DNA from: Corallococcus carmarthensis
GTDB lineage: Bacteria > Myxococcota > Myxococcia > Myxococcales > Myxococcaceae
NCBI RefSeq assembly: GCF_003611695.1
Contig: NZ_RAWE01000042.1
Location: 1 to 59,047, forward strand
Reading direction: 5' to 3'
DNA: 59,047 nucleotides
A program made the position numbers and the translations under genes. Shown here in pieces: positions 1 to 59,047 of the stretch (the first letter of the stretch is position 1; each line of letters starts with the position of its first letter). Under the pieces are notes generated by a model. The model saw only the letters and a program-made list of their open reading frames with translations. It was not told the DNA's origin and did no database searches.

Positions 1-342
1 GCTTCACGAGCAGCTCCAGCACCGCCGTCGCCTCCGCCTTCACCCGCGCGGCTGCACCTGCAGGCGCTGGAGCGGATTGAAGAGGGCAACGTGGCCGGGG
101 CGACGGCGGTGCTGGAGCTGCTCGTGAAGCAGGCGCCGGACTACCTGCCGGGCCTGTTGGAGCTGGCGTTGTTGCGCGAGCGCGCGGGGGCCCGGGACGC
201 GGCCTTCCCGCTGATGCGCGCCTTGCGCACGCGGGCGGGGCAATTGCCGCCGGACACACTGGTGGATGGACCGGAGGCGCTGCCCGCGCGCTTCTATCTG
301 GCGTCCGCTGACGCCTACCTGAATCTGGGGGCGCTGGAATGA
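1..342 (+). CDS. CheR-type methyltransferase, C-terminal TPR-like end (partial)
   Basis: Only the last 113 codons are present; the 5' part lies before the window. The visible part has an Ala/Pro-rich linker (residues about 1-18) and then amphipathic helices that read like tetratricopeptide repeats: GNVAGATAVLELLVKQAPDY, then LLELALLRERAGARDAAFPL, ending in FYLASADAYLNLGALE. No catalytic domain is visible. In myxobacterial chemosensory operons a CheR methyltransferase with C-terminal TPRs (FrzF type) often precedes cheW and cheA, and the stop overlaps the cheW start (ATGA). I infer it is the CheR of this operon, methylating glutamates on the receptor encoded at 4204-5823. A stand-alone TPR protein remains possible. 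Confidence 0.6.
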   Translation, partial: ASRAAPAPPSPPPSPARLHLQALERIEEGNVAGATAVLELLVKQAPDYLPGLLELALLRERAGARDAAFPLMRALRTRAGQLPPDTLVDGPEALPARFYLASADAYLNLGALE

Positions 343-884
343 AGGGGACGCCGCGGATGGTGGACGAGGCCCTGGAGGAGGAGACGCGTGAGCTGCTCGC
401 GCGCCGGGCCGCGCGCCTGCGCGAGCAGGGCGAGTCCACCGTGGAGGAGGCGGTCCACTGGATCGCCGAGTTCCCGCTGGGCGAGGAGCGCTACGCGCTG
501 CCGCTGGAGTCGCTGCGCGCGGCGCTGCCTTTGCGCATGGTGACGCCGGTGCCGCTGTCGGCGCCCGCGGTGATTGGCGTGCTGCGCTTCCAGGGGCAGG
601 TGCTGTCCGCGCTGAGCCTGGCGTCGCTGTTGGGTGGCCACGGGTGGCGGCAGGACCCGGCCGTGCTGCTGGTGGTGGACCGGGGCGACGGCGAGCTGTG
701 CGCGCTCGACTGTGAAGCGATTCCGCGCCCCACCACGCTGCCGCTCGCGTTCGTGGAGGCCGCGCGCGCGCGGGCGGAAGGGCCGGTGGTGGAGGTGTTC
801 ACCCAGGACCGGCAGCTCATCCACCTCATCGACCCACGGCGCCTGTTCGCCCAGTCCGACGTGGGAGCACGCCATGCCCGTTGA
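339..884 (+). CDS. cheW: CheW-like chemotaxis coupling protein
   Basis: A 181-residue CheW-domain protein. It would act as the cytoplasmic adaptor joining the methyl-accepting receptor to the CheA kinase. Residues about 1-40 form a charged helical lead. The CheW fold follows, with FPLGEERYALPLESLRAALP (first strand pair), VIGVLRFQGQVLSALSLASL (the usual GxxxxRGxxxP-like region, here varied) and LLVVDRGDGELCALDCEAIP. The ATG overlaps the stop of the preceding gene (ATGA at 339-342), which predicts translational coupling. Its 3' end overlaps the cheA start by 11 bases. It is slightly longer than stand-alone CheW (about 160 residues) because of the N-terminal lead. The family call is firm; the partner specificity comes from gene order. 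Confidence 0.88.
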   Translation: MKGTPRMVDEALEEETRELLARRAARLREQGESTVEEAVHWIAEFPLGEERYALPLESLRAALPLRMVTPVPLSAPAVIGVLRFQGQVLSALSLASLLGGHGWRQDPAVLLVVDRGDGELCALDCEAIPRPTTLPLAFVEAARARAEGPVVEVFTQDRQLIHLIDPRRLFAQSDVGARHAR

Positions 885-3042
885 TCCGATGTTGCAGCCG
901 CTGGTGGCGGGCTTCGCGGTGGAGGCCCAGGAGGTCATCCAGAAGGTCACCATGGACCTGCTGGAGCTGGAGCGCGAGGGGCTGGAGAACGACGCGCTCG
1001 CGAAAATCTATACGCGGCTGGGCCGGCACCTGCACACGCTGAAGGGCAGTGCCTCGTCGCTGGGCCTCCAGGACCTGGGCGACATCGCCCACAAGCTGGA
1101 GGACGCGCTGGCGCCGCTCAAGGCGCACACGCAGAAGATGCCGCGCCCGGTGGTGGACGTGCTGCTGCACGGGTTGGACCTGTTCATGCTGCGCGCCCAG
1201 GCGCACGCGGACGGGCGCGGGGACCACCTGCCGGACCCCGCCGCCGCGCTGGCCCAGCTGGTCGCCGCCGCCCCTCCGCCGGAGGAATCCGCCGTGCTGC
1301 CGGGGGGCGCCTTCGCGCAGGTGCCGCCCACCGTGGCCAGCCCTCCGCCCGTGTCCACCAGCGCCGCGCCTGAAGTGCTGCCTTCACTGGAGCCCGCGGG
1401 CGAGTCCTCAGACGCCGGGTGGCGGGTGAGCGCCAACCAGGTGACGTCGCTGATGCGCGAGGTGGAGCGCCTGCGCGAGGTGCGCCTGCGGGTGGAGGAG
1501 CGCAGCCGCGAATTGGAGCGGGTGTCCACGCTGCTCGCGAAGCAGGGCCTGCTGGCGGAGACGGCGGAGGCTCGCACGCTCCTGTCCGGCACGGGCCGCT
1601 CGCTGCGCACCGACGGCGAGGAGACGAGCGACGTCGTGGACGCGCTGGAGGAAGGCCTCAAGGCCATCACCACGCGCCCCACGCGCACCATCCTGGATCC
1701 GCTGCAGCGCATGGTGCGCGACCTGTCGCGCCAGCTGGGCAAGGAGGCGCGGCTGTCGGTGGTGGGCGCGGAGGTGTCGCTGGACCGGCGCCTGCTGGAG
1801 AAGCTCCAGGGCGCGCTCGTGCACATCCTGCGCAACGCGGTGGACCACGGCCTGGAGATGCCCACCGAGCGCGAGAAGGCCGGCAAGCACCACGAGGGCG
1901 CGCTCACGCTGCGCGTGGAGCAGCAGGGCAACCTCCTGTACCTGGAGGCGAGCGACGACGGGCGCGGCATCGACCTCAACCAGGTGCGCAAGGCCGCGGA
2001 GAAGCGCGGGCTGGTGACGGCGGAGGAGGCGGCGCGGCTCAACGACAACCAGGTGCGCGACCTCATCTTCAGCGCGGGCTTCAGCACGCGCTCGGACGTG
2101 ACGGACACCTCCGGGCGCGGCGTGGGCCTGGACGCGGTGCGCGCCACGGTGGAGTCCCTGCAGGGCCGCATTGAAGTCTCGAGCACGCGCGGGCAGGGCA
2201 CGCGCTTCGTGCTGACCCTGCCGGTGGACCTGGGCAGCTCTCCGGTGCTGATGGTGCGCGCGCTGGAGCAGTTCGTGGGCCTGCCCATGCTGGCGGTGGA
2301 GTCCACGCAGCTGGCGCGCCCGGACATGCTGCGCGTGGGCAAGCGCCGGGCGCACCTGGAATACCAGGGGCAGCTGCTGCCGGTGGTGGACCTGGGCGCG
2401 CGGCTGGGGCTGCGCGCGTCGTCTCCGCCCGCGGAGGGGCAGCCGCTGCTCATCGTGCAGAGCGGCGGCAAGCGCGTGGCGCTGGGCGTGGACGCGGTGG
2501 TGGGGGACCGGGACCTGGTCATCCGCCCGCTGCCGTCGGAGGTGCGCGACGTGGCGTCCTGGCAGGGCGCGGCGACGCTCAGCCGCGGCGAGCTCCTGCT
2601 CATCCTCCGGCCGGACTGGGTGGTGACGGACACGGAGAAGGTGACGGTGTCCGCGGTGAGCCGGCGGGCGCTGGTGGTGGATGACTCGCTCACCGCGCGC
2701 GCGCTGCACCGGGCCATGCTGGAGGCGGGTGGCTTCCAGGTGCACCTGGCGGCCAGCGGGGCGAGGGCCCTGGAGCGGCTGCAAGCGGACACCTACGACG
2801 TCGTCATCTGCGACCTGGACATGGAAGAGATGGACGGCATCGAACTCATCGCGCGGGTGCGCGAGCGCAAGGACACGCGCACGCTGCCCGTCATCCTGGT
2901 CTCCGCGCACGACAGCGCCGTGGCGCGTGAGCGCGGCCTGTCGTCCGGGGCGGACGGCTTCCTCAGCAAGCGCGAGTGCGCCGCGGGCCGGCTGCTCGCG
3001 GAAGTGCTGGACGTGATGAGCCGCCGCGGGAGCCGCGCTTGA
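874..3042 (+). CDS. cheA: Hybrid CheA histidine kinase with C-terminal receiver (FrzE-like)
   Basis: A 722-residue CheA-CheY fusion, the autokinase of the chemosensory array. Domains in order: HPt at residues about 5-110 with phospho-accepting His54 (RHLHTLKGSASS); a Pro/Ala-rich linker to about 180; a dimerisation/HATPase region with the N box HILRNAVDHGLE, the G1 box DDGRGID and the G2-like SGRGVGLDAV; a CheW-like regulatory domain at about 450-590; and a receiver from about 600 with phospho-accepting Asp647 (VVICDLDM). The ATG at 874 is chosen because homology starts at MPVDPML and it overlaps cheW by 11 bases; an in-frame extension to 634 lies inside cheW and is rejected. The fused receiver probably serves as internal phosphate sink or output, since no separate cheY is visible here. 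Confidence 0.93.
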   Translation: MPVDPMLQPLVAGFAVEAQEVIQKVTMDLLELEREGLENDALAKIYTRLGRHLHTLKGSASSLGLQDLGDIAHKLEDALAPLKAHTQKMPRPVVDVLLHGLDLFMLRAQAHADGRGDHLPDPAAALAQLVAAAPPPEESAVLPGGAFAQVPPTVASPPPVSTSAAPEVLPSLEPAGESSDAGWRVSANQVTSLMREVERLREVRLRVEERSRELERVSTLLAKQGLLAETAEARTLLSGTGRSLRTDGEETSDVVDALEEGLKAITTRPTRTILDPLQRMVRDLSRQLGKEARLSVVGAEVSLDRRLLEKLQGALVHILRNAVDHGLEMPTEREKAGKHHEGALTLRVEQQGNLLYLEASDDGRGIDLNQVRKAAEKRGLVTAEEAARLNDNQVRDLIFSAGFSTRSDVTDTSGRGVGLDAVRATVESLQGRIEVSSTRGQGTRFVLTLPVDLGSSPVLMVRALEQFVGLPMLAVESTQLARPDMLRVGKRRAHLEYQGQLLPVVDLGARLGLRASSPPAEGQPLLIVQSGGKRVALGVDAVVGDRDLVIRPLPSEVRDVASWQGAATLSRGELLLILRPDWVVTDTEKVTVSAVSRRALVVDDSLTARALHRAMLEAGGFQVHLAASGARALERLQADTYDVVICDLDMEEMDGIELIARVRERKDTRTLPVILVSAHDSAVARERGLSSGADGFLSKRECAAGRLLAEVLDVMSRRGSRA

Positions 3043-4106
3043 GTTCGAAGAAGTCCATTCGCGTGCTCGTGGTGGATGACTCGCCCACCATGGCCAACAC
3101 CCTCACCGCGCTGCTCACGGAAGAGCCGCGCATCGAGGTCGTGGGCCGGGCGGGAGACGGCAACCGCGCCGTGCAGCTGGCGCGCCTGCTGCGTCCGGAC
3201 GTCATCACCATGGACCTGCTGCTGCCCGGCCTGGACGGTCCGGCGGCCATCGGGCACATCATGTCCCAGGCGCCCGCGCGCATCCTGGTGGTGAGCGCGG
3301 TGGCGGAGCAGCGCGGCGTGGACCTGGGCTTCCAGGCGATGAGCGCCGGAGCGCTGGAGCTCATCGGCAAGCCCAACGTCACCAACGCGGAGGAGCTGCG
3401 CCGCTGGGGCCGGGAGCTGGCCCACTCCGTGTGCCTGATGGCGGAGGTGCCCGTCATCTCCCGCCGCCCGCGCGCCGTCGCGCCGCCGCCCATGCCCAGC
3501 GGGGCGCGGGTGGACGTGTTCGGCCTGGTGGCCTCCACCGGTGGGCCGCCCGCGCTGGCGGAGGTGCTGTCCAAGCTGCCCCGCGACCTGCCGGTGCCCA
3601 TGCTGGTCGCGCAGCACATCACCGTGGGCTTCACGCAGGGGATGGTGCGCTGGCTGTCCCAGGTGTGCGAGCTGCAGGTGGGCATGGCGCGCGACGGCGA
3701 GCGGCTGGAGCCGGGCCGCGTGTACTTCCCGCTGGATGGCCATGACCTGCTGGTGGACAGCATCGGGCTGGCCCGTCTGCAGCGCAGCACCGGTGGGCCG
3801 TGCCCCAACGGGGACGTGCTCCTGAGCTCGCTGGCCATGGCGTACGGCCGGCGCAGCGGCGGCGGCGTCCTCACCGGCATGGGCGAGGACGGCGCGCGGG
3901 GCCTGCTGGCCATCCGTCAGGCCGGGGGCGTCACCCTGGCCCAGGACGAGGCCTCCAGCGTCGTCTACGGCATGCCGCGCGCCGCCGTGGAGTTGAAGGC
4001 CACCGACGGGGGCACGCCCCTGGCGCTGGTGGCGGACCTCATCCTTCAGAGCTGTCAGCGACCGTCGTTCCGACCGACTCGTGGCCCGGAGGGGGGGGCC
4101 CGGTGA
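3039..4106 (+). CDS. cheB: CheB protein-glutamate methylesterase/glutaminase
   Basis: A 355-residue two-domain CheB. The receiver (residues 1-125) has the acidic pair D13/D14 and phospho-acceptor D59 ([10 protein letters not shown]). The methylesterase domain (about 155-345) has a Ser-His-Asp triad visible as S166 (VASTGGPP), H193 (VAQHITVG) and D284 (LTGMGEDG). Phosphorylation by CheA is expected to activate removal of methyl groups from the receptor. The start is TTG at 3039 in a TTGA overlap with the cheA stop, and it gives the normal CheB N-terminus [13 protein letters not shown]. An in-frame start at 2976 would lie inside cheA and is less likely. It is coupled to cheA and ends 97 bases before the receptor gene start. 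Confidence 0.93.
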
Positions 4107-4158
4107 GCCGTTTCCCACCAACAAACCGCAGCCGCCTGCGTTGTCCCTGGCGTCGGAT

Positions 4159-4173
4159 GGCCGACGGTCGGCC
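4159..4173. other. Short palindrome upstream of the receptor gene
   Basis: GGCCGACGGTCGGCC is a 7-base inverted repeat around one central base, lying between the cheB stop and the probable receptor start. The one-base centre argues against an RNA hairpin. It could be an operator-like site, or chance in GC-rich DNA. Confidence 0.25.
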
Positions 4174-4203
4174 GCCCGAGGACGCCACCCCGGGAGTGTT
4201 CCC

Positions 4204-5823
4204 TTGAAGCCCTCCGCCACGCTCCCTGTCTCCTTCCTGCGTGGGCTCGGGCTCGCGCCGAAGTTCGTGCTCGTCACGGCGCTCATCAGCGCCTCCGTGG
4301 CCCTCCTCCTCACCCTCATCGCCACCCGCCAGCTGGAGTCCAACCTGGAGGAGCGCCACGCCAGCGAGGGCGAGGCCGTGGCGCTGAGCCTGGCCATCGC
4401 GGCGGAGCAGGGCGTGTCCGCGGGCATGAGCTCGCTCCAGCCGCTGCTGGAGACGTTCCGCGAGCGCGAGGACCTGGCCTACATCTTCATCCAGGACCCC
4501 ACCGGCTTCGTGCTGGTGCACTCGTTCCAGGGGGGCTTCCCGGAGAACCTGAAGGCCGCGCTCGACGCGCAGCCCGCCGTGGGCACGGGCCGCACCCGCG
4601 TGGTGCCGGAGGTCCGGCTGTCGCGCGGTGGCAGGACGCTGCGCGCGCTGGACGTGTCCGCGGCCGTGGCGGAGAAGGGGCGGCTGGGCACCGTGCACGT
4701 GGGCATGGCGCGCGAGTTCATCGACGCGAAGGTGGATACGCTGCGCTGGGCCATGCTGCGCTTCGCGCTCCTGCTGGTGGCGGGCGGCGTGGTGCTGGCG
4801 GCGCTGTTCGGCCGGAGCATCGTGCGGCCCCTGGCGGAGCTCACGTCCGTGGCGGGCGACATCGTGTCGTCCGGCGACCTCACCCGCACCATCCGGGCGC
4901 GGGGCAATGACGAGGTGGGGCGGCTGTCCAACTCGTTCTCGCTGATGGTGGGCAAGCTGCGCGAGGTGACGGTCAACCTCCAGCACGCCGCCTCCGCGCT
5001 CACCCAGTCCACCGACCACCTCAACGCGTCCTCCACCGAGCAGGCGCAGACCATCTCCCGGCAGGCCGCCGCGCTGCAGGAGACGCAGGTGACGGCGCAG
5101 GAGATCAAACAGACCTCCACGCTGGCCGCCCAGAAGGCGGAGAGCGTGCTCAGCGTCGCCGAGCGCGCGGACACCCTGGCCAAGGCGGGCGAGGCCTCCA
5201 TCGAGCAGACGATGGCGGGCCTCAACGACATCCGCGCGCAGGTGGGGGAGATCGCGGAGAAGATTTTGGAGCTGGGCGAGCGCACCCGTCAGATTGGCGG
5301 CATCACCCAGACGGTGAAGGACCTGGCGGACCAGTCCAACATGCTCGCGCTCAACGCGGCCATCGAAGCCGTGCGCTCCGGCGAGCACGGCAAGGGCTTC
5401 AGCGTGGTGGCGCGCGAAATCCGGGCCCTGGCGGACCAGTCCATCCAGGCGACCACGCGGGTGCGGGAGCTGCTGGACGACATCGCCAGCTCCGTCACCG
5501 CCGCGGTGCGCATCACCGAGCGCGGCGCGGAGCGGATGGAGGCGGGCCTGGCGCAGGTGCGAGACAGCGGGCAGAACCTGCGCGAGCTGTCCTCCATCGT
5601 CCAGGACAACGCCGCCGCCGTCCGGCAGATCGCCGCCGCGGTGAACCAGCAGAACGTGGGCATCAATCAGATCACCCTGGCGGTGAACGATTTGTCCAAG
5701 ATGATGGACGACACCGTGGCCCGCATCGGGTCCACGGGCGAGGCGGCCACCACGCTTCAAATCATCTCCGAGCAGCTCGCCAGCGCCGTGGGCGCGTACA
5801 AGGTCGTGGCCAAGCCGGAGTAG
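4204..5823 (+). CDS. Methyl-accepting chemotaxis protein
   Basis: A 539-residue transmembrane receptor. TM1 is at about 19-41 ([20 protein letters not shown]). An extracytoplasmic sensing domain at about 42-180 resembles a single Cache fold ([16 protein letters not shown]). TM2 is at about 182-205, HAMP at about 206-258, and then a long coiled-coil signalling domain with the hairpin tip [18 protein letters not shown]. It is the only receptor in this operon and the likely substrate of the CheR and CheB encoded upstream. TTG at 4204 is chosen because GGGAG lies 7 bases before it and TM1 follows directly. A GTG at 4081 would overlap cheB and add a low-complexity leader. The ligand cannot be deduced. 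Confidence 0.92.
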
Positions 5824-5877
5824 GAAACACGAAGGCCCCAGGTCCCCATGAAGGGGGCCCGGGGCCTCGGGTGTTTC
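5824..5877. terminator. Bidirectional terminator between the che operon and clpA
   Basis: A long inverted repeat fills the convergent gap. The left arm is GAAACACGAAGGCCCCAGG followed by TCCCC; the right arm runs from GGGGGCCCGGGGCC to TCGGGTGTTTC. The outer GAAACAC/GTGTTTC pair puts A-rich and T-rich ends on both strands, so it can end transcripts from either side. Confidence 0.85.
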
Positions 5878-5892
5878 AAACCGTCGCCGTGC

Positions 5893-8175
<2,283 letters not shown>

Positions 8176-8178
8176 GGT

Positions 8179-8505
8179 TCAGCCTTCCTCGGGTTCCATG
8201 GACAGCCGCAGGGGGAACCCGTTGTCCCTCGCCGCGGCCTCCACTGTCTTGAGCTTCGTCTCGGCGACGTCGTAGGTATAAACGCCCGCCACACCGATGC
8301 CGTTGTAATGAACGTGCATCATGATCTGCACGGCATCCGTCTCCGACTTGTGGAAGATCTCCTTGAGCACGGCCACCACGAACTCCCGCGTGGTGTAGTT
8401 GTCGTTGTGCAGGAGGACCTTGTAGAGCGTCGGCCTCTTCAGCTTCTGCTTGGGGACGGCCTCCGTGACGACCTGGCCGTCATCGTGTTGGTGCTTCTGC
8501 GCCAT
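8179..8505 (-). CDS. clpS: ATP-dependent Clp protease adaptor ClpS
   Basis: A 108-residue ClpS. It binds the ClpA N-domain and delivers N-end-rule substrates. The flexible N-terminus (residues 1-25) precedes the core, with the conserved LLHNDNYTTREFVVAVL stretch (N-degron pocket Asn-Asp) and the HKSETDAVQIMMHVHYNGIG helix with the pocket Met and His residues. It lies immediately upstream of clpA with a 3-base gap, the usual clpS-clpA order. The length is typical. The upstream gap of 60 bases to the acyltransferase-like gene may hold an additional promoter, but nothing clear is visible. Confidence 0.97.
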   Translation of the reverse strand: MAQKHQHDDGQVVTEAVPKQKLKRPTLYKVLLHNDNYTTREFVVAVLKEIFHKSETDAVQIMMHVHYNGIGVAGVYTYDVAETKLKTVEAAARDNGFPLRLSMEPEEG

Positions 8506-8565
8506 GGGCTTGCGGACTCCCTTGCCTTCGCTTCGCGAACCTCTGGCGGGCCTGCGTGAAACCGC

Positions 8566-9726
8566 TCAGACCCGCTCCTTGAAACCCGTCTCCGCCCACC
8601 ACAGTGGCAGGCCGCTCTCGACGGCTGCCCGCTCGTGCGCCAGGAAGCCGCGCACCGCCCGGTCCAGGCCGGGGTGGAGGAACAAATGCGCACTGTACGT
8701 GAGGTGCGGCTCGAAACCCCGGGTGAGCTTGTGCTCGCCACCCGCTCCCGGCTCGAAGCGCTCGCGGCCCTGCGCGATGCAGTCCTCCACCGGGTGGTAG
8801 AGGCACACGTTGAAGTGCAGGAACGGATGGTCCTCCAGCGCTCCCCAATAACGGCCGTACAGCGTGCTCGGCCCGGTGAAGTTGAACGCGCCGGCCACCC
8901 TGCGGCCTTCCCGCCGGGCCTCCACGAACTCACACCGGTGGCGGAAGCCAGCGAGCAGGCGGGCGAAGAAGTCCTGCGTCAGCGACCGCACACCCCACGG
9001 GTAGCGGTCCACGGTGGAGACGTAGAGCTGGTGGGCCCAGGCCGCGTCCACCTCCTCCAACGCGTCGCCCCGGAGCGTCCGCAGGGTGATGCCCTGGGGC
9101 TCCAACGCACGGCGCTCGCGCTGGAGCTGGTGCCGGCGCTTGGAGCGGAAGCGGTCGAGGAAGTCCTCGAACGTCCGGTAGCCCGCGTTGCGCCACAGGT
9201 ACTGCACGCCCAGGCGCAAGGCATAGCCCTGCGCCTCCAGCACCGGCAGCTCCTCCGGAGTGGGGAAGAGGACGTGGACGCTGGAGAGCCCCTCCGCGCG
9301 CGCGTACTCCAGCGCGGCGTTGTAGAGCTCCGTCTCGCGGCAGGGGAGGTCCTCGCCGGGGGCCACCAGCACGCGGCGGCCGGTGGCGGGGGTGAAGGGC
9401 ACGCCCAGGACGAGCTTGGGGTAGTAGCGCAGGCCCGCGCGCTCGGCGGCGGTGGCCCAGGCGGCGTCGAAGACGAACTCGCCGTGGCTGTCGTCCTTGA
9501 GGTACGCGGGCGCGGCGGCGATGAGGCGCGAGCCCCGCCACAGGGTGAGGTGGCGCGGGTGCCAGCCGCGCTCGGGCACCACGCAGCCGCTCTCCTCCAG
9601 GGCGGCGAGGAAGCCCCACTCCAGGAACGGCGCCGACGCCGGGTCCACGAGCGCGTCCCAGGCCGACGCGGGAACGTCGGTGATGGACGTGAGCAGGCGC
9701 AGCGTGGTGGGGAGCGGGGCGGACAT
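8566..9726 (-). CDS. COG3146/DUF482-type GNAT-fold acyltransferase-like protein
   Basis: A 386-residue protein of the family annotated as peptidogalycan biosynthesis or GNAT N-acetyltransferase. Recognisable stretches are ASAWDALVDPASAPFLEWGF near the N-terminus, FDAAWATAAERAGLRYYPKL, the conserved LGVPFTPATGRRVL, FRSKRRHQLQRERRAL in the middle, and HFNVCLYHPVEDCIAQG with GEHKLTRGF near the C-terminus. Members resemble FemAB-like tandem GNAT folds; the substrate is not established. The start at 9726 (MSAPLPTTLRLL) begins the conserved part; the frame upstream is low-complexity antisense to the next gene. It lies between a conserved unknown and clpS on the same strand, but a link to proteolysis is only positional. 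Confidence 0.85.
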   Translation of the reverse strand: MSAPLPTTLRLLTSITDVPASAWDALVDPASAPFLEWGFLAALEESGCVVPERGWHPRHLTLWRGSRLIAAAPAYLKDDSHGEFVFDAAWATAAERAGLRYYPKLVLGVPFTPATGRRVLVAPGEDLPCRETELYNAALEYARAEGLSSVHVLFPTPEELPVLEAQGYALRLGVQYLWRNAGYRTFEDFLDRFRSKRRHQLQRERRALEPQGITLRTLRGDALEEVDAAWAHQLYVSTVDRYPWGVRSLTQDFFARLLAGFRHRCEFVEARREGRRVAGAFNFTGPSTLYGRYWGALEDHPFLHFNVCLYHPVEDCIAQGRERFEPGAGGEHKLTRGFEPHLTYSAHLFLHPGLDRAVRGFLAHERAAVESGLPLWWAETGFKERV

Positions 9727-9791
9727 GGACGTGGCGAGCGCCAGCCTATAACGGCGCGTGGCGGCTGCCGCCACGGCAGCCAGGACGCCGT

Positions 9792-10232
9792 CTACTTGCC
9801 GCGCGTCAGCTCCTGGGCCAGGAAGCCGGCCACTTCCGTGAGCCCCGCGGCGGCGCGCTTGCGGCCCTCGTCGGACTCCATGACGCGGCGGGCGGCGTCG
9901 CTGGCGGTGCCCACCTCCAGGTCCACCAGGACGAGGAAGGCGCTCCAGCCGGGCGTCACGTTGGCGACCTTGCCCGGCCGCTGGGGCCGGTCGCTCAGGG
10001 TGGCGGCCACCTTCTCCAGGAGGCCTTCTTCCTTGAGACGTTTCGTGCTCCCGAGCATCTGGGTCCAGGTGGCCTCCAGCAGGGAGGTCAGCAGGCGGCC
10101 GGAGAGGGCGGTGGAGAGGCGCTGGGCGGCCTCCTCGGTGTCCACGCGGTGGGCGTCCGCGTAGGTGGGGCCCAGCTTGGCCACCACCACGGCCTTCGTG
10201 GCGAGGTGGGCGAGGCGCGGCGGGAAGGGCAT
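9792..10232 (-). CDS. Conserved hypothetical protein, 146 residues
   Basis: I do not recognise a named domain. The protein is soluble and mostly helical (PRLAHLATKAVVVAKL, RLSTALSGRLLTSLLEATW, GLTEVAGFLAQELTRGK), with no signal peptide or membrane segment. Codon use is the same as its neighbours. It is the first gene of the leftward group with the acyltransferase-like gene, clpS and clpA. The ATG at 10232 has only a weak upstream purine stretch, so the exact start is uncertain. Confidence 0.7.
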   Translation of the reverse strand: MPFPPRLAHLATKAVVVAKLGPTYADAHRVDTEEAAQRLSTALSGRLLTSLLEATWTQMLGSTKRLKEEGLLEKVAATLSDRPQRPGKVANVTPGWSAFLVLVDLEVGTASDAARRVMESDEGRKRAAAGLTEVAGFLAQELTRGK

Positions 10233-10356
10233 GGGGGAGGGTCCTCGCCAGCAGGGCAGGCAAATGGGGGGCCCGGGCCGGAATTGGACGGGGCCCCATG
10301 TCTTACATCGGTGACGGGCCGGGCTCCATCCGGAGTGAATGAACGGCGCGGGGCGT

Positions 10357-10386
10357 TTGCCTGACAGCCGGACAGGTTGCTATGGG
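10357..10386 (+). promoter_or_regulatory. Possible sigma-70-like promoter for the Nfu gene
   Basis: TTGCCT (10357-10362) and TATGGG (10381-10386) are separated by 18 bases, about 45 bases before the Nfu start. The match to the consensus is weak and the call rests on position. Confidence 0.25.
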
Positions 10387-10431
10387 GCCCGGCGCCCTTT
10401 AGAGGAAGCGGACTTTCGTAGGGAGAACAGA

Positions 10432-10992
10432 ATGTCAGTGAACATCCAGCTCGAGTGGACCCCCAACCCCAGCACGTTGAAGTACGTGGTGGACCGCAAG
10501 CTGCTGGGCGGTGGCGCGGTGAACTTCACCAACCGGGACGAAGCGCAGGCCAAGTCGCCCCTGGCGCTCCGGCTCATGGACATCCAGGGCGTGACGGCGG
10601 TGATGCTGGGCACGAACTTCGTCACCGTGACGAAGGGCGAGTCCGGTGAATGGGACGAGCTCAACGACTCCGTGATGTCCACGCTGGACACGCACCTGTC
10701 GGAAAACCTGCCGGTGGTGGACGAGGCGGCGGTCGCGGCGGCGCGTCAGGCGACGAGCGCGGACGGCACGGTGGAGCAGCGCATCCAGTTCATCCTGGAC
10801 GAGGAGATCCGCCCGGCCGTGGCGCAGGACGGCGGTGACATCACGCTGGACCGCTTCGAGGACGGCATCGTGTACCTGCACATGAAGGGTTCGTGCGCGG
10901 GCTGCCCGTCGTCCACGGCGACGCTGAAGATGGGCATCGAAGGCCGGCTCCGGGAGATGATCCCGGAGGTCACCGAAGTGGTGTCCGTCTGA
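10432..10992 (+). CDS. Nfu/NifU-type Fe-S cluster scaffold protein
   Basis: A 186-residue protein with an N-terminal Nfu_N domain (residues about 4-90: LEWTPNPSTLKYVV, LALRLMDIQGVTAVMLGTNF) and a C-terminal NifU-like domain (about 115-185). The latter carries the cluster-binding CxxC at C155/C158 (MKGSCAGCPSS). It is expected to hold a [4Fe-4S] cluster between subunits and pass it to client apoproteins. The start ATG follows AGGGAGAAC with good spacing; longer in-frame extensions lack homology. The next gene overlaps or abuts it, so they are probably co-transcribed. Confidence 0.93.
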   Translation: MSVNIQLEWTPNPSTLKYVVDRKLLGGGAVNFTNRDEAQAKSPLALRLMDIQGVTAVMLGTNFVTVTKGESGEWDELNDSVMSTLDTHLSENLPVVDEAAVAAARQATSADGTVEQRIQFILDEEIRPAVAQDGGDITLDRFEDGIVYLHMKGSCAGCPSSTATLKMGIEGRLREMIPEVTEVVSV

Positions 10993-11030
10993 GACGCAAC
11001 GTCAAGGCGCCGCAGGTCCGCAAGGAGCTC

Positions 11031-11912
11031 TTGCCGGACCAGTCCCAAGCGCTCCTGCGTGAGCTGCACCTGCTCACGCGCGAGGGCCACCTCAACGCGG
11101 ATGCGCTGCGCAAGCTCAAGCAGGTGAACCACCTGGTGGGCCTGTTGCGCCCCGCCATGGAGGACGTGCAGTCGCGCCACGCGAACCCGCTGGTGGTGGA
11201 CGCGGGCAGCGGCAACGCGTACCTGGGCTTCGTCGTCTACGAGCTGTTCCTCAAGGACGCGGCGGGCGGCGAGCTGTTGTCCATCGAAGGGCGGCCGGAG
11301 CTGACGGAGCGCGCGAAGGGCCGCGCCGAGCGGCTGCACTTCGACCGGATGCGCTTCCAGACGGCGCACATCGACGCGGCGGAGTACCCGGAGCGCATCC
11401 ACGTGCTCATGGCGCTGCACGCGTGCGACACGGCCACGGACGACGCGCTGGTGGCGGCCATCAAGCACGGCGCGGACCACGTGGCGGTGGTGCCGTGCTG
11501 CCAGGCGGAGGTGGCCGCGCAGCTGAAGGAGAAGAAGGCGAAGGCGGCGGGCTCCATGTCGCTGCTCTTCCAGCACCCGTGGCACCGGCGCGAGTTCGGC
11601 TCGCACCTGACGAACGTCATCCGCGCGCTGACGCTGGAGGCGTTCGGCTATCAGGTGACGGTGACGGAGCTGACCGGGTGGGAGCACTCGTTGAAGAACG
11701 AGCTCATCCTCGGGCGGCGGGTGCATGGGGACAACCGGCGCGCGCGGCTCCAGCTCCAGGCGCTGCTGGCGGAGACGGGCGTGCAGCCCCGGCTGACGCG
11801 GCTCCTGGGCATCACGCCCGCGGGCGCGGACAGCGCGAAGTCCACGGCGGCGCCGGAGCCCGCGACGGAAGCGGAGCCCACGCCGGACGCAGCGCCCGCG
11901 CCGGAGTCCTGA
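11031..11912 (+). CDS. SAM-dependent methyltransferase, METTL25-like family
   Basis: A class I methyltransferase of about 293 residues. The SAM-binding motif I is VVDAGSGNAYLGF; the acidic motif II region is LLSIEGRPELTERAK; further on come the conserved LMALHACDTATDDAL and VVPCCQAEVAAQL. ALHACG/D...PCC is typical of the METTL25/RRNAD1-like family, whose substrates in bacteria are unknown. The C-terminal 30 residues are Ala/Pro/Glu-rich. The start is uncertain. TTG at 11031 is used here, but translation might begin at CTG 10989 (overlapping the nfu stop as CTGA) or GTG 10893, because the upstream stretch NVKAPQVRKELLP looks protein-like. It is probably coupled to the Fe-S scaffold gene. Confidence 0.82.
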   Translation: MPDQSQALLRELHLLTREGHLNADALRKLKQVNHLVGLLRPAMEDVQSRHANPLVVDAGSGNAYLGFVVYELFLKDAAGGELLSIEGRPELTERAKGRAERLHFDRMRFQTAHIDAAEYPERIHVLMALHACDTATDDALVAAIKHGADHVAVVPCCQAEVAAQLKEKKAKAAGSMSLLFQHPWHRREFGSHLTNVIRALTLEAFGYQVTVTELTGWEHSLKNELILGRRVHGDNRRARLQLQALLAETGVQPRLTRLLGITPAGADSAKSTAAPEPATEAEPTPDAAPAPES

Positions 11913-12326
11913 GCGCAATCCGGGCTTCGCCGCACCGTAGGGCCGGGCAGGCGACCTCACGGGCGGGGGACACGTGTCCCCCGTACCGGGGAGGCCGTGG
12001 CCCCGGCCGTGCGCGGCGGCCGGGCAGGCGTTACATGCCGGGCGGCCGTGCGATGCGCACGGGACGACACTCCAGGGGGCTGAATCCCTTGAGGGCGCGC
12101 CTTCGCGCGTGTCGGAGGACGTGGGCACGTCAGGGGTCCCGGTCAGGATGACGTCGATGCGGGAGGTCGGGCTCGACGAGGGGACCCAGGACGGCGTTCG
12201 CGGTGTCTGAATGCCGGGGTACGGAGTTTCGTCCCGGGTTGGGGCCGGCTCCGGTGGCCGTCAGGGCACCGGATGCGTGTGGGGCGAGCCGTGAAGGGCC
12301 TCCGCCGTGACGCGGTGGGAGTGTCG
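11913..12326. other. Gene-free stretch with a palindrome and a 13-base direct repeat
   Basis: This 414-base gap separates two plus-strand genes. I see no convincing coding frame or RNA gene. It contains an 18-base perfect palindrome (11965-11982) and the direct repeat GGCCGGGCAGGCG at 11941-11953 and 12018-12030. A small hairpin (CGCGC, loop CTTC, GCGCG) lies near 12098. It presumably holds the end of the methyltransferase transcript and the promoter of the hydrolase gene. Confidence 0.5.
11965..11982. promoter_or_regulatory. 18-base perfect palindrome
   Basis: GGGGGACACGTGTCCCCC reads the same on both strands. It has no loop, so it suits a dimeric DNA-binding protein better than an RNA hairpin. 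It lies 53 bases after the methyltransferase stop and about 345 bases before the hydrolase start. The regulator is unknown. Confidence 0.4.
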
Positions 12327-13196
12327 ATGGGAAGGGGCATGGCCTTGGAGCTGGATGACTGGGGCGGAAGCGGGCCACTGCTGCACTTCGCCTGCGCGAA
12401 CGGTTTCCCTCCGGAGACGTACCGGAAGCTCTTCACGCGGCTGGCGACGCGCTACCACGTGGTGTCGCTGCGCACGCGGCCGCTGACGCCGGACCAGGAC
12501 CCGAAGGCGCTCACGACGTGGACGCAGCTGGGCGAGGACCTCGCGCGCGAACTGAAGGCGCGGGGGCGCTCCGGCGTGCTGGGCGTGGGGCACAGCGTGG
12601 GCGGCACGAGCACGTTGATGGCGTCCGCCGCGAACCCGGGGCTGTTCCGCGCGGTGGTGGCGTTGGATCCGGTGCTCGTCACCGGGTCCCGGTTGTGGGC
12701 GCTGCGCCTGTTGAAGCTGCTGGGCCGCATGGACCGCACCGCCATCGTGAGGGGCGCGCTGCGGCGGCGGGACCGGTGGACGACGCGCGAGGATGCCGCC
12801 GCCGCGTACCGTCCGCGCAAGCTGTTCAAGGACTGGGACGCGGACTGCTTCAGCGACTACGTCACGCACGGGCTGGTGCCCACGGACGAAGGCGACTTCA
12901 AGCTGCGCTTCCCTCGCGAGTGGGAGGCCCGCATCTTCGAGACGTTCCCCGCGGATCCGTGGACGCTCATCCGCGCCAACGCGGCGCCCACGCTGGTGCT
13001 GCGGGGCGAGCGCTCCGACACGCTCTTGCCGGACGCGCTGGCGCGGGCGGAGCAGGAGATGAAGCGCACGCGGGTGGAGACGCTGCCGCTCGCCTCGCAC
13101 CTGTTCCCGATGGAGAAGCCCCGCGAGACGGCCGATCGGGTGTTGACGTTCCTGGACCAGCTGCCGCCCGTGGACGTCACCGGCTCCACGCCCTGA
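12327..13196 (+). CDS. Alpha/beta hydrolase
   Basis: A 289-residue alpha/beta-hydrolase-fold enzyme. The nucleophile elbow is GVGHSVGGTS, with the expected catalytic serine in GHSVGG. The oxyanion region is near FACANGFPPETY. The acid is probably in LRGERSDTLLPDA and the His in ASHLFPMEKP. A cap of about 90 residues sits between strands (KLLGRMDRTAIVRGAL to RFPREWEARIF). The substrate is unknown. The ATG at 12327 has GGGAG 5 bases upstream; ATG 12339 and ATG 12273 are alternatives. It has its own transcription unit after a 414-base gap and ends 14 bases from a convergent gene. Confidence 0.85.
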   Translation: MGRGMALELDDWGGSGPLLHFACANGFPPETYRKLFTRLATRYHVVSLRTRPLTPDQDPKALTTWTQLGEDLARELKARGRSGVLGVGHSVGGTSTLMASAANPGLFRAVVALDPVLVTGSRLWALRLLKLLGRMDRTAIVRGALRRRDRWTTREDAAAAYRPRKLFKDWDADCFSDYVTHGLVPTDEGDFKLRFPREWEARIFETFPADPWTLIRANAAPTLVLRGERSDTLLPDALARAEQEMKRTRVETLPLASHLFPMEKPRETADRVLTFLDQLPPVDVTGSTP

Positions 13197-13210
13197 GCGG
13201 CGGTCCCGCG

Positions 13211-14104
13211 TCAGCCGTACGCCTCGCGCTTGATGCGTTTGTCCGGAATGCCCATCTCGTGCAGGTGGCCGAGCACCGCCTCCATGAAGCGCGGCGTGGC
13301 GGGCGTGCGCGTCTCCAGCGCCTTGCGCCGGTCCCACGGGGTGATGGCGGGTCCGCACACGTAGACGAGGCAGGTGTCGCGGTCCGGGAGCAGCTCGTGC
13401 AACAGCGCCTCCGCGACGCGGCCCTTGCGCACCCGCGGGCCGTACTTCGCTTCATCCGTCTCGCGCGTGAGCGTGTGCACCACCCGCACGCGGTCCGGCG
13501 CCGCCCGCTCCAGCGCGGCCAGCTCCTCGCGGTAGAGGACGTCCCCCCAGGTCTTGTTGGACGCGAGGAACGTGTGGCGCAGCTTCAGCCCCCGGTGCAG
13601 CGCGTCCTTCACGATGGCGAAGTTGGGCACCGCGCCGGAGCCCGCCACCACGTGCAGCACGTGGTCCGTCCGCTCCGTCACGTCGTCCGGCAGCACGTAC
13701 GGCCCCATGAAGCCCGTCACCTTCAGCTTCGCCCCCACCAGCCGACCGTGCACCAGCAGCGGCGACAGCAGCGGCGGATAGCGGGTGACGCCGGAGATGA
13801 ACTCCTCGTCCTTCACCGTGATGGCCACGTGCCGCTCATGCGGCGCGGAGGCGAGCGAGTACGAGCGCGGCGGCTCCTTGCGCCCCTTCTGTTCCTGGAG
13901 GTACGCGCACTGGTGCGCGAGCGCCCGGAACTGGTGCGGGTCGATGTTGATGAACTGGCCGGCCTTGTAGTCGAGCGGCGCGGCCCCTGAATCCAGCTCC
14001 AGCAGGAGGGTCGCCGTGTCGTGCGTCTCCATCCGCAGGTCGGTGACGGTGGCCTCGTACTCGACGGGCCGCTTCGCTCGGGAGGGCGTGGCTTCGGCGC
14101 TCAT
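13211..14104 (-). CDS. FAD/NAD(P)-binding ferredoxin reductase-like oxidoreductase
   Basis: A 297-residue member of the ferredoxin-NADP+ reductase superfamily. The FAD-binding beta-barrel includes YKAGQFINIDP and the RxYS motif PRSYSLASAP. The pyridine-nucleotide domain has VVAGSGAVPNFAIVKDAL and VYVCGPAITPWDRR. There is no fused [2Fe-2S] domain, so it should pass electrons between NAD(P)H and a separate ferredoxin or flavin partner; none is encoded nearby. It resembles reductase components of oxygenase systems in the long insert with EQKGRKEPP. ATG 14104 has GGGGAAG just upstream; ATG 14116 is a close alternative. Confidence 0.85.
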   Translation of the reverse strand: MSAEATPSRAKRPVEYEATVTDLRMETHDTATLLLELDSGAAPLDYKAGQFINIDPHQFRALAHQCAYLQEQKGRKEPPRSYSLASAPHERHVAITVKDEEFISGVTRYPPLLSPLLVHGRLVGAKLKVTGFMGPYVLPDDVTERTDHVLHVVAGSGAVPNFAIVKDALHRGLKLRHTFLASNKTWGDVLYREELAALERAAPDRVRVVHTLTRETDEAKYGPRVRKGRVAEALLHELLPDRDTCLVYVCGPAITPWDRRKALETRTPATPRFMEAVLGHLHEMGIPDKRIKREAYG

Positions 14105-14335
14105 GCGCTTCCCCATAACACGCAGGGTGCGGGGCCGCGCGGACCGGCTCGCCCCCTTCCGCTCCCCGGGCCGGGACCCCAGGGCAGGCACATCGTTGGC
14201 TGGATGACGGAAGGGCAGGCGGGCGGCCCATCGCTCCAGGAGGGCCGCTGACCCGCCCCACCGGGCAGGACTACATCTTCCAGGAGGACGTCCAGCCATC
14301 GCACCCCCTGTTGTCCAGGGGCATCCGGAAAGGAC

Positions 14336-15097
14336 GTGGGCCGGCCCGTGCTTCGAATTCTCTTCGCCTTGATGTCACTGCTCCCCCGAGGGCTCCGCCG
14401 CCACGTCGTGCGCGGGCTGATGCACGGCGTGTGGGGCCGGCTGTCCCACGCGAGGGTGTACGGCCTGAAGGACCTGCCGGCCGGCCCCTGCCTCTTCATC
14501 TGCAACCACCTGTCCAACGCGGACGGCTTCACGCTCTACCGGGCGCTCCGTCCACGGCACGTCGTCTTCCTCGCGGGCGTGAAGCTGCACGGCACCGTGA
14601 TGACGCGGCTGGCGGCGGAGACGATGGACACCATCGACATCACGCCCAACTCGCCGGACATCGAAGCGCTGCGCCGCTGCGTGGAGCTGCTCAAGGGCGG
14701 CCAGTCCGTCCTCATCTTCCCGGAGGGCGGCCGCAGCCGTGCCGCGGGCCTGCTCCAGGCGAAGAAGGGCGTGGGGCTCATCGCCAAGCGCGCCGGGGTG
14801 CCCATCGTGCCGGTGGCGCTGACGGGCACGGAGAAGCTCATGCCCATCAACGACTCCGACATGGGCGGCGAGCGGCTCTTCCACGCCGACGTCACCGTGA
14901 CCTTCGGGCCCGCCTTCCGCATGGAGGACCTGGAGCCGGAGGTGGCGGGGGCTTCCGACGCGCGGCAGGCGCTGGTGGACGCGATGATGCGCCGGGTGGC
15001 CGCGCTGCTGCCGCCGGCCTACCAGGGCGTCTACGCCGGAGGGCTCGACCCGGTGGCTCCCGCCGCGCCGCCCTCCGCCGTGCCGCCTTCCGCGTAG
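14336..15097 (+). CDS. 1-acyl-sn-glycerol-3-phosphate acyltransferase (PlsC-like)
   Basis: A 253-residue lysophospholipid acyltransferase-family protein, expected at the inner membrane in phospholipid synthesis. Motif I is NHLSNADG (HX4D catalytic pair), motif III is FPEGGRSR, and motif IV is VPIVPVALTGTEKLMP. The N-terminus has a hydrophobic segment (VLRILFALMSLLP). The Ala/Pro-rich tail after about 230 looks dispensable. GTG 14336 is taken as the start; GTG 14348 and ATG 14372 are in-frame alternatives. It converges on the chitinase gene across a strong terminator. Confidence 0.88.
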   Translation: MGRPVLRILFALMSLLPRGLRRHVVRGLMHGVWGRLSHARVYGLKDLPAGPCLFICNHLSNADGFTLYRALRPRHVVFLAGVKLHGTVMTRLAAETMDTIDITPNSPDIEALRRCVELLKGGQSVLIFPEGGRSRAAGLLQAKKGVGLIAKRAGVPIVPVALTGTEKLMPINDSDMGGERLFHADVTVTFGPAFRMEDLEPEVAGASDARQALVDAMMRRVAALLPPAYQGVYAGGLDPVAPAAPPSAVPPSA

Positions 15098-15118
15098 CGG
15101 CCGGCAGGCCCCGCGAAC

Positions 15119-15158
15119 GAAAACGGCCGCGCGGGCATGTGCCCACGCGGCCGTTTCC
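15119..15158. terminator. Bidirectional terminator between plsC-like and chitinase genes
   Basis: A near-perfect hairpin: AAACGGCCGCG-C-GGGCA, two-base loop, TGCCC-A-CGCGGCCGTTT. There is one C/A mismatch in a 17-base stem, with A-run and T-run flanks on opposite sides. It serves both convergent genes. Confidence 0.88.
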
Positions 15159-15174
15159 CTTCAGGCGGTCCCGG

Positions 15175-17340
15175 TTACTGGAGGAACGCCTTCTTGACCT
15201 CGGTGAGGAGCGGGTTGGCGCCCGTCGCGGGGTCGGTGCAGCCCTGGTTGATGGTCCAGATGATGGTGCCGCCGTAGCCGTTCGCCTTGGCGTACTGCCC
15301 CTTGGCCTGGATGGCCTCCGGACCGTCGTACGTAATCCAGCGCACCGTGCCGTCCTCCACCGGCGTGCTGAAGGTGACGTAGTTGGCCTGCGCCGCCGCG
15401 TCCCACTGGAGCGTGCCCGTCTTGGAGAGCGCGAGGATCTTCTTGTACGTGAAGGAGTTGTCCCCGCCCACGTAGTCGGACCAGTCCGTGAAGGGCTGGC
15501 GCGGGCCGGTGATGTGCCGCCACGCGAGGCCGTAGAACGGGATGCCCATGCCCAGCTTCTGCTTGGGGATGCCCGCGCTCACCCAGGCATTGAGGCTGGA
15601 CTCCACGGAGGTCGGGTGGGTGCCGGACTCGCCCTTGAGCGCGGACGTGAACCACGAATCCCATCCGCCCCAGACGCCAATCATCTCGTAGGACATGACG
15701 TTCACCTGGTCCAGGTACTGGGCCAGCTGCGGGTACCACTTGAGCGCCGCGTCGGTGCTGAAGTTGTTGTTCACCCAGCCAATGGGGAAGGTGAGCAGCA
15801 TGTTGGGCCGCGCCTGACGCAGGCGCTGCACCAGCGCGAGCAGGTTCGGCTTGTCCACCTCCTCCACCGGCTCCCAGTCGATGTCGAGCCCGTCGTAGCC
15901 GTGGTCGTCCATCGTCTTGAGCAGGTTCTGCACGAACTTCTCGCGGTTCGCGGAGGTGGCCGCGCCCACCCAGTTCTCGTGCTCGCCCGCGCCGCCCACC
16001 ATGATGATGGCCTTGCGCCCCGCCGCGTGCGCGCGCGTGGAGAGCGTCTTCGCCATGGCGGAGCCGTTCGAGTTGTCGAAGATGGCGTCCACCGTGCCGT
16101 CCGTGTTCGGCGTCACGCGGCCCACGATGATGTGCGTGAGCGCGCTGAAGTCCACCTTCTCCGGCGGGTAGTCATCCGCGTTCCAGCCCGTGTAGTAGCC
16201 GGACACCCACTTGTTGGTGCTGCCCACCGGGCCCGTCACCACGACGTCCGCCGTGGCCTTCTTCGTCGCGTCCGCGCTGCTCGTGGCCACGACGTGGTAC
16301 GTGCCCGCCGTCCGGGGCGCGGTGTACGTGCCGCTGGACGTCACGGTGCCGCCGGTGGCGCCCTCCAGGACGCTCCAGGTGACGGCCGTGTTGCTGCTGC
16401 CCGTCACCAGCGCGGTGAAGGTCTGCACGCCGCCCAGGGACAGCGTCGCGCTGACAGGGGTGACGCTCACGCTCACGGTGGTGGAGGAGGTCCGCTTGCC
16501 GGACACCGCGGAGGACTTCGCGCTCTCACCGGCCGCGTTCAGCGCGGTGACGGCGTACCAGTACGTCGTGCCCACGACGGCGCTGGTGTCCTTGTAGGAC
16601 GCGGCGGTGAGCGCCGTGGAGGTGAGCCGCGTGTACGTGCCCGTCTGCGTCGTGGCGCGGTAGACGTGGTAGCCCGTGGCGCCCGTCACCGTGCCCCAGG
16701 TGAGGGCGACGTCCGTCGCGGAGCCCGTGGCCGTCAGGGCCGTGGGCGCGGAAGGGGCGGTGGTGCTCGCCGCCAGCCGCACGTTGTCGAAGTACATCAC
16801 GGGCAGCGTGCGGCCCGCGTTCTCCATCACCACCAGCCCGTCCAGCGTGGCGTTCGCCGCGCCCAGCGTGGCCAGCGGCATGCGGCACAGCGTCCACGCA
16901 TTGGCCTTCAGCGTGCCGCCCGCGCAGGTGGGGTTGAGCGCCACGGGCGACTTCGCCACGCCGCCCACGCTCGCGTAGAGCGCGATCGCCGGGTTGGCCG
17001 TCGCGCCGGGATTCACCTGCAACTCCACGAAGCCATAGCCCGTGGTGGGCACGCCCGCGTGGTGGAAGTACAGACCCTTCCAGGGGCCGAACGTCGCGGA
17101 GATGGAACGGGTGCCCGCGTACACGGGCTTCGTCGCGGTGAGGCTGTGCGTCGCCCAGGACCAGTCCTGCCAGCCCGAGCCGAGCGCATCGTCATACATC
17201 GTGGTCGCGCTCGCGAGCGCGTCTCCGGTCGTCGCCAGCGAGTCCTCGTCGCCCGCGGTGGAGGTGAAGTCCGGTGCGCCACCACAGCCGGTGTGCATCG
17301 CGCCCAACGCCACGAGGAACCCAATGAGCTGCCTTCTCAA
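15175..17340 (-). CDS. Secreted GH18 chitinase with FnIII and Ig-like domains
   Basis: A 721-residue exported enzyme. A signal peptide with a Cys (residues about 1-20, LIGFLVALGAMHTGC) suggests Sec export, possibly as a lipoprotein, though the box is imperfect. A carbohydrate-binding-like beta domain follows at about 40-190, then fibronectin type III at about 200-285, a bacterial Ig-like domain at about 290-370 and a GH18 barrel at about 375-720. The GH18 signature is GYDGLDIDWEP with D486, D488 and catalytic acid E490. It should cleave chitin or related beta-1,4-GlcNAc polymers, fitting degradation of fungal or insect material. TTG 17340 is chosen because AGGAG lies 6 bases upstream and the signal peptide starts there. 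Confidence 0.93.
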   Translation of the reverse strand: MRRQLIGFLVALGAMHTGCGGAPDFTSTAGDEDSLATTGDALASATTMYDDALGSGWQDWSWATHSLTATKPVYAGTRSISATFGPWKGLYFHHAGVPTTGYGFVELQVNPGATANPAIALYASVGGVAKSPVALNPTCAGGTLKANAWTLCRMPLATLGAANATLDGLVVMENAGRTLPVMYFDNVRLAASTTAPSAPTALTATGSATDVALTWGTVTGATGYHVYRATTQTGTYTRLTSTALTAASYKDTSAVVGTTYWYAVTALNAAGESAKSSAVSGKRTSSTTVSVSVTPVSATLSLGGVQTFTALVTGSSNTAVTWSVLEGATGGTVTSSGTYTAPRTAGTYHVVATSSADATKKATADVVVTGPVGSTNKWVSGYYTGWNADDYPPEKVDFSALTHIIVGRVTPNTDGTVDAIFDNSNGSAMAKTLSTRAHAAGRKAIIMVGGAGEHENWVGAATSANREKFVQNLLKTMDDHGYDGLDIDWEPVEEVDKPNLLALVQRLRQARPNMLLTFPIGWVNNNFSTDAALKWYPQLAQYLDQVNVMSYEMIGVWGGWDSWFTSALKGESGTHPTSVESSLNAWVSAGIPKQKLGMGIPFYGLAWRHITGPRQPFTDWSDYVGGDNSFTYKKILALSKTGTLQWDAAAQANYVTFSTPVEDGTVRWITYDGPEAIQAKGQYAKANGYGGTIIWTINQGCTDPATGANPLLTEVKKAFLQ

Positions 17341-17633
17341 AGTTCGCTCCTGCGGCCAGGTGAAAGGAGGCGCCGGGGGTACCGCCTTCCCTCCGCCCGC
17401 GGCGCGTGGCGGAGGTCCCCCGGTCGCCCTGTCGCCGCGCCTGGATTGGCGGGCGTGCAAAGGGGGACCTGGCAAATCGCAGGCAGACAAACACCGCGAT
17501 CCGCCGTCAGCGTTCAAGGCATGGGGTGGGGTATTTCGGCACGCCGCGAGGACGCCAGGCCGCTGTGTCGGCGGGGCTGCGGGCGTCTGGCTTCAGAGGG
17601 AAACGCGCCTGGTGACGGCAGGGACGGGCGGGC

Positions 17634-17679
17634 CCTTTCCACGCCTGGAGGCACCACGGGGGCGCCTCCAGGGGAAAGG
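17634..17679 (-). terminator. Hairpin downstream of the metalloprotease-like remnant
   Basis: A two-part stem: CCTTTCC (17634-17640) with GGAAAGG (17673-17679), and inside it CCTGGAGGC (17644-17652) with GCCTCCAGG (17664-17672). On the minus strand it follows the remnant stop at 17735 by about 55 bases, as a terminator would. There is no clear U-tract. Confidence 0.5.
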
Positions 17680-17734
17680 CAACCACGCTGTTACACGTCT
17701 TGTTTCAATGATTCAAAGGCAATGAATCCCGGAC

Positions 17735-17884
17735 TCAATTCCTGACGGACGACGTGAGGAAGTTCCACGCGCTTTTCTTCCCGCCCAGGTACGTCTGGAA
17801 GTGGTTTTCGCCAGGACGGTAGAGGTCCGTCTGCTTGTGGTGGTGCGACGCCTCGTGCACCAGGCTGCGGAGGGCCGGGGGGTG
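17735..17884 (-). pseudogene. Remnant of a gene with an HExxH zinc-protease-like motif
   Basis: The last about 50 codons of a minus-strand frame read like a genuine protein end: LRSLVHEASHHHKQTD, then LYRPGENHFQTYLGG and KKSAWNFLTS, followed by a stop. HEASH fits HExxH, the zinc-binding helix of many metallopeptidases. Composition (Asn, Gln, Tyr, Lys, Phe) is unlike the Arg/Ala/Gly-rich shadow frames around it. Upstream the frame turns to low-complexity sequence, and no start with a ribosome-binding site precedes the motif. I infer a 5'-truncated gene. The 5' boundary is approximate and the family is not identified. Confidence 0.5.
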
Positions 17885-17951
17885 GCTTCCTCCCCCAGCC
17901 GTTGCAGGACCAAGGATTGCCTGGGGAGGGCAGTGTTGAGTGGTGCCCAGA

Positions 17952-17972
17952 AGGCCCCCTTCCGAGGGGCCT
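17952..17972. terminator. Small GC hairpin before the hybrid kinase gene
   Basis: AGGCCCC, loop CTTCCGA, GGGGCCT forms a 7-bp stem 144 bases before the kinase start. It may be a terminator or a leader structure; neither strand has a clear U-tract. Confidence 0.35.
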
Positions 17973-18115
17973 GGCATGCGGGAAGACGGTGCGCCCGGGC
18001 CTTTTGACCAGTGTGTTGAGGGTGTTCTCCGTACACTGGACCGGTACGCCCTTTCCGCGTCCCGCGGCGGCCCCCCTGGAAAGGCGGGGAGGTTCCAGAC
18101 CTCCCCGATGAGTGG

Positions 18116-20713
18116 ATGCAGGCACCCTTCGACTTCCGGAAGCTCTTCGAGCTGTCGCCCAACCCCTACATGCTGCTGGACCGGGAGCTGCGGTACGTGA
18201 CCGCGAACTCGGCCTACCTGCGGGTGACCGCCAGCCGGTTGGAAGACCTGGTCGGACGCAACGTCTTCGAGGCGTTCCCGCATGACCCGGACGACCCGGC
18301 CAATGCCAGTGTGAGGATGTTGCGCGACTCGTTCCTCCGCGTGTTGGCGGAGCGGGCGCTGGACACGCTGGCGCTCATCCCCTACCGGGTGCCGCGTCAG
18401 ACGGAGCTGGGCGTGGTGGTGGAGGACCGCTACTGGAGCGCCACGCACACGCCCCTGCTGGACGAGCGGGGCGAGGTGGCCTTCATCCTCCAGCACACGA
18501 TGGACGTGACGGAGCTGCAGCAGCTCAAGCAGGCTGTGCGCGACGCGGAGGCCTCGCTGGAGGAGGGCTCGCCCCGGAACCAGCTGATGGGTGGCGTGTT
18601 CGCGCGCGCCCAGGCGGTGCAGGAGGCCAACCGCACGTTGGACGACGAGCGCCGGCACCTGCGGCGTCTGTTCGAACAGGCCCCGGGCTTCATGTGCTCG
18701 TTGAAGGGCCCCGAGCACGTGTTCGAGCTGGCCAACCGCGCCTACCTCCAGCTCGTGGGCCACCGGGACCTGTTGGGCAAGCCCGTGCGGGAAGCGCTGC
18801 CGGAGGTGGCTGGACAGGGCTTCTTCGAACTGCTGGACCGGGTGTTCTCGACCGGCGAGCCCTTCGTGGGGCACAACATGGGATTGCAGCTGCAACGCGA
18901 GCCCGGGGGACCGCTGGTGGAGGCCTTCCTGGACTTCGTCTACCAGCCCATCGTGGAGGCGGACGGAAGCGTCTCCGGCATCTTCGTCCAGGGCCACGAC
19001 ATGACGGCGCAGAAGCGGGCCGAGGACGAACTGGCGCGCCACCGCGAGCACCTGGAGGAGCTGGTGCTCGAGCGCACGCGGGCGCTGGAGGAGAGCGAGG
19101 CGGAGCGCCGCCAGGCCGAGGCCGCGCTGCTCCAGGCGCAGAAGATGGAGGCGGTGGGCAAGCTCACGGGCGGCGTGGCGCACGACTTCAACAACCTGCT
19201 CCAGGTGGTGAGCGGCAACCTGCAACTGCTCCAGCGCGACACGGTGGGAGACACGCGCGCGCAGCGGCGCCTGGAGACGGCGCTGGGCGCGGTGGAGCGC
19301 GGGGCGCGGCTGGCCTCCCAGTTGCTCGCGTTCGCCCGCAGGCAGCCGCTGGCGCCCACGGCGCTCAACCTGGGCCGGCTGGTGCGCGACATGGACGACC
19401 TGCTCCGCCGCGCGCTGGGCGAGGACGTGGAGGTGGAGACGGTCATCGCGGGCGGGCTGTGGAACACGTCCGTGGACCGCAACCAGCTGGAGAACGTCAT
19501 CCTCAACCTGGCCATCAACGCGCGCGACGCCATGGACGGCCGGGGCAAGCTGACCATCGAAGCGGGCAACGCGATGCTGGATGACCACTACGCGATGCTG
19601 CACCCGGAGGTGACGGCGGGGCAGTACGTGCTGCTGGCCATCTCCGACACGGGTTCGGGCATGACGCCGGCGGTGATGGAGCGCGCGTTCGAACCGTTCT
19701 TCACCACGAAGCCGGAAGGGCGCGGCACGGGCCTGGGGCTGAGCATGGTGTACGGCTTCGTGAAGCAGTCCGGCGGCCACGTGAAGATCTACAGCGAGCT
19801 GGGGCACGGCACCTCCATCAAGATCTACCTGCCGCGCACCTTCCAGGCGGCGGTGCAGCCGGCGGAGAGCGGCCCGGGACAGGTGGAGGGCGGCACGGAG
19901 ACCATCCTCGTCGTGGAGGACGACCCGGCGGTGCGGGCCACGGTGGTGGAGGTGCTCACGGAGCTGGGCTACCGCGTGCTCAAGGCCCACGACGGCCAGA
20001 GCGCGCTCGCGGTCATCCAGAGCGGCCTGCCGGTGGACCTGCTCTTCACCGACGTGGTGATGCCGGGGCCGGTGAGGAGCCCGGAGCTGGCGCGGCAGGC
20101 GAAGGCGCACCTGCCGGACCTGGAGGTGCTCTTCACGTCCGGCTACACGGAGAACGCCATCGTGCACGGCGGCCGGCTGGACCCGGGCGTGAGCCTCCTG
20201 TCCAAGCCGTACCGGCGCGAGGACCTGGCGCGGAAGATCCGCGCGATGCTGCGCGGGCGCGAACAGCGGATGGCGGCGAAGCCCATCCGCCCGCCCGTGC
20301 CCCCGGAGCCGCAGGCGAAGGGCACGCTGCGCATCCTGCTGGTGGAGGATGACGCGGACATCCGCGAGTCCGCGTCGGAGTTGATGTCGGACCTGGGGCA
20401 CACCGTGCGCGCGGTGGAGAGCGCGGAGGCGGCGAGCGAGCTGCTGGCGAAGGAGCCCTTCGACCTGCTCTTCACGGACGTGACGCTGCCGGGAAAATCC
20501 GGCGTGTTGCTGGCGCGCGAGGCCGTGGGGCGCTATCCCGCCCTGCGCATCATCATCGCGTCGGGGGATTCGCGCGCGGTGGCGGCGGAGGATGGCAAGG
20601 TGCTGGAGCGTGTGGTGTTGCTGCCCAAGCCGTATGACCTGAACCAGATGGAGCGCGCGTTGGAGCAAGCCGCCATGGATGCTGGCCCTGCCGCCCGGAC
20701 GCGGCCCGCGTGA
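18116..20713 (+). CDS. PAS-PAS hybrid histidine kinase with two receivers
   Basis: An 865-residue cytoplasmic sensor with no membrane segment. PAS1 spans about 5-135 and PAS2 about 183-300 (FEQAPGFMCSL to VQGHDMTAQKRAED). A coiled coil follows at 300-345, then HisKA with His356 (GGVAHDFNNLLQ), HATPase at about 455-575 (N box LNLAINARDAM, G box GRGTGLGLSMVYGF), receiver 1 with D646 (LLFTDVVMPG) and receiver 2 with D788 (LLFTDVTLPG). The HDFNNLL H-box places it in the common hybrid-kinase class of myxobacteria. No cognate output gene is adjacent, so it may signal to a distant regulator. The RNA methyltransferase gene starts within its stop codon (GTGA). Confidence 0.93.
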   Translation: MQAPFDFRKLFELSPNPYMLLDRELRYVTANSAYLRVTASRLEDLVGRNVFEAFPHDPDDPANASVRMLRDSFLRVLAERALDTLALIPYRVPRQTELGVVVEDRYWSATHTPLLDERGEVAFILQHTMDVTELQQLKQAVRDAEASLEEGSPRNQLMGGVFARAQAVQEANRTLDDERRHLRRLFEQAPGFMCSLKGPEHVFELANRAYLQLVGHRDLLGKPVREALPEVAGQGFFELLDRVFSTGEPFVGHNMGLQLQREPGGPLVEAFLDFVYQPIVEADGSVSGIFVQGHDMTAQKRAEDELARHREHLEELVLERTRALEESEAERRQAEAALLQAQKMEAVGKLTGGVAHDFNNLLQVVSGNLQLLQRDTVGDTRAQRRLETALGAVERGARLASQLLAFARRQPLAPTALNLGRLVRDMDDLLRRALGEDVEVETVIAGGLWNTSVDRNQLENVILNLAINARDAMDGRGKLTIEAGNAMLDDHYAMLHPEVTAGQYVLLAISDTGSGMTPAVMERAFEPFFTTKPEGRGTGLGLSMVYGFVKQSGGHVKIYSELGHGTSIKIYLPRTFQAAVQPAESGPGQVEGGTETILVVEDDPAVRATVVEVLTELGYRVLKAHDGQSALAVIQSGLPVDLLFTDVVMPGPVRSPELARQAKAHLPDLEVLFTSGYTENAIVHGGRLDPGVSLLSKPYRREDLARKIRAMLRGREQRMAAKPIRPPVPPEPQAKGTLRILLVEDDADIRESASELMSDLGHTVRAVESAEAASELLAKEPFDLLFTDVTLPGKSGVLLAREAVGRYPALRIIIASGDSRAVAAEDGKVLERVVLLPKPYDLNQMERALEQAAMDAGPAARTRPA

Positions 20714-21849
20714 CGGACGCACGGGGCCTGAAGGGCGAGACCATCTACGTATCCACGCTCCCGGGCGTGGAGCCCGCGCTGGAGGCGGAGGCGCGCGAGC
20801 GGGGGCTGTCGTTCCGGCGCGCGGAGGGCGGCATCGAGTGCGAGGGCCCGCCCGGCCTGCACCAGACGGCGAACCTGCACCTGCGCACCGCGAGCCGCGT
20901 GCTGCTGCGCCTGGGCACCTTCATGGCGCCCACGGCGGACGCGCTGGTGCAGGGGCTGCAAGCGCTGCCCATGGCGGACGTCTGGGACGGCAAGGTGCCG
21001 CTGCGGCTGTCGGTGACCCTGCACCGCTCCGTGGCCCCGGGGCCGGCCGTGGTGCTGGAGTCCGCGTCCGTGGCCTGGGATCCGTGCGAGGTGACGGTCG
21101 CGGGACACCTGGACGAGGAGGGCGGGGGGCCGGAGCTCACGCTGCTGGTGCGCGGCGAAGGAGAGCGCTGGACGGTGAGCGTGGACACGTCCGGAGCGCC
21201 CCTGTACCAGCGCGGCTACCGGCAGGAGGTGGGGCGCGCGCCCCTGCGCGAGACGCTGGCCTCGGGCATCCTGCGGCTCGCGGGCTACGCGGGGGACGTG
21301 CCGCTGGTGGATCCGATGTGCGGCTCGGGCACGTTCCTGGTGGAGGGCGCGTGGCTGTCCCAGCGCCGGCCGCCGGGCCTGCTGCGCACGTTCGCGTTCC
21401 AGTCCTTCCCGTCCTTCGACCAGGCGGTCTGGGCACGCCGCCGCGCGGAGGCGGAAGGCGAGGCGCTGGCGGAGCCTCGCGCGCCCATGCGCGGGTACGA
21501 CCTCAACGCGGGCGCGCTGGGCACGGCGCGGCGCAACGCCAGGCGCGCGGGCGTGACGCTCACGCTGGAGCGGCATGACCTGCGCACGCTGAAGGCCCCT
21601 CCGGACGCCCCCGGGCTGGTGGTGGCCAACCCGCCCTACGGCAAGCGCGTGGGCGAGGCGGAGGACCTGCCGGACCTCTACCGCGCGCTGGGCGCGACGT
21701 TGAACGGCGCGTTCCGCGAATGGCGCAAGGCGCTCATCGTCCCCGAGGAGCCGAAGCTGGTGGCGACGCTGGGGCTGAAGGGCGCGCGGCAGCTCCCCGT
21801 GAAGAACGGCGGGCTGCGCTGTCTGTTGGTGCTGGCGGGCCCGTCCTAG
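20710..21849 (+). CDS. THUMP-domain class I RNA methyltransferase (RlmL/YcbY N-half type)
   Basis: A 379-residue protein of the THUMP-containing 23S rRNA guanine-N2 methyltransferase group. The N-terminal ferredoxin-like and THUMP region has TIYVSTLPGVEPALEAEARE and RTASRVLLRLGTF. A linker with the conserved GAPLYQRGYRQEVGRAPLRE follows, then the catalytic domain with motif I DPMCGSGTFLVEGAW and motif IV NPPYGKRV. It lacks the second methyltransferase domain (RlmK) of E. coli RlmKL. It probably modifies a guanine in 23S rRNA. GTG at 20710 overlaps the stop of the hybrid kinase (GTGA), an unexpected pairing of sensing and rRNA modification. It ends without a gap against the convergent kinase gene. 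Confidence 0.9.
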   Translation: MTDARGLKGETIYVSTLPGVEPALEAEARERGLSFRRAEGGIECEGPPGLHQTANLHLRTASRVLLRLGTFMAPTADALVQGLQALPMADVWDGKVPLRLSVTLHRSVAPGPAVVLESASVAWDPCEVTVAGHLDEEGGGPELTLLVRGEGERWTVSVDTSGAPLYQRGYRQEVGRAPLRETLASGILRLAGYAGDVPLVDPMCGSGTFLVEGAWLSQRRPPGLLRTFAFQSFPSFDQAVWARRRAEAEGEALAEPRAPMRGYDLNAGALGTARRNARRAGVTLTLERHDLRTLKAPPDAPGLVVANPPYGKRVGEAEDLPDLYRALGATLNGAFREWRKALIVPEEPKLVATLGLKGARQLPVKNGGLRCLLVLAGPS

Positions 21850-23454
21850 CTAGAGCGGCAGCACCAGCTCGAAGCGCGCGCCGCCCTCGGGACGCGCGCC
21901 CGCGCGCACCCTGCCTCCGTGCGCCAGCACCACGCGCCGCACGATGGCCAGGCCCAGCCCGCGGCCGTTGGCCCGCGTGAGGAAGAAGGGCTCGAAGACG
22001 CGCTGCGGATCCAATCCGGCGATGCCCGGGCCCTCGTCCTCCACGCTCAGCGACACGCCGTCCGGCACGCGGCGTATCTCCACGCGCACCGTGCCCCCGG
22101 GCGGCGAGGCCTGGATGGCGTTGCGCATCAGGTGCGTGACGGCCAGCTGCAACAGCGTCTCGTCGCCGGGCAGGTCCGGCACGTCCGGCGCCTCGTCGAA
22201 CGCCACGCGGGGCCTGGGCAGCTCCTCGCGGCCGAGGAGCAGCTGCCCGAGCGCGCGGTGCACCAGTTCGCCCAGCGAGACGGGACGCGGCCGGGGCTCC
22301 AGCGGGCGCACCGCGTCCAGCAGGTCGCGCACGATGTCCTCCAGCCGGATGGCCTCCTCCTCCAGCATCTCCACCGCGGAGGCGCCCGCGGGCCCCAGGC
22401 GGGGTTCACGCTTGAGCACCGCCACGGTGTTGAGGATGGCGCCCAGGGGATTGCGCACCTCGTGGGCCACGACGCCCGCCGCCTCGCCCAGCACCGTCAG
22501 CCGCTCGCTGGCGATGAGCTCGCTCTGCAGGCGGGACACCTCCGCGAGCCGCGCATCCGCCGCACGGTGGTGCCGCACGTTCTCCAGCGCGCCACCAATG
22601 AGCTGCGCGAACAGCTCCAGCGCCCCCGCGTTCGCGGGCGTCAGCGTGGTGGACTGCACCGCCAGCACGCCGAAGGGCTCGTCCCCCACGAAGATGGGCG
22701 CGTCCAGCGCGCGCGAGCCCGGCGGGTAGATGCGCTGGATGTTGGCCGCCACCTCCGGCAGGTGCAGCCGCCGCACCATGCTGAACGCGTCCGGATGGAA
22801 CGCCGCCCGGCGGCTCGTGAGCACCTCCTCCAGGTGCGGCATCCCCGAACGGTGGAAGCGCACCTCGTGCACGTCCTGCCCGTACAGCCGCGCCGCCCCG
22901 GCCACGCTCTCCGCCTCCTGGCGCATGGGCCCGTGGCGCAGGTAGTCGCCCTCCAGCAACATCACGGAGACGTAGAAGCCCTGCCGGTGCACCGCGTCCA
23001 CCGCCAGCTCCAGCACCGCGCTTTCGTCGCGGCAGCGCAAGAGCTCCGCCGCGGTGGACACCAGCATGGTGGACAGCCTGCGCACCGCGTCCCCGCCCTC
23101 CGCGTCCAGCAGCAGCACGAGCTGCTCCTCCGGCACGCGGCCCGGCGCGGTGACGGGGGAGAGCAGGTGCTGGCGTCCGTCCGCGTCGCGCACGCGCACC
23201 CACGCGGGCTGCACCGGCGTGGGCTGCTCGCCGCGCGCCAGCGCTTCGCACAGGGGTTCCACCCACGCGCGCTCCTCTGGACCGAAGCGGGCGGTGAGCT
23301 CCAGCAGCGACGGCAGCTCGTCGTCGCGCAGGCCCAGCAGCTTCCGCAGCGCGGCGTTGGTGAAGATCAGCCGGTCGCCCCGGATCACGAACAGGGGCAC
23401 CGGCAGCGCGGGCAGCAGGCCGTCCAGTGTGCCGGGCGGAATGGGGTCGCTCAT
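21850..23454 (-). CDS. PAS-GAF sensor histidine kinase
   Basis: A 534-residue soluble kinase. PAS spans about 8-118 (PVPLFVIRGDRLIFTNAALR), GAF about 125-295 (FYVSVMLLEGDYLRHG, DAPIFVGDEPFGVLAVQSTT), HisKA carries His331 (GVVAHEVRNPLGAI), and HATPase has LMRNAIQASPPGG and GRGLGLAIVRRVV. There is no receiver and no response regulator beside it, so its partner is unknown; the single-domain regulator at 25044-25418 is the nearest candidate. The ATG is supported by AGGAAGG about 6 bases upstream. It faces the RNA methyltransferase gene with stop codons touching and no visible terminator between them. Confidence 0.92.
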   Translation of the reverse strand: MSDPIPPGTLDGLLPALPVPLFVIRGDRLIFTNAALRKLLGLRDDELPSLLELTARFGPEERAWVEPLCEALARGEQPTPVQPAWVRVRDADGRQHLLSPVTAPGRVPEEQLVLLLDAEGGDAVRRLSTMLVSTAAELLRCRDESAVLELAVDAVHRQGFYVSVMLLEGDYLRHGPMRQEAESVAGAARLYGQDVHEVRFHRSGMPHLEEVLTSRRAAFHPDAFSMVRRLHLPEVAANIQRIYPPGSRALDAPIFVGDEPFGVLAVQSTTLTPANAGALELFAQLIGGALENVRHHRAADARLAEVSRLQSELIASERLTVLGEAAGVVAHEVRNPLGAILNTVAVLKREPRLGPAGASAVEMLEEEAIRLEDIVRDLLDAVRPLEPRPRPVSLGELVHRALGQLLLGREELPRPRVAFDEAPDVPDLPGDETLLQLAVTHLMRNAIQASPPGGTVRVEIRRVPDGVSLSVEDEGPGIAGLDPQRVFEPFFLTRANGRGLGLAIVRRVVLAHGGRVRAGARPEGGARFELVLPL

Positions 23455-23604
23455 CGTCGCACCTTCCTCGTCATCCACCGTGCGACGCCGTCCGCTCCCC
23501 TGACCGCACGCCCCTTCGTTCCAGGTGGACGGGAGCCCGGAGGCAATCGCCGCGCGGGTGCGCCGTAAGGAAGGGTGAAGGCGTTGATCACTGGAGAAGA
23601 CACC

Positions 23605-23715
23605 ATGAACTTCGCGAACGAGTTGGACCGCAGGGACCTGGAATTGAAGTCCGTCATGGCCGTGTGGGTGGCCTTCGTGGCGATGAGCGCGGTCTTCCTG
23701 GGCCAGTTGCTCTAG
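23605..23715 (+). CDS. 36-residue single-pass membrane micropeptide
   Basis: The frame encodes MNFANELDRRDLELKSVMAV followed by WVAFVAMSAVFLGQLL. Residues 1-16 are charged and amphipathic, and residues 17-36 form one hydrophobic helix long enough to cross a membrane. GGAGAAG precedes the ATG with good spacing, and a clean hairpin terminator follows the stop by one base. These signals make a real small gene likely although it is short. The function is unknown; micropeptides of this shape often bind a larger membrane complex. It lies between the PAS-GAF kinase (divergent) and the PilZ gene (convergent). Confidence 0.65.
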   Translation: MNFANELDRRDLELKSVMAVWVAFVAMSAVFLGQLL

Positions 23716-23716
23716 T

Positions 23717-23743
23717 CCGGGCGGAAGCACACGGTCCGCCCGG
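23717..23743. terminator. Terminator after the membrane micropeptide
   Basis: CCGGGCGGA (23717-23725), loop AGCACACGG, TCCGCCCGG (23735-23743): a perfect 9-bp GC stem starting one base after the micropeptide stop and lying 20 bases beyond the convergent PilZ gene stop. It can serve both. There is no strong U-tract. Confidence 0.7.
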
Positions 23744-23762
23744 GAGCCCGGCCTGCAACCTA

Positions 23763-25028
23763 TCAGGGCTTCTTGGGGCGGCGGACGTACTGCTGGATGA
23801 AGTCCCGCTCCTCCGCGCGCAATGAGCTGAGGCGCAACCCGTAGCCCCGGGGGTTCTTCCCGTCCTCCAGGGAGTTCTCCCAGATGACGGAGCTGCGCAG
23901 GGTCATCACCCGCTCCGGATCATCGAAGCGCAACGTCAGCTCCACCTGCGTCCCCAACCGCAGCGGCCGGTCGGTGCCGATGAACAGGCCCCCCGACGAC
24001 AGGTTGATGATGCGGTGGTCGGTGAAGATGCCCGTGTTCTTCATCGTCACCTTCACGTCCGCGTGGAGCCGGTCATCCGACCGGCGCTCCAGGCCCACGA
24101 ACTCGGCGCTCGAATACGAGGGCGTGGGGGCGGCGGCCACGGGGCGCCGGACGGGCGCGGGCGGAGGCGGCGCGGGAGCTGGCGCGGGCGGAGGCGGCGC
24201 CACGGGCCGCGCCGTGGGCGTCATCACCGGCGGAGGCCGGGGCGGCGCGGGCGGAGGCACGGGCCGCGTCATGGAGCCCGGCACGGGCGTCGGTGGAATG
24301 GCGGCGGCCGGCGGTCGCGTCAGGCTGCCCGGAACCGGCGTCGGTGGAATGACGACGGGCGGCGGCCGCGTCAGGCTGCCCGGAACCGGCGTCGGTGGAA
24401 TGGCGGCGGCCTGCGGACGCGTCAGGGAGCCTGGAACGGGCGTCGGTGGAATGACGACGGGCGGCGGCCGTGCGGCCACTGGCGAGCCACTCATGGGCAG
24501 CGGCGCGGCGGGCAGCGCGCCGCTCATGTCCAGCCGGGGCGGCGGGGCCGCGGGCGGATGCAGCGCGCCCTGGAGGAAGAGCGTCTCCGCCTCGCGGATC
24601 CGCCGCGAGAGGAAGTCGAAGATTTCAACGGAGACCTTGCGCAGCTCCGGATGCAGATCCGGCGACAGGTGCTCCGGTGAGAAGCGCTTCGCCATGCGGA
24701 AGAAGGCGAGGCGGAACTCGTCGAGCGACGCCTGCGGCTTGAGCCCGAACACCTCGTGCGGCGGCAGGTGCAGCAGGCCGCGCAGCTGGCTGCGCAGGCG
24801 CTCTGCCTGCTGGCTCTCCAGGGTGGACGTGGGCGCCGCGGTGGTGAACAGGTCGCGCACCTCCGGGAGGTCCTGGAGCGCGATCCAGTTCGTTCCGTCG
24901 CGCGACGCGCGCACGGCCGTCTTCAGGCGACCCGAGGCGATGAGGTCGCGGAATGCTTGCAGCTGGAGGGGGCCCAGCACGCGGCCGAGCGAGTCTCCCA
25001 CCCAGTAACCGACAGCGGATGACGACAC
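23763..25028 (-). CDS. PilZ-domain protein with GYF2-like and J-like N-terminal regions
   Basis: A 421-residue cytoplasmic protein. Residues about 7-57 resemble a GYF_2 domain (YWVGDSLGRVLGPLQLQAF). Residues about 92-155 resemble a J-domain or helical module (VFGLKPQASLDEFRLAFFR, FSPEHLSPDL) without a clear HPD. Residues 165-310 are Pro-rich with four copies of IPPTPVPGSLTRP plus a 4-residue spacer. Residues 315-415 form a PilZ domain (GLERRSDDRLHADVKV, NLSSGGLFIGTDRPL). The R-x3-R of canonical c-di-GMP sites is only partly matched (RRSDDR), so binding is uncertain. GTG 25028 is the start. It follows the response regulator gene by 15 bases, so they are probably one operon. Confidence 0.85.
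   Translation of the reverse strand: MSSSAVGYWVGDSLGRVLGPLQLQAFRDLIASGRLKTAVRASRDGTNWIALQDLPEVRDLFTTAAPTSTLESQQAERLRSQLRGLLHLPPHEVFGLKPQASLDEFRLAFFRMAKRFSPEHLSPDLHPELRKVSVEIFDFLSRRIREAETLFLQGALHPPAAPPPRLDMSGALPAAPLPMSGSPVAARPPPVVIPPTPVPGSLTRPQAAAIPPTPVPGSLTRPPPVVIPPTPVPGSLTRPPAAAIPPTPVPGSMTRPVPPPAPPRPPPVMTPTARPVAPPPPAPAPAPPPPAPVRRPVAAAPTPSYSSAEFVGLERRSDDRLHADVKVTMKNTGIFTDHRIINLSSGGLFIGTDRPLRLGTQVELTLRFDDPERVMTLRSSVIWENSLEDGKNPRGYGLRLSSLRAEERDFIQQYVRRPKKP
24276..24465. repeat. 51-base tandem repeat coding the IPPTPVPGS(L/M)TRP units
   Basis: About four tandem 51-base units on the plus strand, each containing GGCGTCGGTGGAATG, encode the 17-residue repeat of the PilZ protein linker. Spacers alternate between VVIP-type and AAAIP-type codons, indicating duplication of a two-unit block. 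Such repeats change number easily by slippage or recombination. Confidence 0.8.
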
Positions 25029-25043
25029 GGGGACCTCGAGGAA

Positions 25044-25418
25044 TCAGGACGCGAGCGCTTGGCGCACGGCGGCGGCGATCTCCAGGGGATGGAAGGGTTT
25101 GCCCACGAAGCCCATGGCCCCCGCGGCGATGGCCTGCTCCACCACCGGCTCCGCGTCCATGCTGCTGATGACCAGCACGCGCGTGTCCGGCGACACGCTC
25201 TTGATGGCACCCAGCACCTCCAGCCCGCTCTTCTTCGGCATGAAGAGGTCCAGGAACATCACCGCCGGCTGCTCCTTCTCCGCCAGCGCCAGCCCTTCTT
25301 CCCCGTCCGCGGCCTCCAGCAGCCGCAGGTCGATACCCGTGTCCGCGATGACGTCCTTGAGGATGCGACGCACGAAGCTGTCGTCATCCACCAACAGCAG
25401 GGTCGGTAGTCCAGGCAT
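25044..25418 (-). CDS. Single-domain response regulator
   Basis: A 124-residue receiver and nothing else, CheY-like. Acidic residues D11-D13 (LLLVDDDSFVRR), phospho-acceptor D57 (AVMFLDLFMP), the Thr/Ser switch position in VLVISSMDAE, and K in FVGKPFHP are all present. With no DNA-binding or enzyme domain it must act by protein contact. It lies 15 bases upstream of the PilZ gene on the same strand, so the PilZ/GYF2 protein is a plausible partner. The kinase that phosphorylates it is not evident. Confidence 0.93.
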   Translation of the reverse strand: MPGLPTLLLVDDDSFVRRILKDVIADTGIDLRLLEAADGEEGLALAEKEQPAVMFLDLFMPKKSGLEVLGAIKSVSPDTRVLVISSMDAEPVVEQAIAAGAMGFVGKPFHPLEIAAAVRQALAS

Positions 25419-25500
25419 GGGCGGCAGGATACATAAGACGCGCGACGTTTGGGCGCGCGCATCCCACGTGCCTGCTCGCCTTTTGAGTTAAGGGGTGGGC

Positions 25501-26898
25501 ATGTCCACCGACCCCGCGCTGTCCCATTTCGAGTCCCACAAGGCCGCGTACCTGGAGGACCTCAAGGCCCTCGTACGCATACCCAGTGTGTCCTTTCCCG
25601 GATTCGACGCGGCCCTCGTGCGCAAGAGCGCGGAGGCCACCGCGGCCCTCCTGAAGGACCGTGGTTTTGAAAACGTGCAGCTGCTCGAAATTGAAGGCGC
25701 GCACCCGTATGTCTATGGCGAGGTGCTCAAGGCGCCGGGCCGCCCCACGCTTCTCCTCTACGCGCACCACGACGTGCAGCCCGCGGGAGACGAAACCGCG
25801 TGGAAGAGCCCGCCCTTCGAGCCGGAGCTGCGCGACGGCCGCCTGTACGGACGCGGCGCGGCGGACGACAAGGCCGGCATCGTCGTGCACACCTCCGCCG
25901 TGGACGCGTGGCTCAAGAGCACGGGCCAACTCCCACTCAACGTGAAGGTCATCATCGAGGGTGAGGAGGAGGCAGGCAGTGACCACCTGGGTGCATTTCT
26001 CCAGAAGCACGCGAAGTTGGTAGCGGCGGACGCCATCGTGTTGACGGACACGACGAACTTCGACACGGGGCTGCCGTCCATCACCACGGCGCTGCGCGGG
26101 CTGGTGACGGTGGACGTGGAGGTGCGGGGACTTCAGCAGGCGGTGCACTCCGGCATGTGGGGCGGGCCCATTCCGGATCCGGCGATGGCGCTGTGCCGGA
26201 TGCTGGCGTCGCTGACGCACGCGGATGGCTCCATCGCGATTGAAGGCGTGATGGAGCAGGTGAAGCCGCTGACGGCCGCGGAGCGCCAGAGCATCCAGGC
26301 GCTGCCCGGTGACGAGGCCACGTTCCGCGAGCAGGCGGGCATCCGCGAAGGCGTTCAGCTGTTGGGCGGCGGCCGTCACCCGTGGGAGACGAACTGGCGC
26401 CAGCCGAGCCTGGCCATCAACGCCATCCAGGCCAGCAGCCGCAAGGACGCGCGCAATATCATCGTGGAGTCCGCGTGGGCGCGCGTGGGCATCCGCGTGG
26501 TGCCGGACATGGATCCGGAGGACGTGCAGCGCCGGCTGGTGGCGCACCTGAAGAAGGTGTGCCCGTGGGGCCTGGAGCTGGAGATCCGCGAGGACCAGGC
26601 GTCCGGCTGGTGGTACACGGATTCGTCGCACCCGGCCTTCCAGGCGGCGTTCCGCGCGCTGGAGAAGGGCTACGCGAAGAAGCCGGTCACCATCGGGTGC
26701 GGTGGATCCATCCCGTTCGTGGAGCCGTTCGCGAAGGAGCTGGGCGGGGTGCCCGCGCTGCTCATCGGCGTGGAGGATCCGTACACGTATGCCCACTCGG
26801 AGAACGAGAGCCTGCACCTGGGTGACTGGGAGAAGGCCATCCGCTCCGCCATCCACCTCTACGAGGAGCTGGCGAAGTCGCTGACCCCTCGCGGCTGA
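25501..26898 (+). CDS. M20-family metallopeptidase (dipeptidase)
   Basis: A 465-residue M20/M28-type dizinc peptidase. Metal ligands are visible: H89 and D91 in YAHHDVQP; D122 in [10 protein letters not shown]; the Glu pair in [10 protein letters not shown]; and late His residues in [17 protein letters not shown]. The dimerisation (lid) domain is about residues 190-330. The family cleaves dipeptides or amino-acyl amides. No signal peptide is seen, so it is cytoplasmic and suits use of imported peptides. ATG 25501 has AAGGGG upstream; the GTG six bases earlier is less likely. The next gene starts 28 bases downstream on the same strand. Confidence 0.92.
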
Positions 26899-26926
26899 GC
26901 GCGGAATGGGGTGGAGTGCGTGCCCC

Positions 26927-27952
26927 ATGAACGCACTCCGTCCCGCCTGGAGCGTCCTCGCCGTCCTGTCCTGTGTCCTGTCCTCCACGGGGGCCCTGGG
27001 GGCGGAAGCGCCCTGGGCCGTCGTGCTGGGGCAGGACGCGATGGCGCCCGCGCTGTCCACGAAGCTGGCCGCGCTGAAGAAGGACCGCGCGTTCGCGTGG
27101 GTGAAGCCGGCGAAGGGCTTCCCCAAGGTGATGGCCGCCAAGGCGCTTCCGGGGCTCCCCGCGGAGCAGCAGTTCGCGGTGCTGGGCGTGTGCGGCACGA
27201 AGGAGGAGGCCGAAGGCGCGGTGGCCCTGGTGCGGCCCTGGGCCCAGGACGCGTCCGTGCAGCAGCTGACCGGCACCGCCGCGCTGTCGTGCCCCACGCC
27301 CAACGCGCTGAAGTCGCCGCTCAAGGCGGACGCGAAGGCGCAGGCCACGCATCCGTTCCCGGACGCGCCGGGGCTGGTGCTCACCGAGCACCGGTTGAAC
27401 CCGCGCACGGTGATGGAGTGCAAGTCCTCGGACCTGCTGCTGCGCGTGGCTCAGGGGCCGGCCGTGCTGGCGGAGGTCCTGATGAAGGGGCGGTGCGTGG
27501 GACCGTGCACGCCGGAGGCGCAGGCCCAGGCGAAGGAGCGCGTCCTGGCGCTTCAGGCCCAGGCGAAGCAGGGCAGCACGACGGCGGAGCTGCTCCTCAA
27601 GGACAGCGCCACGAGCTGCATGGCCCGGGATGCACACGTGAAGAAGGTGCTGACCGACCTGGGGATGCCCATGGCGGTGGTGGCCATCGGCTCGCCCATC
27701 GTGAGCCAGAAGAAGCCGGACGGCGTCCTGATGGCGCCGGGCTGCGGGAAGCTGGTGGAGTCGCCCTATCTGACGGAGCCCGGGTCGGGCGACCTGACGC
27801 TGATGGAGGTCGTGGCGGATCAGCCGGGACCGGAGGCGTGGAGGCGCTTCAACGTCTCCACGGCGGGCCAGCACATGGCCCACCTCGCGTGGAACGCCCG
27901 CAAGTGCGAGTGGGAGCAGGACGACGCGGAGCCCGAAGGCCAGGACATGTGA
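26927..27952 (+). CDS. Secreted protein of unknown function, Cys-containing
   Basis: A 341-residue protein with a classic Sec signal peptide (residues 1-26, LRPAWSVLAVLSCVLSSTGA; cleavage near LGA-EA). The mature part has paired cysteines (LGVCGTKEEAEG, GRCVGPCTPEAQAQ, ATSCMARDAH, APGCGKLVE), suggesting disulfides in the periplasm or outside the cell. The early VLGQDAMAPALSTKLAALKK with VCGTKEEAEGAVALVR resembles SPOR-like spacing, but I cannot assign a domain. It may be co-transcribed with the peptidase gene 28 bases upstream. ATG 26927 starts the signal peptide; ATG 26906 would add a short leader. Confidence 0.78.
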   Translation: MNALRPAWSVLAVLSCVLSSTGALGAEAPWAVVLGQDAMAPALSTKLAALKKDRAFAWVKPAKGFPKVMAAKALPGLPAEQQFAVLGVCGTKEEAEGAVALVRPWAQDASVQQLTGTAALSCPTPNALKSPLKADAKAQATHPFPDAPGLVLTEHRLNPRTVMECKSSDLLLRVAQGPAVLAEVLMKGRCVGPCTPEAQAQAKERVLALQAQAKQGSTTAELLLKDSATSCMARDAHVKKVLTDLGMPMAVVAIGSPIVSQKKPDGVLMAPGCGKLVESPYLTEPGSGDLTLMEVVADQPGPEAWRRFNVSTAGQHMAHLAWNARKCEWEQDDAEPEGQDM

Positions 27953-27976
27953 GGTCCCGGCCCGCGCTCGCGTGTT

Positions 27977-28942
27977 CTACAGGCCGCGGAAGCGGTCCGT
28001 GGCCTCGATGAGGGCGGACGTGTTGCCGGGCTCGTTGGCGGAGTGGCCCGCGTCCGGCACCAGCACGAACTGGGCTTCCGGCCACGCGCGGTGCAGGGCC
28101 CACGCGCTCTCCGGCGGACACACGACGTCGTAGCGGCCCTGCACGATGACGGCGGGGATGTGGCGGATGCGGTGCACGTCGTCCAGCAGCTGGGTGTCGC
28201 TGCGCATCCAGCCCTTGTTGACGAAGTAGTGGCACTCGATGCGCGCGAAGGCGATGGCGAAGGCGTCGCCCGCGTTGCGCGCGACGAGCTCCGCGTTGGG
28301 GTACAGGCAGCTCGTGCGGCCCTCCCACATGCTCCACGCCTTCGCGGCCTCCTGCTGCGTGTGCTTGTCGTCGCCCATCAGCCGCTTCGCGTACGCGTGG
28401 AGCAGGTCGCCGCGCTCCTCCTCCGGGATGGGCGCGAGGTAGTGCTCCCACGCATCCGGGAACATGGCGTCCGCGCCGCGCTGGTAGAACCAGTCGATCT
28501 CCTGCTTGCGCAACAGGAAGATGCCGCGCAGCACCAGCTCCGTGACGCGCTCCGGGTGAGCCTCCGCGTACGCGAGCGACAGGGTGCTGCCCCATGAGCC
28601 GCCGAAGAGCATCCAGCGCTCCAGGCCCAGGTGCTCGCGCAGCCGCTCCATGTCCGCCACCAGGTCCCAGGTGGTGTTCTCTTCCAGGCTGGCGTGCGGG
28701 GTGCTGCGGCCACAGCCGCGCTGATCAAACAGGATGATGCGGTACACGCTGGGGTCGAAGAAGCGGCGCTGCTTCGGGTCGGTGCCGCCGCCCGGGCCGC
28801 CGTGCACGAACACCACGGGCTTGCCCTTCGGATTGCCGCTCTCCTCGAAGTACAGCGAGTGGCCACCGGTGACCTTCAGTTGGCCGGTGCGGTAGGGCTC
28901 GAGGGGGGGATAGAGCGTACGCAGCGGCGTGGTTGCGGGCAC
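27977..28942 (-). CDS. pip: Prolyl aminopeptidase (proline iminopeptidase)
   Basis: A 321-residue alpha/beta-hydrolase of family S33 that removes N-terminal proline from peptides. The oxyanion motif is HGGPGGG (48-53). The family-specific DQRGCGRSTPHA comes next, followed by the nucleophile S116 in GGSWGSTLSL, the Asp region GRYDVVCPP and the His in DAGHSANEP. The length is normal. The start is GTG 28942 with AGGAA upstream, giving the N-terminus PATTPLRTLYPPLEPY. The cytoplasmic location fits peptide catabolism together with the M20 peptidase encoded nearby. The Rsm22-like gene lies 123 bases further on the same strand. Confidence 0.95.
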   Translation of the reverse strand: MPATTPLRTLYPPLEPYRTGQLKVTGGHSLYFEESGNPKGKPVVFVHGGPGGGTDPKQRRFFDPSVYRIILFDQRGCGRSTPHASLEENTTWDLVADMERLREHLGLERWMLFGGSWGSTLSLAYAEAHPERVTELVLRGIFLLRKQEIDWFYQRGADAMFPDAWEHYLAPIPEEERGDLLHAYAKRLMGDDKHTQQEAAKAWSMWEGRTSCLYPNAELVARNAGDAFAIAFARIECHYFVNKGWMRSDTQLLDDVHRIRHIPAVIVQGRYDVVCPPESAWALHRAWPEAQFVLVPDAGHSANEPGNTSALIEATDRFRGL

Positions 28943-29065
28943 GGGGTTCCTTCCTTGGGAATGAGGGGCCGCGCAACCTAACAACAGGTGGCGCCCACGG
29001 TGCGAGCCGTTCAGGAAAACCACGTCAGCCTGGCGACGACCCTCGGCCGCCAGGCCTCGCCCGCT

Positions 29066-30277
29066 TCAGGGCTTCGCGGGCGGGACGGGCGCCGCGGGCT
29101 CGCGCGGGGCTTCCGGCGGCTTGGGCGCGGGAGGCACGCCGCGTCCGGCCTGGGCCACCATGCGCACCTCGGCGTTCTCACCGAGCGCGAAGCCGTCGCC
29201 CTTCGTCTCCAGGTCCGTCGCCTCGATGACGTCGCCGCGCTGGAGGTGGAAGAACTTCTCGTTCTTCTCCGAGCGGTGGCGCTCCTGCATCGCCAGGCCC
29301 ACGCGCCCCTCCGGTCCGCAGCCGATGTAGCGCTGGCGGCCCTTGCCCTCCAGCGACTCGCTGACGATGCGGAACAGGCGGCCCGGCGGCGGCTCCGGCC
29401 AGGGCTCGCCCTTGGGCGCCACCAGCAGGTAGCTCATCTTGAGCGACTCCTTGTGGAAGCCCGCCACGCGCGCCAGCTCCTCCACCACACGAGGCATGGG
29501 CCACGCGCGCTCGGCGTGGCACCAGTCCGTCTCCTTCACCAGCGCGGGGCACGCGCCCCGGTACATGCACGGCGCGCGGATGGCGTAGCCGCGCTCCACC
29601 AGCAGGTCGCGCACCTTGAGCAGGTTGCGGCTCGTCTCACGCAGCGCGGGCTCCATCACCAGCAGGCTGCCGCCCTTCTTCACCTTGGTGAGCACCGACT
29701 CCAGCAGCGCCGCGCGCGGCTTGAGCGCTTCGTCCGTCGCGCCGTACAGCTCGTTGACGACGTGCCCCATCGTGATGAGGTCGTACTGGCCTTCCGGCAG
29801 CGTGGCGTTCTTCTTCAGCGGATCCCACTCGCGCGTGGCCAGGGCCTCGCCGGCCTCCGTGGCCAGCTCGCGCGCCAGGTTCAGCGCGGGCTTGCTGCGG
29901 TCCGCCGCGGTGACCTCACTGGCGCCCGCGTCCATGGCCGCGAAGGCCACCGGGCCCGGCCCGCTGCCCAGGTCCAGCACGTGGCGGGGACGGTTCGGCA
30001 GCTCGCCCAGCACCTGGCGCGCCTGGGCGTAGGACACCGGCCAGTAGAAGAGGAGGTACGCACCCAAGAGGCGCGGGTCGTCCATGTACCGGGCGCCGGC
30101 CAGCTGCCGCTCCCGGGTGAGGCCGAGCGACAGCTGCTTCACGCCCGCGCCCACCTCCTTGACCTCCTGCGGCGTGAGGCGTCCTTCCGGCCCGTCCTCC
30201 CGGCCCCGGGACGCGCGCCACACGGAGATGAGCCGGGGCAGCCATCGCTCCAGGTCCTTGCTGTATGCGTTGCTCAT
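29066..30277 (-). CDS. Rsm22/METTL17-like small-subunit ribosome assembly protein
   Basis: A 403-residue class I methyltransferase-fold protein of the Rsm22 family, known in mitochondria for small ribosomal subunit maturation. SAM motif: HVLDLGSGPGPVAFAAMDAG. Rsm22-specific stretches: FYWPVSYAQARQVL, ITMGHVVNELYG, VMEPALRETSRNLLKVRDLL. Four cysteines, C237, C243, C253 (PCMYRGACPALVKETDWCH) and C320 (YIGCGPEG), match the spacing of the [4Fe-4S] site reported for METTL17. The tail from about 375 is Pro/Ala-rich. ATG 30277 has GAAGG upstream; GTG 30304 would add nine residues. Divergent from the ABC exporter genes. Confidence 0.87.
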   Translation of the reverse strand: MSNAYSKDLERWLPRLISVWRASRGREDGPEGRLTPQEVKEVGAGVKQLSLGLTRERQLAGARYMDDPRLLGAYLLFYWPVSYAQARQVLGELPNRPRHVLDLGSGPGPVAFAAMDAGASEVTAADRSKPALNLARELATEAGEALATREWDPLKKNATLPEGQYDLITMGHVVNELYGATDEALKPRAALLESVLTKVKKGGSLLVMEPALRETSRNLLKVRDLLVERGYAIRAPCMYRGACPALVKETDWCHAERAWPMPRVVEELARVAGFHKESLKMSYLLVAPKGEPWPEPPPGRLFRIVSESLEGKGRQRYIGCGPEGRVGLAMQERHRSEKNEKFFHLQRGDVIEATDLETKGDGFALGENAEVRMVAQAGRGVPPAPKPPEAPREPAAPVPPAKP

Positions 30278-30335
30278 CGTTGCCTTCACATCAGGGGTCG
30301 CCACCCGGAGGCGACCGCGTTAAACCCATCCCGCC

Positions 30336-31346
30336 ATGATTTCCGTCCGCGGACTGCGCAAGCACTATCAGGTCCACAAACGCCCGCCTGGCCTGAAGGC
30401 GGCCCTGCGCTCGCTCGTCCACCGCGACTACACGACCGTCAAGGCCGTGGACGGCATCTCCTTCGACATCCAGCCCGGAGAGCGCGTGGGCTTCCTGGGC
30501 CCCAACGGCGCGGGCAAGACGACGACGCTCAAGGTGCTCGCCGGCCTGCTCCACCCGTCCGAAGGGGAAGTCACCGTGGACGGCCACGTGCCCCGGCTGC
30601 GCGAAGAGGCGTTCCTCAAGAAGATCATGCTGGTGATGGGGCAGAAGCAGCAGCTCCTGTGGGACCTGCCGCCGTCGGAGACGTTCGAACTCAACCGCGC
30701 CATCTACGACGTGCCCCGCCTCCAGTACAAGCAGACGCTGGACGAACTGGTGTCGCTGCTGGAGCTGGAGGACCTCATCGGCAAGCCCACCCGGCAGCTC
30801 AGCCTGGGGGAACGGATGAAGTGCGAGCTGGCCGCGGCCCTCATCCACCGCCCCCGGGTGCTCTTCCTGGACGAGCCCACCATCGGCCTGGACGTGTCCA
30901 TGCAGGTGACGATGCGCGCGTTCATCAAGGCATACAACGAGAAGACGGGCGCCACGCTCATCCTGACCAGCCACTACATGGACGACGTGGCTGCGCTCTG
31001 TCCGCGCGTCATCGTCATCGACAAGGGGCAGCTGTCCTACGACGGCAGCCTGGAGGCGCTGGTGCAGCGCGTGCGCCCGGAGAAGCGCGTGGTGCTGCGG
31101 CTGGGCCAGCCGGTGGACCCGGGCCTGCTGACGCCGCTGGGCAAGGTGGTGTCGCACGAGCCGGGTTCAGCGGTGCTCCAGGTCCAGCAGGACGCGGTGA
31201 ACGCCACGGTGGGCCGCGCGCTGTCCACGCTGCCGGTGACGGACCTGACGGTGGAGAACGCGCCCCTGGAAGAGGTGATGAGCGAGCTGTTCCAGGAGGG
31301 CAAGGCGCGCCGGGCGGAGGCCGCCCGGGAGGCGGTGACGGCGTGA
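30336..31346 (+). CDS. ABC-2 exporter ATP-binding protein
   Basis: A 336-residue ATPase of the COG4586 type. Walker A is GPNGAGKTTT, Q-loop region VMGQKQQLLW, signature LSLGERMKCELA, Walker B VLFLDEPTIGLD and H-loop LTSHYMDD. The C-terminal 80 residues form a regulatory extension as in drug and viologen exporters. It forms one operon with two permease genes: the stop overlaps the next start (GTGA). Together they form an ABC-2 exporter resembling cyanobacterial viologen-exporter-type systems. The substrate is unknown. Confidence 0.93.
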   Translation: MISVRGLRKHYQVHKRPPGLKAALRSLVHRDYTTVKAVDGISFDIQPGERVGFLGPNGAGKTTTLKVLAGLLHPSEGEVTVDGHVPRLREEAFLKKIMLVMGQKQQLLWDLPPSETFELNRAIYDVPRLQYKQTLDELVSLLELEDLIGKPTRQLSLGERMKCELAAALIHRPRVLFLDEPTIGLDVSMQVTMRAFIKAYNEKTGATLILTSHYMDDVAALCPRVIVIDKGQLSYDGSLEALVQRVRPEKRVVLRLGQPVDPGLLTPLGKVVSHEPGSAVLQVQQDAVNATVGRALSTLPVTDLTVENAPLEEVMSELFQEGKARRAEAAREAVTA

Positions 31347-32149
31347 GCCTGCGCACGTCACTCAAGGCGCTGCCCACGATGCTGCGCATCGGCTTCTCCG
31401 AGGCGGTAGCCTACCGCGCGGAGATGATCATCTGGGTGCTGGCCACCACCATGCCGCTCATCATGCTGGCGCTGTGGTCGGCGGTGGCGCGCGGCGGGCC
31501 GGTGGGCCGCTTCGGGCAGGCGGAGTTCACGGGCTACTTCCTCGCGGCCTTCTGCGTGCGGCAGCTCACCAGCTCCTGGGTGGCGTGGCTGCTCAGCTAC
31601 GAGGTGAAGCAGGGCACGCTGGCGATGCGGCTCCTGCGGCCCATCTCCCCGCTGCTGTCGTACGCGACGGAGGTGCTGGCGGGCATCCCGCTGCGCGTCG
31701 CCGTGGTGCTGCCCGTGCTGGGCATCAGCCTGTGGGCGGCGGGCGCCGAGCGGGCGGTGCCCACGTCGCTGGGAGGCTGGGGGCTGTTCGCGCTGGGCAT
31801 CGTGGGCGCGTGGCTCATCACGTTCTACCTGAACGTGCTGCTGGGCACGCTGAGCCTGTACCTGGAGAGCAGCCAGAAGCTGATGGAAGTCTACATGGTG
31901 CTGTTCTTCGTCTGCTCCGGGTACATGTTCCCGGTGGAGTTCTTCCCGCCCGGCGTGCGCACGGTCATGGAGTGGCTGCCGTTCCGCTACCAGATGGGCC
32001 TGCCGGTGGAGCTGATGACGGGCGCGCACGCGGCGAAGGAGGCGTGGTCGCTGCTGGCGGCGCAGTGGACGTGGGTGGCGGGCCTGGGCGTGGTGTCCAT
32101 GGCTGTCTGGCGGCGGGGCCTGGCGCGCTTCGCGGCGTTCGGAGGGTAG
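31343..32149 (+). CDS. ABC-2 family exporter permease (COG4587 type)
   Basis: A 268-residue inner-membrane protein with about six hydrophobic helices, including MIIWVLATTMPLIMLALW, RVAVVLPVLGISLWAAG, GLFALGIVGAWLITFYLNVL and LMEVYMVLFFVCSGYMFPV. The motif YEVKQGTLAMRLLRPISP after helix 2 is the coupling region of this permease family. GTG 31343 overlaps the stop of the ATPase gene. It forms a heteromeric channel with the next gene product. The family call rests on the paired-permease layout and these motifs. Confidence 0.9.
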   Translation: MSLRTSLKALPTMLRIGFSEAVAYRAEMIIWVLATTMPLIMLALWSAVARGGPVGRFGQAEFTGYFLAAFCVRQLTSSWVAWLLSYEVKQGTLAMRLLRPISPLLSYATEVLAGIPLRVAVVLPVLGISLWAAGAERAVPTSLGGWGLFALGIVGAWLITFYLNVLLGTLSLYLESSQKLMEVYMVLFFVCSGYMFPVEFFPPGVRTVMEWLPFRYQMGLPVELMTGAHAAKEAWSLLAAQWTWVAGLGVVSMAVWRRGLARFAAFGG

Positions 32150-32150
32150 G

Positions 32151-32948
32151 GTGGTGAACGCGAAGCGCTACCTGCGCCTCCTGGGCGTGCAAGTGAAGGC
32201 CTCCGGGCTGCTGGCGTTGCAGTACCGCGCGGACTTCCTGGCGGAGGGGCTCACGTCGCTGGCGTGGACCTTCACCGCGCTGGCGCCGCTGTTCGTCGTC
32301 TTCAACGCGCGGCCCAGCATCGAGGGGTGGACGTTCCAGGAGTCGCTGCTCGTGGTGGGCTGGTTCACGCTGCTCCAGGGCGTGCTGGAGGGCGCCATCA
32401 GCCCCAGCCTCACGGGCATGGTGGAGCACATCCGCAAGGGCACGCTGGACTTCGTGCTGCTCAAGCCCGCGGACGCGCAGTTCCTGGTGTCCACGCAGCG
32501 CTTCCTGCCGTGGCGCGCGGTGAACGTGCTGTCCGGCGTGGGGCTGTTCGTCTACGCGTTCGTATCGCTGGGGCGCTGGCCGTCGCTGCCGGGCATCTTC
32601 GCGTCGCTCTTGTTGCTGGCGACGAGCATGCTCATCCTCTACTCGATGTGGATCCTCGTGGTGAGCGCGGCCTTCTTCGTGGTGAAGGTGGACAACCTCA
32701 CGTACCTGTTCACGTCCATCTTCGACGCGGCCCGGTGGCCGTCCTCGGTGTTCCGGGGTTCGCTGGCGTGGGTGTTCACGTTCATCATCCCGCTGGCGCT
32801 GATGACCACCTTCCCCGCGCTCGCCCTGCTGGGCCGGCTGCCGTGGACGTGGCTGGTGGGCGCGGTGGTGGGCTCGGTGGCGTTCGCGGCGGTGGCCCGG
32901 TGGGTGTGGTTGATGTCCATCCGCCACTACACGTCCGCGAGCAGCTGA
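32151..32948 (+). CDS. ABC-2 family exporter permease (COG3694 type)
   Basis: A 265-residue inner-membrane protein with about six helices (LTSLAWTFTALAPLFVVF, VNVLSGVGLFVYAFVSLG, GIFASLLLLATSMLILYSMW, AWVFTFIIPLALMTTFPALA). The EHIRKGTLDFVLLKPADAQF stretch mirrors the coupling segment of the preceding permease, as expected of paralogous half-channels. The start is GTG 32151 or GTG 32154, just after GGAGGG. It is the last gene of the three-gene exporter operon and converges on the metallo-beta-lactamase-fold gene with a 4-base gap. Confidence 0.9.
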   Translation: MVNAKRYLRLLGVQVKASGLLALQYRADFLAEGLTSLAWTFTALAPLFVVFNARPSIEGWTFQESLLVVGWFTLLQGVLEGAISPSLTGMVEHIRKGTLDFVLLKPADAQFLVSTQRFLPWRAVNVLSGVGLFVYAFVSLGRWPSLPGIFASLLLLATSMLILYSMWILVVSAAFFVVKVDNLTYLFTSIFDAARWPSSVFRGSLAWVFTFIIPLALMTTFPALALLGRLPWTWLVGAVVGSVAFAAVARWVWLMSIRHYTSASS

Positions 32949-32952
32949 AGCC

Positions 32953-33873
32953 TCAGGGCCGCCGGGGCGCCTGCCGGGCCCACTCCGCGCGCACCAGGTG
33001 CGGCAGGAGCCTGGCGTAGGCATGGCCGGGGTAGCGCTCTTTCAGCTTCGCCTCCACCGCCGCGAGCGGATCGCTGCTGGGATGCTCCGTGTGGCGTTCG
33101 CGAGTGACCTCCTCGCGCACGGCCTGGACATAGGCGGTCTGCGCGTCCAGCAGCTCCGGACCGCCGGGCAGGCCGCGCCCCGGGTGGATCCACTTCGGCT
33201 TCAGGGCGCGCAGCTCTTCCAGCCGCTGGAGCCACTCGGTGGTGTCGCCGCCTTCGAACCAGTTGTGCGTGTCGCGGGCCACGAGGTCGCCGGTGAAGAG
33301 GTGGCCCTCCCATTCCACGACGACGTGGGCCGCGCTGGAGCCGGCGCCCAAAACGTGGGCCTTCAGCGTGAGGCCGGCCGCGCTCAGCTCACGGGTGCTG
33401 TCACCGAAGCTGTCCGCGAGCACGAGCTCCCGGGGATAGCGGCCGTTCCAGTACTGCTTGAAGAGGTCGGGCGCCCACTTCTCGTGGACGGCGGGGATGC
33501 GGGCGCGGACCGGGCCCGAGGTGACGACCGGGACTCCCAGCTCCGTGAGGAGGGCCGTGCCGTTGAAGCTCTCCGGGTTCGCGTGGAGGACGATGGCGAG
33601 CTTCGCCTCCTTGCCAGTGACGTCCTTCGCGAACTTCAGTTCCTTGCGCAGCGCGGAGGGCAGCAATTGCGTGTCGATGAGGACCAGGCCCTCCGGTCCT
33701 TCAATCCAGTACGACGCGGTCTGGAGTGACCACTCGGAGGAGAGGAATCCTCCAATCCGCAGGTCGCCCTGCTCCTGGAGGGAGTGGGAGCGGTAGTGGG
33801 TCGGGACCACGGGTTGGGCCGCGCCGCAGCCCCAAAGGACAGTGGCCAGCGCGGCGGCGAGAAACGTTCTCAT
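32953..33873 (-). CDS. Metallo-beta-lactamase-fold lipoprotein with degenerate metal motif
   Basis: A 306-residue lipoprotein: the signal peptide MRTFLAAALATVLWGC has lipobox LWGC. The rest reads as an MBL fold: SYWIEGPEGLVLIDTQLLPS (early strands and Asp), HLFTGDLVARDTHNW (motif 4 Asp) and KWIHPGRGLPGG (motif 5 His). Where HxHxDH should stand, the sequence is H97-A-N99-P-E101-S-F103-N, so two metal-ligand histidines and the Asp are replaced. It may bind one metal, bind differently, or be catalytically inactive. Location: periplasm or outer membrane. Divergent from the kelch lipoprotein, suggesting shared control. Confidence 0.8.
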   Translation of the reverse strand: MRTFLAAALATVLWGCGAAQPVVPTHYRSHSLQEQGDLRIGGFLSSEWSLQTASYWIEGPEGLVLIDTQLLPSALRKELKFAKDVTGKEAKLAIVLHANPESFNGTALLTELGVPVVTSGPVRARIPAVHEKWAPDLFKQYWNGRYPRELVLADSFGDSTRELSAAGLTLKAHVLGAGSSAAHVVVEWEGHLFTGDLVARDTHNWFEGGDTTEWLQRLEELRALKPKWIHPGRGLPGGPELLDAQTAYVQAVREEVTRERHTEHPSSDPLAAVEAKLKERYPGHAYARLLPHLVRAEWARQAPRRP

Positions 33874-33958
33874 GCATACCGATTCTACCGGTGGGGTCGG
33901 GCTGAGAGGAATTCCGCTGTGGTGTCTTGCCTCTGTTTGGGTTAAGGGGCCGCCCCCC

Positions 33959-33974
33959 TGCGGCGAAAGCCGCA
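33959..33974 (+). other. Hairpin with GAAA tetraloop in the kelch gene leader
   Basis: TGCGGC, loop GAAA, GCCGCA: a perfect 6-bp stem with a stable tetraloop, flanked by C-runs and lying 30 bases before the kelch gene start. It may be a leader structure affecting translation or mRNA stability. There is no U-tract, so a terminator is less likely. Confidence 0.4.
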
Positions 33975-34004
33975 TCCCCCATGAAGTGAAGGACCTTCCC
34001 CTCG

Positions 34005-36176
34005 ATGACCCGTATCCGTTTTCACGGCCTGCTGGCCGCGCTCGCGCTTGCGTGCGCTTCAGCCTGTGCCCCCGAAGCACCGTCTTCCATTGACGCTCCC
34101 ACCAGCTCCGCCGCGCGCCTCGACACGTCCTCCTGGAGCAGCGCCGGCACCATGGCCTCCGTGCGCGTGGACGCCACCGCCACGCTCTTGCGCAATGGCT
34201 ATGTGCTTGTCGCGGGCGGAGGGACGTCCGCCGCGGAGCTGTATGATCCGCGCACCGGCCGCTGGTTCTCATTGAGCGCCATGGCCACGAGCCGCCAGCG
34301 CCACACCGCGACGCTGCTGACCTCCGGCAAGGTGCTGGTGGTGGGCGGCGGCACCTCCGTGCTGGCCGCGGGCGGCGCGGAGCTGTTCGACCCGGACACC
34401 AACAGCTGGTCCGCCGTGACGGGACTGGACGTGCCCCGCTCGCAGCACACCGCGACGCTGCTGCCGGATGGCCGGGTGCTGGTGGTGGGCGGCGACAGCG
34501 GCGCCGGTAATGCGCTGGCCACTTCTCTCCTGTTCACCCCCGCGACCAACACGTGGGCAGTCACCGGGCGGATGGTCGCGGCCCGCCTGGGCCACTCGGC
34601 GACGCTGCTGCCGGATGGTCAGGTGCTGGTGGTGGGCGGCCGGGACAGCGCCAACGGGAACGTGCTCGCGACGGCGGAGCGTTATGACCCCATGACGGGC
34701 GAGTGGACGGCGGTGGGCAACATGACCACGCAGCGCAACGGGCACACGGCGACGCTGCTCCTGTCCGGACAGGTGCTGGTGTCAGGCGGCTTCTCGGGCA
34801 GCCTCGCCACGGACACCACGGAGCTGTTCGACCCGGGCACCGGCACCTGGACGTCCCAGGGTTTGTTGCCGTTCCTTTGCGTCTTCCACACCGCGACGCT
34901 GCTCACCTCCGGGCAGGTGCTGGTGACGGGGGGATCCACGGGCGGACAGCCGTACCTGGACCGCGCCGCGCTCTACAGTCCGGCCACCGGCGTCTGGACG
35001 GAGACGGCGGCCATGGCCACGCGCCGCATCAGCCACGCCGCCGCGCTGCTGCCTTCGGGCGACGTGCTCGTGCTGGGCGGCGTGCCCCAGGCGGGCTCGC
35101 GCAATGCGTCCGCGGAGCGCTACCGGCCGTCCCTCCTGCCGTGGAGCCCGGCCGCGAGCCTCGTCACCGCGCGCTCGCAGCTCAGCGCCACCCGGCTGAA
35201 CACGGGCGACGTGCTGGTGGCGGGCGGTGCGTCCTCCTCCGGGACCGCGCTGTCGAGCGCGGTGCTGTACGACGAGGTGACGAACACCTGGCGGGACACC
35301 GCCGCGCTGGGCACCGCGCGCTTCCTGCACGGCGCCACGACGCTGACGGACGGCCGCGTGCTGGTGAGCGGCGGGCAGCAGGATGCCTCCACCTGGCTGT
35401 CCGCCACGGAGGTGTACGCGCCCGCCACGGGGACCTGGACGCCGGTGGGCGCCTTGGGGACGGGGCGGTCCCGTCACACCGCGACGGTGCTGAGCTCCGG
35501 CAAGGTGCTGGTGACGGGCGGCGCGTCGGGCGCGAGCACCTCCGCCACGCTCGCGAGCGCGGAGCTGTTCAATCCGGCCACGGGCACCTGGAGCCCCACG
35601 GGCGCCATGGGGCACGCGCGCACGTACCACGCGGCGGTGCCGCTGCCTTCGGGCGAGGTGCTGGTGATGGGCGGCAGCTCCACCGGGACGGACGCCGTCA
35701 CCACGAGCGCGGAGCTGTATGACCCGGCCACGGGCACGTGGCGGCCCACGGCGTCCATGGCGGTGGCGCGCTACGGCCACATCGCGGTGCCGCTGGGCAA
35801 TGGCAGCCAGGTGCTGGTGGCGGGCGGCTGGGGCGTGGATGGACCGCTGCGCTCGGCGGAGCTCTACGACGTGGCGCGCGGCACCTGGAAGACCGTGGCG
35901 TCCATGAACATGCCGCGCTACCTGGCGCACGCCACGGTGCTGTCCACGGGCCGCGTGCTGGTGGTGACGGGAGAGGGCGGCACGGGGCTGGGCGTGCTCG
36001 ATTCGGCGGAGGTGTATGACGCCGCGATGAACGCGTGGACGTCCGCGGGCATCCTGTCCACGCGCAACACGCACCACGGGCTGGCCCTGCTGCCTTCCGG
36101 GCGCGTGCTCGTCGCGGGCGGCAGCGGAAGCGGCGGCGCGCGCGTGGCCGCCGACCTGTACTCACCAGCGCCTTGA
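34005..36176 (+). CDS. Kelch-like repeat outer-surface lipoprotein
   Basis: A 723-residue exported protein. The signal peptide has Cys residues at its end (LAALALACASACAPEA), so it is probably a lipoprotein. The mature protein consists almost wholly of about 14 repeats of about 50 residues, each with HTATLLxxGxVLVxGG followed by AELYDPxTGxWxxxxxM, the kelch/galactose-oxidase-like beta-propeller pattern. Fourteen units could build two seven-blade propellers. Proteins of this type are abundant on myxobacterial surfaces and probably bind carbohydrate or protein; no enzymatic residues are evident. The start ATG has a weak ribosome-binding site. Confidence 0.9.
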   Translation: MTRIRFHGLLAALALACASACAPEAPSSIDAPTSSAARLDTSSWSSAGTMASVRVDATATLLRNGYVLVAGGGTSAAELYDPRTGRWFSLSAMATSRQRHTATLLTSGKVLVVGGGTSVLAAGGAELFDPDTNSWSAVTGLDVPRSQHTATLLPDGRVLVVGGDSGAGNALATSLLFTPATNTWAVTGRMVAARLGHSATLLPDGQVLVVGGRDSANGNVLATAERYDPMTGEWTAVGNMTTQRNGHTATLLLSGQVLVSGGFSGSLATDTTELFDPGTGTWTSQGLLPFLCVFHTATLLTSGQVLVTGGSTGGQPYLDRAALYSPATGVWTETAAMATRRISHAAALLPSGDVLVLGGVPQAGSRNASAERYRPSLLPWSPAASLVTARSQLSATRLNTGDVLVAGGASSSGTALSSAVLYDEVTNTWRDTAALGTARFLHGATTLTDGRVLVSGGQQDASTWLSATEVYAPATGTWTPVGALGTGRSRHTATVLSSGKVLVTGGASGASTSATLASAELFNPATGTWSPTGAMGHARTYHAAVPLPSGEVLVMGGSSTGTDAVTTSAELYDPATGTWRPTASMAVARYGHIAVPLGNGSQVLVAGGWGVDGPLRSAELYDVARGTWKTVASMNMPRYLAHATVLSTGRVLVVTGEGGTGLGVLDSAEVYDAAMNAWTSAGILSTRNTHHGLALLPSGRVLVAGGSGSGGARVAADLYSPAP

Positions 36177-36180
36177 GCCC

Positions 36181-36250
36181 CTGAGCCGGCGACCGGCACG
36201 GGACGGGCCCATGCACCGCCTGCCCCGTGTCGCGCCGTCCGGCTCCGGAC
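36181..36250. terminator. Imperfect inverted repeat between convergent genes
   Basis: CACGGG (36197-36202) pairs with CCCGTG (36224-36229), and outer CTGAGCCGG with CCGGACTCAG, giving a bulged long hairpin filling the 74-base convergent gap. Probably a terminator for both genes, but imperfect. Confidence 0.4.
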
Positions 36251-37156
36251 TCAGGCCCCCGCGTGCGGCGCTTCGTGCCCCGCGTCTTCGCGGGCGTAGT
36301 ACGCGAGGCATTCATCCTCGCGCCCGCGCACCACGCGTCTGCCATTGAGCGGCCCGGCGTGGGCGGTCACCACGGTGTACTGGCCTTCGACGTCGTCCTG
36401 GTCGAAGTAGATGACCACCCAGTCGTCCGTGGCCTCCTGCTGGTGCGCCAGCGCCGTGTTGGAGAACAGCGCGCGGAAGTTCCAGTCGTTCACGTGCTCG
36501 CGCATCACCGGCAGCCACGCCTCGCCGGATGGGTTGAAGCGCTTGGGTGCGATGCGGCGCAGTTCTCCTGCGTCCGCCCTCCGCCGGTAGTCCGCGTCCA
36601 CCCGCAGCAGCAGCGCCACCGAAGGCCGCGGCCCGTCCTCGCCCCCGTGCGTTCGCGCCCGCTCGCGCTCCCGCCGGTTGCGCCCCAGCCGTGCCGCCAG
36701 CACCTCGCGCACCTGCTCCGCGCGCCGGGGCCCGAAGCCCTCCACCCGCTCCAGGCGCCCGTCATGCGCGGCCAGCTCCAGCGCCTCCAGCGTCGTGATG
36801 TCCAGCGCCGCGTGGATGCGCTTCGCCAGCTCCTCGCCAATGCCGGGCACGCTGGCGAGCAGGCCCTCGGGGGATGATTCACCCTCCAGCCGCTCGAGCA
36901 GCGCCATCCTTCCCGTGCGCACCAGCTCCGCGACCGCCGCCGCGATGCTCTTGCCCACGCCGGGCAGCTCCCTCAAGCCCGCCTCGCCCTCCGCCACCAG
37001 CACCTGCGCCACGGAGTCCGGCCAGTTCGCGATGGTCGCCGCCGCCTTGCGGTAGGCCCCCACGCGGAAGGGCATCGCGTCCTGCGTGTCCAGCAGGTCC
37101 GCCACCCGTTCCAGCGCGTCCGCGATGTCGATGTTGCTCTTCCATTCGACGCCCAT
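36251..37156 (-). CDS. PolX-like N-terminal/helix-hairpin-helix protein without polymerase palm
   Basis: A 301-residue protein whose first about 165 residues match the 8-kDa and fingers-type helix-hairpin-helix region of family X DNA polymerases: IADALERVADLLDTQDAMPF, then HhH segments LRELPGVGKSIAAAVAEL, LLASVPGIGEELAKRIHAAL and LERVEGFGPRRAEQVREVL. The nucleotidyltransferase palm (GSxxR, paired Asp) and PHP domain do not follow. Instead a charged linker (RNRRERERARTH) leads to a domain of about 110 residues with FNPSGEAWLPVMREHVNDWN and VIYFDQDDVEGQYTVV that I cannot name. It should bind DNA without polymerising. ATG 37156 opens the conserved part. Confidence 0.78.
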   Translation of the reverse strand: MGVEWKSNIDIADALERVADLLDTQDAMPFRVGAYRKAAATIANWPDSVAQVLVAEGEAGLRELPGVGKSIAAAVAELVRTGRMALLERLEGESSPEGLLASVPGIGEELAKRIHAALDITTLEALELAAHDGRLERVEGFGPRRAEQVREVLAARLGRNRRERERARTHGGEDGPRPSVALLLRVDADYRRRADAGELRRIAPKRFNPSGEAWLPVMREHVNDWNFRALFSNTALAHQQEATDDWVVIYFDQDDVEGQYTVVTAHAGPLNGRRVVRGREDECLAYYAREDAGHEAPHAGA

Positions 37157-37326
37157 GATACCTGGAAGGTAGGGGCTCCCCGGGAGGACGGCCACCCCGT
37201 GGGCCGACACCCGCGCACATGGCGTCACGCGCGGAGAAAAATTCCCCGCCCCGCAACCACGCCGCGCCCGCCGGGTTGGAATGGACAGCAGGCAGTCACG
37301 CGAACCTTTCGACCTGGAGAATGACG

Positions 37327-38442
37327 ATGCGCTGGAACAAGACGTTGGCGGTGGGTGCGGCCCTGGTGCTTTCGACGGCGTGCGGCGGGGTGGATGATCA
37401 GGAGGCCGTGGAGTCCCTGCCGGACTTCGCGGGCACGTCGCTGGAGCTCAACACGGACGCGCCCGCGCAGGACGGCGCCGCGCTCGTGGCCCAGGACCTG
37501 ATGCAGGTGGAGGCCTCGCTCGACGGCCAGGGCGCCGCGATGCTGGAGGGCGCCCGCATGGAGGTGAAGGCGCTCAACGACGCGCTCCGGCAGGCGCTGG
37601 TGCCCCTCGCGGACCTGGTGAAGAAGGCCGCCGCCGAGCAGCCCGGCGACGTGCTGGTGTACGGCCCCGCTGACCGCGCCAACGCCACCTTCAAGCTCGC
37701 CATCCGCAAGGGCGTGGGCCAGCGCTACCAGTGGAAGCTGGAGGCCCGTCCGCTGAACAGCACCGACGACGTGGCCTACAAGCTCGTCGCCGCGGGCGCG
37801 CTCAAGCGCGACGGCGAGGCGCACCGCGGCCGGGGCACGCTGGTCCTCTCCCTGGACAACCTGAAGGCGGTGGCCCCGTCCTTCGCGGGCCAGGGCAAGC
37901 TGATGATGTCGTTCGCCCACTTCGGGCAGGGCAGCAAGTCGCTGGCGTACCGGCTGGCGAACTTCACCCCGAACCCCGCCACGCACGAGGCCGTCACCGG
38001 CGCCTTCGTGGGCCACAAGATCCAGGCCACCGGCGTCACCCGCGCGCGCGTGCTCGGCCCGTACAACCTCCCCGGCACCGCGACGTCCGCGAAGGAGAAG
38101 GTCCTCTCCTCCGTGCGCCACATCCCCGGCACCGGCGGCCGCGTGGACATCCTCGCGTGGGGCGGCGACATCGCGGCGAACACGTCCTACGTGGGCAGCG
38201 CCTGCTGGGACGCGCAGGAGAAGGAGGTCTACCGCGTGCTGCTCCAGTGCTCGGACGCGCGCCGCCCGGCGACCTGCACGGAGGTGGACGGCAGCCGCGT
38301 GGGCACCTTCCAGGCCTGCCCCGCGGTGGAGCTGCGCGGCGACGTGACGCCCCCCGAAGGCACCGGCGACGCCGTGACGCCCGAGCCCGGCAACCCCGGC
38401 GCGCCGGACGACGTGCCCTCGGACGTCACCGCCGACTTCTAG
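37327..38442 (+). CDS. Lipoprotein of unknown function
   Basis: A 371-residue exported protein: [20 protein letters not shown] is a signal peptide with a lipobox-like STAC. A helical section at about 45-125 ([40 protein letters not shown]) precedes a beta-rich part with [20 protein letters not shown] and [19 protein letters not shown]. Four cysteines lie near the C-terminus ([28 protein letters not shown]). The tail is Pro/Asp-rich. No known domain is recognised. The second ATG (37327) is preferred because GGAG is 7 bases upstream; ATG 37321 is too close. Its stop overlaps the convergent RidA gene stop by 4 bases. Confidence 0.8.
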
Positions 38443-38837
38443 CCCGGAGCGGACGCCACCACCGCGTCCGCTTCAATCTCCACCAGCATCCGCGGGTCGA
38501 TGAGCGCCTTCACCTCCACCATGGAGGTGGCGGGGCGGATGGCCGCGAACACCTCGCCGTGCGCGCGGCCCACCTCCTCCCAGCGGGAGATGTCGGTGAC
38601 GTACATGCGCGTGCGCACCACGTCCTCCAGCCGGGCGCCCACCGCCTCCAGCGCGGAGCGGATGTTGGCCAGCGCCTGGGCGGCCTGCCGGTACGCGTCC
38701 CCTTCACCCACGAGCTGGCCGTCCACGCCCGTGGCGGTGGTGCCGGAGACGGACACGAAGGGCCCCACGCGCACCGCCCGCGAGTAGCCCACCCGGGGCT
38801 CCCAGGGGGTGCCGGTGGCATGGAGGATGCGCTGCAT
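38439..38837 (-). CDS. RidA family protein (reactive intermediate deaminase-like)
   Basis: A 132-residue RidA/YjgF/UK114-fold protein, a trimer former. Conserved features: [59 protein letters not shown], and the Arg-containing motif VRTRMYV near the active-site cleft. Canonical RidA deaminates 2-aminoacrylate-type enamines. This protein, with GTTATG and EIEADAVVA at the end, may belong to another Rid subgroup, so the reaction is uncertain. Divergent from prfC and convergent with the lipoprotein gene, with overlapping stop codons. Confidence 0.88.
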
Positions 38838-38958
38838 GGCGTGGCTCCGGTGTGGGCGTGAGGGAGGGGTGCCCCGGAGGGCCGGAGCCCGGCCGGACCT
38901 CCAGGCGCTGCTTGCGAAGCTGCAAGGAACGACCGCCCGTGATAGTTGGCCTCGGATC

Positions 38959-40587
38959 ATGGTCAATGAGCTCGAGAGGGAGGTCGCCCGGCGACGGACC
39001 TTCGCCATCATCTCCCACCCCGACGCGGGAAAGACAACCCTGACGGAGAAGCTGCTGCTCTACGGCGGCGCCATCCATCTGGCCGGCAGCGTGAAGGCCA
39101 AGCGGGCGCGGCGGCACGCGACCAGCGACTGGATGGAGCTGGAGAAGGAGCGCGGCATCTCCGTCACGTCGTCCGTGCTCCAGTTCGTCTACCGCGACCA
39201 CGCGGTCAACCTGCTGGACACCCCGGGCCACCAGGACTTCTCCGAGGACACCTACCGCACGCTCTCCGCGGCGGACGCGGCGGTGATGCTCATCGACGCG
39301 GCGAAGGGCGTCGAGCCGCAGACCAAGAAGCTCTTCAAGGTCTGCCGCATGCGCGGCATCCCCATCTTCACCTTCGTCAACAAGCTGGACCGCTACGGCC
39401 GCGAACCGCTGGAGCTGATGAACGAGCTGGAGCAGGTGCTCGGCATCCGCTCGTACCCCATGAACTGGCCCATTGGCATGGGGCCGGAGTTCCGGGGCGT
39501 CTACGACCGGCAGGCGCGCGTGGTGCACGTGTTCTCCGCGGAGGGCTCGCACGGCGAGTCGGAAGTGGCGGAGCGCTCGGTGTCCATCGACTCGCCCGAA
39601 ATCAAATCGGTGCTCACCGACTCGGAGCTGGAGAAGCTCAACGAGGACATCGAGCTGCTCGACATTGGCGGCGATGCCTTCACGCGTGAGAAGTCCGACA
39701 GCGGGCAGCTGACGCCCATGTTCTTCGGCAGCGCGATGACGAACTTCGGCGTGCGGCCCTTCCTGGACGCGTTCCTGGACCTGGCGCCCGCGCCCACGTC
39801 GCGCCCCACCACGCAGGGCACGCGCGAGCCGACCAACCCCAAGTTCGCGGGCTTCGTCTTCAAGATCCAGGCGAACATGGACCCCGCGCACCGCGACCGC
39901 ATCGCGTTCATGCGCGTGGTGAGCGGCCGCTACGTCAAGGGCATGAACGCGTTCCACTCGCGGCTGGGCAAGGAGGTGCGGCTCGCGAAGCCCAGCCAGT
40001 TCCTCGCCGCCGAGCGCACGTCCATCGAAGACGCGTGGCCGGGGGACGTCATCGGCCTGTTCGACCCGGGGCAGTACCGCATCGGTGACTCGCTGGCGGA
40101 GGGCTCCCAGGAGGTGCTCTTCGAGGGCGTGCCGCGCTTCAGCCCGGAGTTCTTCGCGGTGGTCCGCTCGCGCGACCCGCTGCGCCGCAAGCAGATGGAG
40201 AAGGGGCTGGAGCAGCTGTCCGAAGAGGGCACCGTGCAGATCTTCCAGCAGCTCTCCATGGGCATGAAGGACCCCATCGTCGGCGTGGTGGGCGCGCTCC
40301 AGTTCGAAGTGCTCCAGTACCGCCTGGAACACGAGTACGGCGCGAAGATCGCCCTGGACCGGCTGCCCTTCAGCCACGCCCGCTGGGTGGTGGGCCCGAA
40401 CTTCGAGCCGAAGTCCTTCGACTGGGAAGGCAACCGTCAGACAGTGCAGGACCGCGACGGGCTGCCCCTGGTGCTCTTCCGCGACGACTGGGCGCTCCAG
40501 CACGCCGAGGAGAAGCACCCGGACCTGAAGTTCCTCTCGGAGGCTCCGCTGCTGCGGCAGGGAGCCTCCAGCGCCACGGGTAGTTAG
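38959..40587 (+). CDS. prfC: Peptide chain release factor 3
   Basis: A 542-residue translational GTPase that recycles RF1/RF2 from the ribosome after termination. G1 is [15 protein letters not shown], the switch region has [21 protein letters not shown]3 is [16 protein letters not shown] and G4 is FVNKLDR. RF3-specific stretches include IYNRQ-type [31 protein letters not shown] and [20 protein letters not shown]. The length matches the family (about 530). ATG 38959 is chosen from homology ([20 protein letters not shown]); no clear ribosome-binding site is visible. Divergent from ridA; the membrane protein gene lies 54 bases downstream. Confidence 0.97.
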
Positions 40588-40641
40588 CCCCAGGGGCTGT
40601 CCCGGCCGGGGGGGCCCGCGATTGTATTCAGGAGCGCAGGG

Positions 40642-42642
40642 ATGACCGAGTCAGCAGGGGGCAGCACACCTTCGCCGCGAGGGCGGAGTCTGCCTGTGGG
40701 TGGGCTCGCGGGAATCGCGTTCATCGCGGCGCTCGCGCTCTGGCCGTTGTTCAAGTACCAGGTGGGCCCTCCCGCGGAGCTGCGGCTGCGCTACGCCAAG
40801 GTGTCGTGGCCGCAGACGGGCAACGTCACCTTCCAGCGCGAGGGCCACGGGCCCCAGGCGCTGGCGCTCACGGCGGAGGCCCTCACCCAGGTCCTGGGGG
40901 ACGGGGTCCCGGAGGGGATGCAGGAGGCGCGCATCCCGCTGCCCCGCCGCACGGTGTCCGCGGAGGTGTCGCTGACGGACATGTCCGAGCGCTCCGTGTC
41001 GCAGGTGACGTGGGTGGGGACGCGGGCGCCGCTGCTCTTCGGGCAGCCGCCACTGCTCGCATTCGAGCAACACGCGGACGCGAACGGCGTCCTCACCGTC
41101 ACCGTCCCCGCGCTGCGGCCGGGCTTCTGGGCGCCGGACGCCGCGGACCCGGGGATGGTGCTGGGGACGTGGCTCGTGCTGTGGCTCCTGCTGGAGGCCC
41201 GCTTCGGGACGGGGACGGCGGCCGCGTTCGCCCGGAGCCGCGCGGGCTGGGCGAAGTACGCGCTGCCGCTCGCGCTGGCGTGGGGCTTCCTGTGGGTGCT
41301 CTATTTCCCGGGGCTCGTGGGGTTTGATCCGCTGGTGCAGTGGGAGCAGGTGCTGAAGCGCCAGTTCCTCAACTGGCACCCGCCGTTCCACACGTGGTGG
41401 CTGTGGCTCATCGCGGGGCCGTTCGACTCCATGGCGGCGGTGAGCGGCCTCCAGGTGCTGCTGTTCGCCGCGCTGCTGGGCAAGGTGCTGGAGGAACTGG
41501 AGCACTGGAAGGCGCCGCGCTGGGCCCGGTGGGCCGTGGTGGCGTGGGCCGCGCTGTCCCCGGCGCTGGGCACCAACGTCATCGCCGTGTGGAAGGACGC
41601 GCCCTTCACGCTGATGTGCCTGTGGGTGGTGCTCATCATCCTGCGCGCGGAGCGCACCGGCGTCTTCACGGTGAAGGCCGCGGCGCAGCTGGGCCTGTGC
41701 ATCGCGTGCATCAGCCTGCTGCGCCACAACGGCCCGCTGCTGGCGTTCCCGCTGCTGGTGAGCGCGCTGTGGCGCTACAAGGGACAGCGGCAGCGCGGCA
41801 CGCTGGCCATCCTGGGCGTGGGCCTGACGCTGCTGGTGCGCGGGCCGGTGTACATCGCGGCGGGGGTGAAGCCGTCGCCGCCGCTGCTCACGCAGGTGCT
41901 GAGCGTCCACCGGCTGGCCACCGCGTCCCTGTACGCGGAGTCCCTGCCCCCGGAGGACGTGCGCACGCTCACGTCGCTGATGCCGCTGGAGGACTGGCGC
42001 CGGCTCTACGACTGCGAGGCCGTGGGGCGCCTCATCTGGCCCGGCTCCCCGCTGTTCGATCACCCGGAGCGGCTGGAGGGCCGCGCGCTGGAGATGGCGG
42101 GCGTGGTGGGGCGCTTCGCGAAGAGCCACCCGGAAGCCGTCTTCGACCAGTGGGTGTGCGTCACCCGCTACCTGTGGGCGCTGGACTCGAAGCTCTACAT
42201 CGGCCCGTTCAGCGCGGACGGCAGCGCGGTGGACCGGAACTACTTCGGCTGGAAGACGCGTTCCTGGTTCCCCACGCTGGGACGGGACTACACGCAGCTG
42301 CTGCTCAAGGCCTCCATTGGCGAGCGCTGGGTGCGGGTCGCCGTGTGGCAGCCCTCGCCGTCGCTGTACCTGCTGCTCGCGGCGCTGGGCGTGGTGCTGT
42401 GGCGGCAGCGGAGCATCGGCGTGCTGCTGGCCATGCAGTGCGCGCTCACCAACACCGCCGCGTGGCTGGTGCTGTCGCCCAACCCGGACCTGCGCTTCCA
42501 GTTCCCGGCGATGCTGTTCGCGCCGCTGGCGCTGGCCCTGACATTGGCGCCCCGGCTCGTGCGCACCCAGGCCCGGGCGGAACCCGGGGCCCAGGCCGCC
42601 GTGGACGTGGCGGCGGCGCGGGGCCAGGACACCGCCGCCTGA
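40642..42642 (+). CDS. Large polytopic membrane protein, GT-C/DUF6020-like
   Basis: A 666-residue inner-membrane protein with about 11-12 hydrophobic helices. One helix sits at about 20-38, followed by a soluble extracytoplasmic section at about 40-165, and then the helical core. The segment YFPGLVGFDPLVQWEQVLKR and then LNWHPPFHTWWLWL recalls the first-loop acidic motif of GT-C-fold glycosyltransferases and DUF6020 proteins, which use lipid-linked sugar donors. A second soluble loop lies at about 430-525. The substrate is unknown. ATG 40642 has AGGAG 7 bases upstream. It may be transcribed with prfC (54-base gap), but functional linkage is doubtful. Confidence 0.75.
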   Translation: MTESAGGSTPSPRGRSLPVGGLAGIAFIAALALWPLFKYQVGPPAELRLRYAKVSWPQTGNVTFQREGHGPQALALTAEALTQVLGDGVPEGMQEARIPLPRRTVSAEVSLTDMSERSVSQVTWVGTRAPLLFGQPPLLAFEQHADANGVLTVTVPALRPGFWAPDAADPGMVLGTWLVLWLLLEARFGTGTAAAFARSRAGWAKYALPLALAWGFLWVLYFPGLVGFDPLVQWEQVLKRQFLNWHPPFHTWWLWLIAGPFDSMAAVSGLQVLLFAALLGKVLEELEHWKAPRWARWAVVAWAALSPALGTNVIAVWKDAPFTLMCLWVVLIILRAERTGVFTVKAAAQLGLCIACISLLRHNGPLLAFPLLVSALWRYKGQRQRGTLAILGVGLTLLVRGPVYIAAGVKPSPPLLTQVLSVHRLATASLYAESLPPEDVRTLTSLMPLEDWRRLYDCEAVGRLIWPGSPLFDHPERLEGRALEMAGVVGRFAKSHPEAVFDQWVCVTRYLWALDSKLYIGPFSADGSAVDRNYFGWKTRSWFPTLGRDYTQLLLKASIGERWVRVAVWQPSPSLYLLLAALGVVLWRQRSIGVLLAMQCALTNTAAWLVLSPNPDLRFQFPAMLFAPLALALTLAPRLVRTQARAEPGAQAAVDVAAARGQDTAA

Positions 42643-42651
42643 GGCACTCCG

Positions 42652-43194
42652 CTACTTGTGCGGCACCACGGTGCCGCCGCGGAAGGCGGAGTCGCGCAGC
42701 ACCAGGCCCTCCTTGGAGAGGCGCGCGGCGCGGTTGCCCACGAAGAAGTCCTTCGGGTCGCCCCGGCGGAAGGTCTTCTTCACGAACTCCTCCACCTCCA
42801 GGTACAGGCGGCGGAACTTGTCCGGGGCCGCGTCGCGGCGGCCCGTCTGGGACGTCACCTCCAGCTCCACCCACATCTTGCCGCTGAGCAGCTCGCCCTC
42901 CTCGTTGCGGCGCGAGCGCTCGATGAAGATGACGGGCGAGCGCACCTCGTCGATGCGCCAGAAGCCCTTGTCCGGGCCGCGCTTCACCTTGTCCACCATG
43001 GCGGGGCCAATCTCACTGGCCACCAGGTAGAGGTCCTCCTCCGGCAGGCGCGGGATGTTGTCCGGGTTGGCCCGGAAGGGCACCCAGTCCGGCGGTACGC
43101 GCCGGGGGTAGACCTCCAGGACGTGACGCTCCAGGTGACGGAAGAAGGCGACCTCGTCGTCGGGTGCCATGAAGAATTGGAGGATGTTGGCCAT
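42652..43194 (-). CDS. Conserved hypothetical protein, 180 residues
   Basis: A soluble protein with ordinary amino acid diversity and no signal peptide: MANILQFFMAPDDEVAFFRH, then LEVYPRRVPPDW, IFIERSRRNEEGELLSGKMW and DKFRRLYLEVEEFVKKTFRR. It reads as an alpha/beta fold; I do not recognise the family. The ATG at 43194 has GGACGCCGCG upstream, not a strong site. Divergent from the M32 carboxypeptidase gene with a 42-base gap, so the two promoters overlap. It is likely to be a real gene because its codon pattern and composition match the neighbours. Confidence 0.75.
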   Translation of the reverse strand: MANILQFFMAPDDEVAFFRHLERHVLEVYPRRVPPDWVPFRANPDNIPRLPEEDLYLVASEIGPAMVDKVKRGPDKGFWRIDEVRSPVIFIERSRRNEEGELLSGKMWVELEVTSQTGRRDAAPDKFRRLYLEVEEFVKKTFRRGDPKDFFVGNRAARLSKEGLVLRDSAFRGGTVVPHK

Positions 43195-43236
43195 CGCGGC
43201 GTCCTCATACCCTGGAAGCGCGCTAGAAACACAGCC

Positions 43237-44742
43237 ATGGACTCCTGGCTGCGCTCGCGGATGCACGAGCTGAACGACCTGAACAGCGTCATCAACCTGG
43301 CTTCCTGGGACAGGGAAGTCTACCTGCCCGCCCGCGCCGCCTCCGGCCGCGCCCAGCAGCTGGCCACCGTCCAAGCCATCCACCACGAGCGCCTGGTGGA
43401 TCCGCGCCTGGGAGAGGCCCTGGCCCGCGCAGGGGAGGGAGGCCCGGACGCCGCGGCCCTGACGCCCGACGAGCGCGCCATGGTGCGCGTCCTCACCCGT
43501 GAGCGCGACCGCGCGGTGCGGCTGCCCGCCCGGCTGGTGACCGCGCTGGCGGAGGCGCAGGGGGAGGGCATCCAGGCGTGGCGCGAGGCGCGCGAGACGA
43601 AGCGCTTCGCCCGCTTCCAGCCCGCGCTGGAGGCGCTGCTCGCCCTGCGCCGCGAACAGGCGGACGCGCAGGGCCACGACGGCGAGCGCTACGACGCGCT
43701 GCTCGAAGGCTTCGAGCCCGGCATGCGCGTGAAGCGCCTGACGCCGGTGCTCACCGCGCTGCGCGATTCTCTCATCCCCATGGTGGCCGCGCTGGGCGAG
43801 CAGAAGCGCCCCTTCCCCGCGTTCCTCTCCGGCCGCACCTACGACACCGCCCGGCAGTGGCAGTTCACGATGCGGCTCTTGAAGGCCGTGGGCTTCGACC
43901 TGGAGGCGGGCCGCCAGGACGTCAGCATCCACCCCTTCACCAACAGCGTGCACGCGCAGGACGTGCGCCTCACCACGCGCCTGGACGCGACGTGGCCGCC
44001 GGCCGCCGTCTTCGGCACGCTCCACGAGGCGGGCCACGGCCTGTACGAACAGGGCTTCTCCCCGGAGCACCACCGCACGCCGCTGGCGTCGGTGCCCTCC
44101 ATGGGCCTGCACGAGTCCCAGTCCCGGCTGTGGGAGAACCTGGTGGGCCGGGGCCGCGCCTTCTGGGTGCACCACTTCCCCGCGCTGAAGGAGGCCTTCC
44201 CGGAGGCGCTGGCGGACGTGGAGCTGGACGGCTTCCACGCGGGCATCAACCACGTGGTGCCGTCGCTCATCCGCGTGGAGGCGGACGAGGTGACGTACAA
44301 CCTGCACATCGCCCTGCGCTACGAGCTGGAGCTGGCGATGCTGCGCGACGAGCTGCCCGTGTCGGAGCTGCCGGCCGCGTGGAACGAGCGCACGCGGCGC
44401 TACCTGGGCATCACGCCCCCGGACGACACCCAGGGCGTGCTCCAGGACATCCACTGGGCCTGGGGCGAACTGGGCTACTTCCCCACGTACTCGCTGGGCA
44501 ACCTCTACGCGGCGTCGCTGTACGCCGCCGCGAACCGGGCGCTGCCGTCGCTGGACGCGGACCTCACCCGGGGCGACACGTCGTCGCTGCTGGGGTGGCT
44601 GCGCGCGAACCTGCACTCGCACGGCTTCCGGCTGCCCGCGGAGGAGCGCGTGCGCGCCATCACCGGCGAGGGACTCACGGACCGGGACTTCCTTCAGTAC
44701 CTGCGCACGAAGTACGGCGCGCTGTACGGCATCAAGCTCTAG
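43237..44742 (+). CDS. M32-family metallocarboxypeptidase
   Basis: A 501-residue thermostable-carboxypeptidase-1-type enzyme. Zinc motif H263-E264-x-x-H267 (TLHEAGHGLYEQG). The family-specific GLHESQSRLWENLVGRG follows, then INHVVPSLIRVEADEVTYNL and GYFPTYSLGNLYAASL. Length and motif order fit family M32 closely. It removes C-terminal amino acids from peptides in the cytoplasm and complements the M20 and S33 peptidases in this window. The ATG is supported by homology at MDSWLRSRMHELNDLNSVI. Confidence 0.96.
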   Translation: MDSWLRSRMHELNDLNSVINLASWDREVYLPARAASGRAQQLATVQAIHHERLVDPRLGEALARAGEGGPDAAALTPDERAMVRVLTRERDRAVRLPARLVTALAEAQGEGIQAWREARETKRFARFQPALEALLALRREQADAQGHDGERYDALLEGFEPGMRVKRLTPVLTALRDSLIPMVAALGEQKRPFPAFLSGRTYDTARQWQFTMRLLKAVGFDLEAGRQDVSIHPFTNSVHAQDVRLTTRLDATWPPAAVFGTLHEAGHGLYEQGFSPEHHRTPLASVPSMGLHESQSRLWENLVGRGRAFWVHHFPALKEAFPEALADVELDGFHAGINHVVPSLIRVEADEVTYNLHIALRYELELAMLRDELPVSELPAAWNERTRRYLGITPPDDTQGVLQDIHWAWGELGYFPTYSLGNLYAASLYAAANRALPSLDADLTRGDTSSLLGWLRANLHSHGFRLPAEERVRAITGEGLTDRDFLQYLRTKYGALYGIKL

Positions 44743-44748
44743 CGCCCT

Positions 44749-45105
44749 CTAGGCCGCGAACACCAGCGGACGGCACGCGCGCGCCAGGTGCAGCGCGTCC
44801 CTCGCGAGCGCGTGCGAGGCCGGGTCCTGCGCCTCCAGCCACGCGGCGCGGGCCACCTGGCTTCCCAGTTCGAAGCACAGGCTGGCGGTGCGGCGCGACA
44901 GGCGGCTCTCCTTCTGGAGCGCGCGCACGTTCAGCTCGCACAGCTCCGCGCACTGGCGCAGCAGGCGCACCGCGTCGTCGTCCGCCGCGACGCCCTGGGC
45001 TGTCAGGCGCGCCATGCCCGCCTCGCAGGCCGTCTGGCACTGCAGGCTCGCGGCGATGCACCGGGAGACCTCTGTCCGCGCCCCGCCTGTCCTGGCTCCC
45101 AACAT
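44749..45105 (-). CDS. Small Cys-rich helical protein, possibly metal-binding
   Basis: A 118-residue, all-helical soluble protein with seven cysteines at 16, 23, 27, 52, 56, 77 and 111 (RCIAASLQCQTACEAG; QCAELCELNV; SLCFELGS; RACRPLV). CxxxC and CxxxxxxC spacings facing the inside of a helix bundle recall four-helix copper-storage or DUF326 proteins, but the usual His residues are missing. It may bind Cu(I) or another soft metal through thiols. The ATG follows GGGAGG at 8 bases. It converges on the M32 gene with a 6-base gap. Confidence 0.7.
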   Translation of the reverse strand: MLGARTGGARTEVSRCIAASLQCQTACEAGMARLTAQGVAADDDAVRLLRQCAELCELNVRALQKESRLSRRTASLCFELGSQVARAAWLEAQDPASHALARDALHLARACRPLVFAA

Positions 45106-45298
45106 GACCACGCCCTCCCTTTGTGCGGCGTCAAAGGTACGCACTGGCGCCGTTCTCGCAACCGGCACCGGAGGCCCAGATGGGGCTTGAACACCTGCGT
45201 TCCGGGGTCATGGACAACGCGCGCGCGAAGAGATGCGCTGCCGCCCCGAGCGATGCAGCCAAATCATACCCGGACTGCCTCGCCGTCGCGGGCGAACG

Positions 45299-46468
45299 TC
45301 AGCTTCCCAGCACCGGAAAGGGCTTGAGCAGCGTCACCAGCTTGTCGCCGTACAACTTGATCCGCTTTTCCCCGAAGTAGGGCAGTTGCGTCAGCTCCGA
45401 CACGTCCGCGGGCGGCTTCGACGCGAGCGCGTCCATGAGCGGATTGGTGAGCACCACGCTGGGCGTCACCTTGCGCAGCGTGGCCTGTTCGACACGGAAG
45501 GCCTTGAGCGCGTCCTCGCGCTTGCGCCGGTGGGGGTCGCGCGGACCCTTGGGCTCACGGTCCAGGTCCAGTTCGCCCCGGGTGGCCTTCTGCTGCAGTT
45601 CGCGGATGAGGGCGAGGATGGCGTCGCCGTGCGCGCGCACCACCGCGCCCCGCACGCCGGCCGCGCGCGCCAGGTCCTTGTGCGTGTCCGGCTGCTTCAG
45701 GGCCAGGTCGGTGATGGCCATGTTGGACAGCATGCGGCCCATGGGCACGTTGTCCTTCTCCGCCCACTCCAGCCGCTGCTTGTGCAGCCCCTGCGCGATG
45801 GCGTGCGCGAGCGCGTACTGCGTCGGAGACAGGCCGCTCTTCGACAGCTTGGGCTTGTACTCGGCGCCCACCTCCGGACGGGCCTCGGCCTCCGCGCACA
45901 TGCGATCGCAGTCCAGCAGCACCTCTTCCAGGATGTCCGCCTCGCTGCACGCCTGGCGCACCTGGCGGCCCAGCTCGCACAGGTAGCGCACGTCGTTGGC
46001 GATGTAGTCGCGCATGCCGGGGGGCAGGGGACGCAGGGAGAAGTCGGACTGCTGGTGCTCCTTCGGCAGCTCCACGCCCAGCCGCTCGCGCGCCAGGTCC
46101 GCCAGGCCCACCTTGGGCCACCCCAGGAGCGTCACGGCGCGGTGCGTGTCGAAGAGGCCGCGCACGCGCACGCCCGCCTCCGCGAGGAACTGCAGGTCGC
46201 CCTGCGCTGCGTGGAAGTACTTGGTGCGCCCGGGGTCCTCCATCATGGGAGAGAGCAGGCGCGGATCCACGCCCGGCTGGAGCGTGTCGAAGAGGAAGAT
46301 GTCCGTGTCGGTGCCCAGCTGGAGGAAGCACAGGCGGGCGCGGAAGGCGTGCATGGCGTCCGCCTCCAGGTCCACCGCCAGCTCGGGCGAGGCCTCCAGC
46401 ATGCGCGTGGCGGCCTCGGCGCCCACGCGGTCCACCACATCCACGGCACCCTGAGGAAAGGTCGGCAT
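45299..46468 (-). CDS. rnd: Ribonuclease D
   Basis: A 389-residue 3'-5' exoribonuclease. DEDDy exonuclease residues: D33 and E35 (AVDLEAD), D90 (HAAQGDLQF), Y154 and D158 (YIANDVRYL). One HRDC-type helical domain at about 215-290 (LSPTQYALAHAIAQGLHKQR region) and another helical section follow. It trims tRNA and other stable RNA 3' ends. Divergent from ttcA, so two tRNA-related genes share a control region of 77 bases. The start ATG 46468 fits; an alternative a few codons inside cannot be excluded. Confidence 0.92.
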   Translation of the reverse strand: MPTFPQGAVDVVDRVGAEAATRMLEASPELAVDLEADAMHAFRARLCFLQLGTDTDIFLFDTLQPGVDPRLLSPMMEDPGRTKYFHAAQGDLQFLAEAGVRVRGLFDTHRAVTLLGWPKVGLADLARERLGVELPKEHQQSDFSLRPLPPGMRDYIANDVRYLCELGRQVRQACSEADILEEVLLDCDRMCAEAEARPEVGAEYKPKLSKSGLSPTQYALAHAIAQGLHKQRLEWAEKDNVPMGRMLSNMAITDLALKQPDTHKDLARAAGVRGAVVRAHGDAILALIRELQQKATRGELDLDREPKGPRDPHRRKREDALKAFRVEQATLRKVTPSVVLTNPLMDALASKPPADVSELTQLPYFGEKRIKLYGDKLVTLLKPFPVLGS

Positions 46469-46545
46469 CGCGGGGAGCAGGCTAGCGGACCGGCCCGCCC
46501 CTTTGACGTGTTTTTTCCCGAACCGCCGCTAGGATGGCCCCGCCG

Positions 46546-47391
46546 ATGAACGACGCCCAACGTCTTGAAAAGAGCCTGCTTGGCCACATGGGCCGGGCCA
46601 TCGCGGACTTCCGCCTCATCGAGGCCGGGGACCGCATCATGGTGGGCGTGTCGGGAGGCAAGGACTCCTACACGATGCTCCACCTCCTGCGGGAGCTGCA
46701 GCGCCGGGCTCCCGTGAAGTTCGACCTGCTGGCCGTGAACCTGGACCAGGGCCACCCGGGATTCCCGGGCCACGTGCTGGAGGGCTACTTCCAGCGCGAG
46801 GGCTACGCCTACAAGATGCTGAAGGAGGACACCTACAGCATCGTCCTGGAGAAGACCCCGCCCGGGAAGACGCAGTGCTCGGTGTGCTCGCGCCTGCGCC
46901 GGGGCATCCTCTACAACGCCGCCGTGCACCTGGGCTGCAACAAGATCGCCCTGGGCCACCACCGCGACGACCTCATCCACACGATGCTCCTGAACATGTT
47001 CTTCGCCGGGAGCCTCAAGGCGATGCCGCCGCTCCTGAAGAGCGACGACGGCCGCAACGTGGTCATCCGGCCGCTGTGCTACGCGCCGGAGAAGGAGATC
47101 ATCCAGTTCGCGGAGGCGAAGCAGTTCCCCATCATCCCCTGCGACCTGTGCGGGTCGCAGGAGAACCTGCAGCGCAAGCGGATGCAGAAGCTGGTGGAGG
47201 ACCTGGGCAAGGAGATCCCCAACGTCCGCCAGAGTCTGCTCAACGCGATGTCGAACGTGCGGCCCACGCACCTCTTGGACAAGACGCTGAACCCGGACCC
47301 GCTGAACGCGACGGAAGACGGGCCCGCGGTCACCCCCCCCACCACCGACACGCAAGGGAGCGCCAGTCCATGGCTCGAGAGCAGGCAGTAA
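46546..47391 (+). CDS. ttcA: tRNA 2-thiocytidine(32) synthetase TtcA
   Basis: A 281-residue PP-loop ATPase that adds sulfur to C32 of certain tRNAs using a [4Fe-4S] cluster. PP-loop SGGKDS at 36-41; cysteines C111/C114 ([10 protein letters not shown]) and C199/C202 ([10 protein letters not shown]) give the two CxxC pairs of Ttc[17 protein letters not shown] is the conserved central helix. Twenty-odd C-terminal residues are Pro/Thr-rich. ATG 46546 is preferred since the purine site AGGA is at workable spacing; ATG 46534 would have almost no spacer. The next gene starts 22 bases before its stop. Confidence 0.94.
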
Positions 47392-48194
47392 AGGCGCGCA
47401 AGGAGCGCAACGCGGCGCTGGTGGAGGCCATGTTGTTGGCCGCGATGGCGGACGGCGCCGTGTCCCAGCGGGAGATGCAGACGCTGCTGGCGCGCGTGCT
47501 GGAGCGCCCGGAGTTCGAGGGCACGCAGTCCGGTGAGCTGAACCTGCTGGTGGAGTCCAGCGCGGTGCGGCTGGCGGAGGCGCGCAACCTGGAGGAGGTC
47601 CTCTCCTCGCTGCGCCGGCGGCTGCCGGACCACAAGAACCGGATGCTGGCCTTCGGGCTGGCGGCGGCGGTGGCGCTGGCGGATCAGCGGGCCACGCGCT
47701 CGGAGCTGGGGCTGCTCAAGACGTTCCAGGCGGCCCTGGGCATCTCCGAGGACGAGGTGGCGCAGATCATCGACGTCATCGAGCAGGGGGGCAGCCTGTC
47801 GGAGGCGCTGGGCGAGCCCCTGGAGCGGCTGTTCGCGGAGGTGATGGTGCTGGTGCTGGCGGCGGATGGCCAGCTCAAGGAAGCGGAGGCCCGGGCGATG
47901 GTGGAGAGCTTCGCGGCGGATCCGCTCTTCCAGAACGTGAGCCCGGAGCGGGCGCAGGGCTTCGTCAGCGAGTCGGTGGCGGCGCTGGCGTCGGACGGGC
48001 TGCCGCAGCGACTGCATGTGCTGGCGCACGGGCTGGCCACGCACTCGCAGCGGGTGAAGGCGTACCAGCTGGCCACGAAGATCGCCCATGCGTCCGGGCG
48101 GACGAGCACCGCGGAGCAGCGCATCCTGGATCTGCTCCAGGCGACGTTCGGTCTGGCCGACGATGAAGTGGCGCGGTTGGACCAGCAAGGGTAA
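47370..48194 (+). CDS. Tandem TerB-like domain protein
   Basis: A 274-residue cytoplasmic protein with two TerB-like (tellurite resistance/co-chaperone DjlA-type) helical domains: residues about 15-140 ([40 protein letters not shown]) and about 155-272 ([40 protein letters not shown]). The repeating AxADGxxxxxE pattern is the TerB acidic metal-binding motif. The precise role is unknown. The ATG overlaps ttcA by 22 bases and the PhnD-like gene starts 13 bases after its stop, so the three are probably one transcript. Confidence 0.85.
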
Positions 48195-48206
48195 GCAGGG
48201 AGTGGC

Positions 48207-49031
48207 ATGACCCCGCAAGTCCCCTCCGGTCCGCGGCACTCCTTCCGTTTCGGCCTGCCGCCGTCCCTGGGCAGCGAGACGGCGCGCGAGCGCGCGGAGC
48301 GGCTCGCGTCGTTCCTGCAACGCGCGCTGGGCAAGCTGGTGGAGGTGAGCGTCGCCACCAGCTACGAGACCCTGGCCAAGGACCTGCTGTCCGGGCGCGC
48401 GGACGCGGCCTGGGCGCCGCCCTTCGTGTGCGCGCGCATGGAGGCCATGGGTGTGCGCGTGCTGGCGCGAGGGGTGCGCCGGGGCATGTCCAGCTATCGC
48501 TCCGCGCTGGTGGGGCGGGCGGGCTCCGGGCTGACGCTGGAGAAGCTGAAGGGCGCCACGGCGGCGTGGGTGGACCGCGATTCGGTGGCGGGCTACCTGC
48601 TGCCCAGCGCGTACCTCAAGACGCAGGGGCTGGAGCCTTCGCGGGCGTTCGTGTCGCAGCAGTTCACGGGCTCGTACCAGGGCGCGCTGGAGGCGGTGCT
48701 GGAGGGCAGGGCGCAGGTGACCAGCGTCTTCTGTCCGCCGGCCTCCACGGGCCTCACGTTCACCACGGGCGTGGAGGACGTGCTGGGGCCCGGCATGGGC
48801 GCGAAGTTCGAGCTCCTGGCGTACACGGACGAGGCCCCCAATGACGGCGTGCCGGTGGCCATGGGGCTGCCCGCGCCGCTGGTGACGGCGCTGGAGGCGG
48901 CGCTCCTGGGGTTGCCGGCCACGCCGGACGGGCAGGCGCTGCTGCGCGACATCTTCAACGCGGACCGGTTCGAAGTGGCGCCGCGCATGGGCTACCGCGC
49001 GCTGTACCGCGTGGCCCTGGCGAGCCTGTAG
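48207..49031 (+). CDS. PhnD-type substrate-binding-fold protein lacking a signal peptide
   Basis: A 274-residue periplasmic-binding-protein-fold protein of the phosphate/phosphonate (PhnD/SsuA) type: FRFGLPPSLGSETARERAER, SVATSYETLAKDLLSGRADA, AAWVDRDSVAGYLLPSAYLK and QFTGSYQGALEAVLEGRAQV. The TxxSxxGYxxP pattern is the ligand loop of the group. It has no signal peptide or lipobox, and no permease or ATPase gene is near, so it is unlikely to be an ordinary transporter component. It may be a cytoplasmic ligand sensor. ATG 48207 has GGGAG 5 bases upstream. Confidence 0.82.
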   Translation: MTPQVPSGPRHSFRFGLPPSLGSETARERAERLASFLQRALGKLVEVSVATSYETLAKDLLSGRADAAWAPPFVCARMEAMGVRVLARGVRRGMSSYRSALVGRAGSGLTLEKLKGATAAWVDRDSVAGYLLPSAYLKTQGLEPSRAFVSQQFTGSYQGALEAVLEGRAQVTSVFCPPASTGLTFTTGVEDVLGPGMGAKFELLAYTDEAPNDGVPVAMGLPAPLVTALEAALLGLPATPDGQALLRDIFNADRFEVAPRMGYRALYRVALASL

Positions 49032-49041
49032 GCCGCACGGC

Positions 49042-49069
49042 CTTCCGGCGCGCACGGTTCCGCCGGAAG
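49042..49069. terminator. Bidirectional terminator
   Basis: CTTCCGGCG (49042-49050), 10-base loop, CGCCGGAAG (49061-49069): a perfect 9-bp stem in the 45-base gap between the convergent PhnD-like and Ser/Thr kinase genes. Confidence 0.8.
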
Positions 49070-49076
49070 CCCGAGC

Positions 49077-50720
49077 CTACTTGTCGGAATCGGGACCGCT
49101 ACCGCGAGCAGGGCGGCGCGCGGAGGACACGGAGCCTTCCGTGGCACGGCCCGGCTTCGCGGGCGCCTTGCCTCCGACGGAGTCCTCCGGTGCACGCACG
49201 GCCTTCGCCGCGGAACGGCTCCCGGTCGAATCCCCTGAGGCCTTCACGGCCTTCGCTGCGGAACGGCTGGTGGAGCCCTCCGGCGTACGGGCCGGCTTCG
49301 AGGCGTCCTCGCGCACGGCTCCGAACTTCGCGGTGGATGAACGGCCCGCCTCCGCGTCGGCGCGCACGGCCTCGTGCTTCGCGGTGGACGCGCGAGCCTT
49401 GTCCGCGTCACCCCGCACGGCTTCGTGCTTCGCGGTGGGGCGGCTCGCGTCCTCGTCCGGCAGGGGGCGGGTGTCCGCGAGGCTCACGCCGGTGTTCTCC
49501 CGCGTCCTCACGGGCCGGGCCTCCGGGCGGCTCAGTCCGGAGTTCTCCTTCGTGCGCGGCGGCCGCTCCGGCGGATGCCCCACGCTGGAGTCCTCTGGCG
49601 ACGCGGCGGCCTTCGTCGACGACTGGCTCACCGACGGCTCCGGCGCACGGGGCGGCGTCTTCGCCGGGGCCTGCTGCGCCTTGCTCGAGGACGACGTCGT
49701 CCCGGGGGCGGGTGCCTTCGCGGGAGCCGCGCCACCCGGCCGGGCCATCAGGCGCGGGTCGAAGTAGATCATCGTCGGCTCGGCCGCGAAGCGCTCCTCC
49801 TCAAGTTCGTCCGCGTACACGTCCCGCATGAACGCGGCCAGGTGCGCGCTGGTGCCGTGCAGCTTCTCCTGCTGGAGGAACTCCTCCAGCGCCAGCTGCA
49901 GCTCGCCCGCCGTGGTGAACCGGTCGTCGCGCTTGCGCGCCAGCGCCTTGAAGACGATGGGATCCAACGACTTCGGGATCCCCGGCACCGCCTCCGAGGG
50001 GGGAACAATCTTGTGCCCCACGACGGCCTTCAGCGTGGCCATCTCCGTCTCGCGCTTGAACAGGCGCCCGTTCGTCAGCAGCTCGTAGAACACCGTCCCC
50101 AGCCCGAACACGTCCGAGCGCGCATCCAGCGGCTCGCCCCGCGCCTGCTCCGGGGACATGTACGCGTGCTTGCCCTTGATGGTGCCCACCACCGTCTGCG
50201 ACAGCTTCCCCTGCGCCTTCGCCACCCCGAAGTCGATGAGCTTCACGCCGCCGTTGAAGCCCACCAGCACGTTCTGCGGCGACACGTCCCGGTGGATGAG
50301 CGACAGCTTCCGGCCGGACGGACTGCGCGCGTTGTGCGCCGCGTCCAGCCCCGCCGCCGCCTCCGCGATGATCCGGCAGCGCAAGCCCAGCGGAAACCCG
50401 CCCGGGTGCGCTGACGCGCGCGGCACCAGCGACCCCAATGGCTCGCCGTGCACGTACTCCATCGCGATGTAGTACTGCCCGTCCACGTCCCCCATCTCGT
50501 AGATCTGCGCGATGTTGGGGTGGTTGAGCAGCGCCGCGATGCGCGCCTCGTCCAGGAACATCTGGAGGAACTCGTCGTCCTCCGACAGGTGGGGCAACAG
50601 CCGCTTCACCACCAGCAGCTTCTGGAAGCCCACCGGCCCCTTCTGCCGGGCAAGGTAGACGGCCCCCATGCCGCCGGTGGCCAGCTTGCGCAGCAATTCA
50701 TAGCGGCCGAACGTTTCCAC
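49077..50720 (-). CDS. Soluble Ser/Thr protein kinase with repetitive tail
   Basis: A 547-residue Hanks-type kinase. Gly loop LATGGMGAVYLA (13-24), K39, HRD at 143-145 (IHRDVSPQN), DFG at 163-165, activation segment GTIKGKHAYMSPEQARG. The kinase domain ends near 285. There is no membrane helix. The tail (about 325-547) is Pro/Ala/Ser-rich with three near copies of TAKHEAVR+DA (17-residue period), two RTxENxG units and two SRSAAKAV units. The tail has many Ser/Thr and may be autophosphorylated or bind partners. The start is GTG 50720 (VETFGRYELLRKL) with only GGA upstream. No cognate phosphatase gene is nearby. Confidence 0.93.
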   Translation of the reverse strand: METFGRYELLRKLATGGMGAVYLARQKGPVGFQKLLVVKRLLPHLSEDDEFLQMFLDEARIAALLNHPNIAQIYEMGDVDGQYYIAMEYVHGEPLGSLVPRASAHPGGFPLGLRCRIIAEAAAGLDAAHNARSPSGRKLSLIHRDVSPQNVLVGFNGGVKLIDFGVAKAQGKLSQTVVGTIKGKHAYMSPEQARGEPLDARSDVFGLGTVFYELLTNGRLFKRETEMATLKAVVGHKIVPPSEAVPGIPKSLDPIVFKALARKRDDRFTTAGELQLALEEFLQQEKLHGTSAHLAAFMRDVYADELEEERFAAEPTMIYFDPRLMARPGGAAPAKAPAPGTTSSSSKAQQAPAKTPPRAPEPSVSQSSTKAAASPEDSSVGHPPERPPRTKENSGLSRPEARPVRTRENTGVSLADTRPLPDEDASRPTAKHEAVRGDADKARASTAKHEAVRADAEAGRSSTAKFGAVREDASKPARTPEGSTSRSAAKAVKASGDSTGSRSAAKAVRAPEDSVGGKAPAKPGRATEGSVSSARRPARGSGPDSDK

Positions 50721-50785
50721 TCCGGCCGTGACGATAGCCGCGTCAGCGCGGATCTCAAAAGCCCGAGCACCCCCAAAAACGCGAA

Positions 50786-50816
50786 CCGGGCCGGCCCCGC
50801 TCTGGGACCGGCCCGG
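50786..50816 (-). terminator. Rho-independent terminator of the ASH/VWA-like lipoprotein gene
   Basis: On the minus strand a 9-bp stem (CCGGGCCGG / CCGGCCCGG) is followed by TTCGCGTTTTTG, a fair U-tract. It lies about 27 bases after the stop at 50843. Confidence 0.82.
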
Positions 50817-50842
50817 CCGCGCTGCGTCACGAATCCTTCAGG

Positions 50843-53839
50843 CTACGGCGTGGGAGCGCAGACGCTGCGGTAGCGGATCTCCACGGCCTGCCCCGGGGTG
50901 GGCACCGAGCCCTGCGCGAAGATGATCGCGTTGCGGCCCGCGTCGTAGGTCCACTGATCCGCACCCAGGGTGCGGCCGTTCACGCGCACGCTCATCTCCG
51001 CGGTGCCGTCCGGCGTCGCGGTGAGGGGGAAGTCCGCCTGCGGCTCCCCGGCCTGCTGGATGATGGGGTCCAGGAACCCGCGGTAGTCACCCTCGCAGAT
51101 GGAGCCCACGGAGCCGCCCGTGCCCTTGGCCACCGCGGCGAAGCGGTCCGCGCTGGTGCTCGCGGTGGAGCAGGAGCCGTTGGGGATGAGCGCGTGCAGG
51201 TTGCTGCGCTGGGACATGCCCGTGCCCTTCAGCGTCTGGAGGAACTGGATGTAGCTGTCGGGCTCGAAGCCGGAGTGGTCGTCCTCGTCCGCCAGCACCA
51301 CCACCGCCATGCGGGCCGCGGCGCGGGTGAAGCCCAGGTTGCCGTCGTTGGGCTGCGGGGTGCGGACGTCGTCGGCCTGCTCGGACAGCGGGGCGGACAG
51401 GCCCTGGCGCATCGTCTCCAGGCCCTGCACCAGGTTGTGGCACAGGCCCACGTCCAGGTTGGCCTGGATGGTGGCCGCGGCGTTGGTGCTGCCGCCGGAC
51501 ACCACGCGGGCGCGGCTGCCGTCCACCGGGAAGAGCCGGCCGGCCTCACCGCCGTTGGCGCCGCCGCCGCACACCCCCGGGCGCTGCACCAGGCCCGTAC
51601 TGGTGACACCCACGCGCACGTCCACGTTCAGCTCCTTGGCGCGCTGGAGCCACCCGGGAATCGCGCTGCGCAGGCGCTGCTGGTAGGTGTCCATGGTGGT
51701 GGTGTTGGAGACCACGAAGAGCACGTCCAGCTGGCTGTCGGTGCCCTGCGTGAAGCGGTCCACCTGGATGCCCTCGTGGTTGGTCTCCGCCAGCAGCGGG
51801 ACGAGGAAGCGGTTCGCCTCCGTGTCCGTCTGGAAGTACAGCGGGCTGTAGTGCTGGCCCAGCACGTTGCGGGCGTAGTCCACCTCCATCTCGAAGCCCT
51901 CGCCGGGCTGGAGCGTGATGGGCGCCGTCACCGGCGTGATCAGCGAGAACTGCTTCGACGTGCCGTTGCCGATGGTGGCGTCCGCCACGGTGAGCGGCTC
52001 GCTGCAGCGGTTGGACAGGAACGTCTTGCGAGGCTTCGCCGGGCAGTCGTAGCGGATGGGCCCGAAGTCCACGAAGGACGGCGTGGCCACCAGGCAGGAC
52101 GGGTTGGACACCGCGTGGATGGGCAGCGTCACCGTGGGGTAGGCCGGGTTGTTGACGGTGAGCATCAGCTCGCCGTTGAACTCGCCGCCCGTGGTGGGCG
52201 CGCGGAAGGCAATCATGGAGCTGAAGGCCGTGTCGTAGAGCACCACGCCGCCGGTGATGGGACCGCCGGGCATGGTGAACACGCCGCCGCCGTCATTGGA
52301 CAGGTGCACGTTCTTGATGGCGCACTCGGCCCGGCCCGGGTTGCGGAAGTAGAAGCCCAGCACCGCGCCGCGGCCCGGCACCACGTTGGCGAACTCCAGC
52401 TTCGGCTGCGGCAGCAGTTCGTAGACGCAGGGACCGGAGGCACGGGCGCGGGCCGTCAGGGTGATGGCGCGCTCGGGCGTGAACAGGTCGTTGGACTGCA
52501 CGTAGAGCGTCGCGGTGAAGGTGCCCTCGTTCTTGGGCTCGAAGTAGACCTTCAGCTCCAGCGCGTCGTCGCCCGGCTGGATCTGCAGGCCGTTGGCCTC
52601 CAGCGCGGGCCAGGTGCCGCCCTTCCAGGTGTAGTTCTGCGTGCCGCGCGTGGGCGTGCCCACGTCGAACTGGACCGCGTCGCCGTCGGCGCGCACGCCG
52701 GTGAAGGTGAGGGGGCCGTTGCTGCCCGCGTTGGTGATGCGGATGACCTGCTCCACCTTGCCGCCCACCGGCAGCTCGCCGAAGTCCAGCGCCACCGGGG
52801 CCACGGCCAGCGTGGGCCGGCCACCGCGCGCGTCCAGCATCACGCGGGACTCACGCGCCTTGTCGGACGCGTACGCCACCGTGAGGTTGCCCACGTTGGG
52901 GCCGGAGAAGCGCGCGGCGAACTCCATGCGCATCTCCACCACCTCGTTCGGCTGCACCGTGGCGCCTTCCGGCTTGGACAGCGGCGAGAAGGCCCGGTCG
53001 CTGGTGGCCAGCGTGGAGATGGTCACCGGGCGCCAGGTGATGTTGCGCGCGCGGGTGAAGGACTCGGTGCGCTCGTGCACCGGAATCTCGTCGAAGGGCA
53101 CGGGCGCCGGGTCGAACACGAAGGCGCTCGCCACGGAGTTGCCCTTCAGGTCCACCACGGACGGGGTGCACGTCTCGCAGGAGACGACCTCCAGCCGGGC
53201 GCCCATCTGCCCCAGCGCGCGGGGCAGGTACTTCGTCTTCACCACCTGCGTGCTGTTGGGCGGCACGGTGATGGTGTCCGCCGTGAAGGGGTCCGCCTGG
53301 TCGCCCGACACCTTCAGCGTCAGCGGCAGGTCCACCGGGTTGGTGACGGTGACCTCCAGCGTGCGGTCGCTGTCCACCTCCAGCGTCTCGTAGTCCAGCG
53401 CCGGCGGGTTCACGCCAATGCGCGTGGGCGTGCCCATGCCCTGCACGGGCAGCTGCTGCAGGGCGCCCACGTTGGCGTCCGTCGTCACGCGCAGCGTCTC
53501 CTCCACGGGCCCTTCCTTCAGGGGGTGGAAGCGCACCTTGACGACGTGCGACTCGCCCGGCGGCACGCGTCCGCCACCTTCCGTCAGCTCCACCTGGTAC
53601 GACGGGTTGTTGCCAATTCCCAGCGCCTCCAGCGCGGAGAAGGGCACGTAGCCGACGTTGCGGATGCGGACCTCCCTCTCACGCCACTCGCCCACCGGCA
53701 CCTCGCCGAAGTCGAGCGCGTCCATGTCCAGCACCGCCGTGGCCTGTACCCCGCGCGTCTGGTCCTCCTCGTGACACGCCATCGTCCCCGCCACCAAAGA
53801 CGCCAGCAGGACGACCCGACCCCTCCACCCCATCACCAT
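50843..53839 (-). CDS. Large choice-of-anchor-D/ASH-repeat lipoprotein with VWA-like domain
   Basis: A 998-residue exported protein. Signal peptide VVLLASLVAGTMAC with a candidate lipid Cys. Residues about 30-660 contain repeated Ig-like ASH/choice-of-anchor-D modules, each marked by LDFGEVPVG-type strands (DMDALDFGEVPVGEWRE; ALDFGELPVGGKVEQ; SFVDFGPIRY). Residues about 700-930 look like a von Willebrand A-type domain (LDVLFVVSNTTTMD; MAVVVLADEDDHSGFEPDSY). The MIDAS motif, usually DxSxS, reads S711-N-T-T-T. The C-terminus is a small beta domain (ADQWTYDAGRNAIIF). Probably an adhesin or surface scaffold. ATG 53839 has GGGGAG upstream. Confidence 0.88.
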   Translation of the reverse strand: MVMGWRGRVVLLASLVAGTMACHEEDQTRGVQATAVLDMDALDFGEVPVGEWREREVRIRNVGYVPFSALEALGIGNNPSYQVELTEGGGRVPPGESHVVKVRFHPLKEGPVEETLRVTTDANVGALQQLPVQGMGTPTRIGVNPPALDYETLEVDSDRTLEVTVTNPVDLPLTLKVSGDQADPFTADTITVPPNSTQVVKTKYLPRALGQMGARLEVVSCETCTPSVVDLKGNSVASAFVFDPAPVPFDEIPVHERTESFTRARNITWRPVTISTLATSDRAFSPLSKPEGATVQPNEVVEMRMEFAARFSGPNVGNLTVAYASDKARESRVMLDARGGRPTLAVAPVALDFGELPVGGKVEQVIRITNAGSNGPLTFTGVRADGDAVQFDVGTPTRGTQNYTWKGGTWPALEANGLQIQPGDDALELKVYFEPKNEGTFTATLYVQSNDLFTPERAITLTARARASGPCVYELLPQPKLEFANVVPGRGAVLGFYFRNPGRAECAIKNVHLSNDGGGVFTMPGGPITGGVVLYDTAFSSMIAFRAPTTGGEFNGELMLTVNNPAYPTVTLPIHAVSNPSCLVATPSFVDFGPIRYDCPAKPRKTFLSNRCSEPLTVADATIGNGTSKQFSLITPVTAPITLQPGEGFEMEVDYARNVLGQHYSPLYFQTDTEANRFLVPLLAETNHEGIQVDRFTQGTDSQLDVLFVVSNTTTMDTYQQRLRSAIPGWLQRAKELNVDVRVGVTSTGLVQRPGVCGGGANGGEAGRLFPVDGSRARVVSGGSTNAAATIQANLDVGLCHNLVQGLETMRQGLSAPLSEQADDVRTPQPNDGNLGFTRAAARMAVVVLADEDDHSGFEPDSYIQFLQTLKGTGMSQRSNLHALIPNGSCSTASTSADRFAAVAKGTGGSVGSICEGDYRGFLDPIIQQAGEPQADFPLTATPDGTAEMSVRVNGRTLGADQWTYDAGRNAIIFAQGSVPTPGQAVEIRYRSVCAPTP

Positions 53840-54076
53840 TGTCCGCTCCCCACCCTTCCCCACCACACGCACACGGATGCCCGGGACACGTGATCCATCT
53901 CGGGCTTCCCCTAATCAAGACCCGTGCCGCCTGGGGCTGTCGACCCGTGGGCACCTGAAATCAGGGACTTGGCGGACAGTTCGGCGGCCAAGTGAGCGCT
54001 GGAGGGAACCGGGGTGCCCTGGAGGGTGAAAGGTTTTTCCTGACCTTTTGCCAACCTGCACCCCCAACTTTTCAGG
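53840..54076. other. 237-base gap with three short inverted repeats
   Basis: CCTGA-AA-TCAGG (53954-53965), ACTTGGC/GCCAAGT (53967-53973 and 53987-53993), and AAAGG/CCTTT (near 54030-54047) lie between two minus-strand genes. They may terminate the hydrolase transcript and control the lipoprotein gene. GGGACACGTG near 53884 resembles the core of the palindrome at 11965, probably by chance. Confidence 0.4.
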
Positions 54077-54973
54077 TCATGAACCGGACGCTTCCCGATC
54101 CGAGCGGGCGTTTCTGGCGACGAACGCCGCGATCGCGTCCGCCACGGCCGCTGGCTGCTCCAGGTGCACATGGTGGCCACCGTCGAAGAAGCGGGGCGGA
54201 CCGGCCAGCGTGCGCAGGGCGGCCAGCCGCGCCTCCAGGAGCTCCGGGGCGGGGGACAGGCCTTCGGTGCCGCGCAGCAGCTGCACGGGGCACGTGACGG
54301 CCGCTTCCAGCGCCAGCCACTGGGCCTCGTCGTAGCCCTGGCCGAAGCGGCGGCGGTGGCGGGGGTCGAAGGTGAAGGCGAAGTCGCCCTCCGCCGTGCG
54401 GCGGGTGCCGTGGCTCGCGAAGAGGAGCGCCGCGTCCGGGGAGAGGGTGGGGTTGGCCTGACGCAGGCGCTCCGCGGCGGCCTCCACCGTGGGGTAGCGC
54501 TTGCGGTTGGGCGGCCGGCGCGCGTCGTCCAGGAAGCCGCGCAGCCGCTGCACGGCGCCCGCGGCCGGGCCACCGGAGGGGCCCAGGCTCTCGATGAGGG
54601 TCAGGCTCAGGACGCGCTCCGGGCGCGCGGCGGCGTACGCGAGCGCGACGATGCCGCCCAGCGAGTGCCCCACCAGGTGCACCGGCGGCAGGGCCAGCCC
54701 GTCCAGGGTGGCGTCCACGTCCAGCAGGTGGTCGCTGAAGTGATACGTGGCGCCGGGGCCCGCGTGGCCGCTCTCGCCCATGCCGCGAAAGTCGAGCAGC
54801 ACCGTGCGCCAGGCTTCGGGCAGGTGCTCACAGAGCGGATCAAAGCTGTGGGAGTGGTCCAGCCAGCCATGCAGGAACAGCACGGCGGGGACACCCTGGG
54901 GGCCGCGCTGCCGCACGTGCAGCGGCAGTCCTTCGGCGTCGACGGTGAGGGATTCGAATGCGGCGGCGGGCAC
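54077..54973 (-). CDS. Alpha/beta hydrolase
   Basis: A 298-residue alpha/beta-hydrolase-fold protein. Oxyanion segment LFLHGWLDHSHSFDPL, then LLDFRGMGESGHAG, nucleophile in GHSLGGIVALAYAA, and probable late His in FFDGGHHVHLEQPAAV. The cap domain at about 135-215 includes RRPPNRKRYPTVEAAAERLR. It looks like an epoxide hydrolase/serum-hydrolase-type member; the substrate is unknown. GTG 54973 has GGAGG at 5 bases. No signal peptide. Its gene follows the 63-residue unknown by 54 bases on the same strand. Confidence 0.9.
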   Translation of the reverse strand: MPAAAFESLTVDAEGLPLHVRQRGPQGVPAVLFLHGWLDHSHSFDPLCEHLPEAWRTVLLDFRGMGESGHAGPGATYHFSDHLLDVDATLDGLALPPVHLVGHSLGGIVALAYAAARPERVLSLTLIESLGPSGGPAAGAVQRLRGFLDDARRPPNRKRYPTVEAAAERLRQANPTLSPDAALLFASHGTRRTAEGDFAFTFDPRHRRRFGQGYDEAQWLALEAAVTCPVQLLRGTEGLSPAPELLEARLAALRTLAGPPRFFDGGHHVHLEQPAAVADAIAAFVARNARSDREASGS

Positions 54974-55027
54974 GGGTGCCTCCTCGTGCCTTCACGCCTT
55001 ACTCCGTCCCCCCGGGTGCTGGCGACC

Positions 55028-55219
55028 CTACGCGACGCTGCTGGACGAAGACGCCGCCGGGCGCGGAGGGCCGCCGGTGTCCGGCTTGCCGAGCACCATG
55101 GCCAACTGCCGGGCCTGGCTCTCCGTGGCGCAGCGGTACTCCTGGGTCTTGCCGTTGGGCCGGTCGATCCGAATCACCCAGACGTCATTCTCCTTGGTCA
55201 CCACAGGCGCTTGAGACAT
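55028..55219 (-). CDS. Conserved small protein, 63 residues, unknown function
   Basis: A soluble small protein: VVTKENDVWVIRIDRPNGKT followed by QEYRCATESQARQLAMVLGK and a Pro/Ser tail. It has the feel of a small beta-beta-alpha fold. The ATG is preceded by GGAGGG at 5 bases, the best ribosome-binding site in this region, so it is probably real. No function can be assigned. It may be co-transcribed with the alpha/beta hydrolase gene. Confidence 0.7.
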   Translation of the reverse strand: MSQAPVVTKENDVWVIRIDRPNGKTQEYRCATESQARQLAMVLGKPDTGGPPRPAASSSSSVA

Positions 55220-55420
55220 GCATTCCCTCCGTGTTCAGAAAGAGAAGCATCCTTCGTGCCGACGTCTTGGATGGGGCCAAATGCCTGATTTCCGGCCGTC
55301 TTCCGAAGCAGGCAACCAGGCAGGTGACAAAATTCGTTCAGCGATGCGACAAATTTCGCGCGCCTGGGTCGCACTCCTTGCGTAGTCCCCAAGGGCAGTC
55401 CGCAGTTGTTGGGATGACAA
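55220..55420. other. 201-base AT-richer gap with a near-repeat pair
   Basis: This gap is less GC-rich than its surroundings. It contains TGACAAAATTCG (55325-55336) and CGACAAATTTCG (55348-55359), two 12-mers differing at two positions, 23 bases apart start to start. A minus-strand frame of 61 codons at 55235-55420 lacks a good start site and I do not call it. The gap probably holds the promoter of the 63-residue gene and the end of the helicase transcript. Confidence 0.4.
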
Positions 55421-57340
55421 TCATGGGTCCGCCGGGTCAGGCCACTCCCAGGCGGAGCGGTAGCCGCCGTCCGTCTGGGTGCCTTCGATGAAGCGCGCGT
55501 AGAAGGGGTGGCTGCTGAGGGTGGCGGAGTCGCCCACGACGAACAAGTGCCGGCGGGCGCGGGTGAGGGCCACGTTCATGCGGCGCAGGTCGTTGAGGAA
55601 GCCCAGCTGCCCCTCGCTGTTGGAGCGGGTCAGGCTCACCAGGATGGCGTCCTTCTCCCGGCCCTGGAACGCGTCCACGGTGTCCACCTCCACCTCCGGG
55701 TGCACGGCCTCCAGCGCCTCGCGCAGGTGGCGGGCCTGGGCGCTGTACGGGGCGATGACGGCGACCTCGCGCGGGGACAGGCCCAGCGCCAGCAGCTGCC
55801 GCACGCGGGCGATGACGTAGGTGGCCTCGCCGGGGTTGAGGAGGCTGTGCGTGGTGGGCTCCTCTTCTTCGTCGAAGCCCTTGCCCGCGGTGTCCAGGTA
55901 GAGCACGGGCGGGGCGTCCACCTCCGCGCCGGGGTTGAGCACGCTGTTCAGCGTGCGCTCCGCCACGGACGGGTGGGCGCGCAGCTCGCCGCCGTACATC
56001 TCCTTGGAGGGGAAGGCCATGATGGCGGCGTTCATCCGGTACTGCTCGCGCAGCATGCGCTTCACGTCGTCGCCGTGGTCCTTCATCAGGCGCTCGAAGA
56101 GGCTGACACCCAGGCCCGCCTTCGATGCCTCCTGTGACAGCACGGTGGGCGGCAGCTGCTGCGGGTCTCCGGCGAGCACCACCTTGGGCGCGCGCAGGAA
56201 GCCCAGCAGGGCCAGCGGTTCGGTGGCCTGGGTGGCTTCGTCCAGGAGGGCGCGGTCGAACTCCTCGCCCGCGAGCACGCCGGAGCCCAGGCTCGCGAGC
56301 GTCACGCACACCACGTCCGCGCGGGCGAGCACGGCCTTCACGGCCTTCTTCTCCAGCTTGCGCGCCTCGTCCATCAGGTCCTTGGCCTCGGCCGTGGAGG
56401 AGCGCGCGTTGGAGAAGCGCTCGCGGCTGCGGCCCTGGTTGCGCTGGCGTCGCGCGTAGCCGAAGAGGTCGAAGGCTTCATCGAACAGGTCGCGGCTGAC
56501 GACGCGGTCCGGGTGCTCCTCCACCACGATGTCCAGCGTGTGCTCCTGCAGGCGGGCGGCGACGCGCGCGGGGTGGCCCACGCGGATGGCGCGCAGGCCC
56601 TGCTCCAGGCACAGCTCCAGCAGGTGATCCACCGCGGCGTTGCTGGCCGCGGTGCAGAGCAGGCGCTCTCCGCGCGCGACGGCCTGGGCCGCGACCTCCG
56701 CCAGCACGGTGGACTTGCCGGTGCCGGGCGGGCCGTGGACCAGGAAGAAGTCCTCCGCGGCGAGCGCGCGCTTCGCGGCGTCCTGCTGCTCCGGGTTGAG
56801 CGGGCGGGTGGGGGTGAAGTCCTTGGTGTTGTCGAAGCGCGGGGGCTCGTTGCCCAGCAGCACCTCGCGCTTGTGCCGCTCCTGGCCCTTGTCCAGGGCC
56901 TTCACGCGCTGGAGGCCCGCGCGCACGCGCTCGTAGGTGACGTCGTTGGGGACGACATCCAGGCGCAGCAGGCCTTCGGAGATGTACGCGGGCGGCTCGC
57001 GGTCGAAGGCGAGCTGGATGCGGGTGGAGGTGGCGCGCGACACGAGCGCCTTCGCCGGATCCTTCACCTCCGCGCGGCGGGGCAGCACCGCCACGAAGTC
57101 GCCGTTGGACAGGCGCGTGGGCAGCTTCCCCCGGTCCGCGCGGGCGAGCGTGAGGAGGATGCGGCCGCCCAGGCCCACCTCCTCCTCGACGGTCTCCAGG
57201 TCCAGCACGGACAGGCCCTGCTCCTCGCGCTCGCGCAGGGAGAGCCCCTGGGCGAACGCGGTCGTGCGGGCCTTCTCGGCCTCGCGCTCCTGGGCGAGGA
57301 GCGAGGCGAGCTTGTCGAAGAACGAGACGTCACGGGCCAT
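55421..57340 (-). CDS. SF1 DNA/RNA helicase, IGHMBP2/Upf1-like
   Basis: A 639-residue superfamily 1B helicase. An N-terminal beta-barrel region at about 50-155 (GGRILLTLARADRGKLPTRL; FVAVLPRR) precedes the motor. Motor motifs: Q motif region LNPEQQDAAKRAL, Walker A VHGPPGTGKSTV, motif II LLDEATQATEPLAL, motif III GDPQQLPPTVLS, motif IV region MLREQYRMN, motif V VDAFQGREKDAILVSLTRS, motif VI NVALTRARRHLFVVGD. An internal helical insert lies at about 290-335. The role is probably nucleic acid unwinding in repair or RNA metabolism. It follows the chitosanase gene by 62 bases on the same strand, but the functions look unrelated. Confidence 0.93.
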   Translation of the reverse strand: MARDVSFFDKLASLLAQEREAEKARTTAFAQGLSLREREEQGLSVLDLETVEEEVGLGGRILLTLARADRGKLPTRLSNGDFVAVLPRRAEVKDPAKALVSRATSTRIQLAFDREPPAYISEGLLRLDVVPNDVTYERVRAGLQRVKALDKGQERHKREVLLGNEPPRFDNTKDFTPTRPLNPEQQDAAKRALAAEDFFLVHGPPGTGKSTVLAEVAAQAVARGERLLCTAASNAAVDHLLELCLEQGLRAIRVGHPARVAARLQEHTLDIVVEEHPDRVVSRDLFDEAFDLFGYARRQRNQGRSRERFSNARSSTAEAKDLMDEARKLEKKAVKAVLARADVVCVTLASLGSGVLAGEEFDRALLDEATQATEPLALLGFLRAPKVVLAGDPQQLPPTVLSQEASKAGLGVSLFERLMKDHGDDVKRMLREQYRMNAAIMAFPSKEMYGGELRAHPSVAERTLNSVLNPGAEVDAPPVLYLDTAGKGFDEEEEPTTHSLLNPGEATYVIARVRQLLALGLSPREVAVIAPYSAQARHLREALEAVHPEVEVDTVDAFQGREKDAILVSLTRSNSEGQLGFLNDLRRMNVALTRARRHLFVVGDSATLSSHPFYARFIEGTQTDGGYRSAWEWPDPADP

Positions 57341-57402
57341 GGCCCTGGTTCATGCCACCCCAGGGCGCCCGCCGTCACGGCCCGTGTGCCGGACCGTCCG
57401 GC

Positions 57403-58713
57403 CTACTGGCAGGAATACGTGTACGAGGCCGGCGTGCTCCAGGTGCCGTCCGGGTTGATGGTGCGCACGGTGTAGCCGCTCGCCGGGTAGCTCGTTCCCC
57501 AGCAGTCGCGGGCGCGCACGTCGTTGCGCAGGGCGGTGCCCAGGTCCCAGTTGCCCACGCGGCGCTGCTTCTCGTACGCGGCCACGCGGTCCACCGCGTC
57601 CACCCAGGTGGAGTCCCCCGCCAGCACGTCGCGGCGCTTCTCCAGGAACTTCTGGAGCCACGCGCTCTCCGTGATGCCGTTGTAGCCAATCACCGGCGCC
57701 ACCTGGCCGCTGTTGCCCAGCGCGGTGTTCGCCTTGCGGATGAGGTCCTTCATGCCGTCGAAGCCGTGGTTGATGGACGCGTCGTACAGCGCGGCCTTGG
57801 TGAGCGCCTGGGTGAGGCCCCACTTCGCCGCTTCGTTGATGGTGGGCGTGTAATAGAGCGCGTCGCTCACCTGGTCCTGGCACTGCTTGAAGTCCGCCTT
57901 CGTGGCGGCGGTGTTGAAGCTGGCCGCCCAGTCCGAGGTCCAGTTGCCCACCGCGTCCAATTCAGACGTGGACGCCTGCGACTGGCCGGTGGACAGGAAG
58001 CGGTTGTTGATGACGGTGAGCCCGTTCCAGTACTTCGCCAGGCGGTTGCCATTGGCCTCGGTGCGCAGGGCCCGGTAGCACTGCACCACCTGGATGGCGT
58101 CGCCCGTGCCGGTGCAGAAGCCCGCGCGCCCGTTGGTGTAGCCGCGCCCGTCCTGGATGTTCTCCGAATAGGCGTAGTCCAGCGTGGGCGTGTCGTTCTC
58201 CCAGATGCTCGTCAGGCCTTCGGCCACCTTCTTCTGGTTCGCGGTGAGGCCGCTGCCGCCGGGGGACGTGCCGCCGCAGCTGTCGGACTGGACCTTCACG
58301 TTGGTCGCGGTGAAGGACGTGCTGGAGGTGGTGGAGTAGTTGAACGTGTACGACGCGTTCACCGCCACCGTCAGCGACGACGTGCGCGTGAAGGTGCACG
58401 TGCGGCCTGACTGCGTGTGCGTCCAGCCGGGTTGATCATCGTCACACGTCACCCCCGAGGGCACGTCGAGCGCGATGACCGGGTTGGCGATGGCCACCGT
58501 CCCCGTGTTCTTGAACACGAGCGTGCCCCAGTAGTCCGGGCCGTCGTACGTGTTCGTCGTCACCGAGTGCGTGCACGCGCCCAGCGCCTGCTCCACCCCG
58601 GCCATCGCGGGGGACTCCGAGTCCCCCGCCGCGCCGCAGCCGCTGGCCAGCGCCACCAGCCCCGCCGTGAGGAATGCCCGCCGGCCTGTCATCCACGTCC
58701 GTGAACCCGCCAT
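57403..58713 (-). CDS. Tat-exported GH46 chitosanase
   Basis: A 436-residue secreted enzyme. The N-terminus WMTGRRAFLTAGLVALASGC combines a twin-arginine motif (GRRAFL) with a lipobox-like ASGC, so Tat export, perhaps as a lipoprotein. Residues about 45-140 form a beta domain resembling CBM2/DUF-type carbohydrate binding (YWGTLVFKNTGTVAIANPV). The GH46 domain (about 155-436) begins LTANQKKVAEGLTSIWENDT, with probable catalytic E172 and D188 (QDGRGYTNGRAGF). It should hydrolyse chitosan endolytically, complementing the GH18 chitinase encoded at 15175-17340. ATG 58713 opens the signal peptide. Confidence 0.92.
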   Translation of the reverse strand: MAGSRTWMTGRRAFLTAGLVALASGCGAAGDSESPAMAGVEQALGACTHSVTTNTYDGPDYWGTLVFKNTGTVAIANPVIALDVPSGVTCDDDQPGWTHTQSGRTCTFTRTSSLTVAVNASYTFNYSTTSSTSFTATNVKVQSDSCGGTSPGGSGLTANQKKVAEGLTSIWENDTPTLDYAYSENIQDGRGYTNGRAGFCTGTGDAIQVVQCYRALRTEANGNRLAKYWNGLTVINNRFLSTGQSQASTSELDAVGNWTSDWAASFNTAATKADFKQCQDQVSDALYYTPTINEAAKWGLTQALTKAALYDASINHGFDGMKDLIRKANTALGNSGQVAPVIGYNGITESAWLQKFLEKRRDVLAGDSTWVDAVDRVAAYEKQRRVGNWDLGTALRNDVRARDCWGTSYPASGYTVRTINPDGTWSTPASYTYSCQ

Positions 58714-58903
58714 GTGTCCGCCCCCGCTTGGGAAAGGGGATGCCGCTTCGCGCATGCATCCCGGATAGAGCAGAAATAACGGAATTGAATGTGAATCTCC
58801 AGCGCTGCCCCGTGGGGTGGGGGGCCTGCGGCTGGAGCGCGGTGTGCCCTGACGTGTGACGGCGCCATCTCCCCTGGACACGCGGTGCTGACGCGGGAGG
58901 GGA

Positions 58904-59047
58904 ATGATGGGAGACGGGATGTGGGCGTTGGAGGTGGGGCCGACGGTGTGCTTCCTGGTGGCCTTGCAGTGGGGCGTCCTGTTGCTGCTCGTGTGGAACG
59001 GGAAGCGCGGGGTGGAGGCGCGGCGTTGGAGCGGGGCGGTGCTCGTG
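58904..59047 (+). CDS. Membrane protein, 5' end (partial)
   Basis: The first 48 codons of a plus-strand gene that continues past the window: MMGDGMWALEVGPTV, then CFLVALQWGVLLLLVWNGKR, a hydrophobic helix, followed by a basic stretch (EARRW). GGGAGGGG precedes the ATG with close spacing. Translation might start at ATG 58907 instead. Too little is present to assign a family. It is divergent from the chitosanase gene. Confidence 0.55.
   Translation, partial: MMGDGMWALEVGPTVCFLVALQWGVLLLLVWNGKRGVEARRWSGAVLV

Follow-up and report, generated by a model that had tools for sequence, protein, structure and literature searches.

Bacterial family X DNA polymerases (PolX) have been described as PolX1, PolX2 and PolX-like proteins (PMC12926913). 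The PolX-like proteins lack the polymerase and a portion of the 8-kDa domain, keep the PHP domain, and occur almost only in Actinobacteria (PMC12926913). PolXs with an altered palm but a conserved PHP domain are covered by PMC9226535. Both papers, in their available portions, argue that end processing, more than synthesis, may be where bacterial PolX is important. The architecture analyzed herein, a PolX N-terminal module followed by an orphan C-terminal domain, is absent from the PolX kinds set out in those portions, and no description of it was found in a literature search that covered mostly papers available outside subscription.

The window, which is the whole analyzed stretch of 59,047 nucleotides of Corallococcus carmarthensis DNA, comes from an assembly of 10.8 Mb in 530 contigs. 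The open reading frame (ORF) runs on the minus strand from an ATG at 37156 to the stop codon at 36251-36253 and encodes 301 amino acids. An in-frame alternative GTG start at 37228 would give a longer ORF. The gene and its parts are listed below.

36251..37156, minus strand: complete gene for a PolX N-module plus an orphan C-terminal domain, 301 aa and stop, as given by the ORF, the translation, and relatives of like length and architecture.
36686..37135, minus strand: PolX-type 8-kDa domain plus helix-hairpin-helix (HhH) module with PGVGK (aa 65-69), PGIGE (aa 104-108) and EGFGP (aa 139-143), aa 8-157, as given by Pfam, the PolX match and hhalign.
36629..36685, minus strand: charged linker of lower confidence, aa 158-176, as given by pLDDT.
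36284..36628, minus strand: orphan C-terminal domain, aa 177-291, as given by the AlphaFold model and conservation, without a PDB or BFVD fold match at E<=0.001.

The first-pass annotation had read the protein as a PolX-like DNA-binding module fused to an unknown domain that replaces the polymerase. This reading was borne out by Pfam, the PolX match, structure comparison and hhalign. Pfam HHH_8 was matched at aa 8-83 (E 3.1e-21) and HHH_5 at aa 99-153 (E 4.3e-12), the PolX of T. thermophilus was matched over aa 11-162 (E 3.5e-21), and hhalign of the N-module against 14 PolXs gave a probability of 99.9% (E 5.4e-33). Structure comparison of the AlphaFold N-part by VIA gave Z 16.7 against T. thermophilus PolX, with 155 aligned residues and 34% identity, and Z 12.7 against the 8-kDa domain of Pol beta, with an rmsd of 1.5 over 81 residues. 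The rmsd listed for the T. thermophilus PolX superposition is 11.8 to 11.9 A, and this high value suggests that the sub-lobes are placed differently in the model. The NCBIfam PolX model was matched over its positions 6-148 of 571 only. NCBIfam PRK07945, which we take to represent the actinobacterial PolX-like proteins, was matched at aa 11-97 only, with 39.2 bits against a cut-off of 250.

Residue equivalences were determined by alignment with Pol beta and were counted over 62 rows, which comprise the window protein and relatives from genome_contigs only. Lys35 of Pol beta corresponds to Arg31 (62/62 rows), Tyr39 to Tyr35 (57/62), Lys68 to position 70 (Gly in 58 rows, Ser in 4), and Lys72 to Ala74 of the window protein, where the rows show A 44, S 15, V 2 and T 1. 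Lys72 is taken by us to be the Schiff-base nucleophile of the dRP/AP lyase, and the roles of Lys35, Tyr39 and Lys68 are likewise assumed from the Pol beta literature. Since Arg31 and Tyr35 are kept and a Lys at the Lys72 position is absent, the sequence makes a grip by the N-module on the phosphate side plausible and a classical dRP lyase of the Pol beta type not plausible. The D. radiodurans PolX also lacks Lys at this position in the alignment; the full-length PolX of the window genome carries it, as read from its sequence. The DNA-end or gap binding that the first-pass annotation had suggested would follow from the homology of the N-module, the conserved GxG hairpins, and Arg31 and Tyr35.

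The C-terminal domain had been called unrecognized at the outset, and after profile searches and structure prediction it stayed so: no significant match was found in Pfam, NCBIfam, PHROG or PDB at the sensitivity used, with aa 177-291 of the window protein matching no family of the first three. AlphaFold prediction of the whole protein with 62 sequences gave a mean pLDDT of 90.0, with means of 79 (aa 151-160), 55 (161-170) and 78 (171-180) across the linker region. The model's pTM of 0.56 over the whole protein suggests that it does not settle how the N- and C-halves sit relative to each other. When modeled alone, the C-domain gave a pLDDT of 90.2 and a pTM of 0.81, and its predicted topology is helix, strands, short helix, strands, helix. 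Foldseek searching of this domain against PDB found nothing at E<=0.001 (best E 0.32), and comparison of the fold with BFVD likewise found nothing at E<=0.001. The best Z in the VIA comparison was 4.1 (DUF155, top row) and the best E in the sequence-profile search of PDB was 0.22, both of which were taken as noise. The predicted fold is unmatched at this sensitivity, which does not by itself prove that it is new.

All 62 C-domains were also scanned. Scattered weak rows were found in Pfam (best 0.013, Leukocidin in 2 sequences; EutN_CcmL in 4) and in NCBIfam (xanthine phosphoribosyltransferase, 0.011, in 1; Dsr1 in 3), and these are read as chance matches; no family model for the C-domain was found by these scans. 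The PADLOC defence models gave 0 families at E<=1. The absence of the catalytic palm and PHP domains, which had been noticed at first reading, was upheld by the lack of any palm or PHP match in Pfam, by the lack of a PHP match in NCBIfam, and by hhalign of the C-domain profile with full-length PolX (probability 0.15%, E 0.4, 26 columns). Derivation of the C-domain from a PolX palm, thumb or PHP remnant was considered and rejected: no hhalign comparison, whether with 14 PolXs or with 110-residue segments, clearly exceeded the reversed controls, with a best forward score of 15.4 versus a best reversed score of 14.7. The stretch W225-L240 loosely resembles what we take to be the thumb motif of Pol beta.

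Distribution of the C-domain was determined in genomes and in contig collections. Within the window's class 48 of 147 genomes have it, and all 48 belong to f1, the family group of the window; in the phylum it is present in 49 of 195 genomes, one of which holds a 29-residue fragment only. It was also found in 8 of 289 sampled genomes of the class of G158, a genome with a Mesorhizobium locus and so of the Alphaproteobacteria. Two peptide patterns matched 353 stretches of genome_contigs, 300 of which encode a relative; among the best 80 of these 300, 79 are proteobacterial by record title and one is an Acidobacteriota MAG (L109). A Gemmatirosa plasmid also carries the short protein. RefSeq relatives such as WP_114889252.1 and WP_275027434.1 are named "helix-hairpin-helix domain-containing protein". 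A viral or phage origin was rejected, since the 5 viral_contigs stretches that matched a pattern encode no relative and the matches in 7 phage records are limited to the N-part (40-50% of the query, at 25.7-30.1%).

The two parts travel together. The C-domain and the N-module lie in the same ORF in 154 of 156 C-domain ORFs (duplicate genomes included), and the two unpaired ORFs are those of L045, where the contig ends, and L120, where the frame is broken. Beyond this count, a truncated C-domain remnant was observed on a Cupriavidus plasmid (L180:4788-5168), flanked by genes for nicotinate phosphoribosyltransferase and for FtsH, universal stress protein and phosphoribosyltransferase.

Phylogenetic analysis of the N-modules was performed with 102 rows, leaving out partial or split loci (L040, L045, L101, L120), duplicates, most of L006-L033, and the PolX L172 with its short N-module. 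In this midpoint-rooted tree, which contains several long rows including L041 and one PolX, 88 short proteins lie on one side of a branch and 13 PolXs on the other, with support of 100/100. Because the N-modules form one clade, the simplest history would be a single origin in which palm, thumb and PHP were lost and the orphan domain was gained. A Paracoccaceae plasmid protein (L041:1582-2556) carries the same PolX N-module fused to a CBS pair, presumably an adenosyl-ligand module, and falls among the alphaproteobacterial members of the short-protein clade. This nesting suggests that a CBS pair replaced the C-domain on one occasion.

Conservation was measured on the same 62 rows, which omit the four partial or split loci named above, duplicates, most of L006-L033 and some near-duplicates. 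Positions conserved in at least 97% of rows number 33 of 115 in the C-domain versus 18 of 160 in the N-module, a comparison inflated in favor of the C-domain, because C-domain similarity governed both the retrieval and the ranking of the rows, with search patterns at aa 199-219. When the 11 conserved columns at aa 199-219 are removed, 22 C-domain positions remain. A less biased check came from L034-L039, which the full-length query had retrieved: when these and the window are compared pairwise, similarity is higher in the C-domain than in the N-module for 17 of 21 pairs. The C-domain is thus at least as strongly conserved as the N-module. Its conserved polar and aromatic positions include D187, Y190, R206, N208, W214, S232, N233, H238, W246, E257, T261, R274, R277 and E280.

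Selection was estimated by comparison with six genomes of the window's family, for which dN/dS is 0.15-0.51 in the N-part and 0.14-0.39 in the C-part; a seventh, distant pair (L034) gave 0.81 and 0.54. Neither half is consistently slower among near relatives, with dN for N and C of 0.052 and 0.155 for L017. Both halves are under purifying selection, and this selection together with the wide recurrence of the architecture indicates that the feature is not an artefact.

Gene neighborhoods were compared over 88 loci, made up of the best 80 of the 300 genome_contigs relatives plus L034-L041. A PRPP/NAD-salvage gene (prs, phosphoribosyltransferase or NAD-salvage) lies near the short gene in 18 of the 88, and none of the six PRPP/NAD queries was found nearby in 70. 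Counts of individual neighbors were prs 10, universal stress protein (large) 8, ATP synthase beta-type 7, RtcB 4, archease 4, pncB 3 and beta-CASP 2. Poisson estimates, which assume 5-Mb genomes and 1-1.5 gene copies, suggest an enrichment of RtcB, prs and pncB. The 14 full-length PolX loci of family-bearing genomes, used as controls, gave pncB 4, beta-CASP 3, prs 1 and RtcB 0, so that pncB and beta-CASP are commoner beside full-length PolX (4/14 and 3/14) than beside the short gene (3/88 and 2/88). Since the control loci share pncB and prs, the association is read as a stress-island habitat common to the short protein and full-length PolX, not as a link private to the short protein. A conserved operon partner was sought and rejected: no general one was found among the 88 loci, in which ORFs were picked roughly in GC-rich DNA.

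Several neighborhoods deserve description in their own right. RtcB and archease, both of RNA repair, are encoded no more than about 8 kb from the short gene in L058, L093, L095 and L102, which are beta- and gammaproteobacterial contigs. A gene related to APH/AAA_33 is near the short gene in nine loci (L038, L039, L052, L075, L102, L103, L111, L113 and L116); in eight of them a ribose-phosphate pyrophosphokinase gene is present as well. Full-length PolX is near nicotinate phosphoribosyltransferase in L169, L170, L171 and L173 (Burkholderia/Cupriavidus), and the L171 locus additionally holds prs, an APH-like gene and a universal stress protein. In the window, the flanks are a Kelch-type protein, a lipoprotein, a RidA-like and an RF3-like protein, all named by reading; in six relatives of the same family the Kelch-type gene recurs in 4, the RF3-like in 4, the RidA-like in 3 and the lipoprotein in 1. 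The gene adjoining the short gene (34005-36176) encodes a 723-aa protein with many "VLVAGG"-type repeats, Kelch-like by reading. These neighbors point to no function.

Expression data were found for Burkholderia cenocepacia H111 under micro-oxia versus air, in RNA-Seq with a cut-off of p<0.2 and with proteome values given as "nd" (PMC3759415, available portion). BCAM1258, a "putative DNA polymerase family X", was 18.5-fold up; BCAM1259, an RpoD-related sigma factor, was 26.4-fold up, and BCAM1257, a MerR protein, was seen in micro-oxia only. BCAM1352, a "DNA-dependent DNA polymerase family X", was 27.2-fold up and the adjoining BCAM1351, a "DnaK suppressor protein", 16.2-fold. The record L181, from another strain of the species, has the short gene flanked by genes for a sigma-70 factor and a MerR protein, and L169, from a related Burkholderia, has a DksA-type gene next to full-length PolX. 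Because the gene order in these two records matches, the short protein very probably corresponds to BCAM1258 and the full-length PolX to BCAM1352. The N- and C-parts of the short gene in L181 (6344-7288) are in different reading frames, and its C-domain has diverged.

The relation to full-length PolX and Ku was examined in the genomes that carry the family. In the window's own genome, where comparison with PolX had been proposed, full-length PolX is a separate gene (G000:C33). Full-length PolX over the curated cut-off is present in 14 of 26 family-bearing genomes; in the other 12, some of which are MAGs or incomplete assemblies, it was not found over that cut-off, and these 12 include Methylobacter tundripaludum SV96 (G155) and a Mesorhizobium. 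Of 21 family-bearing genomes, 8 (38%) have Ku. This share is close to the 37-46.5% of PolX genomes reported to have NHEJ, versus 24.9% of genomes without PolX (PMC9226535, available portion). A strict dependence on Ku or NHEJ was rejected, as Ku is present in just those 8 of 21.

Taken together, we consider the protein to be a stress-induced, PolX-derived, non-polymerase accessory of DNA repair that binds gaps and 5'-phosphate ends, with a probability of roughly 0.6. As its counterparts in PolX and Pol beta do, the N-module would most likely hold short gaps, nicks or DNA ends by their 5'-phosphate side. The C-domain may supply a second function, as an effector or by binding a ligand, through a candidate polar site of D187, Y190, R206, N208, S232, N233, H238, E257, T261, R274, R277 and E280, which could be catalytic, ligand-sensing or a docking surface. 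The protein, patchily spread, would be used in stress or low-oxygen survival, beside or instead of full-length PolX. A bolder version is tentative and in our judgement has less than an even chance: a previously undescribed domain, possibly of a new fold and with its own active or ligand site, replaced the polymerase and PHP on a PolX chassis and produced a protein for stress-induced processing or sensing of DNA gaps and ends, which spread across proteobacteria, the window's lineage and beyond.

What the C-domain does can be read in several ways. It could be a new type of enzyme acting on DNA ends, such as a nuclease, a 3'-end cleaner or a phosphodiesterase, and so do the job that PHP does in PolX. 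The dense invariant polar set including H238, E257, R274, R277 and E280 and the position of the domain C-terminal to a DNA-binding module are in keeping with an enzyme, as are the reports that, of its functions, PolX1 conserves the PHP exonuclease better (PMC12926913, available portion) and that noncanonical PolXs act as exonucleases (PMC9226535, available portion). However, no known nuclease family or fold was recognized in the C-domain searches, and the set of nine His/Asp residues of PHP given in the available portion of PMC6616362 was not seen in the domain; we regard an end-acting enzyme as somewhat unlikely. A sensor of nucleotides or NAD-related ligands that controls DNA binding by the N-module is more doubtful still. 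It fits the replacement of the C-domain by a CBS pair in L041 and the PRPP/NAD genes near 18 of the 88 loci, but this replacement was seen in a single protein with a long branch, no nucleotide-binding family was recognized, and the PolX control loci are also near pncB (4/14) and prs (1/14), so that these neighbors need not be specific.

In the model the strands lead into a C-terminal helix, and the VIA list includes several PUR-alpha rows; both recall a PUR/Whirly-like fold that would bind single-stranded nucleic acid and work with the N-module on gaps. Those rows reach a Z of at most 3.9, under the stated noise level of the tool, the best Foldseek E is 0.32, and no PUR family is among the listed Pfam rows, which makes such a fold improbable; the PUR-like DUF3276 was not found in 193 phylum genomes. 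A docking role, or one not foreseen here, takes the share of probability that these three roles leave. Decay of PolX into a functionless fragment could be argued from the patchy distribution (8 of 289 genomes in the class of G158), the frame-broken copies (L120, L181) and the remnant (L180). It is contradicted by purifying selection on both halves, by one clade that extends across phyla with a C-domain not recognizably from PolX, and by the reported low-oxygen induction (PMC3759415, available portion), and it is highly improbable.

The repair-accessory reading makes this family a natural experiment on the end-processing idea, in which the gap-binding module was kept, both known catalytic domains were dropped and a conserved domain was added. 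The 12 of 26 family-bearing genomes without a full-length PolX over the cut-off leave the short protein open to study without its paralogue. Proteins so far named only for their helix-hairpin-helix domain gain a testable role and a domain worth solving. Beyond the first-pass annotation, the wide occurrence of the architecture, the single N-module clade and the joint travel of the domains are new, as is the reported induction in low oxygen of one relative, identified by gene order (PMC3759415, available portion).

Compared with the known kinds, the short protein shares with PolX1 the N-terminal module of 8-kDa domain and HhH, and some PolX genes lie in similar stress-type neighborhoods; both proteins, identified by gene order, are listed as up in B. 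cenocepacia micro-oxia (PMC3759415, available portion). It differs from PolX1 in having no palm, thumb or PHP, in its unmatched C-terminal domain and in its separate N-module clade; the lyase-lysine position is also not Lys, a trait found in D. radiodurans PolX as well. The actinobacterial PolX-like proteins are likewise PolX relatives without the polymerase region that keep part of the 8-kDa domain, but PHP is kept there, whereas in the short protein PHP is absent and the orphan domain present, and the short protein is found in proteobacteria and the window's lineage. PolX2, a further PolX relative, likewise lacks PHP and carries an additional domain at its C-terminus, but it keeps the polymerase and lacks the N-module, the opposite of the short protein, and its additional domain is alpha-helical (PMC12926913, available portion). 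The RefSeq "helix-hairpin-helix domain-containing protein" entries are the same family under an automatic name that reflects the N-module alone. The short protein is best placed as a PolX-derived variant beside PolX1, PolX2 and the actinobacterial PolX-like proteins.
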